Source: Candidatus Hydrogenedentota bacterium
Lineage (GTDB): Bacteria; Hydrogenedentota; Hydrogenedentia; Hydrogenedentales; SLHB01
DNA: 47,316 nucleotides
Direction: 5' to 3'
Assembly: GCA_029552745.1 (NCBI GenBank)
Contig: JAKPDK010000118.1
Span: 1 to 47,316 of the forward strand
Shown here: in pieces, positions 1 to 47,316 of the stretch
Position numbering within the stretch: position 1 is the first letter of the stretch
Layout of the letters: the number at the start of each line of letters is the position of its first letter
Program-made: the position numbers and the translations under genes
Notes under the pieces: model-generated
What the model saw: only the letters and a program-made list of their open reading frames with translations
What the model was told of the DNA's origin: nothing
The model's database searches: none

Positions 1-2304
1 GCGCCAGCGTTGCCATTGGGCTTCGCGCGCCAACTCTTCCAGTGGCACGGGCTTGCCCCCTGCCTCGCGACGTTTTCGTTTAATGACCTGTTGTCGTTCT
101 TTTTGATACACCTCCCAAATTTCAAAGAGACGACGCAAAAACCCTTGGGGGAGTTTGTCGCCGTCTTTTGGTTCTAACAAACCATGCACGAGGTCCCGGA
201 GGACGACGAAACGGTCGAGTTCTTCGAAGCCCACGGGTAGTCCGAAGAGCGTGAGCGCATTTTTGCGGCGCTCGCCGTTTTTGCCGCGTTCGTAAGTTTT
301 TGCTGTTTCTTCCGCTTCGTGGGCAAGCTCCGCGCCAAACCGAATGGGCAGATGGTCGTCCACCACCACCACGCCGCCGGAAAAGGAGAGCGACGGGTTA
401 CCTCCACAATACTGGTGGAAGGCAGAACGGAGGTCTCGGGCGAACTCGAAGACTTGGCTCCATGCACCGATGACGAAGAGGTCATCGCCTCCGGCATAGA
501 TGATGCCGACTTTGTCTTGGTAGGCGGGCGTGCTTGCCAAATGGTTTACATACCCCTCGAAAAAGTCAGAAAGGGTGCTGCTGAGGGCTGCGACACGACT
601 GACCGTAGCGCGTTCGCGTAAGCCGCTGGAAAAGATCGCACCTAGGTTATCGACGTCGGCTCGGAAGATGGCAAGTTTTTTGATCCCCTCGCTGCGGCTT
701 GCAATATCTTCAAAGGTTGCCGGCGAGAGTTCCATTGTATTTTTAGTAGGCCAGTGCGTCGCGATTAGGCGATAGGTGAGTGCAGCGTTTGCGGGGAAAC
801 GTTTAAGGTCTTCCGGCTTCGCCCAGCGGTTGAGTTGTACCAGTTCCAGCCAGTGCCGTTTCTCTGCGTTTTCAGCCTCTCTGAAACTTTCGCATGGGTA
901 ATACAGCACCCCAAACGGTGCGAAAAACTTGTTAACGTCGTTGCTGTAGACTTCTGGGTTGGTGTCATCGGCTTTCATTTTGACAAGGAAAGAGGCATCG
1001 CGGAGGCTTTTGCCGAAGCTGATGAATCCGTCTTTGTCCTCCGTATCTTCGGTGTCAGTTTGAATCGATTCCCAAGGCGCGATCCGGTCCGACCGGTCTT
1101 GGGAACCGAAAATCTGGTTGTAGTTCTGCCTGGCTAGGTAGGAATACCGGCGAAGTTTTTTGGCATTTGCGTTGCCGCCGGCATCACTCCATTTTTGGGT
1201 GATGCCCCCTCTCACAAGATCGCCGGGCGTGAGGTCTACCCACCCCAGCAACATGGACAAGTCACCCTCGAATGCGGCGTGAATTTTCTGCGCTACATCG
1301 CGTTCCAAGTCTTCGAGATGCGCCTTCAGAGGAAGAAACAGATAGAACCGCCCGCCACCATTGTAGAGGATACAACAGGTTGGTACCCCGGCGAGGGTAC
1401 AAAGGTACTCGGCAACCGTCTCACAAGCGAGTTGGAGCACAAAGGACCGGGCGCGAAGGGTTTTTGCGGCGCCTTTGCGAGGAATGGCATATAGAAAATC
1501 CTGAATTCCGGAAAGGTTGCCGCATACCAAACGGCACAAGGGTTCATTGAGTCGGGGGTCGTCGCCGCCTTCTCGGGTGTTTTGAAGCACGGCACGGATT
1601 TCGCGGGCTTTTTCAAGAGACATACCATCCGCCGCAAAACAGGCGGCAAGCGCGGCTGCAATTCGGGAATGTTCGTAAAGACTGATATCGGGCACGTAGC
1701 CTTTGACTCGTGTGGGGGTTGCAGCCGGCACACGGGAACAGAAGCGTTTCATCAGGGCGAGCCAGGTGGCGTGGGGAGTCTCTGAGGACAGGACGTGTTG
1801 GAGAGAATCCAGGGTATTTTCAAACCAGTCCCAAAGGTTTTCGTAAGCAACCGCGTCGGAACGAACTTCGGAAGAGGGCATAAAGGTATTGTCGAATTCG
1901 CCATGGGCGGTGAGCGGGAAAAAAGACGGCGCCAACGCGCCGGGGCTGTTTTGCAAGTTGATTTGGCTCAAGATGTTTACCAAAGCCGCCTCGTTGGAAG
2001 AACCTCGTTCAATGTCTTGATCTTCTTCCCTTTCCCCAGAAGACAGCCAATCTGCCAAAGAAATCAGCGCCGCCTCTCGGGAAAGGGAATTGGCCGGCTG
2101 ATGGTGTTCGCGTACCCAAGCAGCGATAGTGGGGTCGTGTAGATATCGTTCGACAAAGTGTGCGCCCCACAAGGCATGTGGATAGGTATTTTCCTTTTCT
2201 TGTTCCTCGCGAGTGTAAGGCGGCTGTTTTCCGGTGCGGCTCCAAAATTTGCCGATATCATGAAGCAAAGCGGCGGTGGCTATTCGTTCGACGTCATTCG
2301 GCAT
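1..2304 (-). CDS. csm1: Type III-A CRISPR Cas10/Csm1, C-terminus cut off by window edge
   Basis: Large subunit of a Csm effector complex. In this family an N-terminal HD nuclease cuts single-stranded DNA and a palm domain makes cyclic oligoadenylate when target RNA is bound. The frame opens at ATG 2304, with GGAAAGGGG seven bases upstream, and stays open for 768 codons to the left edge. Visible signatures are LLHDIGKF (H15-D16), EHHQP near 75 and LADWLS near 93 (HD domain); NLSGIQDFLY at 263-272 followed by KTLRARSF; palm 1 NGGGRFYLFLP; palm 2 DVDNLG; and AGGDDLF with GGDD at 605-608. Both the HD and the cyclase motif are intact, so both activities are predicted. I see no CxxC pairs, so the zinc-finger cysteines of many Cas10 proteins seem absent. 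csm2-csm5 would lie beyond the left edge. No CRISPR array is inside the window. Confidence 0.93.
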   Translation of the reverse strand, partial: MPNDVERIATAALLHDIGKFWSRTGKQPPYTREEQEKENTYPHALWGAHFVERYLHDPTIAAWVREHHQPANSLSREAALISLADWLSSGEREEDQDIERGSSNEAALVNILSQINLQNSPGALAPSFFPLTAHGEFDNTFMPSSEVRSDAVAYENLWDWFENTLDSLQHVLSSETPHATWLALMKRFCSRVPAATPTRVKGYVPDISLYEHSRIAAALAACFAADGMSLEKAREIRAVLQNTREGGDDPRLNEPLCRLVCGNLSGIQDFLYAIPRKGAAKTLRARSFVLQLACETVAEYLCTLAGVPTCCILYNGGGRFYLFLPLKAHLEDLERDVAQKIHAAFEGDLSMLLGWVDLTPGDLVRGGITQKWSDAGGNANAKKLRRYSYLARQNYNQIFGSQDRSDRIAPWESIQTDTEDTEDKDGFISFGKSLRDASFLVKMKADDTNPEVYSNDVNKFFAPFGVLYYPCESFREAENAEKRHWLELVQLNRWAKPEDLKRFPANAALTYRLIATHWPTKNTMELSPATFEDIASRSEGIKKLAIFRADVDNLGAIFSSGLRERATVSRVAALSSTLSDFFEGYVNHLASTPAYQDKVGIIYAGGDDLFVIGAWSQVFEFARDLRSAFHQYCGGNPSLSFSGGVVVVDDHLPIRFGAELAHEAEETAKTYERGKNGERRKNALTLFGLPVGFEELDRFVVLRDLVHGLLEPKDGDKLPQGFLRRLFEIWEVYQKERQQVIKRKRREAGGKPVPLEELAREAQWQRWR

Positions 2305-2494
2305 ACGATTTCCCCTTTCCTTCGGTAGACGTGATTAAGTCATAGCTGAAGAAAAAAACAACCCGGGCGGGTACTTGACGCATTCGCCCCTATGAGATTC
2401 CCCAAATGCACAGTATTATTACCTCGGTTTGTATATGTATCAGAAGAAAAAGAAATTTTCAAGAACGTTTAGAAGTCCATACCTGTAGTCCTAT

Positions 2495-2541
2495 CTTGGA
2501 GAGGAGTGCCGCTCGACACGACGCGGCAATCCCCTCTAGGA
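2495..2541 (+). repeat. Degenerate half copy of the dispersed palindromic element
   Basis: Contains GAGGAGTGCCGC, then ACACGACG and GGCAATCCCCTC, matching the unit at 12697-12740 with a few substitutions. The outer ATTGC/GCAAT stem is eroded on the left side. It lies in the 405-base gap between csm1 (starts 2304, leftward) and the membrane-protein gene (2710, rightward). I see no other feature in that gap, and no convincing promoter. Confidence 0.6.
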
Positions 2542-2709
2542 TTTCGAGAAGTTCCCTCCCGATTTCTTCCCGTTGCCTCGATGCACTGCCAAACGTTTGT
2601 AAGCTCATGGAGAATGAAACCTTGAAAATACTGGATCCTTTGGAAAAATTGCGGCTGCAATTGACAATCGCGGGAAGAGTCTGGTGAAATACTTTCTCCA
2701 TATACGGAC

Positions 2710-3234
2710 GTGAAAACCTTAGATAATCAAGAACAGGACGCAATTGTGACAGACACGAAACCAGATTCTCGTTTGTGGGCGGTGGGCTTGCTGGGCTTGT
2801 GGAGTTTGTTTTTTGCCGCGAGCCTAATGCCCTCATTGACGCTGTTGCTGATTCGCGAGATCTCGGGAGTGTTCTCAAGCTCCTCGCGATTGTATTCGCC
2901 TTATATTGTGACACTGGGGTGTGCGTTGTATTTGTTTGGTTTTGTCACGCGACGCTGCGAGGAGTCTGGTCTGGACTCGGGAGAAAGCCGTGTTCGTGGA
3001 TTTTATGCTTTTGTGTTGGGTTTGCTTGCGTTCTTGGATTTTCCGATAGGCGCTCTGATTCGACTATCCGATGTTATTGATGTGACGGATCGCCTCATTA
3101 TTTTGGCGGCGATCCCGATAAAGATTTTGGCATGGTTTTATCTTTTCTCATTGATTCTACGATACTACTTGTGGGGTAACGCCCAGGTTTTCGCCCTTAT
3201 GCTTTCCTCCAAGAAAGACAAAGAGGCCTCCTAG
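2710..3234 (+). CDS. Hypothetical four-helix membrane protein
   Basis: A 174-residue protein of unknown function. After a charged N-terminus (about residues 1-20) there are four hydrophobic stretches: near 22-54 (WAVGLLGLWSLFFAASL), 63-82 (YIVTLGCALYLFGFV), 96-120 (FYAFVLGLLAFLDF) and 127-155 (LIILAAIPIKILAWFYLF), with a short Lys-rich tail. This pattern supports an inner-membrane protein. The start is a GTG with no strong ribosome site; a GTG at codon 13 is an alternative. It stands alone between a CRISPR gene and the 3' end of ppk1, so context gives no function. I do not recognise the family. Confidence 0.6.
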   Translation: MKTLDNQEQDAIVTDTKPDSRLWAVGLLGLWSLFFAASLMPSLTLLLIREISGVFSSSSRLYSPYIVTLGCALYLFGFVTRRCEESGLDSGESRVRGFYAFVLGLLAFLDFPIGALIRLSDVIDVTDRLIILAAIPIKILAWFYLFSLILRYYLWGNAQVFALMLSSKKDKEAS

Positions 3235-3339
3235 TCTTTAGGGGATCAACCTGCCAGCGGTCTTTCCAACAAGAACACCCGCTTCCGTTCAGATTGGGGT
3301 GAAAAATAAAAGGTACGGGCACAACATTCGACTCAAAAG

Positions 3340-5403
3340 CTATGAGGTCGCCTTTTTAGACTTTGCAGTTCGGCGACGGTTTTGGGAACAGGTGTTCGGG
3401 GGACTTTCAACGCCTTGCGCCAACGCCATCAGGTAGTTATAGGTATCATATTGTGCTCGGTAGGCGCCGTTTCCCACATAAGCATTGGATTGGGTATCGT
3501 CCAGAATGCGTGCCTTTGCATTGTCCCGAATCTGGAGGGTCATCATGTCGACTACTTGCCGCAGCAATGTGGGATCATAAATTGGGAATCCGACTTCAAC
3601 ACGCCAGTCTAGGTTACGTTCCATGAGATCGGCAGAACTCATGAAGACGCAGCAGTCGTCACCCTTACCGAATTGATAGACGCGCTGATGTTCCAGAAAA
3701 CGGTCGAGGATGGAAATGGCGCGAATATTGGGGTGGGAACGCATGGCATAGGTGGTACGAACGACAAGATCCATGCGGACGCCGGCATCGGCCGTTTCAC
3801 GGATTTTGTTGATGACTTTGGTGTCGGTGAGGTGATTGACCTTGATAAAGACGTAGCCTTGATCGCCTTTTTGTTTTTCGCGATCCAGCATCTTAAGAAT
3901 GACCCGCCTGGAATTGAACGGGGACACCAAGAGGTGTCGGAAATTTGGCGGGGTTAAAACACGCATGCGCGACGCCCGCTCGAGAAATTCAAAGACCTCT
4001 TGCACCTCGCGCGTTATTCGGCAGTCTGCGGTAAATAAGGTGCTATCGACGTACAGTTTCCCGGTCACTTCGTTGAAGTTTCCGGTGGACAAGGCGGCGA
4101 ACTGGACGCCGTCCCGCTCGATAAGCAACAGTTTGGAATGTACCTTCATCGGCGGCACCCCGAATATGACGGTGGCGCCCGCTTCGGAAAGCGCATTGGA
4201 GATACGCAGGTTGTTCTCTTCGTCGAAACGTGCCTGAAGCTCAACGGACACGACCACATGTTTTCCGTTGCGTGCCGCATTGATGAGGGCATTGACGATT
4301 CGGGAAGGATTTGCGACACGGTACAGGGTGATTTTTATGGTTTCTACCAAGGGGTCGATGGCGGCCTCCCGGAGAATTCGCGTGACGTGATCAAAGGACT
4401 GATAAGGATAGTGTACCAGTAGGTCTTTGCGTCGGATGATATCCAACATGGGCTCCCGCGTCACATCAAGAGCGGGGTGAGGCGCGGGTTCTATCACTTC
4501 GAAGCGCAGGTCTTGGCGGCGACTCGGAAACTGCATCAAGTCTTTCATGTTATGGTACCGTCCACCGGGAATCAGCGGATCATCGCCAACGATGCGCAGT
4601 TCTCGCAATAGAAGTTTGAGCAATCCCGGTGGCATAGCCGCATCGTAGGCGATTCGCACGGGTCTCCCCTCGCCGCGTTGCTTGAGTTCCCGTTCCATCT
4701 GCCGCACGTAGCTTTCGGACAAGTCGTTGTCAATATCCAGCTCCGCATCACGTGAAATCTTGAACTCGAAAGCCTCAATACGATCGTAGGTGAAAATGTA
4801 AAAGACGTCGTTCAAAGAATACCGGATTACATCGTCCACATACATGATGTCGCCGGAAGGCAATTCGACAAAGCGAGGCAATGTGGAAGGAATTTCCAAA
4901 ATGGCGTATTGGACAGGTTCTCCCCACATTTTAACGCCGAAGTAAAGAGCCCCATCAACCAGTTGAGGAAAAGGCAATTCTTCACGCAGGATGATGGGCA
5001 CCAGGTTAGGTAGAACGTTCTCTCGGAAATACTCACTCACCCACGCGGTAATGTCCGATGGTTGCTGCTGGATATCGTCTTCGGTGAGGATACGTATGCC
5101 TTCTTTTGAAAGTGCTTTTGTTATGGTGGCGTATGCGGCGCGGAACCGCTCATCGAGTTCACGAGCTTTATCTCCAATGACTTCCAAAAGTGCCCACATT
5201 TTCTTTTCGCCGAGCTCGATCCGACGATGAATTCCAGCAACACGCACCTTAAAAAACTCGTCCATATTGGATGAAAAAATGCCCAAAAACTTGAGACGTT
5301 CGAGAAGGGGATTGCGTGGATCTTCGGCTTCTTGGAGCACCCGCTCGTTAAAGGATAATGTGGAGATTTCGCGAATTTGATGAATGTTATCCATCGCCAG
5401 CAT
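3340..5403 (-). CDS. ppk1: Polyphosphate kinase 1
   Basis: Transfers the gamma phosphate of ATP to inorganic polyphosphate, reversibly. At 687 residues it has the usual full length. The N-terminal domain shows LSFNERVLQEA and SSNMDEFFKVRVAG. The two phospholipase-D-like catalytic domains carry the autophosphorylated His in VHSKLLLI (H422) and the second site in EHQRVYQF (H572), followed by SSADLMERNLDWRVEV. The start at 5403 has GAGGG eight bases upstream; the internal ATG three codons later lacks a well-placed site. It is the last gene of the rpsO-pnp-peptidase-dut run, 62 bases after dut, and may share that transcript. A polyphosphate-using kinase (Pap) lies at 16339-17823. No clear terminator follows it. 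Confidence 0.96.
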   Translation of the reverse strand: MLAMDNIHQIREISTLSFNERVLQEAEDPRNPLLERLKFLGIFSSNMDEFFKVRVAGIHRRIELGEKKMWALLEVIGDKARELDERFRAAYATITKALSKEGIRILTEDDIQQQPSDITAWVSEYFRENVLPNLVPIILREELPFPQLVDGALYFGVKMWGEPVQYAILEIPSTLPRFVELPSGDIMYVDDVIRYSLNDVFYIFTYDRIEAFEFKISRDAELDIDNDLSESYVRQMERELKQRGEGRPVRIAYDAAMPPGLLKLLLRELRIVGDDPLIPGGRYHNMKDLMQFPSRRQDLRFEVIEPAPHPALDVTREPMLDIIRRKDLLVHYPYQSFDHVTRILREAAIDPLVETIKITLYRVANPSRIVNALINAARNGKHVVVSVELQARFDEENNLRISNALSEAGATVIFGVPPMKVHSKLLLIERDGVQFAALSTGNFNEVTGKLYVDSTLFTADCRITREVQEVFEFLERASRMRVLTPPNFRHLLVSPFNSRRVILKMLDREKQKGDQGYVFIKVNHLTDTKVINKIRETADAGVRMDLVVRTTYAMRSHPNIRAISILDRFLEHQRVYQFGKGDDCCVFMSSADLMERNLDWRVEVGFPIYDPTLLRQVVDMMTLQIRDNAKARILDDTQSNAYVGNGAYRAQYDTYNYLMALAQGVESPPNTCSQNRRRTAKSKKATS

Positions 5404-5465
5404 GGCGCGTCCCTCTACCCTCGCTCAACTTGTTTTTTCGATTGTACGCCCGCGTTACTGCTCTA

Positions 5466-5930
5466 TCACGCCAGCTTATTGACACCAGTGTGACCAAATC
5501 CACCTTCACCGCGCTCGGTATCAGCCAACCGTTCCACCAGCCGCCACGATACACGAACGACGGGGGTAACTACCAGTTGGGCTATCCGGTCACCCCGATT
5601 AATCGTAAACTCTTGGGAACCCAAATTGATGATCACAATGCGGATTTCTCCGCGATAGTCGGCGTCAATAGTGCCTGGAGAGTTGACCAACGCGATCCCG
5701 TGCTTTAGCGCGAGACCGCTACGGGGTCTGACTTGTCCCTCGAACCCAGGTGGAATAGCGACCCGTATCCCCGTAGGAATGAAGGCGCGTTGCCCCGGCG
5801 ACAACGTTACAGGCTGTTGCACCGCGGCATACAGGTCCATACCGGCGGCACACGCGCTGGCATATGAGGGCAGAGGCAGGTCCCGCGCGTGCTCCTCCTG
5901 GACAATTTCAATGTTCAAAACGTCTGTCAT
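5466..5930 (-). CDS. dut: dUTP diphosphatase
   Basis: Hydrolyses dUTP to dUMP and pyrophosphate, keeping uracil out of DNA and supplying dUMP for thymidylate synthesis. The 154-residue trimer-type enzyme shows the conserved motifs in order: [17 protein letters not shown], the active-site stretch [21 protein letters not shown], and the C-terminal glycine-rich arm [10 protein letters not shown]. Its ATG overlaps the stop of the M16 peptidase gene by four bases (ATGA), indicating translational coupling. Confidence 0.96.
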
Positions 5931-7237
5931 AATCCCAGATTCAGACCAGCCGTCCCTTCTTGAGGGCCTAAAACCACGGCAGCACAGCGCTCTTGAACGA
6001 AAACGTCCTGTGCAAACCGTAATAACGATTCGCTGCTCACCGATTGCACCTCCGCGACGATTTCGTCCGGGCTGAGAATTCGTCCGTGATAGAAAACGGA
6101 ACGTGCCATGTGGGAAGCGCGATTTGACGTACTTTCCATAGCCAGAAGTATCCCGCCACGAATTTGTTCCCGATTCAACTCCATTTCATCTTCGGGCACG
6201 GGATTCTCACGAAGTTTGGAGATTTCTTCGGCAATCAGCGCTACAGCCTTCTGGAGGTTTTCTGGGCTCACCGCCGCGTAAATACCCAGAGAACCCGCGA
6301 TTTGATAACTGGAACGAAAACTATAGATGGAATAAGCGAGTCCTTCTTGTTCGCGTATCCGGTCAAAAAGACGCGAAGTCGAACCTCCCCCTAATACGCT
6401 CGCTGCCATTTCGGCGACATATCGGTGACTATCTCCAGCTGCAGGCGCTGGAAATGCAAGGCACAAGTGACTTTGCCCGATATCCCTATCGATCACAGCC
6501 AAGCCCTGTTGTGAAAGTGGTGCACGAGGACGAGGCGGTAACGGCGCCGCTCCCAGCGTACCAAAATATTCGCTGATTTGGTCGTAAGTCTCAACCTCCG
6601 AGAAATTTCCTGCTACAGACACAATGATGTTTTCAGGTCTACACCAACGGCGATAATACGCGTGCGCCATTTCCGGTGAGATTTGCGCCACCGTCTCTAG
6701 AAACCCCGTAACCGGACGACCAAGCGGATGGTCGGGCCACAGATGCATTAAAAGCAGGTCATGGCAATAGTCCTCTGGGACATCTTCCACAGAAACAATT
6801 TCTTCCATGACGACATTGCGTTCTTTTTCGAAATCAAAGAACTGGGAATCCTTCAAAATATCGGCAAGGATTTCCAACCCAATCGATGTGTGTTCCTCTA
6901 GAACACGGACATAAAGGCACATGGAATCCCGAGACGTAAATGCATTCAGATGTCCCCCTCTCCCCTCGATTTCTTCCATGAGTTTGCGCGCCGACCGCGT
7001 CGATGTGCCCTTAAAAAATAGATGTTCCAAGAAGTGAGTGATTCCGGCTTCTTGCGCATCCTCGTTGACCGACCCTGCACCTATCCACACACTAGCACAG
7101 ACAGAATGAACATAGGGAAGAGGGTCAAACAATACCCGCACCCCGTTTGGCAGCGGAGGCATTTCATGAGCTGCGTATTCGCCGACACGTGAAGCGCCTA
7201 TGTGGGACAAGCTTCCAGACTTCGCCTTGACAGACAT
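5927..7237 (-). CDS. M16 family zinc peptidase (processing-peptidase-like)
   Basis: Zinc peptidase of the pitrilysin/mitochondrial-processing-peptidase family, here 436 residues with both M16 halves. The inverted zinc motif HFLEH (H68, E71, H72) is present, with the downstream glutamate in NVVMEEI (E145/E146) as third ligand. The C-terminal half contains the family stretch around [21 protein letters not shown]. No signal peptide is seen, so it is probably cytoplasmic. Position between pnp and dut is common for this gene in many bacteria. The start is uncertain: ATG 7237 is chosen, but TTG 7243 has GGAG ten bases upstream and is possible. The substrate cannot be inferred. Confidence 0.9.
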
Positions 7238-7293
7238 GAGCAAATACGAACAGCTCCGTTGCTGAAATGTTGATCAGAACAAGGGTTCTCGCC

Positions 7294-9543
7294 TTACCTG
7301 CGACGACCACGGTCTCTATCGTTGCGGTCACGATTACGCGGACGGGCTGCATTATGCGGCCGGCCACCCCGATCCCCATCACGAGCGGAACGGTCCCTTG
7401 AGCGATACCCATCTGAAACAGGCGGCGCATCCGGCACAAGACCCAGTTCTCGGTCTGCCTGAATCTTGGAAAGATTCAGGCGTCCCATCTTGTCGATTTC
7501 AGTGACCTTTACGTTGATTTCATCACCGACTTTGACCACGTCACTGACTTCTCGCACGTGATTGGGGCTCAACTCCGAGATATGAACAAGCCCTTCCTTA
7601 TTACCGAGAATAGTCACAAAGGCACCGAAATTCATCAACCGTGATACCGTCCCTCGGTAGATTTGACCCACCTCCGGCATCGCGGTAATCTCTCGGATCA
7701 TGTCGATTGCCGCTCGCGCCTGCTCTTCATTCACCGCTGCGACGTTCACCGTGCCATCATCTTCAATTTCAATTTCGGCACCTGTCTTCGTTTGAATCTC
7801 GCGGACAACCTTACCGCCAGGACCGATGACTTCGCGAATGGAGTCAATAGGAATCTGAATCGTGTAGATACGGGGTGCATAGGGTGATATTTCCGGCCGC
7901 GGTTGTGGCAACACTTCCAACATTTTGTTGAGGATGTGTAGGCGACCCACTCTTGCTTGTTCAAGGGCCTGTCGCATGAGATCGCTCGATATTCCTTCGA
8001 TCTTCACATCCATTTGAAAGGCGGTGATACCTTTCGCTGTGCCGCACACTTTGAAATCCATATCGCCCAGATGATCTTCGGCGCCCAAAATGTCGCTTAA
8101 GATCGTGGCTTTATCGCCTTCTTTCACCAATCCCATGGCGATACCCGCAACCGGCGCCTTAATCGGCACGCCCGCATCCATCAAGCTCAACGTGCCCCCA
8201 CAGACGGTTGCCATCGAACTGGAACCGTTGCTTTCGGTAATATCGGACAATACCCGCACCGTGTAAGGGAACGAAGACTCATCGTCGAACGGCAACATTT
8301 TTTCCAAGGCGCGTTCTGCAAGTTTTCCATGACCAATCTCACGGCGTCCCGGACCGCGAATGGGTCTCACCTCGCCTACGGAATAAGGCGGGAAGTTGTA
8401 GTGCAGCATGAAACGACGGAATTCCTCACCAGTCAGCTCATCAAGTCGTTGTTCGTCACGGCTGGTGCCTAGCGTCGTTGTTACGATGGCTTGCGTTTCA
8501 CCACGCGTGAACAAGGCAGAACCGTGGGCACGGGGAAAAACCCCCACCTCGATGGTTATGGGGCGTATTTCGTCAGGCCGCCGCCCATCAATACGCACGT
8601 TATTTTCCAGAATCTGTCGGCGCATGACGTTACGCACGGCTTCGTGGAAGAGTTCGCTGATCTGCGCTTTGCGCTGTTCAAACAATTCCTCGCCATATTG
8701 CACATCGAGTGTCTCGAGGACTTCTTCGTGCAGATCTTCTAACGCCTCTTCCCGCGGGTGTTTTTCTGCGATTGACATGATTTCGGTGAGACGATCGGCG
8801 GTGAGATTAGCCACGTGCCCTTCTACATCAGGCAGAATCTCACGTGGCGCATACGCCATTTTCTCGACCCCAACACGTCGCCGCAGTTCCTCGATTGTAT
8901 CGCAAATCTGCTTAATGTACTCATGGCCGAACTCTAAAGCCTTTACCATGGTCTCTTCCGAGACCTCGTCCGCCTGCCCTTCGACCATCAAAATCGCATT
9001 CCGGGTACCCGCAATTACCAAGTCCAATTGACTGCGCGCCATATCCGGCATAGGAGGGTTCACGACAAACTCCCCGTCGAATAATCCAACGCGCACCGCA
9101 CCAATCGGACCATGAAACGGCACTTTGGAGATGTGCAACGCCGCGGAGGCGCCATTGATAGACATGACGTCCGGATTGTTTTCGTTGTGAGCCGAAAACA
9201 CTGTTGAAAACACCTGAACCTCGTTCAGAAACTCTTTAGGGAAAAGAGGACGAATGGGGCGATCGGTTAGCCGAGAAACAAGGATTTCACGTTCGCTGGG
9301 TCTGCCCTCTCTGCGGAAAAAATTTCCCGGAATACGCCCCGCGGAGGAACTCTTTTCTCGATATTCTACCGTCAGAGGGAAAAAGTCCTGTTGCGGCTTT
9401 ACATCCGGTGAAACACAAACACACGAAAGCACCATGGCTTCGCCCTGAATCACCAGCACGCTGCCATGGGCTTGTTTGGCTATACGCCCCGTTTCAAAGA
9501 TGAGGTCTTTGCCGCCAATAGATACTGAGAGACGTTCGATCAT
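7294..9543 (-). CDS. pnp: Polyribonucleotide nucleotidyltransferase (PNPase)
   Basis: Phosphorolytic 3'-to-5' exoribonuclease that acts in mRNA decay, usually as a trimer in the degradosome. The 749-residue protein has two RNase PH domains (first with FFRREGRPSE and RLTDRPIRPLFP; second with GRRPDEIRPI and FPPYSVGEVRPIRGPGRREIGHG), then a KH domain with IGPGGKVVREI and an S1 domain with YRGTVSRLMNFGAFV and GLVHISELS. It is longer than typical (about 700) because of a C-terminal tail rich in Arg, Asp and Gly after about residue 710, likely an RNA- or protein-binding extension. ATG 9543 has AAAGG ten bases upstream. It follows rpsO, the classic arrangement, and a stem-loop lies just before it. 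Confidence 0.97.
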   Translation of the reverse strand: MIERLSVSIGGKDLIFETGRIAKQAHGSVLVIQGEAMVLSCVCVSPDVKPQQDFFPLTVEYREKSSSAGRIPGNFFRREGRPSEREILVSRLTDRPIRPLFPKEFLNEVQVFSTVFSAHNENNPDVMSINGASAALHISKVPFHGPIGAVRVGLFDGEFVVNPPMPDMARSQLDLVIAGTRNAILMVEGQADEVSEETMVKALEFGHEYIKQICDTIEELRRRVGVEKMAYAPREILPDVEGHVANLTADRLTEIMSIAEKHPREEALEDLHEEVLETLDVQYGEELFEQRKAQISELFHEAVRNVMRRQILENNVRIDGRRPDEIRPITIEVGVFPRAHGSALFTRGETQAIVTTTLGTSRDEQRLDELTGEEFRRFMLHYNFPPYSVGEVRPIRGPGRREIGHGKLAERALEKMLPFDDESSFPYTVRVLSDITESNGSSSMATVCGGTLSLMDAGVPIKAPVAGIAMGLVKEGDKATILSDILGAEDHLGDMDFKVCGTAKGITAFQMDVKIEGISSDLMRQALEQARVGRLHILNKMLEVLPQPRPEISPYAPRIYTIQIPIDSIREVIGPGGKVVREIQTKTGAEIEIEDDGTVNVAAVNEEQARAAIDMIREITAMPEVGQIYRGTVSRLMNFGAFVTILGNKEGLVHISELSPNHVREVSDVVKVGDEINVKVTEIDKMGRLNLSKIQADRELGLVPDAPPVSDGYRSRDRSARDGDRGGRPHNAARPRNRDRNDRDRGRRR

Positions 9544-9562
9544 TACTTAACTACCTTTCTTC

Positions 9563-9593
9563 CGTTCGAACGTCTCCCACGCCGTTGCGAACG
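9563..9593 (-). promoter_or_regulatory. Stem-loop in the rpsO-pnp intercistronic region
   Basis: On the minus strand CGTTCG-c-AACG pairs with CGTT-CGAACG across a ten-base loop, giving ten base pairs with one bulged C. It lies about 20 bases upstream of the pnp start codon and has no following U run, so it is not a terminator. In E. coli a stem-loop upstream of pnp is cut by RNase III and used for PNPase autoregulation. A similar role here is inferred from position and shape only. Confidence 0.5.
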
Positions 9594-9658
9594 ATAAACT
9601 TTCTGTTGCGTTAAAGTCTGTCTAAGACACTATTCCACGCGTTTACTAGACAACCAAG

Positions 9659-9931
9659 CTACTTGCGCAAACCAAGCGATTGCACAATCGCGCGGTAACG
9701 CTCCACGTCAATACGGCGGATATAATTCAACAACCGCCGACGACGCCCTACCATTTTCAGCAGTCCAAGACGGCCTGCAAAATCTTTCGGGTGCGCCTTG
9801 AAATGCTCCGTCAAATGGTTGATACGCTCGGTCAGCAGTGCGATCTGTACTTCTGCCGAACCGGTATCCCCTTGATGCTTGGCATGCTGTTGAATAATCT
9901 CCGCTTTTTTCTCTTTAGAAATTGCACTCAT
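9659..9931 (-). CDS. rpsO: 30S ribosomal protein S15
   Basis: Primary binding protein of the 16S rRNA central domain. The 90-residue length is typical. Family signatures are visible: [24 protein letters not shown] near 20-43, [12 protein letters not shown], and [14 protein letters not shown] near 60-73. ATG 9931 has AAGGA seven bases upstream. It is followed by pnp in the usual rpsO-pnp order. Confidence 0.97.
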
Positions 9932-10022
9932 TGTTTTTCCTTCACTCGTATTCGCCTAGAACCCAGAACGTCGTTTGTGCAAAAACACCCGCCCGAGACT
10001 CTGGCACTTCCGTTATCTAAAT

Positions 10023-10051
10023 ACTATACAACAAATACTGTATGACTTGAA
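10023..10051 (-). promoter_or_regulatory. Candidate sigma-70 promoter for rpsO-pnp
   Basis: On the minus strand a TTCAAG box is followed after 17 bases by TATAGT (five of six consensus bases). It sits in the 134-base gap between pgk and rpsO and would give a leader of about 85 bases. The -35 match is weak; read-through from gap-pgk is an alternative. Confidence 0.4.
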
Positions 10052-10065
10052 AATCGCATTGTGCT

Positions 10066-11298
10066 TTACTTGTCCGTCAAGGCTGCCAAGCCTGGGAGGA
10101 TTTTCCCCTCCAGTATCTCCAAGGAGGCGCCGCCACCCGTGGAAACATGGCTCATTTTGTCCGCCAAACCAAACTGTTCGACCGCCGCAGCGGTGTCACC
10201 GCCACCCAGGATACTTATGATGTTTGGACTGTTGGCGAGCAGTTCGGCAATCGCCTTCGTACCCTTCGCAAAGTTTTCCATTTCAAAAACGCCCATGGGG
10301 CCGTTCCATACCACCATGCGCGCCTTACGAATCGCCGCACAGTATTTTTCGATTGTTTTAGGCCCGATATCCAACCCGCGCCAGCCTTTTTCTATGGCGT
10401 TGACATCGACGACCTTAATATTGGCATCATTGGCGAACTTATCCGCGACCACGATGTCGTCCGGCAGTAAAAAATCAATGCCCTTTTCTTTCGCTTTCGC
10501 CAAGGCATTGCGTGCCGTCTCCAGCCCGCCTTCGTCAAGAAGCGAATCGCCAATCTCATAACCCTGAGCCTTCAAAAAAGTGAATAACATCGCCCCGCCG
10601 ATAATCATTGTGTCGACAAGGTTCAGAAGGTTGTCAATGACATAGATTTTGTCAGAAACTTTGGCGCCACCGAGAATCGCCACCAGGGGTCTCTCAGGAT
10701 TCTGGAGTACCTTATTGAAGAATTCCATCTCTTTCGCTAGAAGGAAGCCCGCAGCACATTGCGAAATGAACTTGGTGACACCTTCGGTGGAGGCATGGGC
10801 ACGGTGGGCGCTGCCAAACGCATCGTCAATGTATACGTCGCCCAGTTTTGCCAATTGACGACTCAATTCAGGATCGTTCTTTTCCTCTCCCTTCTCGAAA
10901 CGCGTATTCTCCAAAAGAATGATATCGCCAGGCTGCATGGCAGCAACCGCCGCCTCGACTTCGGGACCAACCACGGCGTCCACCTTCTTCACATTGCCGC
11001 CAATCAATTCCCGTAGACGATCAGCCACCGGATCCATCCGGTAGAGTTTATTCTTTTTGATAATCTTTTCTCGCTCCTCAGGAGTCTGTGCCTTGTCAGG
11101 GTCCTTAGGCCTGCCCAAATGAGACATAAGGATGATCTTCGCCCCTTGATCGCGAAGGAATTGAATGCTCTTGAGAGCTGCCCTGATTCGGGTATCGTCC
11201 CGCACAGTGCCGTCCTCATTTTGAGGCACATTGAAGTCCACACGCATCAAAACGCGTTTTCCTTTAACATCAATGTCGGTGATGGTCAGTTTGTTCAT
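10066..11298 (-). CDS. pgk: Phosphoglycerate kinase
   Basis: Glycolytic enzyme forming ATP and 3-phosphoglycerate from 1,3-bisphosphoglycerate and ADP. The 410-residue monomer has the N-terminal substrate domain (GKRVLMRVDFNVP, MSHLGRPK, ENTRFEKGE), the hinge and nucleotide domain (LGGAKVSDKI, NGPMGVFEMENFAKGT) and the C-terminal GGGDTAAA and STGGGASLEILEG. The ATG at 11298 is preferred because GAGGGAG lies six bases upstream and the protein then begins MNKLTITDID as expected; the 15-codon upstream extension lies in the intercistronic hairpin. It follows gap by 67 bases and is probably cotranscribed with it. Confidence 0.97.
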   Translation of the reverse strand: MNKLTITDIDVKGKRVLMRVDFNVPQNEDGTVRDDTRIRAALKSIQFLRDQGAKIILMSHLGRPKDPDKAQTPEEREKIIKKNKLYRMDPVADRLRELIGGNVKKVDAVVGPEVEAAVAAMQPGDIILLENTRFEKGEEKNDPELSRQLAKLGDVYIDDAFGSAHRAHASTEGVTKFISQCAAGFLLAKEMEFFNKVLQNPERPLVAILGGAKVSDKIYVIDNLLNLVDTMIIGGAMLFTFLKAQGYEIGDSLLDEGGLETARNALAKAKEKGIDFLLPDDIVVADKFANDANIKVVDVNAIEKGWRGLDIGPKTIEKYCAAIRKARMVVWNGPMGVFEMENFAKGTKAIAELLANSPNIISILGGGDTAAAVEQFGLADKMSHVSTGGGASLEILEGKILPGLAALTDK

Positions 11299-11319
11299 GG
11301 CGTCTCCCTCTTTTTTAGA

Positions 11320-11355
11320 AACACTGCCCGCGTGCCGTGACACGCGGGCAGTGTT
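11320..11355 (-). promoter_or_regulatory. Perfect 15-bp stem-loop between gap and pgk
   Basis: AACACTGCCCGCGTG (11320-11334) and its exact complement (11341-11355) flank a six-base loop. In the direction of transcription it is followed by UCUAAAAAAGAGGGAG, an A run rather than a U run, which leads straight into the pgk ribosome site. It is therefore more likely an mRNA processing or stability element inside the gap-pgk transcript than a terminator. A partial attenuator cannot be excluded. Confidence 0.65.
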
Positions 11356-11365
11356 CGTGTTTTCC

Positions 11366-12361
11366 TTATCTCATTTTCTTAAACAGGTCAACACAACGGT
11401 TCGAATAACCCCATTCGTTGTCATACCAGGATACAACTTTAATAAAGTTGTCGCCCAATACCATCGTTGACTGCGCATCAAATACGCTGGAATGCGGATT
11501 TCCGATGACGTCGCAAGAAACGATCGGGTCTTCTGTGTATTGCAAAATGCCCTTGAGCGACCCCTCGGCAGCCGCCTTGATTGCGGCGTTAATCTGTTCC
11601 TTGGTAACAGTCTTATCCAGCTCGGCGACTAAGTCAACCACCGACCCATCTATCACCGGCACCCGCATCGCTATGCCATGAAGTTTACCCTTCAACGAAG
11701 GAAGCACTTCACCGACTGCTTTAGCAGCGCCCGTTGTCGTCGGGATGATCGCTGCAGCGGCGGCACGCGCCCGACGCAAATCTTTATGAGGTGCATCAAT
11801 GACGCGTTGATCATTCGTATAGGCGTGAATGGTCGTCATCAGACCACGCTTAATTCCAAACTCTTGATGCAACACCTTTGCAACAGGAGCCAAGCAGTTT
11901 GTGGTGCAGCTTGCATTGGAAACTATCAAATCCGTCGGCTTCAACGTATCGTCGTTGACACCCACAACAATCACCGCATCAATGGCATCCTTAGGCGGGA
12001 CACTCAAAAGGACCTTTTTTGCCCCTGCCTGGATATGCTTCGTGCAATCCGCCTTGGTTGTGAACTTGCCAGTCGATTCCAGTACCAACTCAACCCCCAA
12101 ATCTTTCCACGGCAGTTCGGAAGGGTCTTTTTTCGCCAAAACTTTTACCGTTTTGCCATTAACGACAATGGAATCTTCCGTAGAGCTCACTTCACCCTCA
12201 AAACGCCCAAAAACAGTGTCGTATTTCAGCAAGTGCGCCAGCGTCTTTGCGTCCGTAATATCATTGATGGCAACCACCTCAAATTCAGGATCTTTCACCA
12301 AAATACGGAACACATTCCGCCCGATACGTCCAAACCCGTTTATTCCAATTTTCGTTGCCAT
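11366..12361 (-). CDS. gap: Glyceraldehyde-3-phosphate dehydrogenase, type I
   Basis: NAD-dependent oxidation and phosphorylation of glyceraldehyde 3-phosphate. The 331 residues carry the Rossmann motif [10 protein letters not shown] (7-16), D34 of the NAD-preferring type, the catalytic stretch SNASCTTN with C152, H179 in [10 protein letters not shown], and the C-terminal [13 protein letters not shown]. The ATG at 12361 follows GGAAGGGAAG. It precedes pgk, giving a gap-pgk operon. Confidence 0.97.
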
Positions 12362-12543
12362 AACACTTCCCTTCCTTTCTTACTCGTTTATTACCAAGCG
12401 CGTATTGACCTAAAGCGCCTTCTCTACCCAAGTCGATTAAGACAGCAGGCTCTCGTTTTCTTACGCGAACCTCACGGGAGCACTACACCATGCATTGCGG
12501 ATGCCCCCACCGACTGTTTCTAGCAAGCCTTACCAGCCTTCGT

Positions 12544-12582
12544 GGTTGTGTAAGTATTGCACAACCGGGTTTGGGGAGTCAA
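12544..12582 (-). promoter_or_regulatory. Candidate gap promoter with an operator-like inverted repeat over the -10
   Basis: On the minus strand TTGACT (12577-12582) is followed after 18 bases by AATACT (12553-12558). Around the -10 lies a 7-bp inverted repeat, GGTTGTG at 12544-12550 and CACAACC at 12560-12566, separated by nine bases. A further TTGTGTAA copy occurs at 12586. This would give a leader of about 185 bases to gap. The protein that might bind is unknown. The rest of the 12362-12692 gap shows no gene. Confidence 0.45.
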
Positions 12583-12692
12583 ACATTTGTGTAAATCCAG
12601 CTGCCCGATGTGACGACACAACCTGTTAGGATTCTGCCCTGCACAAGGCCCGCCCCTAATTGCCCTCCGCTCTCGAGCGCCGCGCCCCACGA

Positions 12693-12836
12693 TGTCATTG
12701 CGAGGAGTGCCGCAGGCACGACGTGGCAATCCCCTCGGGGAATTGGTGAAGGGCCTTGCCCTCGTCCTGGACACTCTTGCGCTACGCGGTTGGGGGATTG
12801 CTTCGTCGCTTAGAAGAATCGCTCCTCGCAGTGACA
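12693..12836 (-). repeat. Full copy of a ~145 bp palindromic MITE-like element
   Basis: The ends are inverted repeats, TGTCATTGCGAGGAG at 12693-12707 and its near complement at 12822-12836. Read on the minus strand it aligns along its whole length with the element at 15785-15929, including the internal AACCGCG-TAGCGCAAGAG segment. Each half is itself a hairpin: ATTGC/GCAAT outside and GTGCC-gca-GGCAC inside for the half at 12697-12730. The short frames reading through it are not credible genes. The segment from here to the sod start at 13000 contains no other feature I can support. Confidence 0.75.
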
Positions 12837-12999
12837 ACCGGGAGTATAAGGGCTGGTCTGCCTCTTCGATTCGATGCCAAACGTCTACGTGCTTACTCAT
12901 GTCCTTGGGAACATTTGGTGTCACAAACGCGTTTCTTTAAGACGGTGATGATAGTTGAAGTAAACAGGTAGTAATACGAGAGTGATAAGGAGTTTGCTT

Positions 13000-13743
13000 A
13001 TGAGTACAGATCGTCGAGGTTTCTTGAAAACAGCGGGTGGCGTTATGGTAGCCGCAAATGTTCTGGGCGTTTCCCCATTAGTAGGTTCAGCCATGGCTGC
13101 AACCGAAAGTGCCGAAAAAAAAGGAGCGGGGGCACTTACCGAACATGTTCTGCCACCTCTCCCCTATCCATTCGATGCCCTGGAACCATACATTGATGCA
13201 AAAACGATGGAGATACATCATGACAAGCACCATGCCGCTTATGTGAAAGGTCTTAACACAGCAGAGGCGGCGCTGGCAAAAGCACGTGCGGAAAATGATT
13301 TTGCCATGATTGAGTACTGGTCCAAAAAGGCGGCATTTAATGGGGGCGGTCATTTTCTACACTCTATGTTTTGGAAGGTCATGGCGCCAAAAGGTCAGGG
13401 TGGGGGCGAACCGAAAGGAAAACTCGCGGAGCTAATCGAACGTGACTTTGGAAGTTTCGCTGCATTCAAAGCCCATTTTAGTGCAGCCGCAAAAAATGTG
13501 GAAGGTGCGGGCTGGGCTTTGTTGCACTATCGTCCCGAAGATGGTCGGCTTATCGTGCTTCAAGCGGAAAATCAACATAAGTTGTCTCCGTGGGGGACAA
13601 CACCCATTTTGGGCATTGACGTATGGGAGCATGCTTACTACTTAAAGTATCAAAATAATCGGGGAGAATACGTGGATCAGTGGTGGAACGTGGTGAACTG
13701 GAAGCAAGTCGCGGAGAATCTGAAAGCCTTGGGCGGAATCTAG
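13000..13743 (+). CDS. Fe/Mn superoxide dismutase with Tat signal
   Basis: Converts superoxide to oxygen and hydrogen peroxide. The 247-residue protein begins with a twin-arginine signal (TDRRGFLK, R5-R6, then a hydrophobic stretch) with likely cleavage after GSAMA near residue 33, so export as a folded metalloprotein is predicted. All four metal ligands are present: H73 (EIHHDKHH), H121 (FLHSMFW), D207 and H211 (IDVWEHAYY). Whether iron or manganese is used cannot be read from the sequence. ATG 13000 is chosen over GTG 12982 because AAGGA lies eight bases upstream and the Tat motif falls at the usual position. It is a single gene ended by a strong terminator. Confidence 0.95.
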   Translation: MSTDRRGFLKTAGGVMVAANVLGVSPLVGSAMAATESAEKKGAGALTEHVLPPLPYPFDALEPYIDAKTMEIHHDKHHAAYVKGLNTAEAALAKARAENDFAMIEYWSKKAAFNGGGHFLHSMFWKVMAPKGQGGGEPKGKLAELIERDFGSFAAFKAHFSAAAKNVEGAGWALLHYRPEDGRLIVLQAENQHKLSPWGTTPILGIDVWEHAYYLKYQNNRGEYVDQWWNVVNWKQVAENLKALGGI

Positions 13744-13771
13744 TTATCCCACAGGTAAGATTGTCCAGAGC

Positions 13772-13803
13772 GCACACAAAAAGTGTGTGCTTTTTCTTTT
13801 TTT
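13772..13803 (+). terminator. Rho-independent terminator of the sod gene
   Basis: GCACACA (13772-13778) and TGTGTGC (13784-13790) form a perfect 7-bp stem with a five-base loop, followed by a T-rich run to 13803. Confidence 0.9.
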
Positions 13804-13871
13804 AGCATATAATGAAAAAGAGAGCGTGAGCTGGTATCTGCGCCTGTTGATTTTTAGTGGGAGAGGGGTGT

Positions 13872-15542
13872 ATGAAAAAAGAAAAACTTCGTGAACGCCC
13901 GACATTTTTGCAAGAAACCAGGCTGTACACGCTGATCCTTTTTCTGGCATTTATGGTTCCAGCGCTTGCTGAGGAAATTATTTTCCTGGATTCCACCGGA
14001 CAAACCGAGCGAATAGATTCCAAGAGCCCCGGGCGGCATGCGCTCCCGGCTCCTGAAACGCCCCGCTCCTGGCTGAAGTCGGGAAACACAACATGGAACA
14101 TTACGTATCAAGACGTCGTTTCCCATACCGGTCAAGGCTTTGACGACCCTTCGAAAGGCGCTGCTCGACGTCTCGTGGTCGCTAGGGTGCTCACTTATCT
14201 GAATGATGTTTTAAACGCATCCCCGCCTGCCTCAATAGACATCGTTTTTGACGTTTCAGAGACAGATGGAAGCGGATATCTTGCCTCCGCGGGAAGTTAT
14301 TTCTGGTCTACCCCACAATTTACGAATGGTTTTTGTTTCGAACACATCACAACGGGTACCGACCCCGCACCCAGCATGCCGGATATTTTTTGCACGGTGG
14401 ATTTCGGCTACGCGTGGTATACGGGGACCGAAAATCCTGCGCCCAGCGAAATCGATTTTTTCAGTGTGATGCTTCATGAAATGACGCATGGTTTGGGGTT
14501 TCTCTCGCTGGCAAACCCTGACGGCTCCAGCATGATTGCCAGCGGGGTTTATAGTCGATTTGACGATTATCTTTACACCGGCTCCGGCATTGACCTCTTT
14601 TCATGGAACGGCTCCACAGTAATTTTCAATGGCAACAGCCTCTCCTTACTGGGCGGACAAGGCGGCGTGTACTTCCGCGGCACAAATGCGACAACCACCT
14701 ACGGTTCCTTTCCGCCTATTTATGCGCCCTCCTCATGGCAGCCCGGCTCGAGTATCAGTCACTGGGACCCGAATATTGTGGGAGGTGGCGTTATGGTGCC
14801 GGCAATCTACTATGGAGCAACAAATCGTATGTATGCTGCTGTAGAATACAGCGCTTTGCGTGACCTGGGTTTCACGCAAACAAGCGAGCCACAGCCTGTC
14901 GTGCCGTTGGCTGATTTCTCCAGCGCCTCTTATTCCGTAAGTGAAGACGCAGGTTTTGCAACGATTACCGTGACCCTTTCCGTTGCCCCCGGACCTGGTA
15001 ACACCGCTTCGGTGTCGTATGCCACATCCGGCGGATCGGCAACAGCGGGCTCGGACTTTGTGGCCACAAGTGGCCTGCTTACATTTTCTGAGACAGAAAC
15101 ATCCAAGTCATTTACCGTCCAAATCCTTGAAGATGGCGCAATTGAATCTGACGAGACGGTCCAGCTCACCTTGAGTTCCCCCTCAGGTTGCCTGCTCGCC
15201 AACGGGAACAACCCGGCAATCCTCACAATCCTAGATAACGATATCGACAGCGATGGGGATGGAATATCCGATTATGACGAGATTTATTACGATAATGATC
15301 CTTCCTATAACCCCTATCATCCCATCAATAATCCTTCCGGGACCGACCTGGACTACACCAATCCGGATTCCGATGGAGACGGTTATTCGGACGGCGACGA
15401 GCGCAACGAAGGAACCGACCCTCTCAACCCAAACAGTCATCCAAACTTAGCGCTTAATACACTCCCGATTCCTTTGTTTAGAGACACTCCCACCGGCCCT
15501 TCTCGTGAGCCTTTTTCACTGAGACCACAAAACGAATCGTAA
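13872..15542 (+). CDS. Secreted zinc metalloprotease with Calx-beta and calcium-binding repeats
   Basis: Predicted exported protease of 556 residues. A signal peptide covers about 1-33 (hydrophobic LILFLAFMVPALA). The catalytic region contains HEMTHGLGF, with zinc ligands H202 and H206 and catalytic E203. The metzincin third-ligand position (212) is Ser, so the third ligand may be elsewhere; SISHWDP (H297) is a candidate. A Calx-beta domain spans about 345-455 (VSEDAG, GSDFVATSG, DETVQLTL, ILDND). Two thrombospondin-3-like calcium motifs follow, DSDGDGISDYDE and DSDGDGYSDGDE. No PEP-CTERM or other sorting tail is recognised. ATG 13872 is chosen because GAGAGGGG precedes it; the GTG at 13857 would put this site inside the gene. 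The cleaved substrate is unknown. Confidence 0.8.
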   Translation: MKKEKLRERPTFLQETRLYTLILFLAFMVPALAEEIIFLDSTGQTERIDSKSPGRHALPAPETPRSWLKSGNTTWNITYQDVVSHTGQGFDDPSKGAARRLVVARVLTYLNDVLNASPPASIDIVFDVSETDGSGYLASAGSYFWSTPQFTNGFCFEHITTGTDPAPSMPDIFCTVDFGYAWYTGTENPAPSEIDFFSVMLHEMTHGLGFLSLANPDGSSMIASGVYSRFDDYLYTGSGIDLFSWNGSTVIFNGNSLSLLGGQGGVYFRGTNATTTYGSFPPIYAPSSWQPGSSISHWDPNIVGGGVMVPAIYYGATNRMYAAVEYSALRDLGFTQTSEPQPVVPLADFSSASYSVSEDAGFATITVTLSVAPGPGNTASVSYATSGGSATAGSDFVATSGLLTFSETETSKSFTVQILEDGAIESDETVQLTLSSPSGCLLANGNNPAILTILDNDIDSDGDGISDYDEIYYDNDPSYNPYHPINNPSGTDLDYTNPDSDGDGYSDGDERNEGTDPLNPNSHPNLALNTLPIPLFRDTPTGPSREPFSLRPQNES

Positions 15543-15636
15543 AAGCCAGTTTGATAAGAGCCGAGCAAACTTCGTATTGTTTGGGGTATGATAGGTGTCT
15601 GACGACACCGGCACCTCTCTAGCGAATTATCCGTCT

Positions 15637-15711
15637 GCCCCGATAGTTCAACGGATAGAACGGCCGCCTCCTAAGCGGCAAACGCGAGTTCGACTCTCGC
15701 TCGGGGCACCA
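15637..15711 (+). tRNA. tRNA-Arg(CCU)
   Basis: A complete cloverleaf: acceptor GCCCCGA pairs with TCGGGGC, D-stem GTTC/GAAC, anticodon stem GCCGC/GCGGC with loop CTCCTAA (anticodon CCT, reading AGG), and T-arm CGAGT-TCGACTC-TCG. The discriminator is A and CCA is encoded (15709-15711). A TATGAT-like -10 lies about 50 bases upstream, without a good -35. Confidence 0.95.
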
Positions 15712-15784
15712 TGTTATTTTTCCGCACGAGAATTATCCTCCCTCCTAGCTAACATCAACAACCGTCGTCACTTTTACGCCCCTT

Positions 15785-15929
15785 TGTTATTGCGAGGAGC
15801 GAGTCCCCGAAGCGACGAAGCAATCCCCTCAACCGCGACGCGCAAGAGGACACCGCACAAAAACGGAGACATCCCCGACTTCCCGAGGGGATTGCCACGT
15901 CGTGCCTGACGGTACTCCTCGCAATGACA
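15785..15929 (+). repeat. Second full copy of the ~145 bp palindromic MITE-like element
   Basis: Begins TGTTATTGCGAGGAG and ends CTCCTCGCAATGACA, with internal AACCGCGACGCGCAAGAG. It is homologous over its length to the minus strand of 12693-12836. Its right half has outer stem ATTGC/GCAAT and apical stem GTGCC/GGTAC. It lies in the 627-base gap between tRNA-Arg and pap; I see no protein gene there, and the short frames read through the repeats. Confidence 0.75.
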
Positions 15930-15983
15930 GTGTGGGGGCGTAGCGCAAGAGCCCGGGGTAAAACCCGCCCCCGTTTTTCGCTG

Positions 15984-16009
15984 TAGGGGCGCACTGCTGT
16001 GCGCCCTAT
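15984..16009. repeat. Short GC-rich palindrome
   Basis: TAGGGGCGCAC and GTGCGCCCTA pair around a TGCT loop with one bulged G. No U run follows, so it is not a terminator. It sits between the second full element and the half copy at 16037. It may be another small dispersed palindrome. Confidence 0.5.
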
Positions 16010-16036
16010 GCTCTTCCGGGGATCTCCCCTACTACC

Positions 16037-16081
16037 CGAGGGGATTGCCACGTCGCCCCTTCGGGGCTCCTCGCAATGACA
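16037..16081 (-). repeat. Half copy of the palindromic element with a perfect apical hairpin
   Basis: CGAGGGGATTGCCACGTC, then GCCCC-TTC-GGGGC, then TCCTCGCAATGACA. The outer ATTGC/GCAAT stem (16044-16048, 16073-16077) is kept, while the inner stem sequence differs from the other copies but still pairs. It is followed by CGCAGTGCAAGAG, a version of the tail seen after the copy at 15884-15929. Nothing else is recognised between here and the pap ribosome site near 16325. Confidence 0.7.
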
Positions 16082-16338
16082 ACCTAAAGACGCAGTGCAA
16101 GAGGACGTAAAACGTAAAAACGAGTAACCCCAAATACTCGTCACGCAGTTCGTAAATGGCTGCAACATCCTTCGGGGGCACCACGCGTCGCTGACCTTCC
16201 CTCAGTGATCTTCATGAAAAAATCTTTCATCAATTCCTCTCCCAACATAACAAAAGTACCAAAGGCACTGGACTTATACATTTTGTTGCAAGAGCACGCA
16301 GAGAAGGAGTAGATTTCTCGAGAGGGGAGATAACGCCT

Positions 16339-17823
16339 ATGCTGGAAACAGTTGATCTGAAAGCCAAACTGAGCGCAGCCGAATACCAAGAAGCAATGGA
16401 AAAGCTAGACTTGCGCCTCGGCGAATTGCAACGAGAATTACGCAATGCGCAGATTCCTATGATTATCCTCATGAACGGCTGGGATGCCGCCGGAAAAGGT
16501 ACGGCTATCAACCGACTGCTGCGGCCCTTGGATCCTCGTGGATTCAAAGTACATGCCATTTTTGCGCCAACCCAAGAGGAAGCGCTTCGGCCTCCGATGT
16601 GGCGCTTTTGGCGTACCTTGCCGGCACGCGGAAGTATCGCCATTTACGACCGCAACTGGTATGCTCAAGTTCTTATTGAACGTGTGGACAAATTGGTTCC
16701 CGAAGAAGAATGGCAAGCAGCGTATGAACGCATACGCACGTTCGAACGACAACTCACAGACGATGGAACTGTGATCGTCAAGTTTTGGCTGCACATCACA
16801 AAAAAAGAGCAAGCGAAGCGATTTAAAAAACTCCAAAAAGACCCGGCTTTAGCTTGGAAAGTCACCAAAGTTGATCTGAAACGCCACAAACAATACAAGG
16901 AGTACTATGAAGCCGTCGAAGACATGCTAAGGGAAACCTCCACGGCGAATGCCCCATGGACCGTTGTTCCGGCGCATGACCGCCGCTTGGCTCAGGTGAC
17001 GATAGCGGAAACGGTGGTCGCAGCGGCAGAGACGGCACTTGCGAGAAAACCTGCAAAGGCAACTCCCCCGCCGAAACGTTCTACACGGCGCGTTAGTCCG
17101 TTGGACCGGGTGGATTTGAGCCTCTCCGTCTCTCGAGAAGAGTACGATAAAAGGCTACCGGAACTTCAAGATGAACTTCGGCGGTTGGAACATTTGTGTT
17201 ACCTCAATCGGATTCCTACCGTAGTTGTATACGAAGGCTGGGACGCAGCGGGCAAAGGCGGCAACATACGGCGACTGACCTGTGAACTCGACCCAAGGGG
17301 ATACGAGGTAATTCCGATAGGTCCCCCGCAAGGAGATGAGAAGACGCATCATTATCTTTGGCGATTTTGGAAAGCCTTGCCTAAAGCGGGGCACATTGCG
17401 ATCTTCGACCGGAGCTGGTATGGACGTGTGTTGGTGGAACGCATAGAAGGTTTCGCAACGCCCGCCGAATGGCAACGCGCCTATCGCGAGATCAATGAGT
17501 TTGAGCAGCAGATGGTTGAGTTCGGCACTGTCCTCGTGAAGTTTTGGATCCACATTTCCCCCGAAGAACAACTCGCACGGTTCAAAAGCCGCGAAGAAAC
17601 GCCCGAAAAACGCTGGAAAATCACCGAAGAGGATTGGCGAAATCGCAAGAAATGGGATGAATACTGGGTGGCGGTGTCAGACATGATTGAGCAAACCTCA
17701 ACGCTCCACGCCCCGTGGACCATTGTCGAAGGGAATGACAAACTTCACGCGCGTTTGAAAACCCTTCAGGTGGTGACAGACGCCATCAAAAACCGTATCA
17801 AACAGGTCGAAAAGGAAAAGTGA
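16339..17823 (+). CDS. pap: Polyphosphate:AMP phosphotransferase (two-domain PPK2)
   Basis: Class II PPK2 enzyme: two fused kinase domains that in characterised members phosphorylate AMP to ADP with polyphosphate. The 494 residues contain two complete repeats. The first has Walker A GWDAAGKG at 47-54 and YDRNWYAQVL; the second has EGWDAAGKG near 297 and FDRSWYGRVLVER. A basic linker, PAKATPPPKRSTRR, separates them near 240-255. ATG 16339 is preceded by GAGGGGAG. Together with ppk1 at 3340-5403 it indicates a polyphosphate cycle. The AMP specificity is inferred from the two-domain architecture. Confidence 0.93.
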   Translation: MLETVDLKAKLSAAEYQEAMEKLDLRLGELQRELRNAQIPMIILMNGWDAAGKGTAINRLLRPLDPRGFKVHAIFAPTQEEALRPPMWRFWRTLPARGSIAIYDRNWYAQVLIERVDKLVPEEEWQAAYERIRTFERQLTDDGTVIVKFWLHITKKEQAKRFKKLQKDPALAWKVTKVDLKRHKQYKEYYEAVEDMLRETSTANAPWTVVPAHDRRLAQVTIAETVVAAAETALARKPAKATPPPKRSTRRVSPLDRVDLSLSVSREEYDKRLPELQDELRRLEHLCYLNRIPTVVVYEGWDAAGKGGNIRRLTCELDPRGYEVIPIGPPQGDEKTHHYLWRFWKALPKAGHIAIFDRSWYGRVLVERIEGFATPAEWQRAYREINEFEQQMVEFGTVLVKFWIHISPEEQLARFKSREETPEKRWKITEEDWRNRKKWDEYWVAVSDMIEQTSTLHAPWTIVEGNDKLHARLKTLQVVTDAIKNRIKQVEKEK

Positions 17824-17947
17824 CTCAAAATTCGTTGTGGTGGCACAATAATAGAAACGACAGCAGGACATTTGGGACAAGAAACCTGCTTTCGAGTTAA
17901 GGGGTATTGTAATTTGTAAAAGTGTAACTTCTTGGGAGGAACTAAGT

Positions 17948-18904
17948 ATGGCAACGAATCTGATTACCACGCTCAAAGGCTCTTTGTTAGAAAACTACTT
18001 CCCAACCGGCTGGGACTTGGAAGCGCTGGACCGAATCTGTTCCAGACCACCGGAAAGCATCACTCACCGTGAGAAATGGTGGAACAAACGATTTGAACCG
18101 ATCCCCTGTGAAACACTGGCCGATTTTGACATGATGCTGGGACATGAGATCGCTATAGAGATCTCTCGGGCGAAACATCAAAAAAAGCAAATTATTTTCA
18201 TCTTGCCGGTTGGTCCCATGGGCATGTATCGCTGGGCAGTGTATTTCTTGAAGGAATGGAACATTTCCTGTTCTCATGTCCACGGGTTCAACATGGACGA
18301 ATGGAGTGACGCGGCAGGCAATACGCTACCCCCCAAAGACCCCGGTGCCTTCCAAAATGCCATGGAGCAAGCGTTTTACGGTCCTTTGGGCAAACTTACC
18401 GTTCCGAAAGCCCAGCGACATTTCGCCACAAAAACCGCCTTACCGAAGTACGGGGAACAAATTCGAGCCTTGAAGAAAAAAGGAGCCAGATTGGTCACGG
18501 TATTCGGTATCGGCAGAGCGTGCCACATCGCATTTTGGGAACCTCATTTCGCAGCTGAGTTTCGCAGCCTCGCCGAATGGAAATCTCAAGAATACCGTCT
18601 GGGCGCCTTGCTTCACCCCATGACCATCGAGCAAAACGCGATAACCAGTTTCAAGAGCCGCACCACACTCGTTCCGACACGGGCCAACACCATAGGACCA
18701 GGCCTTTTCTTACAATCCGACCGAATTATCGGCGGCGCCGACGGGGCGTTGGGCAGAGGGATGATGTGGCAGGGCATGTCGCTTTGGGCAACGCTTCATC
18801 ACGCCCCCACCCCGTGGATCCCAAGCACGTTTATGCCGACATTGCCCGGGCGCTTGTTCTTCTTAAAAGAGTTGGCTGGACCCTTAGTAGCCGAGTGCAA
18901 TTGA
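17948..18904 (+). CDS. NagB-like (glucosamine-6-phosphate deaminase family) protein, catalytic Asp missing
   Basis: NagB/RpiA/CoA-transferase fold, 318 residues, somewhat longer than NagB (about 266). FNMDEW at 114-119 matches the NagB FNMDEY motif, which carries part of the active site, and [13 protein letters not shown] at 187-199 aligns with GIGxDGHIAFNEP. In that motif the Asp of the Asp-His-Glu triad is Ala (A191) and the next Gly is Cys (C192), while H193 and E198 remain. A changed reaction or substrate is therefore likely and I do not assign deaminase activity. ATG 17948 has GGGAGGA upstream. It follows pap by 124 bases in the same direction and ends at a strong terminator. Confidence 0.75.
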
Positions 18905-18930
18905 CGGTGACGTCATTTGATTGACGATTG

Positions 18931-18961
18931 CCCCCGTTACACGACGGGGGTTTTCTTTTTT
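18931..18961 (+). terminator. Rho-independent terminator after the NagB-like gene
   Basis: CCCCCGT (18931-18937) and ACGGGGG (18944-18950) pair around TACACG, followed by a T-rich run that touches the stop codon of the opposing gene. Read on the minus strand it has no equal U run, so it mainly serves the plus strand. Confidence 0.92.
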
Positions 18962-19961
18962 ACGCATTGCCGTAAATCCTCTGTACCACAGCAAGCGCCC
19001 TTTCGTGAAGAATTCCGTTGGAAGCCAATATACCTACATTGTTGTTTAGGCGACGCCCCGCGGAAAAGTCTAGCGGCCGACCGTAAAGGTCCGTGATTCG
19101 CCCGCCGGCTTCTTCTACAACTAACGCCCCAGCTGCTTGATCCCAGATGCATTCGCGGTAATTCGGTTGTTGACGAGAAGGCAGCCGAAATAACAGTTCT
19201 GCATGACCCGATGCCAATACGACATATTTTGATTGACTGTCCATGCAGATGGGAGGCAAGGTCACATCCAACGCTCGCAGAAGTTCCTCGAATTTTTCCT
19301 CGTTCGTGTGGCTTGATTCTACGGAACGTAATACACGTGCTTCACGCTCAACAGAACAAGAGGAAACTCTGAGAGCTGATCTCGCGGAACTGTCACTAAG
19401 TGGACTGATCCAAGCCCCTGCACCGCGTACAGCAGCAGCGATAGCTCCCTCGCCCGAAACAGCATTTTTGCCATCTGCAGACAATTTGGGACATCCCAGA
19501 ACACCAAGTTGCACGTTCCCGTCTTCCACATATGCCAATGCGATGGCAAAATGGCCGCCTCTCAAGAATCCTTTTGTGCCATCGATTGGATCCAGAACCC
19601 AAAAGCCGCCTTTGGGTTCTCCACCCCCGCGGTCGAGCCAGGCACAAACGGTCTCCGGTGTAGCGTAAGCGGCATATCTTCCAACAAAACGAACCACTTT
19701 ACGCAACACCGCCTCGGACTCTGGCCGCCTCAAGATGGAAGAGTCCTCTTCTGCTACCAACGCGGATTTTGGGAAAGCCCGCTCCAATAAGCAGGAAATC
19801 AGCGCCTGAACAGCGAAGTCCGTCACGGTGACCGGCGACTTGTCCTCTTTGGACAACGAAGTGGAGACCAGTTCCGTCTGAATGTCGCGGGCTAGAAAAA
19901 CTGCTTGTCGCACGGTTTCGATGGCAAAAGGTACATAGGGGTGGTCAAGGTGAATTTGCAT
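18960..19961 (-). CDS. cysQ: 3'(2'),5'-bisphosphate nucleotidase (CysQ/Hal2 type)
   Basis: Inositol-monophosphatase superfamily enzyme, predicted to remove the 3' phosphate from PAP/PAPS-type nucleotides. The 333 residues show the Hal2-like start with KSPVTVTD, AEED (metal-binding glutamates), WVLDPIDGTKGFLRGGHFAIALA, and the C-terminal WDQAAGALVVEEAGG. The insert between the first acidic cluster and DPIDGT is as long as in eukaryotic and planctomycete Hal2 proteins. ATG 19961 follows GAGG; ATG 19973, four codons earlier, is equally possible. Small-molecule inositol phosphate substrates cannot be excluded. Confidence 0.88.
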   Translation of the reverse strand: MQIHLDHPYVPFAIETVRQAVFLARDIQTELVSTSLSKEDKSPVTVTDFAVQALISCLLERAFPKSALVAEEDSSILRRPESEAVLRKVVRFVGRYAAYATPETVCAWLDRGGGEPKGGFWVLDPIDGTKGFLRGGHFAIALAYVEDGNVQLGVLGCPKLSADGKNAVSGEGAIAAAVRGAGAWISPLSDSSARSALRVSSCSVEREARVLRSVESSHTNEEKFEELLRALDVTLPPICMDSQSKYVVLASGHAELLFRLPSRQQPNYRECIWDQAAGALVVEEAGGRITDLYGRPLDFSAGRRLNNNVGILASNGILHERALAVVQRIYGNA

Positions 19962-19991
19962 AAGCGACCTCATGTTTTCTTCGGTTCTGTC

Positions 19992-20020
19992 TTGCTTTTA
20001 GCGTGGCGGTATGGTAGCAT
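19992..20020 (+). promoter_or_regulatory. Candidate sigma-70 promoter for the structured leader
   Basis: TTGCTT at 19992-19997 is followed after exactly 17 bases by TAGCAT at 20015-20020. A transcript starting near 20027 would contain the inverted repeats described next. Confidence 0.45.
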
Positions 20021-20026
20021 GTAATA

Positions 20027-20190
20027 GAAGGAAGTTTCCTATGCGAAATTCGAAGCATAGCTTAAGCCTACTACTCCCACTCCTCCTCGCGGAGGATAGC
20101 AGGCCCGTTATGCCTCGAATTCCATAAGCAAGATAGCCTAAAGGTTTAGATAGAGGCGCCGCGGGCTTCGGCTCGCGGCGCTGTGTTTTT
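20027..20190 (+). ncRNA. Candidate structured leader RNA or small RNA with terminator-like hairpin
   Basis: Three palindromic arms can fold alternatively. CTATGC/GCATAG (20039-20044, 20055-20060) forms one hairpin and TTATG/CATAA (about 20108-20127) another. The same two arms are also complementary to each other (GAATTCG/CGAATTC plus GCATA/TATGC), closing over an inner GCCT/AGGC and a CCTCC-TCGC-GGAGG hairpin. The region ends in an 11-bp stem with a TTCG tetraloop (20156-20181) and a T run at 20186-20190. It fits an attenuator or small RNA, but matches no class I know. It fills most of the 350-base gap before the gene at 20323. Confidence 0.45.
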
Positions 20191-20219
20191 GATCGACTCG
20201 AGAAAGGAGGTGGTGTCGG

Positions 20220-20396
20220 ATGGACACGGGGCTTTTCAGACATATCGTGTCCGCTTGCTCGGCCTTTTGTCGAAATCTCAACGCAAGACGTGAAATGGGA
20301 TCTTTGACAAAGGAGAGCATCCATGGAGAAAAAAGTACGAGTATACGACACTACGATCTCACAGGTTGTCAAACATTTCGAAAGTCCCCTAAATGA
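20220..20396 (+). CDS. Possible leader ORF with a strong ribosome site
   Basis: ATG 20220 lies nine bases after AAAGGAGG (20203-20210), the best ribosome site in this gap, just past the terminator-like hairpin. The frame has 58 codons and runs 74 bases into the next gene in another frame. The peptide has no recognisable domain and includes three Cys. It may act in translational coupling, or the site may be chance. Weak evidence for a real protein. Confidence 0.2.
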   Translation: MDTGLFRHIVSACSAFCRNLNARREMGSLTKESIHGEKSTSIRHYDLTGCQTFRKSPK

Positions 20397-21231
20397 AAAG
20401 GCTTTTGCAGAAGCAATTTCCCTGCTTGCCACTGTCGGCATTGACACTGTAGAAGTCTTTGGGGCGCCAGATTGTCCAAAGCTGTCCACGTTTCGATGGG
20501 CGTATCCTTGTGAACTGGCTCTGCGTACACCATCGGTAGAAGATGCGATACGTGCCGTGGGTGAAACAGCCCGAACGGTCTCGCACGCAGTTATGACCGT
20601 GCAGTTTTCTGCTGATGAAAAATGTTGGAAACGCAGGTTCGGCATAGCGTCACGCGCGGATGCCATCCGCAGCATCAGGAGGAATCTAAGCTTAGCGCGA
20701 AACTACGTGGAAACCGTACAATTTAGCATCGCGAGCAGACAAGATTCCGATCCAATTTTCGTTCGTCAATGTTCGGAAACCGGATTAGAGGCGGGTGCTC
20801 GGCGTATTAGCCTCGTAGATGTGTCCGACGAGAACAGCGATGGAACGCATTTCCTCAATGTGCTGCAAGAAGTACGCCGGTTCTTAGGACAAGACGTTTT
20901 TATCGGGGTTGCTTCGCCGTCTGCGCACACGACAACACAAGCAATTCAATGCAACATTCACCAAATAGAATCGAATGTTTGGCGCCACAATGAACAAAGA
21001 ACGTCAGCAGAGTTGACGGAAGTCGTCAAACATCTTCCTGAAAAAAGTTGCGGACGAATACCGTTCGACATTGCCAAAATTCACTCATTGCAGACAGAGT
21101 TGCTTCGTGTTTTGTCTCCCTTCAACACTAAAATGATGCCATACGCGACTGGCACCGATGGGAACGAAAATGTCTTTCGGAGACTGTTCGCCCCATGTGC
21201 CTCTGAGCTGCACGAAATTCGCTTATTGTAG
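20323..21231 (+). CDS. LeuA/HMGL-like TIM-barrel protein lacking catalytic and metal residues
   Basis: Recognisable relative of 2-isopropylmalate/homocitrate synthases, but only 302 residues (the catalytic barrel, without the regulatory domain). The start VRVYDTTISQ aligns with the family IRIFDTTLRDG motif, so the catalytic Arg and metal Asp become Ser13 and Gln14. VQFSIASRQDSD and GLEAGARRISLVDVS follow the family pattern. The metal-binding HxHND is replaced by VASPS near 196-200. The glycine-rich GERAGN region is NEQRTSAELTEVV. Loss of all key residues suggests a non-catalytic role or another reaction. ATG 20323 has AGGAG seven bases upstream. A structured leader precedes it and a hairpin follows. 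A glycan-type aminotransferase lies downstream, giving no clear pathway. Confidence 0.7.
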   Translation: MEKKVRVYDTTISQVVKHFESPLNEKAFAEAISLLATVGIDTVEVFGAPDCPKLSTFRWAYPCELALRTPSVEDAIRAVGETARTVSHAVMTVQFSADEKCWKRRFGIASRADAIRSIRRNLSLARNYVETVQFSIASRQDSDPIFVRQCSETGLEAGARRISLVDVSDENSDGTHFLNVLQEVRRFLGQDVFIGVASPSAHTTTQAIQCNIHQIESNVWRHNEQRTSAELTEVVKHLPEKSCGRIPFDIAKIHSLQTELLRVLSPFNTKMMPYATGTDGNENVFRRLFAPCASELHEIRLL

Positions 21232-21247
21232 CCCTCTGACCTGTTAA

Positions 21248-21277
21248 TGGGGCGTACTGTTTCGTTGGTACGCCCCA
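21248..21277 (+). terminator. Probable terminator after the LeuA-like gene
   Basis: TGGGGCGTAC (21248-21257) and GTACGCCCCA (21268-21277) form a perfect 10-bp stem. Only a weak T-rich stretch (TGCTTTCGTT) follows, so termination strength is uncertain. Confidence 0.55.
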
Positions 21278-21290
21278 ATGCTTTCGTTAC

Positions 21291-21344
21291 CCAACACAAC
21301 CACACGTAAGCCCAAGGTTTGAATGTTACGTGGGGTTTTGTTAG
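21291..21344 (+). promoter_or_regulatory. Imperfect 19-bp inverted repeat upstream of the aminotransferase gene
   Basis: The arms 21291-21309 and 21326-21344 pair with three mismatches around a 16-base loop (core CACGTAA/TTACGTG). The right arm contains GGGGTTTTGTT. It may be a second terminator or part of the leader of the gene starting at 21388. Confidence 0.35.
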
Positions 21345-21387
21345 TCTTCCCGTGCATTGATTTTCTTACCTCTTGAGGAGTCTCCAT

Positions 21388-22500
21388 ATGTCCATTCCGC
21401 TTGTGGATTTACGCGCCCAGTATTGCGCGATAAAGAATGAAATTGATCAGGTTGTAGCCGAAATCTTTGAAGAGCAGCGCTTCATTGGGGGACATCACGT
21501 TACCAGTCTCGAACAAGAAATCGCGGCTTATGCAAATGTCAACTACGCCGTAGGTGTTGCATCAGGAACGGATGCACTTCTTCTCACCTTTCGAGCTGCG
21601 GGAATTGGACCCGGCGACGAGGTGATAACATCTCCTTTCACGTTCTTCGCGACAGCCGGTGCCATCGTAAATGTTGGTGCAAAACCGGTATTTGTTGATA
21701 TTGATCCCCGGACGTTTAACATCAATACCGACCTCTTGGAACAAGCCGTGACGCCCCGCACCCGTGCCATTGTTCCGGTCCACCTTTTTGGTCAATGCGC
21801 CGACATGGACGGTGTCTGGCAAGTGGCGCGAAAATACAACCTCATGGTGATCGAAGATGCTGCGCAGTCACTGGGCGCGGCTTTTCATGGACAATGCGCT
21901 GGAACGTTGGGCGACGCGGCGGCGGTCAGTTTTTTCCCGAGCAAAAACTTGGGCGGCGCCGGTGACGGGGGTATGGTGTTGACGAATGATGCAGACCTCG
22001 CTGAAAAAGTGCGCCTCTTGCGTAATCATGGTCAGGATACATCCTACAAACACGTATTCGTAGGAACGAACAGCCGTCTTGATGCCTTACAAGCCGGTGT
22101 ACTCCGCGTGAAACTGAAATATCTTCCGCAATGGACGGAACAAAGACGGAGTCACGCCGCCTATTATACGCAGCATTTCCAGCACATAGAACAAATAAAG
22201 TGCCCCGTAGAACAAGAGAGGACTTACCACGTGTATAACCAGTACACGATTCGAGTTCCTCGCCGGGATGACGCACTCGCACGGTTACGCCAACGGGAAA
22301 TCGGTTGCGCCGTCTATTATCCTATTCCTCTGCATCTACAGCCGTGTTTTCGAGAACTAGGGTATCGAAAAGGAGACTTCCCCGAAGCAGAAAAGGCAAG
22401 CCTCGAAGTATTATCCATCCCGGTCTATCCGGAGCTGCAACGACATCAACAAGACGAAATCATCGAAAACATCCAACAACATCTAACCGATGTAACCTGA
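21388..22500 (+). CDS. DegT/DnrJ/EryC1/StrS family sugar aminotransferase
   Basis: PLP-dependent aminotransferase acting on keto sugars bound to nucleotides, as in biosynthesis of surface amino sugars. The 370-residue protein has the start IPLVDLRAQY typical of the WbpE/FdtB type, ASGTDAL (phosphate-binding), DAAQSLGA with the PLP-contacting Asp157, and the Schiff-base Lys186 in FFPSKNLGGAGDGG. ATG 21388 follows GAGGAG; the TTG five codons upstream overlaps that site and is not used. The secreted barrel protein begins 31 bases downstream, so the two may be cotranscribed. The sugar substrate is not determined by sequence. Confidence 0.93.
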   Translation: MSIPLVDLRAQYCAIKNEIDQVVAEIFEEQRFIGGHHVTSLEQEIAAYANVNYAVGVASGTDALLLTFRAAGIGPGDEVITSPFTFFATAGAIVNVGAKPVFVDIDPRTFNINTDLLEQAVTPRTRAIVPVHLFGQCADMDGVWQVARKYNLMVIEDAAQSLGAAFHGQCAGTLGDAAAVSFFPSKNLGGAGDGGMVLTNDADLAEKVRLLRNHGQDTSYKHVFVGTNSRLDALQAGVLRVKLKYLPQWTEQRRSHAAYYTQHFQHIEQIKCPVEQERTYHVYNQYTIRVPRRDDALARLRQREIGCAVYYPIPLHLQPCFRELGYRKGDFPEAEKASLEVLSIPVYPELQRHQQDEIIENIQQHLTDVT

Positions 22501-22531
22501 AAACCATTTTAGAAGTGGGAGGGCATTACTG

Positions 22532-24397
22532 ATGAAACAAGGTGTTTGTGTTCTGATCCTTTTAGCGCTTGGTGGATGGGGCATACTGCCGTCAGGAGCG
22601 GACGAATTACCAACAGCGACGCCACGCACTGTCCGCCCCCCGGAAAACAACCAGAACATCGAAACAGGACTCTCCTATGGAACAGTTCCTGACTTACCGT
22701 TGCCCAAAACAATTTTGTTCTCTGCCAGTCCTGATGAGATCATCGCCGATGCGGAGGAATGGGCACGCCGCGGGGTCTCTGCCTTCTTCATGGACTATAT
22801 TGCACGGGAATGGTCGACGGACATCTGGGCATGCGACGGTAAGCCTTGGACGATAGGCGAATCAGACGAGTTTTTCCAAAAAGCCAAAAAAGCGAACGAA
22901 ATCTGCAAACGAATCGGCTCCGAAACTTTTCTTAAGATCGCTTTCGACAACTATTTCGAATGGTTCAACGACATCGCATGGCAACATATCAATCACAACT
23001 TTCGTCAGTTCGCCATTTTTGCCCGTGAGACAGGCTGCACAGGAATCGCCTTGGATATTGAATACTGCGGTCAGCAGTATAAATTTGACTGGCAAGGTTA
23101 TGACTATAAGGGGTACACACGTGCTGACCTCGTGAAAAAAGTTCAGGAAAGAATGACCGAGGTCATGCGAATCCTGTACGACGAATTTCCGGATATGGTA
23201 TTCCTTACGTTTCCGGAACAATCCCTCACCCTGGGCATGGTGATTCATTCCGCGTGGCTGGAAGAAGCGGCACGGAGAAACGCCCCGGGCGGTTTCCACT
23301 ATTGCACGGAGGGTACCTATCGCCGTCCCAACATCCGATATATGTTTGCACATGCATGGACGATAAACAATCTGTTCGAACATGTTTTAAGCAAACGCGC
23401 CCTCGCCTATTGGAGAAAACACGGTAGCATTGCCGCAGGAGTCTGGCCCTTCGGGTTTGACTATCAAAATGTGATGGACCCCGGAATGTCATTGGAGCAA
23501 TTCCAACAAGCCTACGCGGCATCACTCATGATGAGCGCTCGCTATAATTGGATCTACAGCCACAACTCTAGGGAACTCCTGATCGGCAGAGCTATCCCAA
23601 ACTATAAAGGAACTGCGGACATTCCCGCCTACTTACGAGTTATCTCCGACCGTCAGGTCGTCACAGATCCGAAGTATGTAGCTATAGCGAAACAGTTGCG
23701 TACCAACTACATAGATGACTTGCGGAACGAACTTGGTTTAGCCCCAATCCCCCAAGTTGCGGCGCCAATGGACTATATTCGATTGGAAGCACTTCCCGCT
23801 GGTACGGCTATTCAAAACCCGAGTTTGCTCAATGGTCTTTGGTCGTTGGGTATTCGCGCGTATAAAGGCGAGACAACTGACCTTCGTCCTCTCCTGCGCA
23901 CTCAAACCGACTGGATGGTGATAGGACCTTTCCCAAGCGATCCTGATTGGGGTGGACACGCCGCAGTATACCCGCCGGAAAAACAGATAAATCTTCAGGA
24001 TACCTATGAGGGCGTCAATGGTCCCGTGAGATGGAAAGAATATAGACGTCCTGCCCCGTTCGTTTCCGTCAATCTCAAGGACGCATTTTCCACCTCTGAC
24101 ATGGTCACAGCGTATGCATTGTGTTTTGTCCGTGCGGATCGCCCCACAAAAGGACAAATTAGAATCTCCACCAACGATATGGGGAAAGCGTGGCTCGGCG
24201 GTAAATTGATTTATGATTATCCTTATGAAGGAAACGCCTACTTAGACCGCGACGTCATTGACGTGATTTTCCCTGCAGAGCCCACTCCGTTGCTTGTTAA
24301 AGTTACCAACGGACTCGCAAATTGGGCGTTTATCTGTAGGTTTACGGACGAAAAGGGATCGCCCTTGGAAGAACTACACGTCAGTCTGAGTCCCTGA
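22532..24397 (+). CDS. Secreted putative glycoside hydrolase (TIM barrel plus sugar-binding-like domain)
   Basis: A 621-residue exported protein with a signal peptide at about 1-23. The N-terminal two thirds looks like a TIM-barrel glycosidase: GVSAFFMDYI near 80-89, FLKIAFDNYFEWFND, GIALDIEYCG near 170-179 (acidic residues possibly catalytic) and MVFLTFPEQS. The last ~170 residues begin DWMVIGPFPSDPDWGG and contain KGQIRISTNDMGKAWLGGKLIYD, a galactose-binding/PA14-like beta-sandwich pattern often found after such barrels. I cannot place it in a numbered GH family. ATG 22532 follows GGGAGGG. It ends 12 bases from the convergent lipase-like gene. Confidence 0.65.
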   Translation: MKQGVCVLILLALGGWGILPSGADELPTATPRTVRPPENNQNIETGLSYGTVPDLPLPKTILFSASPDEIIADAEEWARRGVSAFFMDYIAREWSTDIWACDGKPWTIGESDEFFQKAKKANEICKRIGSETFLKIAFDNYFEWFNDIAWQHINHNFRQFAIFARETGCTGIALDIEYCGQQYKFDWQGYDYKGYTRADLVKKVQERMTEVMRILYDEFPDMVFLTFPEQSLTLGMVIHSAWLEEAARRNAPGGFHYCTEGTYRRPNIRYMFAHAWTINNLFEHVLSKRALAYWRKHGSIAAGVWPFGFDYQNVMDPGMSLEQFQQAYAASLMMSARYNWIYSHNSRELLIGRAIPNYKGTADIPAYLRVISDRQVVTDPKYVAIAKQLRTNYIDDLRNELGLAPIPQVAAPMDYIRLEALPAGTAIQNPSLLNGLWSLGIRAYKGETTDLRPLLRTQTDWMVIGPFPSDPDWGGHAAVYPPEKQINLQDTYEGVNGPVRWKEYRRPAPFVSVNLKDAFSTSDMVTAYALCFVRADRPTKGQIRISTNDMGKAWLGGKLIYDYPYEGNAYLDRDVIDVIFPAEPTPLLVKVTNGLANWAFICRFTDEKGSPLEELHVSLSP

Positions 24398-24409
24398 GGG
24401 AACTTTGTC

Positions 24410-25369
24410 CTACTGAAGTCGGCAGCGGAAATGGGCAAGGTTGGCAGCCTCGTCCGCTGCCGCTTGCGCCCCACTGTAGTAGTCCGCGAATTCTTCCCTA
24501 CCCTTGAGGTACACGTTGAACCAAGAAACCATGTATTTGGTGGCGAGATCGCGAACCACTTGGCCATCGGCCGGTCCCTGCGGACAAGCCACATTTCCCA
24601 GATAATAGATGCCAATAGGCGTATCCATAAAATCCATGTGGTCAGCGCCTTCTAAAGTCACGAGCACCGTAGGAGAAGGCGTGTAATCATACAAAAGATC
24701 TCGGGCGCCGGGCGCGCGACTACACCATCCCGCCGCGGATGCCGCTATATACATAAACGCGACGTTTGTGAACGGTAGCTCATCAATAACATCAAAATCT
24801 CCACCGTTATAGGTTACGTCCAGACTCACGACAGCGCGAACACGCGGATCGGCAAGACCCGCACAGATGGATACCGTTGCACCCAAAGAATGTCCTGTAA
24901 GACCTACATTCGTCGCATCCACCTTGCGGAAAAGAGGCGAATTGCTATCGTCGTTTTGTTCAGCGAGCCAATCGATCAAACCCTGCACTTGCGCCACGTG
25001 CGTGTCCAGCAACGCATCGCCAAACCCCGCAAAACCGAGGCTCGGATACGTGCGGATCACCGCCACGTAACCCCATTGAGCGAGTTGACGGGCAAACCCT
25101 TCATACGAGGCACGGGGCTGGATAAACCCTGCGCTGAAAATCACTACAGGACAATGTTCGAGGGGGGGATCCGTGTCGGGATAAAAGACAGTTATCGGCT
25201 GGTCTTCAGCAACATGGGTATGAAAACCTGCTACAGGATACGGCCCTGGAAATCCCAGGGTGTACTTGCCGTAACAACCCAAGTAGGTTACTGCCAAGTA
25301 CAATAGGACAAGAACAACTTTTGTAAGAGGAATGCTTTGTTTCCTCATGCTTTCAAAAAAATATCCCAT
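24410..25369 (-). CDS. Membrane-anchored or exported alpha/beta hydrolase (paralogue 1)
   Basis: A 319-residue hydrolase of the chlorophyllase/PAF-acetylhydrolase-like type. An N-terminal hydrophobic segment (about 17-32) may be a signal anchor; the TYLGC sequence is a poor lipobox. Catalytic triad candidates are S161 in GHSLG, D184 in SLDVTY and H244 in GADHMDF. The aromatic-rich YPSLGF and the late VSWFNVYLKG match the neighbour downstream on the same strand, a clear paralogue. ATG 25369 has GGGAAG five bases upstream; ATG at codon 8 is possible. Likely substrates are esters, not specified by sequence. Confidence 0.75.
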   Translation of the reverse strand: MGYFFESMRKQSIPLTKVVLVLLYLAVTYLGCYGKYTLGFPGPYPVAGFHTHVAEDQPITVFYPDTDPPLEHCPVVIFSAGFIQPRASYEGFARQLAQWGYVAVIRTYPSLGFAGFGDALLDTHVAQVQGLIDWLAEQNDDSNSPLFRKVDATNVGLTGHSLGATVSICAGLADPRVRAVVSLDVTYNGGDFDVIDELPFTNVAFMYIAASAAGWCSRAPGARDLLYDYTPSPTVLVTLEGADHMDFMDTPIGIYYLGNVACPQGPADGQVVRDLATKYMVSWFNVYLKGREEFADYYSGAQAAADEAANLAHFRCRLQ

Positions 25370-25405
25370 AGCAACTTCCCGGAAATCATCCCTTAACGTA
25401 ACTCA

Positions 25406-26359
25406 TTACGGCAAGTTCTTTCGAATTGTGACCAATCCCGACCGTTCGTCTTCTTCCGAAACATCGCCATCGAAATATCTTGCCTCTGTGTTTTTCCCTT
25501 TCAGATACACATCAAACCAAGGGATGTAATAACGGCGTGCTACGGCTCGAACAAACTCCGGAGGTAAAGTCCCTTCCGGACACAAGACATATCCGAACAG
25601 ACCCGTATCTACAATGCGTTCAATAAAATCCATATGACCTGCGTCGTTAATGGTCACCTCAATTGTGGGTGCCGGGGTGTAATCAAAAAGCGGCTCAAGC
25701 GATTCCAAGAGCCCGGAACAATATCCCCCCTTGCCCGCGACGATGTACATAACCGCTGCCTTCGTCGCACGGACATCACCTACAATTCCAAATCCCGTTT
25801 CCTGATTCGCACGAGATAAATCGAGCGAGACCGCTGCGCCTATCCGTGGGTCCGCCACCGCGGCAGCCAACGTACACTCGCCCCCAAATGAGTGGCCAAT
25901 CAGTCCAATCTTTTCCGGTTCCACAATATCATAAAGCAAAGAACCCGCCCGCATGTTCTCCAGGGTACACCAGTCAATAATGTTTTGAACCTGGTTAATA
26001 TGCTCGTCGATGAGCGTCAGACCGATAGCGAAATACCCTAACGTCGGGTAAAACCGACTAATAACGATATAACCTGCCTCCGCGATGCGTCGACACGTCT
26101 CTTGATACGAAAAACGAGCGAGATTCCAACCACCCGAAAAAATAATAATAGGAAAATGCTCCGATCCAGACGCGACTTTGGGATAGAACACCGTGACTTC
26201 CGAACCGTCCGGCAGTTTATGGAAAAAACTTGACACCGTGTATATTGGGGGCAAACCATCGTCAACAACCGGGACGTCACATCCCGAAACTACCACGGAA
26301 AAAATAAACAACACCGCTACCGTGAAGGCAATTTGTCCTCTTTGAAAACCATGCACCAT
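25406..26359 (-). CDS. Lipoprotein alpha/beta hydrolase (paralogue 2)
   Basis: A 317-residue protein with a clear lipoprotein signal: basic start, hydrophobic VAVLFIFSVVV and lipobox VSGC with C27 as modified residue. The triad candidates are S157 (GHSFGG), D180 (SLDLSR) and H242 (DAGHMDF). It shares the same architecture with the next gene (FYPTLGY, VMYIVAGK..YC, FDYTPAPT, PWFDVYLKG), so the pair arose by tandem duplication. ATG 26359 is chosen because AAAGGTG lies nine bases upstream; a GTG start eight codons earlier has no site. It is divergent from the SGNH gene across 281 bases with no certain promoter. Confidence 0.8.
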   Translation of the reverse strand: MVHGFQRGQIAFTVAVLFIFSVVVSGCDVPVVDDGLPPIYTVSSFFHKLPDGSEVTVFYPKVASGSEHFPIIIFSGGWNLARFSYQETCRRIAEAGYIVISRFYPTLGYFAIGLTLIDEHINQVQNIIDWCTLENMRAGSLLYDIVEPEKIGLIGHSFGGECTLAAAVADPRIGAAVSLDLSRANQETGFGIVGDVRATKAAVMYIVAGKGGYCSGLLESLEPLFDYTPAPTIEVTINDAGHMDFIERIVDTGLFGYVLCPEGTLPPEFVRAVARRYYIPWFDVYLKGKNTEARYFDGDVSEEDERSGLVTIRKNLP

Positions 26360-26640
26360 GGTTATATCACCTTTGAATACCACTACTTACCGGATTGAGA
26401 GCAAGATGCTACTATATACCACCGAAAAAAGAAAATGTTGCTGACATTCGAAAGATCCCCTTATTTTTTATGTGTTCTGTGGAATTGCCCTACGATATAG
26501 AAGGGTTTGTGGTTTATCCTCTTCGTATGCCTGCCCATTTCACAACAAGAACGTTGGTTAGAGGAGCCAAGAGAATTGCTGTTTGATCATCACCTCTCAA
26601 CCCCAATCATTGTTCCTCGCACTTTTGTTAAAATGCAGGC

Positions 26641-27642
26641 ATGCGTACTCAGACTTTGTTCCACGTGGGATTGGTACTGCTAGTTTTTTTTGTCTCCGCA
26701 GAACTTTGCGTGCGGGGAAGACTACTTTTCCAGGACGTGTATATCTGGGATAACGACGGACTTTTCCGCTACAAACCTTTTTGCCAAGTGGGCGACTCGC
26801 TCGCTCTCACTACCAACAACGCAGGTTTCTTTGGCGACATCCTTTCAAAGCCTAAGAGCGAAAATGTCTTCCGTGTGTTTATTCTTGGGGATTCCACCGT
26901 TGCCAATCCGGAAATCCCCGACGCCGTCAAAACACAACTTCAACTAGACTATCCATCACGGTCATTTGAAGTGAATAGTACCGGTATTCCGCGTTATACC
27001 TCCTATCATAATCTGCTTCTAGTAAAGAATTATCTAGATAGGTGGAAACCGGACTGCTTGGTCATATATTTGGGAATGAATGACAATGTGTATAACACGA
27101 ATCCAAACATCTCTGCGGAACCGCCCGTGGGTCTGTGGCGTTGGTCAGATTTGACCCATGTGGTCGTGTGGGACATGCTCTGGTACTACGGTGTCCATAA
27201 ACGATTCTTGACAACGCCCGAGTTTGACGCAACCCCCAGTGTTCCACGATTTGAAAAACATCTTCGGGAAATTCTCGAACACGCGAAACAGACCGAAACG
27301 AGCGTTCTGCTCATCCAACCCGCTACGGGGTTTCCAACAGAAGACCACCTCCTTGCCAAAGCCATTCAAGACGCAGAAAAACCGATGCAACACTTTTGGG
27401 GAAAACTGCCCTGTGCGCTAAAAGGGCTTGAAGCACACCGACAAGTGCTCCAAAGACTGGCAACGACATACGCAATTCCTCTTGTCGACGCCCAGCCCGT
27501 CTTACCCAGAAGTTCCGAATTTTTTAGAGACTTATGCCACTTCACCTCTTCGGGAAATCGCCTGTTTGGAAGATTCATCGCGCAGAAACTAGAATCGGAA
27601 ATCGAACCTCTGCGTGCTCCGACTTTCGACACCACACAATAG
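26641..27642 (+). CDS. SGNH/GDSL-like hydrolase with N-terminal membrane segment
   Basis: A 333-residue protein with a hydrophobic N-terminus (about 8-22), so membrane-anchored or exported. SGNH blocks are visible: ILGDST with nucleophile S85, GMND with N147, and DLCHFT with D297 and H300. These occur in esterases and in acetyl-transfer or deacetylation proteins of surface glycans. The stop TAG overlaps the AGGAGG ribosome site of the carbamoyltransferase gene, indicating tight coupling, so a role in processing the same glycan is inferred. The start codon has no strong ribosome site. Confidence 0.82.
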   Translation: MRTQTLFHVGLVLLVFFVSAELCVRGRLLFQDVYIWDNDGLFRYKPFCQVGDSLALTTNNAGFFGDILSKPKSENVFRVFILGDSTVANPEIPDAVKTQLQLDYPSRSFEVNSTGIPRYTSYHNLLLVKNYLDRWKPDCLVIYLGMNDNVYNTNPNISAEPPVGLWRWSDLTHVVVWDMLWYYGVHKRFLTTPEFDATPSVPRFEKHLREILEHAKQTETSVLLIQPATGFPTEDHLLAKAIQDAEKPMQHFWGKLPCALKGLEAHRQVLQRLATTYAIPLVDAQPVLPRSSEFFRDLCHFTSSGNRLFGRFIAQKLESEIEPLRAPTFDTTQ

Positions 27643-27655
27643 GAGGAATTGGAGG

Positions 27656-29344
27656 GTGGTTATACTAGGAATCGGCGGGTTTTCCCATGACTCGGCGGCA
27701 GCGATCGTATGCGACGGGAAATTGGTTGCAGCCATTGAAGAAGAACGCCTCACACGAATCAAACATCAGGGTGGTGTGCCTGTGTTGGCAGCGCAGAAAT
27801 GCTTGGAAATTGCGGGAATATCTCCGAACGAGGTCGATCACGTCGGATGTTACATGCAACCGGTAAAACGGCTTTTGCGACGCATCCCTTACCGCGCCTT
27901 CCAAGCCCTACGCAGCCCGGTATATTCCGCCGCGTATCTGGCTTACGAACTTGTACATAATCTGGAGTATGTAGTGGGAATGCGCCGTCTGCGGGGCTCG
28001 CAAACACGCCTCCATTTTATGGAACACCACCCCGCGCACGCTGCCAGTGCGTTTTTGGTAAGCCCATTTGAAGAAGCGGCTTTATTGACGGTGGATTACA
28101 TTGGTGAATGGGCAGCAACATGGTTTGGGATTGGACGAGGCACCCAAATCACCAGAATCCACTCCATCAATTATCCCTATTCTCTCGGGGTCTTCTACTC
28201 GGCTATAACGGACTATCTAGGTTTTCGACGAGCCAGTGACGAGTACAAGGTGATGGGGCTCGCTTCTTACGGCGAGCCCGAATACTATGACGAGTTTGCA
28301 AAGATGATACGCCTTCGTTCGGACGGCTCCTACGATATCGACCTTTCATGGTTTGTGTGTCATTACGCACCGGGTTCTCGAGTGGGCTATTTCTCCAAAA
28401 AATTTTACGACCGATTCGGACCACCGCGCCGCTCCGGTGACGGTCTGGAAAACCGCCATAAAAACATCGCCGCTTCGGCACAACGTGTTCTGGAAGACGT
28501 AGTCTTGCATCTCGCAAGAGCATTACAGAAAAAAACCGCGCTGCAGAATTTATGTATGGCCGGTGGCGTTGCATTGAACTGCTCCATGAACGGAAGATTG
28601 CTCCGAGAAGGACCTTTCAATTCTATCTTTGTGCAACCGGCTGCCGGAGACGACGGAATCGCCATTGGTGCGGCTTTTCAACTTTACTACCAGATGACTC
28701 ACGCGCCACGCGGCTATGTCTTGGAAGATTCATGTCTGGGGCCCTCGTATTCCAACGAAGAAATTCGCAGCGTGCTTGAGTTGGCGAAAATTCCCTATGA
28801 AAAAACGACAAACGTGCCGAAACGTACCGCCGAACTCGTTGCGGCAGGGAATATCGTCGGATGGTATCAAGGACGGATGGAATTCGGACCCCGGGCGTTA
28901 GGTGCCCGAAGTATTCTGGCAGACCCCACGCGTCATGACATGAAAGATCTTATTAACCGATATGTCAAACACCGTGAAGAATTCCGACCCTTCGCACCCA
29001 GTGTTTTGGAAGAGCACGCCTCGGAGTACTTCGAAGGATGTGTTTCTTCACCGTTTATGCTGTTCGTTTACCCAGTCAAAAAAGAAAAGCAAGGACTAGT
29101 TCCTGCGATTACTCACGTAGATGGTACGGCGCGGGTCCAAACCGTGTCACGGAAAATTAATCCGCTATATTACGACATGATCGCCGAATTTGCACGACTT
29201 AAAGGCGTCCCGATGGTCTTAAATACCTCCTTTAACGTCAACACGGAACCCATTGTTCACACACCGATCGAGGCTATTCGCTGTTTCTACGGTACGGGTA
29301 TGGACGCGTTGGTGATTGGGGATTGCGTGGTTGTAAAGAAATGA
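27656..29344 (+). CDS. Carbamoyltransferase (NodU/CmcH/TobZ family)
   Basis: Transfers a carbamoyl group from carbamoyl phosphate, via carbamoyl-adenylate, to a hydroxyl of a sugar or other acceptor. The 562 residues have the N-terminal GIGGFSHDSAA, the conserved MEHHPAHAASAF (H124, H125, H128), GGVALNCSMNG near 303-313, and the C-terminal EFGPRALGARSILADP (GPRALG 411-416) with REEFRPFAPSV. The start is GTG 27656, nine bases after AGGAGG, giving the family-typical VVILGIGGFSHD. Its last bases overlap the next ATG (ATGA). Setting among glycosyltransferases suggests O-carbamoylation of a surface glycan. Confidence 0.93.
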   Translation: MVILGIGGFSHDSAAAIVCDGKLVAAIEEERLTRIKHQGGVPVLAAQKCLEIAGISPNEVDHVGCYMQPVKRLLRRIPYRAFQALRSPVYSAAYLAYELVHNLEYVVGMRRLRGSQTRLHFMEHHPAHAASAFLVSPFEEAALLTVDYIGEWAATWFGIGRGTQITRIHSINYPYSLGVFYSAITDYLGFRRASDEYKVMGLASYGEPEYYDEFAKMIRLRSDGSYDIDLSWFVCHYAPGSRVGYFSKKFYDRFGPPRRSGDGLENRHKNIAASAQRVLEDVVLHLARALQKKTALQNLCMAGGVALNCSMNGRLLREGPFNSIFVQPAAGDDGIAIGAAFQLYYQMTHAPRGYVLEDSCLGPSYSNEEIRSVLELAKIPYEKTTNVPKRTAELVAAGNIVGWYQGRMEFGPRALGARSILADPTRHDMKDLINRYVKHREEFRPFAPSVLEEHASEYFEGCVSSPFMLFVYPVKKEKQGLVPAITHVDGTARVQTVSRKINPLYYDMIAEFARLKGVPMVLNTSFNVNTEPIVHTPIEAIRCFYGTGMDALVIGDCVVVKK

Positions 29345-30471
29345 GGATTGTCATCCCTACTGCCGATTTCCCACCTATTCGCGGCGGTATCAGCACCGTA
29401 ACGCTTCAGCTGGCACGTGAACTCGCACGGCTCGGACACGAGGTCATCGTAGTAGCTCCTTTCTTTCAAGATATGACAGACTCTGACTCAGAAGAGCCGT
29501 ATGGCATTATACGGTACCGTGGATATCAGATGGGTTGGTTGCGCGTTCTACCCATGTTTTGTGCCGCCTATCGGTGTATCCGGCACAGCGACGTTATTAT
29601 CGCAATCAATGTGTCTAGCGGAGGAATTATTGGTTGGATAAGCCGCTTTATCTGGAAAAAGCCGTATGTCGTCGCTGCCTATGCTTACGAGTTCCTAAAA
29701 TTCCGCAAGAACCAAGTGATAAAAAGGATCTTGCTTTCCATATATAACCATTCGATTCGTATTATTGCGATTAGCAGATTCACAAGGGACCAGCTCATTC
29801 GGTTCGGAGTTCATCCCGAGCAAATCGCTGTCATCCTTCCCGGGGCTTCCATCTCCCCTATCTTATCGCAAGATTTTATCCGGTCTGTTCAAGAGCGGTT
29901 GCTCTTAACGAATTCACGTATTATCCTCGCGGTGGGGAGGTTCGTGATGAGAAAAGGCCACCGTGTGTTGATTCAAGCAATGCCTCGTATACTGGAAAAA
30001 TGCCCCAAGGCACAACTGGTATTGGTGGGAGATGGTCCGGAACTTGATTTTTGCGTAAAGCTTGCCCGACAACTGGGCGTTCGAGACCACGTCCTCTTTA
30101 CGGGTATATTATCCGATGATGAGGTAGCAGCCTTGTACCAACTGTGTGAAGTATTCGCACTACCAACCTCCGCAGAAGACGATGGACAGGTTGAAGGTTT
30201 CGGGCTCGTTTTTGCCGAAGCCAGCGCATATGGCAAGCCGGTTATTGCCGGTAGAAGCGGCGGTGTCGAGGACGCGGTTATCCATGGGGAAACCGGGATC
30301 GTCGTAGAGCCGGACAACCCTGAAGCCGTTGCAGAAACCATCCTTCGAGTCTTTGATGATCCTGAGTGGGCAAAGTGCCTGGGGGAAAAAGGCCGGGAGC
30401 GAGTCCTTCGTGAACTGAATTGGCAGGTCTTTGCAACGCGCCTCTTGGAAGAAATTGAGCAAGCACCATGA
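29341..30471 (+). CDS. Glycosyltransferase family 4 (first)
   Basis: GT-B fold glycosyltransferase of 376 residues using a nucleotide sugar. It has the N-terminal PIRGGISTVTLQLARELARLGHEV, AVGRF before the nucleotide-binding half, and the EX7E motif with E285 and E293 in EGFGLVFAEASAYGKPVI. Both ends overlap neighbours by ATGA, so it is part of a coupled operon. Donor and acceptor cannot be told from sequence. Confidence 0.93.
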   Translation: MRIVIPTADFPPIRGGISTVTLQLARELARLGHEVIVVAPFFQDMTDSDSEEPYGIIRYRGYQMGWLRVLPMFCAAYRCIRHSDVIIAINVSSGGIIGWISRFIWKKPYVVAAYAYEFLKFRKNQVIKRILLSIYNHSIRIIAISRFTRDQLIRFGVHPEQIAVILPGASISPILSQDFIRSVQERLLLTNSRIILAVGRFVMRKGHRVLIQAMPRILEKCPKAQLVLVGDGPELDFCVKLARQLGVRDHVLFTGILSDDEVAALYQLCEVFALPTSAEDDGQVEGFGLVFAEASAYGKPVIAGRSGGVEDAVIHGETGIVVEPDNPEAVAETILRVFDDPEWAKCLGEKGRERVLRELNWQVFATRLLEEIEQAP

Positions 30472-31640
30472 AACGCCGCATACGAGTCGCTCATGTCATC
30501 ACCCGCCTTTGCAGAGGCGGAGCCCAAGAAAATACCTTTCACACGGTTCGCCTGGCAAACAAGGAACGGTTTGAAGTCGATTTGATCAGCGGGTTGGCGC
30601 AATACAACACAGAAGGTTCGATTGCGGAGCGCGTCCAACAAGCCGGTATCTCGATCACCTGGGAACCCGCACTGGTACGTAATGTCTCTCCGTGGAAAGA
30701 CGTGCAGGCGCTGTTACGATTGACCCATCTTTTCCGCGAAAAAAAATACCATATTGTACATACCCACACATCCAAAGCCGGTTTCATCGGTCGAATCGCC
30801 GCCCACCGTGCGGGTGTCCCTATTATCGTCCATACACCCCATGGAAACATCTTTGATGGATATTTTTCGCCGTTGACAACCTATGCGTTCATCAAAATGG
30901 AGCAATTTGCGGCACGGCACACTCACTGTCTCATTGAACTTACCCAACGGGGCATCGAAGAAAACCTCTCCCGAGGCATCGGCAGGCCTGAGCAATGGCG
31001 ATGTGTCTTCAGCGGCATCGAGTGTTCTGTCTTTACAAACGCCCGAACGTACCGAGAAGCCACGCGGACGAGCTGGAATGTGACGACCGACCATATCCTG
31101 ATTGGCGGCGTCGGCCGCCTTGAACCTGTTAAAGGATTTTCGTATTTTGTGAGAGCGGCTCACAAGGTCTTGACCCGTGTTCCCCATGCCCGGTTCCTTC
31201 TGGTAGGCGACGGGACCGAAAAGGACCAGTTGTTGGATGAGACGAAACATTTTGGGGAACGATTCAGACTTTTGGGATTTCGAGATGATGTACCGGAACT
31301 CATGGCGGCGTTGGACGTGCTTGTCGTTCCTTCGCTTAATGAGGGTATGGGCAGGGTAATTCTCGAAGCCGGCGCTGCAGGAGTCCCTGTAGTAGCGACT
31401 GCTGTCGGAGGTATTCCCGATATCGTTCAAGACGGTAAGACAGGTATACTTGTGCCTCCAAAAGATACCGACGCCCTTGCCCAGGCAATCGTTCTGCTCG
31501 CGCTCGATGAGACACTCCGACGCCGCATGGGCGAGGAGGCGCTACGTTACATCGTACCACGTTACAGTATAGAGTCTATGGTTAAGGAAATTGAGACAAT
31601 CTATGAACAACTTATCGAAAAACAACACGTTGTCACCTGA
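30468..31640 (+). CDS. Glycosyltransferase family 4 (second)
   Basis: GT-B glycosyltransferase of 390 residues resembling enzymes that begin polysaccharide chains: HVITRLCRGGAQENT, HTHTSKAGFIGRIAA, TPHGNIFDGY, GGVGRLEPVKG and NEGMGRVILEAGAAGVPV (E292, E300). The KAGFIGR and HGHxF-like stretches are seen in capsule and exopolysaccharide enzymes. It starts inside the previous gene's stop and is overlapped by the PIG-L gene for 38 bases. Confidence 0.93.
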   Translation: MKRRIRVAHVITRLCRGGAQENTFHTVRLANKERFEVDLISGLAQYNTEGSIAERVQQAGISITWEPALVRNVSPWKDVQALLRLTHLFREKKYHIVHTHTSKAGFIGRIAAHRAGVPIIVHTPHGNIFDGYFSPLTTYAFIKMEQFAARHTHCLIELTQRGIEENLSRGIGRPEQWRCVFSGIECSVFTNARTYREATRTSWNVTTDHILIGGVGRLEPVKGFSYFVRAAHKVLTRVPHARFLLVGDGTEKDQLLDETKHFGERFRLLGFRDDVPELMAALDVLVVPSLNEGMGRVILEAGAAGVPVVATAVGGIPDIVQDGKTGILVPPKDTDALAQAIVLLALDETLRRRMGEEALRYIVPRYSIESMVKEIETIYEQLIEKQHVVT

Positions 31641-32352
31641 AGACCTTTTTCTCTCTCAGCAGCGCCTCTTGATTATCGCGCCCCATGCCGATGATGAGTG
31701 TTTTGGATGCGGCGGAACAATAGCACGTATAAAAAGTCTCGGCGGTGAGGTGTATGTTATTGTATGCTCCATTGGCGATCTCAAACATTACGATGGAACT
31801 GACGATATTGTCACGGGTTCTCAGCGCGAAGCGGAGCTGAAACAGGTAATGGAGTTTTTGCAAGTCGACGACTGGGACATCTTGTATCGCGATCCCGAAC
31901 TGCATCTTCGGCTGGACATCGTGCCACGACGTGACCTCGTAGCAAAAATAGAACGTGAGAGCAAGTTGGCGCTTGACCGATTGAGGCCTTCCATGCTAGC
32001 CATTCCCGTGTCGTCGTATAATCAAGATCATCAAGCCGTCTTTCGCGCGGCGTTTACGGCGGCACGTCCCGGTGTACCGACCCACAAACCTTTTCAACGC
32101 ACCGTGATCGGATATGATAATACGTCCCTATTTTGGAGTTTGGAACGAGAAAAGTTTCATCCCAATTTTTATGTTGACATTACCAACTTTTTGGACATTA
32201 AACTGAAGGCACTGTCAATGCATCGTTCCCAAATGCGCGATTCTATCCACCATTCCAGTTTGCAAAACGTCGAATTCACGGCACGCGTAAGAGGCCGCGA
32301 GATTTCCGTTGAGGCTGCGGAAGCCTACATGGCGTTCCGTCATGTACTGTGA
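31603..32352 (+). CDS. PIG-L/LmbE family deacetylase
   Basis: Zinc-dependent N-deacetylase family (GlcNAc-PI, GlcNAc-inositol and related sugar amides), 249 residues. The metal motif is APHADDECFGCGG (H28, D30, D31), with a further His in YNQDHQAVFRA. ATG 31603 lies inside the end of the second glycosyltransferase gene (38-base overlap). A role in deacetylating an amino sugar made by the neighbouring genes is inferred. Confidence 0.92.
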   Translation: MNNLSKNNTLSPEDLFLSQQRLLIIAPHADDECFGCGGTIARIKSLGGEVYVIVCSIGDLKHYDGTDDIVTGSQREAELKQVMEFLQVDDWDILYRDPELHLRLDIVPRRDLVAKIERESKLALDRLRPSMLAIPVSSYNQDHQAVFRAAFTAARPGVPTHKPFQRTVIGYDNTSLFWSLEREKFHPNFYVDITNFLDIKLKALSMHRSQMRDSIHHSSLQNVEFTARVRGREISVEAAEAYMAFRHVL

Positions 32353-32388
32353 AGGGAAAGAAACATCGCATAAATGAGGGTTGCACCT

Positions 32389-33189
32389 ATGCTCGTCGGA
32401 CTGGCGCTATCACTTTGGATTGGTACGCTGCTCTCTGCAGGAGGAGAGACACAAATGTTAGATTACGGTGGCATACGGAAAGATTTTAGGGTCGGTGAAA
32501 ACGCGGCATTTATTGTTCTACCAAAAGATGCAGATACACGAAAACAAATTCCTTGGGTGTGGTATGCACCCACCCTCATGGGGCGTCACCCGGACGAAAG
32601 TCATGAATGGCTGTTTTCAAGGCTCCTGGACGCAGGTTTTGCTATTGCGGGAATCGACGTCGGCGAGTCGTATGGCAATCCAGAAGGTAGGGAACGTTAT
32701 CAAGCTTTCGTCGAGTATGTCGTCCCCACGTTTTCCCTAGCGCCAAAAGCCTGCCTGCTTCCACAAAGCCGCGGGGGGCTCATGTTGTATAACTGGGCAG
32801 CCGAACATCCCGACCGCGTTCAATGTATCGGGGGCATTTACACCGTATGCGACCCTTCGAGCTGGCCCGGGCTCGAGACCGCCGCTCCGGCTTACCACCT
32901 GACGCCGGAGGAACTAAAGAAGCAGCTTGCCCTTCACAATCCACTGGAACGTTTGGAACCGCTAGCCAAATGTCATATCCCGATCTTGCATGTCCACGGA
33001 GATTCGGATACCGTCGTCCCGTTAGAAAAAAACAGCGGTGAACTCGCACGACGTTATCGGGAACTCAGCGGTGAGGCACAGGTCGTCGTTGTACCAGGGA
33101 AAGGGCATCAAGTTTGCGATGAGTTTTTCAAAAACCAATCGTTACTGGACTTTTTTCTCAAGCACGGAATAGATAACAAACAGGATTAA
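32389..33189 (+). CDS. Secreted alpha/beta hydrolase with unusual nucleophile elbow
   Basis: A 266-residue protein with signal peptide at about 1-17 (GLALSLWIGTLLSAGG). Triad candidates are S127 in LPQSRGG, Asp in HGDSDTVVP and His in GKGHQV. The usual G-x-S-x-G elbow is P-Q-S-R-G here, so the first Gly is Pro. ATG 32389 is chosen because GAGGG lies eight bases upstream; the ATG at 32374 overlaps that site. It lies 36 bases after the PIG-L gene. Its substrate is unknown; an esterase or deacetylase of extracellular glycan is possible. Confidence 0.75.
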   Translation: MLVGLALSLWIGTLLSAGGETQMLDYGGIRKDFRVGENAAFIVLPKDADTRKQIPWVWYAPTLMGRHPDESHEWLFSRLLDAGFAIAGIDVGESYGNPEGRERYQAFVEYVVPTFSLAPKACLLPQSRGGLMLYNWAAEHPDRVQCIGGIYTVCDPSSWPGLETAAPAYHLTPEELKKQLALHNPLERLEPLAKCHIPILHVHGDSDTVVPLEKNSGELARRYRELSGEAQVVVVPGKGHQVCDEFFKNQSLLDFFLKHGIDNKQD

Positions 33190-33210
33190 ACCCACCATCG
33201 AGGAAAAGAA

Positions 33211-34263
33211 ATGAATACAGCAGACAAACTCGTGATCGGGCTTCCGGCTGGGTCACTGGCTGATCCGAACCGGGGCGGAAGTCTCATTGAACTTCTAAAA
33301 CGCGCTGGCTTCCCAACCAAAGGTTACGACCAAGGCGGCCCCAGTTCCTTTCCCTTGACAACGTTTCTCATGGGTTGGGATGGCCGCCCGCAAGAATTCG
33401 GCGCACAACTTGCCTTGAACGAGATCGATCTAGCCATCAGCGGAAGAGATTGGATTAGAGAGCGCCAGCTAGAATTCCAGCATGAATATGGTAAAACCAT
33501 CGAGCTGACTGAAGTCATGACGTTGGGACGAGGCAACGTCCGCATCGTGATCATTGCAGCACAACAGGAAAACGGAAAAAACATCGATGACTTTATGGCC
33601 GACCTCCTGTCTCGGAAACCCCTCGTCACGATGGTCTCCGAGCTTCCCTATCTGGCTTATGATTGGTTCTACACCAAAGCCCAAGCCCTGGGATTTGCCA
33701 CGTCGCACAAGGATTTTTCGATACAAAAGTTTAAGACACCCCCAAAAATCGATCGGGGATTGATCGTGTACGAGACGTGGGGCAAAACCGAAGCCAAAGT
33801 CAAAAACGGCTCCGTTGACTTGGGAGTCGAGATCACGCAGACTGGCAGCGCCATCCGAAATTATGGTCTTGCCATTTTGGATGAAGTTATGCAATCAGAA
33901 ACAACGGTGTGGGCGTCGCCGTTACTGAAAACGAACTCGGCAAAACACGACTTGGCACGTATGTTCCTTCTCAACCTATATGGTGCGCTTCATGCGGAAA
34001 ATAAAGTGCTGGTATTCTTTAACGCCCGAAAAGAAGACCAAGATAAATTATTGCAATACTTACGGGATAATCACCTCTTTGGTGATGAGCCCACGATCAA
34101 CGAGGGCGTCAATTTTATCGAATTCAGTATTCAGCTGGATGCCTCTTCAAAAGTATTACCGATAGCACAAGTTCGATATGAACTCGCAAAGCTTGGGGCA
34201 ACCGCCATAGAGACGATCCCTTTGGAATCCTCTATTCCAGGACTTCATGTAATCGAGTTTTAA
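33211..34263 (+). CDS. ATP phosphoribosyltransferase (HisG) family protein, long form
   Basis: HisG catalyses the first step of histidine synthesis, ATP plus PRPP to phosphoribosyl-ATP. The 350 residues align along both lobes: LPAGSLADP and LIELLKRAGF at the start, EIDLAISGRDWI near 71-82, NVRIVIIAA near 109-117, NGSVDLGVEITQTGSAIRNYGL at 199-220 (PRPP loop; family DLVETGSTLRANGL), and a C-terminal ACT-like regulatory domain (KVLVFFNARKED..., LAKLGATAIETIPLE). The PRPP loop has Glu to Gln and Thr to Ala changes. It lies in an operon of glycan and hydrolase genes, with no other his gene nearby. It may be the only HisG, or a relative with another acceptor. Confidence 0.75.
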   Translation: MNTADKLVIGLPAGSLADPNRGGSLIELLKRAGFPTKGYDQGGPSSFPLTTFLMGWDGRPQEFGAQLALNEIDLAISGRDWIRERQLEFQHEYGKTIELTEVMTLGRGNVRIVIIAAQQENGKNIDDFMADLLSRKPLVTMVSELPYLAYDWFYTKAQALGFATSHKDFSIQKFKTPPKIDRGLIVYETWGKTEAKVKNGSVDLGVEITQTGSAIRNYGLAILDEVMQSETTVWASPLLKTNSAKHDLARMFLLNLYGALHAENKVLVFFNARKEDQDKLLQYLRDNHLFGDEPTINEGVNFIEFSIQLDASSKVLPIAQVRYELAKLGATAIETIPLESSIPGLHVIEF

Positions 34264-34319
34264 GTATCACAGACTCATAGACACTGGGGGTTCGATAGAG
34301 CCAAGAAGGTGTTCGCCAA

Positions 34320-35450
34320 ATGAAAACAAGAGTCAGACGTCCTGAGATTATGGCTATTTACTGTCCGCTTTGGCATAACTACCCACATGCAAGCTCCTGG
34401 AAAGGCTACGGTTGGTGCGAATGGGAACTGGTCAAATCTGCCGTCCCGCGTTTTCCCGGACATTACCAGCCGCTTCAACCGTCCTGGGGGTTTTTCGACG
34501 AGAGCGATCCGGCATGGGCAGAACGCGAAATCCAACTCGCATCGGAACACGGCATTGACGTGATGCTTTTCGATTGGTATTGGTACAGCGGTGTGCGCAT
34601 TATGGAAGAGGCGTTGGAGAACGGCTTCTTGCGCGCCCGTAACAACAAACGTCTCCAATTCGCCCTGATGTGGGCAAACCATGACTGGGCGGATTATTTT
34701 CCAGCGCCTTTTGGAAAACCATGGAACATGTGGCTTCCCTCTCGACATTGCCCGCAAGATTTAGAACAGGTGATCGATTATTGTGCAGACCACTATTTCA
34801 AACGGTCTAATTATTGGAAAGTGAAAAACCGTTTGTTTTTCAGCATTTTCCAGCCCGTCAAATTTGTGGACGAACTGGGAGGCGCCTCTAAGGTAAAACG
34901 CCTGCTAGCCAAAATTGACCGCCGCCTTCGTTCGAAAGACCTGCCCCCAATTCACTGGAACGCTATGCTCTGGGTTCCGGAACCCGTAGCCATGCTCAAG
35001 GAAGCTGGTTTCCACAGTACAACGAGCTACAACATCGTCAGCGGCGCCGTATCGCCGGATTTACTCGTGAACTACGAAAGCGTCATGGAATCTCATCAAA
35101 CCCTTTGGCACAAGATGAAGAAAACCTCCCTTCCTTATTTACCGACTGTGACGGTGGGTTGGGATGTCACACCCCGTTGTGAAAAAGACATAAAATGGCC
35201 TTTCCCGCCGTCACCGCTAACAGGGAACCTTGATTACCCGTACGTCCACGTCGTCTGCGGCAATACACCGGAGCGTTTTCAAGAGCTTTGCGAAAACGCA
35301 AAACGCCACGTAGAACAAGAAGCGCCCCACGCTTTCGCAATTACGGTCAACGCATGGAATGAGTGGACAGAAGGAAGTTATCTGCTTCCCGAGAAACGTA
35401 CAGATTTAGCTTACCTGGAGGCAATTCAAAAGACGTTTGGCACAAGATAA
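34320..35450 (+). CDS. GH99/WbsX-like glycan enzyme
   Basis: A 376-residue protein of the glycosyltransferase WbsX / glycoside hydrolase 99-like group, often found in O-antigen and capsule clusters. Typical marks are YCPLWH near 14-19, HGIDVMLFDWYWYSG, ALMWANHDW, and the C-terminal VNAWNEWTEGSYLLPE near 343-358 with YLEAI. No signal peptide is present, so it is probably cytoplasmic. ATG 34320 follows AAGGTG. It closes the plus-strand block that began at 26641 and faces the VCBS-repeat gene 32 bases away. Confidence 0.82.
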   Translation: MKTRVRRPEIMAIYCPLWHNYPHASSWKGYGWCEWELVKSAVPRFPGHYQPLQPSWGFFDESDPAWAEREIQLASEHGIDVMLFDWYWYSGVRIMEEALENGFLRARNNKRLQFALMWANHDWADYFPAPFGKPWNMWLPSRHCPQDLEQVIDYCADHYFKRSNYWKVKNRLFFSIFQPVKFVDELGGASKVKRLLAKIDRRLRSKDLPPIHWNAMLWVPEPVAMLKEAGFHSTTSYNIVSGAVSPDLLVNYESVMESHQTLWHKMKKTSLPYLPTVTVGWDVTPRCEKDIKWPFPPSPLTGNLDYPYVHVVCGNTPERFQELCENAKRHVEQEAPHAFAITVNAWNEWTEGSYLLPEKRTDLAYLEAIQKTFGTR

Positions 35451-35482
35451 GGTAAACAGGGGCGCGCCGTCTTCCCGACTGT

Positions 35483-38167
35483 TCAACGCGGAGGCAAATC
35501 TGTTTTGGGCAACTGCTTGTCCACATCGGGAGAACCTAATACCCAAACATATCCGTCGGAGGTAACGCAGGTGATCTCGATCTTCCCGTCGCCGTTCAAA
35601 TCAGCGGGCATAGGGGTACCCACCGATGCGGGAAACGAAACGTTCCAGATGACTCGCGGTTTCATTTCAGAATCCCCGACAGCAAAAAGACTGCCGTGAC
35701 TCGTACCAAACAGGAATTCAAACGTCCCATCTCCATCCAGGTCGGCGGTGACGACATCGGAACAAGCTGCTTCCACGGGAATACTCCAACGCTCTTTCCC
35801 ATCATCAACGGACACACAGACAAAAAGTCCATTTTGTTTACCGAATCCCATCAACCACATCCCTTCAGGAGAGTATAAGAAACCCTCATTTTTCGAGCGG
35901 CTTTCTCCAACCTTTGGTAATTTGTACCAGAGCGGCTCGCCTGCCAAGGTCATCACCCCCTGGAAATAATGACCTCCGACAAGACCTACGAGAGGCGTAC
36001 TAGAACCTCTGGATAAGATGACAGGAAAGGTGTACAACCCTTGACTGGGCTGATGAAATATGTTCGGCGGAAACAACGGTCCTAACAGCAAATCCCCCGT
36101 CATCCCATCGGCAACACAATAGTAATCGGGGTTGGTAAAAACCAAGTCATCTTTTCCATCCCCGTTGAAATCATACACAGACGCGAAATTTGTACTTGGT
36201 CCCCAGTACCTTTCGATTTGCGGCATTTCTCCTTTTTCCCATAGCAATTTGCCTGTACGCCCTTCAAGACATCCGCTCCGAACAATCGGCGTGCCCACCC
36301 AAAAATAGATGTCAGAGATATCTTTGCCCGTAAAGCGCCCTGCGCGTAAATACGCTTTGCGCGGCTGCGGAAGACCAACACGATCCACCTGAGGCAATTC
36401 TGTCTCCCACAACACCGCGTCACCCTTGGCCGGCGACAACGCCTTGAACCGCGGAGCTCTTTCGGGGCTTATGTTCGCGAGAACGACATCGACGTATTCA
36501 TTGCCATCGAGGTCGACAAACGCTGGTTCACAGGTAGATTTATATTCCGCTGTAGCAACCAGCTCCTGATGGCGCAATTCCAGGACGCGAGCGGTTTCGT
36601 TGCTGTAAAGAATAAGCTCATTTGCTTTGTCACCCGTGATGTTAGCCGCAAACAAGGAAGGAAAAGGAGGACCGACCGAGAGAGGTACTTTTGAGAAATC
36701 CCCTTTGGGAACCTCTTGGACTTCTTTCACTGCACGCAACACAAATTTTTTGTTCCCATTCTCCATTAGCTGGAACAACTGCCCGGCGCGTTTCACAAAC
36801 GCGGGTTGGGTATGGTCGCTTTGTTGAAATGGTTCGTCAGAATTCGAATCCACTGGACGGAAATGTTTCGGTGTCGGCGCGGAGACGGACTCGGCATCGG
36901 TCCATATCGATTTCATCTCGCCATTCACCACACGGAGCAACTGAACGCCGACGAGTTGTATTCCAGTAGGATCGTGGCAGGTCTCCCCCAGCAGTTCCGA
37001 GACCCCATCGCCATCCATATCGACACAACAACGGACAATGACATCTGGATATCGGTATTTTAAGGCGCCGGTGATTGCATCGTAGGCACGAACCAACCAA
37101 GCGCGCTCGTCTTCAGAATTAAACATGGAAACAACAACCTCAAACCGACCATCGCCATCAATGTCCGCATAAGGGGGCGAAGGATACCGGGTCGCCACCT
37201 TTCCTGTAGTGACACTTTCCGGCCATCCGTAGTGCCATACAAGCGAAAGCTTTCCGTTTCGGTTCAACAACACTTCATGATGTTGGGCGAAGTCTCCGAT
37301 ACACAAGAAATCTTCCAAGCCATCTTTATCGAGGTCTGCGAAACGCACGTACCCATAGCTCCGTGGATTTGCAGGCGACACATCCCAAGCGACAAAATCC
37401 TTCAGTTCCCCATTTCGTACGTCGACGAACCACATTCTGCTATGACTTTCGACCGCGATCTCCTTTATCCCGTCGCCGTCCAAGTCGGTTGTAAGTACGG
37501 TGGGGTAACATGTGTACTGATGAAAATCGTAACGCCATTTCAGGGTGGGCAGACCTGCTGAATCGAAATCAAACATCGCCATATAGCCATTTTTTTCGTC
37601 CGGCGGATATCCATGCGTAACAACCAAGATTTGTTTGGAGGTCTTTTCATGCAGATAATTCTCAACAAAAGGTTGCCACCAGTAAGACATCGGCTCTACG
37701 TCGTAGCGCCAGATCACTGCCCCGTCTTCAAGGCGCGCCATAATTACTGCCCCGTACGGCTCTACGGGGCGAGCCGCTGAGAGAAACACCTCCGTCTTGC
37801 CATCTTCGTTGATGTCCTCAACCGAGACTATCGCACTGTAGTTAATGCCAGCGGGATGACTCTTCCAACGCAGTTCTCCAGATTCCTCATAACAAGAAAG
37901 CACACCAGAAAATAACGTTAATCCCAAACACGTGCCGTCGGGCAATTCGACAGGCTTTACTGAGGGCTGACTTCGTCCGAGATCAAGGCGGGCAATAACT
38001 TCGGGTGCCTGCCGCATTTCACCCGGTAAAGGTTGAATAGCAGTCAGCGTCCCATCGTGTCGAATTTCCAACCAATCACCGTCGCCTGCGGCAGCCCAAC
38101 AAGCAGCCGTTGCAACCAGGGCAAAACACATGAGTAGAAGGGACTTCATGCGGGTTCGTGGACTCAT
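35483..38167 (-). CDS. Secreted FG-GAP/VCBS-repeat beta-propeller protein
   Basis: A large exported protein (894 residues) whose body consists of repeats of the calcium-binding type DxDGDGxxE: DINEDGKTE, DLDGDGIKE, DLDKDGLED, DIDGDGRFE, DMDGDGVSE, DLDGNEYVD, DFNGDGKDD, DLDGDGTFE and DLNGDGKIE. These indicate one or two seven-bladed integrin-like propellers used for binding. A Sec signal peptide (MKSLLLMCFALVATAACWA) follows a short basic lead. ATG 38167 is used because AGAGGT lies four bases upstream. It is the last gene of the minus-strand block starting at 41066. No anchor or sorting tail is seen. Confidence 0.85.
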   Translation of the reverse strand: MSPRTRMKSLLLMCFALVATAACWAAAGDGDWLEIRHDGTLTAIQPLPGEMRQAPEVIARLDLGRSQPSVKPVELPDGTCLGLTLFSGVLSCYEESGELRWKSHPAGINYSAIVSVEDINEDGKTEVFLSAARPVEPYGAVIMARLEDGAVIWRYDVEPMSYWWQPFVENYLHEKTSKQILVVTHGYPPDEKNGYMAMFDFDSAGLPTLKWRYDFHQYTCYPTVLTTDLDGDGIKEIAVESHSRMWFVDVRNGELKDFVAWDVSPANPRSYGYVRFADLDKDGLEDFLCIGDFAQHHEVLLNRNGKLSLVWHYGWPESVTTGKVATRYPSPPYADIDGDGRFEVVVSMFNSEDERAWLVRAYDAITGALKYRYPDVIVRCCVDMDGDGVSELLGETCHDPTGIQLVGVQLLRVVNGEMKSIWTDAESVSAPTPKHFRPVDSNSDEPFQQSDHTQPAFVKRAGQLFQLMENGNKKFVLRAVKEVQEVPKGDFSKVPLSVGPPFPSLFAANITGDKANELILYSNETARVLELRHQELVATAEYKSTCEPAFVDLDGNEYVDVVLANISPERAPRFKALSPAKGDAVLWETELPQVDRVGLPQPRKAYLRAGRFTGKDISDIYFWVGTPIVRSGCLEGRTGKLLWEKGEMPQIERYWGPSTNFASVYDFNGDGKDDLVFTNPDYYCVADGMTGDLLLGPLFPPNIFHQPSQGLYTFPVILSRGSSTPLVGLVGGHYFQGVMTLAGEPLWYKLPKVGESRSKNEGFLYSPEGMWLMGFGKQNGLFVCVSVDDGKERWSIPVEAACSDVVTADLDGDGTFEFLFGTSHGSLFAVGDSEMKPRVIWNVSFPASVGTPMPADLNGDGKIEITCVTSDGYVWVLGSPDVDKQLPKTDLPPR

Positions 38168-38192
38168 AAGACCTCTTTGCATCAAAAACGCA

Positions 38193-39437
38193 TCATCTCC
38201 GGTTGGCATTTGCTACCTTACGCACGATGTCGGCGGCCAACTCGCAGTGCTCCGGTTCGTATTTTTCGCAGAATGTCGACCACCGAATAAAATCTTTCAG
38301 AAAACCTTTGGCACGCGGACACATGGACAGATAATCGATGGGGCGAGACGCCGGAGGAATAGAATAGGGATAGCTCTTTTCGGCAGCCTTTTTCTGCAGA
38401 CACACCAAAGCTTCGGGCATCAGATAGTACTGGCCGGTTCCTGCGCCCGGAACGCCCGCTTCGACCAACTGATTGGCAAACTCCTCAGCCGAACATCGAA
38501 ATTGTTTGGGACCAATCCGGAACCCTATCATCCAACAAGAATAAAGCGTGACGAAATCAGGTATCTCTAAGGGCAAAATACCGGGTATTTCGCTCAAAAG
38601 CTTCAGTAGGAGTCGTGCCATGCGGTCACGATGAACTACTTGTTCTCGGACAATTTCAAGTTGCGCCAGGCAAATCGCCGCCGTGCAGTGTGGCATCCGA
38701 TACGCATACCCCGCGTCGGTATGAAGTCTACCGTAATGCGGTTTCATGACAGCGCCCCGACTTTGGCCAATGTACCTGGCGCGTTCCGCAAACTCATCAT
38801 CGTTAGTTACCAAACACCCGCCGACGTCCGACCCCATTGTCTTTTCCGAATCAAACGAAAACCCGGCAGCAAAACCCAACGTTCCGGCTAGCCTACCTTT
38901 GTATTCTCCAAAGACCGCTTGACACGCATCCTCGTAAACTACCAGCCCATGACGTTTCGCTAATTCAAGGATAGGGTCCATGTCATTCATAATCCCAGTC
39001 ATGTGAACGCACAGTATGGCACGGGTTCGTGAAGTGATGCAGGGCTCGATTGTCTCTGCGCTGAAATTGAGAGAATGAGGCGCCGTATCTGGAAAAACCG
39101 GAATCAAATCTTCAGAAATAAGCCCTTGTACCGTTCCATAATCGGTAACGGGACTTACAATGATCTCGTCGCCCGGTTCCCAAGGCATTGCAGCTGCGAG
39201 TACAGCAAGCGCTGGGGTACACCCCGGCGTGGCGATGCAGTGTTTCACCCCAAGCTCCGCCGCTAAGGCTTTTTCGAACCTGCCCATCATGTCGCACGTC
39301 AATCCTGAGGCGACAACTTCTTCCAAATACTTCATGGCATTGGGACCCATGATTCTGGGAAAAGGCGTCGGGAGCTTCCCCTGCTCGCCAAGATGGGCTC
39401 GCGCACCCCACTGCGCCGATGGAAAACTACTCACCAT
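38193..39437 (-). CDS. DegT/DnrJ/EryC1/StrS aminotransferase, divergent
   Basis: PLP-dependent sugar aminotransferase family member, 414 residues. PGCTPAL (phosphate-binding), VYEDACQAVFG with Asp170, and the probable Schiff-base Lys199 in FSFDSEKTMGSDVGG are present. The surroundings of the lysine (SEKTMGSD) and the Cys-rich front segment differ from the first copy at 21388, so the two are distant paralogues with different substrates. ATG 39437 has GGAGGT eight bases upstream. It follows a deacetylase gene by 23 bases in the same direction and precedes the propeller gene by 25. Confidence 0.9.
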   Translation of the reverse strand: MVSSFPSAQWGARAHLGEQGKLPTPFPRIMGPNAMKYLEEVVASGLTCDMMGRFEKALAAELGVKHCIATPGCTPALAVLAAAMPWEPGDEIIVSPVTDYGTVQGLISEDLIPVFPDTAPHSLNFSAETIEPCITSRTRAILCVHMTGIMNDMDPILELAKRHGLVVYEDACQAVFGEYKGRLAGTLGFAAGFSFDSEKTMGSDVGGCLVTNDDEFAERARYIGQSRGAVMKPHYGRLHTDAGYAYRMPHCTAAICLAQLEIVREQVVHRDRMARLLLKLLSEIPGILPLEIPDFVTLYSCWMIGFRIGPKQFRCSAEEFANQLVEAGVPGAGTGQYYLMPEALVCLQKKAAEKSYPYSIPPASRPIDYLSMCPRAKGFLKDFIRWSTFCEKYEPEHCELAADIVRKVANANRR

Positions 39438-39460
39438 AGATACAGACCTCCAATGGAGTT

Positions 39461-40210
39461 TCACGAAAAAACCAAAGATGGGTTACTCAATACCCAGTCA
39501 GCCACCTCGTTAGGTTCCGCCAACCATACGTCGCTTCCCCCAATTTGGCAAACCTTTTCGAAACGTTGTTCGAGTTCTTGCGTCGTGCAATCTTTTGCTG
39601 GATGAACAGGTTTGTCCGGCATAGGACAGTGGCAATAATCAATGATCCACCCGCCGAGATCTATCGCTTGGTGAATTCGCTTGTACGGGTCATACGCAGA
39701 ATAGAACGGCGGGGGATATTCCGAATGAAGAGGCACTCTCCCCAGGTTAAAAAGGTCACCGGAGGGAAGATTGACTCGATCGTAAATGGTCAAAATACCT
39801 TTATATCCCGCCTGTTCGGCAAACGCTCGTGCCGCGGGATATCCCGTGTTATCACCAGGCACGCAAAAAAGTCGCACCTCCATTTCAAGAGCATTTTCTA
39901 ACACGTGGCGTGCACGAACGACTTCCTCCAGCCCATTTTCGAACGTCACACCACAATGCGTCAAACTGTGACAGGAGACTCCCCACCCTTCCGAGACTAA
40001 ATCGTGGATTTGCTGTTTTGAAAGGATCTTCATCCCGTCGTAGCTGCTGCCGGGCACGTTCCGTCGCACACCAACCTGCGAAGCTACCAAGGCGACATGA
40101 CCAGGAATGCCATATCGCCGGTGCACGGGAAGGGCGTATCGAAGCAAGTCTTCACAGCCCTCATCATAGGTTATGGAGTATACCCACTTCTTACCATATT
40201 TCCATGCCAT
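39461..40210 (-). CDS. NodB-type polysaccharide deacetylase
   Basis: Carbohydrate esterase 4-like fold that removes N- or O-acetyl groups, metal-dependent. The 249 residues show motif 1 as TYDEGCE (usually TFDDG; D16, E17) and motif 2 as SCHSLTH with metal ligands H81 and H85. FCVPGDNTGYP and ILTIYDRVNLP correspond to the later motifs. The Asp-to-Glu change in motif 1 is notable. No signal peptide is seen, so a cytoplasmic role or intermediate-level deacetylation is likely. ATG 40210 has GAAGGG upstream and lies 28 bases after the nitrilase stop. Confidence 0.82.
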   Translation of the reverse strand: MAWKYGKKWVYSITYDEGCEDLLRYALPVHRRYGIPGHVALVASQVGVRRNVPGSSYDGMKILSKQQIHDLVSEGWGVSCHSLTHCGVTFENGLEEVVRARHVLENALEMEVRLFCVPGDNTGYPAARAFAEQAGYKGILTIYDRVNLPSGDLFNLGRVPLHSEYPPPFYSAYDPYKRIHQAIDLGGWIIDYCHCPMPDKPVHPAKDCTTQELEQRFEKVCQIGGSDVWLAEPNEVADWVLSNPSLVFS

Positions 40211-40238
40211 CAGCCGTAACCCTTCAAGGCTCCAGGCA

Positions 40239-41066
40239 TTACTCCACCAACGGTTTGTAAAGGTCAGGCCTACGAATCGTCTCGAACATCGTCCGCAGAT
40301 TCCCCCCATAACCTTCGCCCCAGAAAGGTACTCTCCATTTGGGATCAAATTCCGCAATGGCTACCCCGGCACGATGTCCTGTGGAACAAATGATCCGTCC
40401 ATCCGGTGCGATTACCTTGGCATAGCCCATAGATTTACCCGCAAGAAAAGGATTCGTTATGTAACGGGACAAAGCAAAATAATAACCGTTATCAATAGCG
40501 CGTGCTTTTTCTAGTGACTCCAGCATATCTCCCGTATAGTCCAGATACATCGTGGGCATGCACACAAGGTCGGCGCCTTTAAGTCCATATATCCGAAACA
40601 TCTCGGGGAAATGGATGTCCATACAAATAGCGATAGCCAAACGAACTCCTTCAAAATCGAACACAGGAAACGGGTCATCGTTGTAGAGAGGCTTTGTAAT
40701 GATTTGCTCCTCTCCAGGCGCAGGATGCTTCTTGTTATAGAAACCTGTCAACTTTCCCGTACGGTCTATCAAAAACCCGAGATTAGCATAACCCCTTTTC
40801 GCCTGCACCGAAAGCGAACCGACAACGGCGACATTTGCCCGCTGCGCCTCCATTTGAAAACGGCGTACAAAGGGGTGATCTTTCAGTGTACAAAGTCCGG
40901 CAGCCCAACCGCCTACTACATCCGGCTCTTCAGGTAAGACAACAAGGTCCGCATTACTTGCCCCTGCTCGAACAATGCATTCAGCACAGCTTTCGAGCAG
41001 CGCCGTGGCGTCAGCCTCATCAGGACGTTCAACGGAACACACGGCCAGACGAAACGAAGTCGCCAT
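40239..41066 (-). CDS. Nitrilase/carbon-nitrogen hydrolase superfamily protein
   Basis: Hydrolyses non-peptide C-N bonds such as amides or N-carbamoyl groups. The 275 residues carry the Glu-Lys-Cys triad: E46 in VVLPEEP, K112 in YNKKHPAPGE, C148 in AICMDIHFPE. ATG 41066 is favoured because the protein then begins at the first family beta strand (FRLAVCSVE). The frame stays open for about 90 codons upstream, but that part overlaps the divergent promoter region. It heads the minus-strand operon nitrilase-deacetylase-aminotransferase-propeller. A role in making or trimming an amide-bearing sugar is inferred. Confidence 0.88.
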   Translation of the reverse strand: MATSFRLAVCSVERPDEADATALLESCAECIVRAGASNADLVVLPEEPDVVGGWAAGLCTLKDHPFVRRFQMEAQRANVAVVGSLSVQAKRGYANLGFLIDRTGKLTGFYNKKHPAPGEEQIITKPLYNDDPFPVFDFEGVRLAIAICMDIHFPEMFRIYGLKGADLVCMPTMYLDYTGDMLESLEKARAIDNGYYFALSRYITNPFLAGKSMGYAKVIAPDGRIICSTGHRAGVAIAEFDPKWRVPFWGEGYGGNLRTMFETIRRPDLYKPLVE

Positions 41067-41132
41067 ATTTATCTGCGTCCTTATCCAAGAGATAGACAAC
41101 TCCACAACGAAAAGAAGCGCCCCAAAACTTAT

Positions 41133-41162
41133 TTGAAGCCTTCTCGGAAAGGATGATATAGT
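41133..41162 (+). promoter_or_regulatory. Candidate sigma-70 promoter of the ompH-lpxD-lpxC operon
   Basis: TTGAAG at 41133-41138 and TATAGT at 41157-41162, spaced by 18 bases. A transcript from about 41169 would carry both direct repeats listed next and the gene at 41266. Confidence 0.55.
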
Positions 41163-41180
41163 GAATAAACATAGAAAACA

Positions 41181-41252
41181 AACTGTCTGTAAACAAAAGT
41201 GAAACGGGACGGGAATCTGTTTGTCCTGTGAAAACTGTCTAGAAAACAAAAG
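41181..41252 (+). repeat. Pair of ~20-base direct repeats in the ompH leader
   Basis: AACTGTCTGTAAACAAAAG (41181-41199) and AACTGTCTAGAAAACAAAAG (41233-41252) differ at few positions and are 52 bases apart. The second ends just before the ompH ribosome site (GAGGGAT). They could be binding sites for a regulator or RNA-level elements. Confidence 0.5.
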
Positions 41253-41265
41253 AGGGATACTAACG

Positions 41266-41883
41266 GTGAAGTACTGTGCATTTCGTAAACTTCTGGCATT
41301 AGCTGTTTTGACAACCTTGGTTGTTCTTCCCGCCGGCATTTGTTCCGCGCAAGATACGGATTCGGCCGCGTCGAAGGGCGCCTACAAAATAGGAATTGTC
41401 GATAGGAAAAAGGTCTTCGATAATTACAACAAACAAAAAGAAGAGTATGCCAAACTTCAAAATGACATGAAGTCCATGCAAGCTGAAATAGACACGCTGT
41501 CCAAGAAAGTCCAAGATGCGAAAGAACGATATGAGGCAAACAAGAACACCATGCCGGCAGATCAACGCGAAGCGCTTGAACAGCAGATTCGAGCAGACAT
41601 GGTGACCTACAAATCAAAATACGAACAACTCCAGACAGAGATCGATACCCGATATGCATTTTTAGTAAGAAAAATTAAAGAGGAAATAGATGAAGTCGTA
41701 CGCGAAGTTGGTGCCGAGGAAAACTACCACTTGATTCTGGAAGGCGACCCTAAGAGTGCTTCTGGTGTACTTTACTATGCCTCCGCGATTGATATGACCT
41801 CGAAAATCCTGGATCGTCTAAACGCACGCTCGGCTTCGGGACAACAAACTTCGTCAGCTGCTGCTCCAAACAAGAAAAAATGA
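41266..41883 (+). CDS. skp: OmpH/Skp-family periplasmic chaperone
   Basis: Holdase that keeps outer-membrane proteins soluble in the periplasm. The 205-residue protein has a Sec signal peptide at about 1-28 (LLALAVLTTLVVLPAGICSA) and then the OmpH pattern: KIGIVDRKKVFDNYNKQKEEY followed by a long helical, charged coiled-coil arm (about 60-145). The start is GTG 41266, eight bases after GAGGGAT; the frame upstream has only a TTG without a site. It heads a group with lpxD and lpxC-fabZ, the usual outer-membrane assembly neighbourhood. Confidence 0.88.
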   Translation: MKYCAFRKLLALAVLTTLVVLPAGICSAQDTDSAASKGAYKIGIVDRKKVFDNYNKQKEEYAKLQNDMKSMQAEIDTLSKKVQDAKERYEANKNTMPADQREALEQQIRADMVTYKSKYEQLQTEIDTRYAFLVRKIKEEIDEVVREVGAEENYHLILEGDPKSASGVLYYASAIDMTSKILDRLNARSASGQQTSSAAAPNKKK

Positions 41884-41956
41884 ACTGCGTCCTTTTAGCA
41901 AACGGCACGGAACTCACGTGCCGATACCTCATGAACAAGGTAGGACGGCCTGAGCA

Positions 41957-43012
41957 GTGATCGCCACGGTGGCAGACATAGCAGCTCTGGTTCAGGGACG
42001 TGTCATCGGGGATGAAACGACACCCATCACCGGATTTTCTGGCATCCGCGAAGCACAACCAGGAGACTTGACTTTTCTCGCAGACTCCCGCTACGAGCGT
42101 TTTCTGCAAAATACTCCGGCTGCCGCGGTTTTGGTACGTCCCGAGATTTCCCAAGCTTCGTGTCCCATCATTCAAGTCGATAATCCCTACGACGCGTTTC
42201 TGCGGGTTGTAATGCAGTTTTGTCCGTCCTTGTCCCCTTTGTCCCCGGGCATACATCCGTCGGCTATAATAGGAAACAACGTGAAGTTAGGAGACAATGT
42301 GACGGTGGGGGCGCATGCCTACATCGGCGACAATTCCGTCATTGGAGACCGCACCGTCATTTATCCAAATGTTTTCATTGGTGCAAACTGCAACGTAGGG
42401 ACAAATTCCATTATTTACTCCAATGTATCTATCCGCGAACACGTTGAGATAGGCGCGCGCTGTATCATCCACTGCGGTGCCGTCATTGGCAGCGATGGCT
42501 TTGGTTTTGCTTTTCGAAATGGTAAACATGAGAAAATCCCGCAAGTTGGAACGGTCATCATTGGCGACGACGTGGAAATAGGGGCAAATACCACCATCGA
42601 CCGAGCTACTTTTGGCAAAACAGTCATCGGAACCGGCACAAAAATTGACAATCTCGTCCAAATCGGGCACAATACTGTAATTGGAAAGCACTGTATCGTG
42701 TGCGGTAATGTGGGAATATCAGGCAGCGCTATTTTAGGCGATTATGTGACAGTCGCCGCGGGCGCCGGAGTCGCCGGACACCTCGAAGTGGGAGCGCAAA
42801 GTACCATCGCTGCGTTAAGTGGCGTGACAAAGTCCTTGCCTCCCAAAAGCATTGTAAGTGGTTTTCCAGCCGTTGACCACGAAATGGAAAAACGGATGAA
42901 AGCCAGTTTGAGGCGTTTGCCGGAAGCACTGAAAACCATACGTTCGCTGGAAAAGCGAATCGTTGAATTGGAAACCTTGTTACATGCAAGAGAAACAGAA
43001 AACCATCGCTAA
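41957..43012 (+). CDS. lpxD: UDP-3-O-acylglucosamine N-acyltransferase
   Basis: Adds the second acyl chain in lipid A synthesis. The 351 residues have the N-terminal uridine-binding domain (ITGFSGIREAQPGDLTFLAD) and a left-handed beta-helix of hexapeptide repeats (about 98-290: IGDNSVIGDRTVIYPNVFIG and similar), with the catalytic H238 in VQIGHNTVIG, SDGFGFAF and the C-terminal helix. The start is GTG 41957 with a weak ribosome site. Its end overlaps the next gene by 29 bases. Confidence 0.96.
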   Translation: MIATVADIAALVQGRVIGDETTPITGFSGIREAQPGDLTFLADSRYERFLQNTPAAAVLVRPEISQASCPIIQVDNPYDAFLRVVMQFCPSLSPLSPGIHPSAIIGNNVKLGDNVTVGAHAYIGDNSVIGDRTVIYPNVFIGANCNVGTNSIIYSNVSIREHVEIGARCIIHCGAVIGSDGFGFAFRNGKHEKIPQVGTVIIGDDVEIGANTTIDRATFGKTVIGTGTKIDNLVQIGHNTVIGKHCIVCGNVGISGSAILGDYVTVAAGAGVAGHLEVGAQSTIAALSGVTKSLPPKSIVSGFPAVDHEMEKRMKASLRRLPEALKTIRSLEKRIVELETLLHARETENHR

Positions 43013-44324
43013 AGAAGCCTGCTTTTCAGGTATAGGTCTTCACACGGGTAACTTGACCACCATCACGTTTAAACCCGCTCCTCCGAACAGTGGTATTACG
43101 TTTTACCGCGTGGACTTGCCTAACAAACCTGCCGTGAAAGCAGATATCGACCATGTAGTCGACGTGTCTCGTGGGACCACGATTGGTGTAAACGGTGTCA
43201 AAGTGCATACCGTGGAGCATGTGCTCGCCGCCATAGCCGGACTGGGTATTGACAACCTGAACATCGAAGTAGATGCAAATGAAACGCCGGTGGGCGATGG
43301 CAGCGCCGTACCCTTTATGATGACGTTGAAACGCGCTGGTATCGTGGAACAGGACGCGCCGCGCCAGTGCATCGAAATTACACATCCCGTGTATTACAAG
43401 AATGACGACGTAACTCTAAGTGTGTTGCCTTCGGATGATCTTCGGATCACCATGACAATTGCATACAACCACGTCGCAGTAGGTACCCAGTATGCTTCCT
43501 TCCGAATCACCCCGGAGACGTTCGAGCGGGAAATTGCGCCGGCACGCACGTTTTGTTTTCTGCGCGACGTGAAGATGTTGCAAGACCAGGGGCTCATTCG
43601 AGGGGGCAGCCTCGAAAACGCTGTGGTAATTGGCGACGAAGCCATTCTTAATGATGGGTTGCGCTTCCCCGATGAATTCGTACGACATAAGATTCTTGAC
43701 TTGTTGGGGGACATGTACCTTTTGGGCAAGCCCGTTCGGGGTCACGTCATTGGGGTGAAGAGCGGGCATGCCATGCATGTCATGTTCTCCAAACAGATCA
43801 AACGGTCGTTACTGAACGGCAACGCGCCAAAAACCGACCGAAGCGGCAAGCCCGCCAGCGGCGGAACGGAACCCGCCCTGGATGTGAACACCATCATGAA
43901 GGTGTTGCCGCACCGTTATCCTTTCCTGCTGGTGGACCGAATCTTGTCCTACACACCGGGGGACACGGTTATCGGCATCAAAAACGTTACTGTCAACGAA
44001 CCCTTTTTCCAGGGCCACTGGCCCTCCATGCCGGTGATGCCCGGGGTGTTGATCATCGAAGTCATGGCACAGGTTTCTTCCGTACTGATTTTTGGCGATG
44101 GTTCAGACCGTCAACCCCGTAAACTGGCTTTCTTCCTGGGAATAGACAATGCCCGCTTCCGCCGAACCGTCGTCCCCGGTGATCAGATCGTTGTAGAAGC
44201 CAAACTCATCCATCTTAGACGAAACGCCTGCCGAGTCCGCGCGGTGGCAAAAATAGATGGCCATGTGGCGGCGGAAGCCGAAATGCTGTTTGGGTTGACC
44301 GATGTGTCAGCCGACCAAATCTAG
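42984..44324 (+). CDS. lpxC: LpxC-FabZ bifunctional fusion
   Basis: One 446-residue chain joining the zinc-dependent UDP-3-O-acyl-GlcNAc deacetylase (first committed step of lipid A) and the beta-hydroxyacyl-ACP dehydratase FabZ. LpxC part (1-275): GIGLHTG, HTVEHVLAA with H79, GSAVPF, RHKILDLLGD with H235 and D239, GHAMH with H262. FabZ part (about 300-446): LPHRYPFLLVDRI, FFQGHWPSMPVMPGVLIIEVMAQ with H345 and E359. A short Gly/Lys-rich linker (about 278-296) separates them. The same fusion is known in Bacteroidetes and several other phyla. The start, ATG 42984, lies inside lpxD. Confidence 0.95.
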   Translation: MQEKQKTIAKEACFSGIGLHTGNLTTITFKPAPPNSGITFYRVDLPNKPAVKADIDHVVDVSRGTTIGVNGVKVHTVEHVLAAIAGLGIDNLNIEVDANETPVGDGSAVPFMMTLKRAGIVEQDAPRQCIEITHPVYYKNDDVTLSVLPSDDLRITMTIAYNHVAVGTQYASFRITPETFEREIAPARTFCFLRDVKMLQDQGLIRGGSLENAVVIGDEAILNDGLRFPDEFVRHKILDLLGDMYLLGKPVRGHVIGVKSGHAMHVMFSKQIKRSLLNGNAPKTDRSGKPASGGTEPALDVNTIMKVLPHRYPFLLVDRILSYTPGDTVIGIKNVTVNEPFFQGHWPSMPVMPGVLIIEVMAQVSSVLIFGDGSDRQPRKLAFFLGIDNARFRRTVVPGDQIVVEAKLIHLRRNACRVRAVAKIDGHVAAEAEMLFGLTDVSADQI

Positions 44325-44340
44325 TTGGCATAACAGAAAA

Positions 44341-44368
44341 TTAACATCTCTCAAATCCTCTTCTAACA
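44341..44368 (+). promoter_or_regulatory. Possible Pho-type direct repeats before the response-regulator gene
   Basis: TTAACA at 44341-44346 and CTAACA at 44363-44368 start 22 bases apart (two helical turns), with a weak CAAATC between. PhoP-type boxes in Gram-positive bacteria consist of TTAACA-like repeats every 11 bases. The neighbouring genes are PhoB/PhoR-like, so autoregulation is conceivable. The match is short and could be chance. Confidence 0.25.
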
Positions 44369-44412
44369 AAACGGCCATAGAGTAGTCATTAACCTTAAAA
44401 AGAGGTGATTGA

Positions 44413-45099
44413 ATGCCAAAAGAAACCATCTTGGTCGTGGAAGACGAAGAGGATATCCTGGAACTAATTCGGTATAACCTCGCCAAAGAAGGATATCAAG
44501 TTCTTTATTCTTATACAGGCGAAGACGGTCTCGTCAAAGCGTTCAATCATTCCCCAAATCTCGTGCTTTTGGACCTTATGCTTCCTGGCCTGGACGGTTT
44601 GGAAGTTTGTAAAAGACTTAAACGTGACCCTCGTTCCGAGCACATTCCCATAATAATGGTCACGGCGCGCGGCGAAGAAGCTGACGTAGTCACAGGTTTG
44701 GAGTTAGGGGCAGATGATTACGTCACCAAACCTTTCAGTCCCCGAGTGCTGTTGGCTCGTATTCGCAGTGTGCTACGTCGCCGAAGTCAAAGTCAGGAAG
44801 AGAGCAATGACCCATTGTCCATCCACGACGTGGTGATTCACCCCGGGCGCCATGAGGTGACCGTGAAAGGCAAACGCGTTGACCTGACTGCAACCGAGTT
44901 TCGAATTCTTCAGTACCTCGCGCGCCGTCCCGGGTGGGTGTTTACCCGATATCAGATCGTCGACGCCGTTCATGGGCAGGAGTACCCCGTCACCGAACGT
45001 TCTATCGATGTACAAATCGCCGCCCTGCGAAAAAAACTGGGCAGTGCAGGGAAATACATTGAGACCGTCCGCGGAGTCGGGTATCGGTTCAAGGAGTAA
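44413..45099 (+). CDS. phoB: OmpR/PhoB-family response regulator
   Basis: Two-domain transcription factor of 228 residues. The receiver domain (1-120) has the acidic pocket E10-D11-E12, phospho-acceptor D54 in VLLDLMLPG, T84 and K106 in DDYVTKPFSP. The C-terminal winged helix (about 130-228) has FRILQYLARRPGWVFTR, ERSIDVQIAALRKKLG and ETVRGVGYRF, typical of PhoB/PhoP. ATG 44413 follows AGAGGTG. The kinase gene starts six bases after its stop. The phosphate-sensing assignment comes from resemblance, not from a proven site. Confidence 0.9.
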   Translation: MPKETILVVEDEEDILELIRYNLAKEGYQVLYSYTGEDGLVKAFNHSPNLVLLDLMLPGLDGLEVCKRLKRDPRSEHIPIIMVTARGEEADVVTGLELGADDYVTKPFSPRVLLARIRSVLRRRSQSQEESNDPLSIHDVVIHPGRHEVTVKGKRVDLTATEFRILQYLARRPGWVFTRYQIVDAVHGQEYPVTERSIDVQIAALRKKLGSAGKYIETVRGVGYRFKE

Positions 45100-45105
45100 G
45101 CCTCC

Positions 45106-46902
45106 GTGCCCCGCCGAAGTCTGGTTTGGCACCTATTTTCAAGTCATCTTTTCGTAACCCTAGCCGCCATAGTAGTTTTGGAATTACTGGCGCTTCGGCT
45201 GTTCACGTATTTCGGCACAAGTTTGATTGCCACGGATTTGGAAATACGAGCGCGCCTCGTTGCTAATCAAGTGCAACCCCTACTCGACAGACAGGAAACA
45301 CCTTCCATCCAAGAACTTTGCCGCGAATTGGGAAAACAAACAGCCACCCGGTACACCGTGATCTTGCCTGATGGCACAGTTGTCGGCGATTCTGAAGAAG
45401 AACCTGCGAAAATGGATAATCACGGCAACCGCCCGGAAGTACAGCAGGCATTGCAGACGGGGCAAAAAGCCCAAATCGAACGTTTCAGTCACACCCTCAA
45501 CAAACAAACGTTCTATGTTGCCATCCCTTTGGCATCGCAAGATAAACAAATAGCTGTCGTGCGGGCTTCCATGGCATTAACCTCTATATCAAAAGCTTTC
45601 TTCGCCGTCCAACGCAACATGGGATTGGCAGGATTGCTCGTTCTCGGAATGGCAAGTATCGTAAGCTGGTTTGTATCTCGCCGCATCACAGCGCCGTTAA
45701 ATAGTATGAAAGAGGGTGCTGAACGATTCGCCCGGGGAGAACTTCATCAACCCATTCCGGAGCCGTCCACGCGAGAAATGGCGGCCCTCGCCATCGCTAT
45801 CAATCAAATGGCTTCCGAACTGAACAACCGTATTTCAGAAGTAGGTCGACGTCAAAAAGAACAAGAAGCTGTGTTCTCAAGCATGGTGGAGGGTGTGTTG
45901 GCGGTTGACCGGAGTTGTCGTATTCTCACCATGAATCGGGCAGCTGCCGACCTTTTGAATATTAGACCTGAGGAATCATTCGGCAAAGACGTACGTGAAA
46001 TAACCCGAAGCGTGCAGATCCGCAAGTTCATTCTGGATGTGATAGAAAGCCAAGTCCCTCTCGAAAGAGAATTAACCCTCTCCGAAAATGAAAATCAAGT
46101 GCTGCAAGCACACGGTGCGGCATTGCGCGATACGGACGGAAAGGAGTTCGGCGTCGTAATCGTGCTCCATGATATTACTCGGATTCGACGACTTGAAGCC
46201 CTCCGCCGAGATTTCGTTGGAAATGTTTCTCACGAACTCAGAACTCCTGTGACTTCTATCAAAGGTTTCGTAGAAACCTTATTGGATGGAGCCAAGGATA
46301 ACCCTGAAGAAAACGAGCGATTCTTGCGTATCATTGCCAAACACGCCGACCGTCTGAATGCGATTATCGAAGACTTGTTGACTCTGTCAAAAATTGAGCG
46401 TGAGACGGAGACTGCCGCATTGCCTCTGGAAAGTGTGCCTTTACAGAATTTGGTACAGAACGCTGTCGATTTATGCGTCAACGCTGCGAAGGCAAAAGAT
46501 ATCGCTTTGATTGTTCGTTGTCCTGACGATGTCGTCATTCGAGTAAACCCCTCGATGATCGAACAAGCCATCGTTAATCTTTTGGATAACGCCATCAAAT
46601 ACAGTGGCAATTCAGAAACCGTAGAGATAGAGGCAGGTCTTAATGGCTCCGAGGCTTACATACGAGTTACAGATCACGGAATCGGTATTCCTGAAGAGCA
46701 TCTGCCCCGCCTTTTCGAACGCTTTTACCGTGTGGACAAAGCACGTAGCCGGAACCTGGGCGGTACGGGATTGGGTCTGGCTATTGTCAAACACATCGTC
46801 CAGGCACACAAAGGCAGGATTACCGTAGATAGTCAGCTTAAGAAGGGTAGCACCTTCACCCTATTCTTCCCTCTGAACCTCGTATCTCAAAACAATACGT
46901 AA
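45106..46902 (+). CDS. phoR: Membrane sensor histidine kinase, PhoR-like
   Basis: Partner of the regulator upstream. The 598 residues have TM1 (about 13-33), a periplasmic sensor domain (about 40-168), TM2 (about 172-190), a HAMP linker, a PAS domain (about 255-360, FSSMVEGVLAVD), the dimerisation helix with phospho-accepting H376 in NVSHELRTPVTSIKGF, and an ATPase domain with NLLDNAIKYS, DHGIGIPEE, FERFYRVDKARSR and GGTGLGLAIVKHI. TM, HAMP and PAS in this order are the PhoR layout. GTG 45106 is the start; it follows the regulator stop by six bases. Confidence 0.9.
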   Translation: MPRRSLVWHLFSSHLFVTLAAIVVLELLALRLFTYFGTSLIATDLEIRARLVANQVQPLLDRQETPSIQELCRELGKQTATRYTVILPDGTVVGDSEEEPAKMDNHGNRPEVQQALQTGQKAQIERFSHTLNKQTFYVAIPLASQDKQIAVVRASMALTSISKAFFAVQRNMGLAGLLVLGMASIVSWFVSRRITAPLNSMKEGAERFARGELHQPIPEPSTREMAALAIAINQMASELNNRISEVGRRQKEQEAVFSSMVEGVLAVDRSCRILTMNRAAADLLNIRPEESFGKDVREITRSVQIRKFILDVIESQVPLERELTLSENENQVLQAHGAALRDTDGKEFGVVIVLHDITRIRRLEALRRDFVGNVSHELRTPVTSIKGFVETLLDGAKDNPEENERFLRIIAKHADRLNAIIEDLLTLSKIERETETAALPLESVPLQNLVQNAVDLCVNAAKAKDIALIVRCPDDVVIRVNPSMIEQAIVNLLDNAIKYSGNSETVEIEAGLNGSEAYIRVTDHGIGIPEEHLPRLFERFYRVDKARSRNLGGTGLGLAIVKHIVQAHKGRITVDSQLKKGSTFTLFFPLNLVSQNNT

Positions 46903-47037
46903 CGCCCCCAAAACTTCGCTGAACGCCAGCCATCTTTGAACAAGTCACCGTCGCCTAGGCATACGGAGAACACAACGGGAACAGACTGCAAAAATCTCGC
47001 TGTGGGACAGGCACAAAAACCAAAAGAAGATCACACG

Positions 47038-47113
47038 TGGTGGAGGTGAGGGGAATCGAACCCCTGACCTGTGCATTGCGAACGCACCGCTCTCCCAACT
47101 GAGCTACACCCCC
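47038..47113 (-). tRNA. tRNA-Ala(CGC)
   Basis: On the minus strand a cloverleaf: acceptor GGGGGTG/CACCTCC with the G3-U70 identity pair of alanine tRNA, D-arm GCTC/GAGC, anticodon stem GTGCG/TGCAC with loop TTCGCAA (anticodon CGC), T-arm AGGGG-TTCGATT-CCCCT. Discriminator A and encoded CCA (47038-47040). The 134 bases between phoR and this gene show no feature. Confidence 0.93.
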
Positions 47114-47133
47114 ACGCCATAAGGGGGAGAAAT

Positions 47134-47163
47134 TGCTAAATACACTATCAAATTGCGGACAAA
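47134..47163 (-). mobile_element. Putative terminal inverted repeat of the right-edge insertion sequence
   Basis: The bases TGCTAAATACACTATC through GCGGACAAAT lie between the tRNA-Ala gene and the transposase stop, where the end of the insertion sequence is expected. The other end is outside the window, so the repeat and any target duplication cannot be confirmed. The tRNA itself looks intact. Confidence 0.3.
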
Positions 47164-47166
47164 TCT

Positions 47167-47316
47167 TCAAGCGGCTGTATAAGTCCAGTACCTTTGGCAC
47201 TTTTTGTTCTGTTGGATGAGGAATTGAAGAGGGGAATGTCCGTTAAGGGAATGATGGGGGAGGACGGTATTGTATGCCAGTAACCATTGAGCGAGTTTCC
47301 TATTGAATTCCTTGAG
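47167..47316 (-). CDS. C-terminal end of an IS481/IS3-like transposase (cut by the window edge)
   Basis: A frame open from the right edge to TGA at 47167-47169 gives 49 residues. EFNRKLAQWLLAYNTV and HHSLNGHSPLQFL match the end of rve-type DDE integrases, whose C-terminus commonly reads FNRKL..W...YNTxRPHHSL....P. The catalytic residues lie beyond the window. It indicates an insertion sequence next to the tRNA-Ala gene. Confidence 0.75.
   Translation of the reverse strand, partial: LKEFNRKLAQWLLAYNTVLPHHSLNGHSPLQFLIQQNKKCQRYWTYTAA

Follow-up and report, generated by a model that had tools for sequence, protein, structure and literature searches.

Ribosome-mediated attenuation in response to leucine is known from the leuL leader of Escherichia coli. 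It has likewise been described for leuA of Shewanella (PMC2659441), while in actinobacteria the LEU element upstream of leuA forms a pseudoknot between the Leu codons and the leuA Shine-Dalgarno site (PMC1262725). As for the enzyme itself, 2-isopropylmalate synthase (IPMS), the closest described relatives of the protein considered here are canonical LeuA (TIGR00973/PF00682; 3ewb, 3rmj, and Mycobacterium tuberculosis LeuA) and the short forms without a regulatory domain (NF042434, IPMS_Lepto "LeuA2", and NF041069, IPMS_Sufob). In the literature, no leucine attenuator was found described for Hydrogenedentota, and nothing relevant was found on pseudoenzyme IPMS or on leucine and isopropylmalate in Hydrogenedentes. 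Here, a stretch of 47,316 nucleotides from a Candidatus Hydrogenedentota bacterium (as a whole, the window) was analyzed, in which a conserved leader precedes an IPMS-type barrel gene that has lost its active site (Table 1). A preliminary description made from the sequence alone had dealt with the barrel and missed the leader RNA; the regulated LeuA2 locus together with its attenuator is the larger finding of the two.

Table 1. Features of the LeuA2 locus, with coordinates in the window
Feature	Position	Strand	Basis or remark
Divergent neighbour, 3'(2'),5'-bisphosphate nucleotidase (HAL2 type)	18960..19973	-	Also divergent from LeuA2 in the sister genome G005
Leader-peptide ORF, MRNSKHSLSLLLPLLLAEDSRPVMPRIP followed by a stop; 7 Leu of 28 aa	20041..20127	+	Leu run LLLPLLL after the start codon
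Leader hairpin, AAUUCGAAGCAU...AUGCCUCGAAUU, with inner CUCCUCC/GGAGGA stem	20047..20121	+	Covarying; z -6.2
Antiterminator, leader hairpin 3' arm (GGCCCG..GCCUC) with terminator 5' arm (GAGGC..CGGGC)	20102..20167	+	Covariation
Intrinsic terminator of the putative attenuator, GC-rich 12-bp stem and U tail	20155..20190	+	Covariation
Second element, AAAGGAGGTGGTGTC Shine-Dalgarno site, ORF2 (MDTGLF..., starts at 20220, 58 aa) and GGACACG/CGUGUCC hairpin	20203..20396	+	Compared across loci
Shine-Dalgarno site of the barrel gene, AAAGGAG	20309..20315	+	Sequence and leader alignment
Degenerate LeuA2 (window copy, genome G000), IPMS-type TIM barrel, 302 aa	20323..21231	+	Active site and accessory subdomain lost
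Candidate terminator 3' of the barrel gene, inverted repeat GGGGCGTAC...GTACGCCCC	21246..21278	+	Read from sequence; weak partial match only

The leader, which spans 20041–20278 in the window, lies upstream of the window copy and of LeuA2 genes in other genomes, and consists of a leucine-rich leader peptide (across genomes about 25–30 codons, including a Leu-codon run), a hairpin, a competing antiterminator, a terminator and a second short ORF, in this order. In the alignment of the leader structure, 94.3% of the cells were paired and 18 pairs had changes in both partners, a result exceeding each of the 500 shuffles; for the antiterminator, 94.4% were paired, with 5 doubly changed pairs and a covariation score that exceeded all 500 shuffles, so that two mutually exclusive structures, terminator and antiterminator, are both supported by covariation. 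The leader was detected in 32 of the 68 genomes of the phylum, whereas outside Hydrogenedentota nothing was found except one chance match (Streptomyces), and none was found before canonical LeuA in the 26 loci searched. Rfam covariance models gave zero matches at E ≤ 1 across 19900–21500, i.e., this covariation-supported candidate leucine attenuator is absent from Rfam.

Like E. coli leuL and the Shewanella leuA leader, it combines a Leu-rich leader peptide with a terminator and a competing antiterminator upstream of an IPMS gene. Unlike them, it has a different sequence, a long closed hairpin over the entire leader ORF and a further short ORF (MDxGL) behind a very strong Shine-Dalgarno site, and it was found in Hydrogenedentota only; it also differs from the actinobacterial LEU element in having a terminator/antiterminator pair and not the LEU pseudoknot. 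This anatomy points to ribosome-mediated leucine attenuation. When leucyl-tRNA is scarce, the ribosome would stall at the leader peptide's Leu codons, so that the 3' arm of the leader hairpin becomes available to the 5' arm of the terminator; with the antiterminator thus paired, transcription would run on into the barrel gene, and with ample leucine the terminator would form.

In the second element, AAGGAGGTGG is followed across genomes by ATGGAnnnGGGRCT, which encodes MDxGL-type peptides that, depending on the genome, end after 6–9 codons or extend over the LeuA2 start; in the window, ORF2 overlaps the start of the barrel out of frame. The structural signal of the second hairpin is weak in the window alone (z -1.5). 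The Shine-Dalgarno site of this second uORF is near-perfect and the peptide always begins M[DE]x[GE]L; in addition, the Leu-codon run CUCCCACUCCUCC and that Shine-Dalgarno site are in part complementary.

LeuA2 is a second IPMS of Candidatus Hydrogenedentota (378–406 aa), with an intact active site in 16 genomes. The intact proteins share 55–66% identity with the copy of genome G006, show the DGEQ/HCHND-type set in full and are devoid of the LeuA regulatory domain, as are the short IPMS of the same length class. They score 424–456 bits against TIGR00973 over about 380 aa and 228–252 against NF042434, below its cut-off of 500; the window copy scores nothing with the latter model. The window copy is the positional orthologue of LeuA2, since it shares the leader with the group (E 2e-30) and the divergent HAL2 gene with G005. 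In the canonical LeuA tree, the window genome (G000) is sister to G005 (support 88/96), whose LeuA2 still has its active-site residues and has lost the accessory domain in frame; between these two genomes identity amounts to 26% for LeuA2 vs. 77% for canonical LeuA and 53% for HAL2. The group-typical F(L/V)RQC...AGA.R segment is present in the window copy (FVRQCSETGLEAGARRISL), and its Q, C, G, A, and R are kept in all aligned degenerate copies. Elsewhere, the window genome encodes a canonical LeuA-type protein (509 aa) and a second family member (540 aa), and a separate canonical LeuA is kept in nearly all of its relatives. No conserved operon partner was found at the LeuA2 locus, where the neighbours vary between genomes with two exceptions, HAL2 in G000/G005 and one group partly common to G002, G014, G017, G018, and G019. 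Two further genes of the window encode a 318-aa glucosamine-6-phosphate deaminase-like protein (17948–18904, +; 45 bits vs. a curated cut-off of 237, without Pfam match) and a 621-aa protein with an N-terminal hydrophobic stretch, without Pfam or NCBIfam match (22532–24397, +).

The barrel ORF begins with ATG and is read through its 302 codons with zero internal stops or frameshifts. It contains the motifs VYDTT, VQFS, AGARRISLVD, and ELTEVV, matches PF00682 (HMGL-like) weakly (20.2 bits, under the 29-bit cut-off), reaches 18–23 bits with NCBIfam IPMS models that have cut-offs of 532 or more, and matches IPMS 3ewb in sequence at E 1e-6; a protein-pattern scan based on this protein found no relatives among GTDB contigs. 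Structure prediction and comparison with IPMS structures, proposed in the preliminary description, gave an AlphaFold2 model (pLDDT 80.6, pTM 0.81; it leans on the intact homologues within its alignment) with a TIM barrel predicted to be complete to about residue 266 and an unreliable tail (268–302). The top 9 Foldseek hits of this model were IPMS/MAM structures (TM 0.72–0.76 by query), the best PDB matches being the isopropylmalate synthases 3ewb (top), 4ov4, and 3rmj. In comparison with canonical LeuA, the window copy thus has the same predicted fold, the same order of elements and residual DTT, VQFS, and AGA.R motifs, but lacks the active-site residues, the accessory subdomain and the regulatory domain, and stays below the curated cut-offs. 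The candidate terminator after the gene suggests that the barrel gene is probably monocistronic.

For the active-site comparison, the window copy was aligned with 14 intact orthologues and inspected at the nine canonical active-site positions of IPMS (M. tuberculosis LeuA numbering). Eight of the nine are replaced or deleted (R80>S, D81>Q, H167>C, E218>A, T254>V, H285>A, H287 deleted, N321>S) and S216 is kept, which confirms the earlier claim of an IPMS-type barrel with key active-site residues replaced: the catalytic Arg-Asp pair and the HxH metal ligands are absent, and the GERAGN loop and the accessory subdomain (HSSGIHQDG...TARSGR) are missing as well. It had also been described as a barrel only, with no regulatory domain. 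That absence is real but ancestral, as the intact orthologues lack the LeuA regulatory domain too, and the loss proper to the window copy is that of the accessory subdomain. A purposeful switch through preferential loss of catalytic residues was considered and rejected, because the loss of catalytic positions proceeded about as fast as that of the remaining invariant ones.

The reading we consider the most probable, with moderate confidence, is that the window copy is an expressed, folded, non-catalytic and lineage-specific descendant of LeuA2 under relaxed selection and leucine attenuation. LeuA2, a second IPMS without allosteric regulatory domain, would sit under the leucine attenuator; after the split from G005, the catalytic residues would have been lost and the accessory subdomain gone missing through in-frame changes only, with catalysis covered meanwhile by canonical LeuA. 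The barrel would probably still be made and folded, under weak purifying selection, and expressed in leucine starvation. Of this, the orthology, the missing active site and the build and covariation of the leader are computational results and the fold is a prediction, whereas expression, the response to leucine and a residual function are inferred. This reading is favoured by the stop-free frame, by shared retained positions and by the dN/dS of a related degenerate pair. When neutral decay to 26% identity was simulated (300 simulations per setting, with indels left out, the inclusion of which would make neutrality less likely), 4–7 stops arose on average and the probability of no stop was 0–1%; the window copy has none and all its alignment gaps are in frame, in agreement with the earlier statement that frame-breaking decay is lacking. 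The invariant positions kept in the window copy match those retained by copies that degenerated independently (Fisher p 0.002–0.014 pairwise), and the combined test without the best-conserved segment gave p 0.005. A dN/dS of 0.37 (95% 0.24–0.56) was obtained for the degenerate pair G002/G019, and not for the window copy, whose synonymous sites are saturated and which has no close relatives. This value lies below every one of the 300 neutral simulations per setting and is relaxed relative to the neighbour control (0.16; p 0.016), so that for this pair the dN/dS, which had been put forward as a check for the family, indicates neither neutrality nor full constraint.

A serious rival, which we consider clearly less probable, is a pseudogene in early decay: LeuA2 would be dispensable, given that canonical LeuA suffices, and the window copy would be drifting without having met a stop or frameshift yet, with the leader lagging behind. 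It is a serious one because the codon usage of the window copy is the weakest among the 16 genes tested (fitting about 0.2–0.3 neutral substitutions per site) and because its own dN/dS is not computable; the relaxation in G002/G019, the unconserved replacement residues and the fact that in other genomes of the phylum this locus has time and again degenerated or been deleted or lost point the same way. Against it stand the improbability of a stop-free in-frame barrel at 26% identity under neutrality, the retained positions common to independent copies, the non-neutral G002/G019 pair and a leader that is intact although the gene has changed heavily.

Across the phylum, the losses are graded. In-frame deletions removed the accessory subdomain in G005 and about 33 aa of the barrel in G017; differently degenerate barrels occur in G000, G014, G002/G019, G004 (with a TAG ahead of its remaining C-terminal part), and G032; relics remain in G031 (about 95 aa) and G040 (just the C-terminal end); and leaders for which no gene was found are present in G001, G008, G027, G052, and as a second copy in G017, while in G049 the contig ends. 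The replaced residues vary from copy to copy among the degenerate barrels, so these look like the products of largely separate events and not like one conserved pseudoenzyme family. Thus, one locus in one phylum runs from the intact enzyme through in-frame domain loss, dead barrel and fragment to the leader only. Such a series amounts to a natural experiment, in which one can follow how an enzyme under regulation turns into a pseudoenzyme or is lost, and ask whether a regulatory RNA can survive the gene it controls. For the short degenerate copies, the annotation "2-isopropylmalate synthase" would be wrong.

The upkeep of the leader was compared with the state of the gene using a model trained solely on leaders of intact genes. 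The window leader, which retains the start codon, the 7 Leu codons, the terminator and the second element, scored 113 bits, inside the 102–125 range of untrained leaders before ORFs, and leaders before degenerate ORFs scored 102–119 bits. Leaders of relic or absent genes (7 genomes and the second G017 copy) scored lower (63–93 bits, with G040 as the exception at 118.5; p about 0.01). Leaders thus seem to be maintained where an ORF is still present, be it intact or degenerate. A more speculative scenario, which we regard as unlikely, is that the attenuator RNA outlives the enzyme, the enzyme either becoming a folded, non-catalytic barrel (perhaps a partner or decoy of canonical LeuA that starvation induces) or vanishing, with the leader working alone. 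It is very improbable that conservation and function lie in the leader RNA or peptide itself, which would work in trans or as a small RNA sensing leucine, with the barrel ORF as a passenger. The gene-less leaders do keep 92.8% of the pairing with 16 doubly changed pairs, and most keep the start codon and Leu codons, so that the conservation of the leader may owe something to a role of its own; however, the alignment was fitted to the model and the double changes may be older than the loss of the gene, the scores are lower with the intact-only model, and in G001 and G008 both the start codon and the terminator are gone, in a fossil-like manner.

The preliminary description left the choice between a pseudoenzyme and a new activity, and named homologues with the usual Arg/Asp/His set as evidence against both; the full set is found in 16 genomes and G005, which counts in part against that proposal. 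The non-catalytic IPMS fold is supported and a pseudoenzyme is plausible, whereas a new activity, in which the altered pocket (Ser13, Gln14, VASPS) would bind and turn over another substrate, deserves little credence: the frame and the predicted fold appear kept and the rate acceleration is strong, but nearly all known metal- and substrate-site ligands are gone, the codon score is low, no gene for a pathway partner shares an operon with it, the residues lost in other lineages are different ones, and Ser13, Gln14, and VASPS, the conservation of which had been suggested as a check, are conserved in no other degenerate copy or relative, leaving this reading without positive support.

Some minor observations concern individual copies. 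Similar short hydrophobic C-terminal tails end the proteins of G011, G013, G014, G002, G019, and the window copy (FEEVMLL, ADMFCL, VEVAFL, VEVATL, VEVAAL, and HEIRLL, respectively), as if the tail had been kept after an internal deletion of the accessory domain; the likeness may be due to chance. The second leader copy in G017 (L121, G017:C35, 2922–3067, -) lies upstream of an unrelated gene starting MVIDSHVHILNADEAHL, and its second Shine-Dalgarno site is damaged. In G031 (L072, 5000–5421, -), an intact leader and terminator are followed by MELGLV with a stop, and then by the fragment of about 95 aa, which keeps the LeuA2 FLRQC segment.
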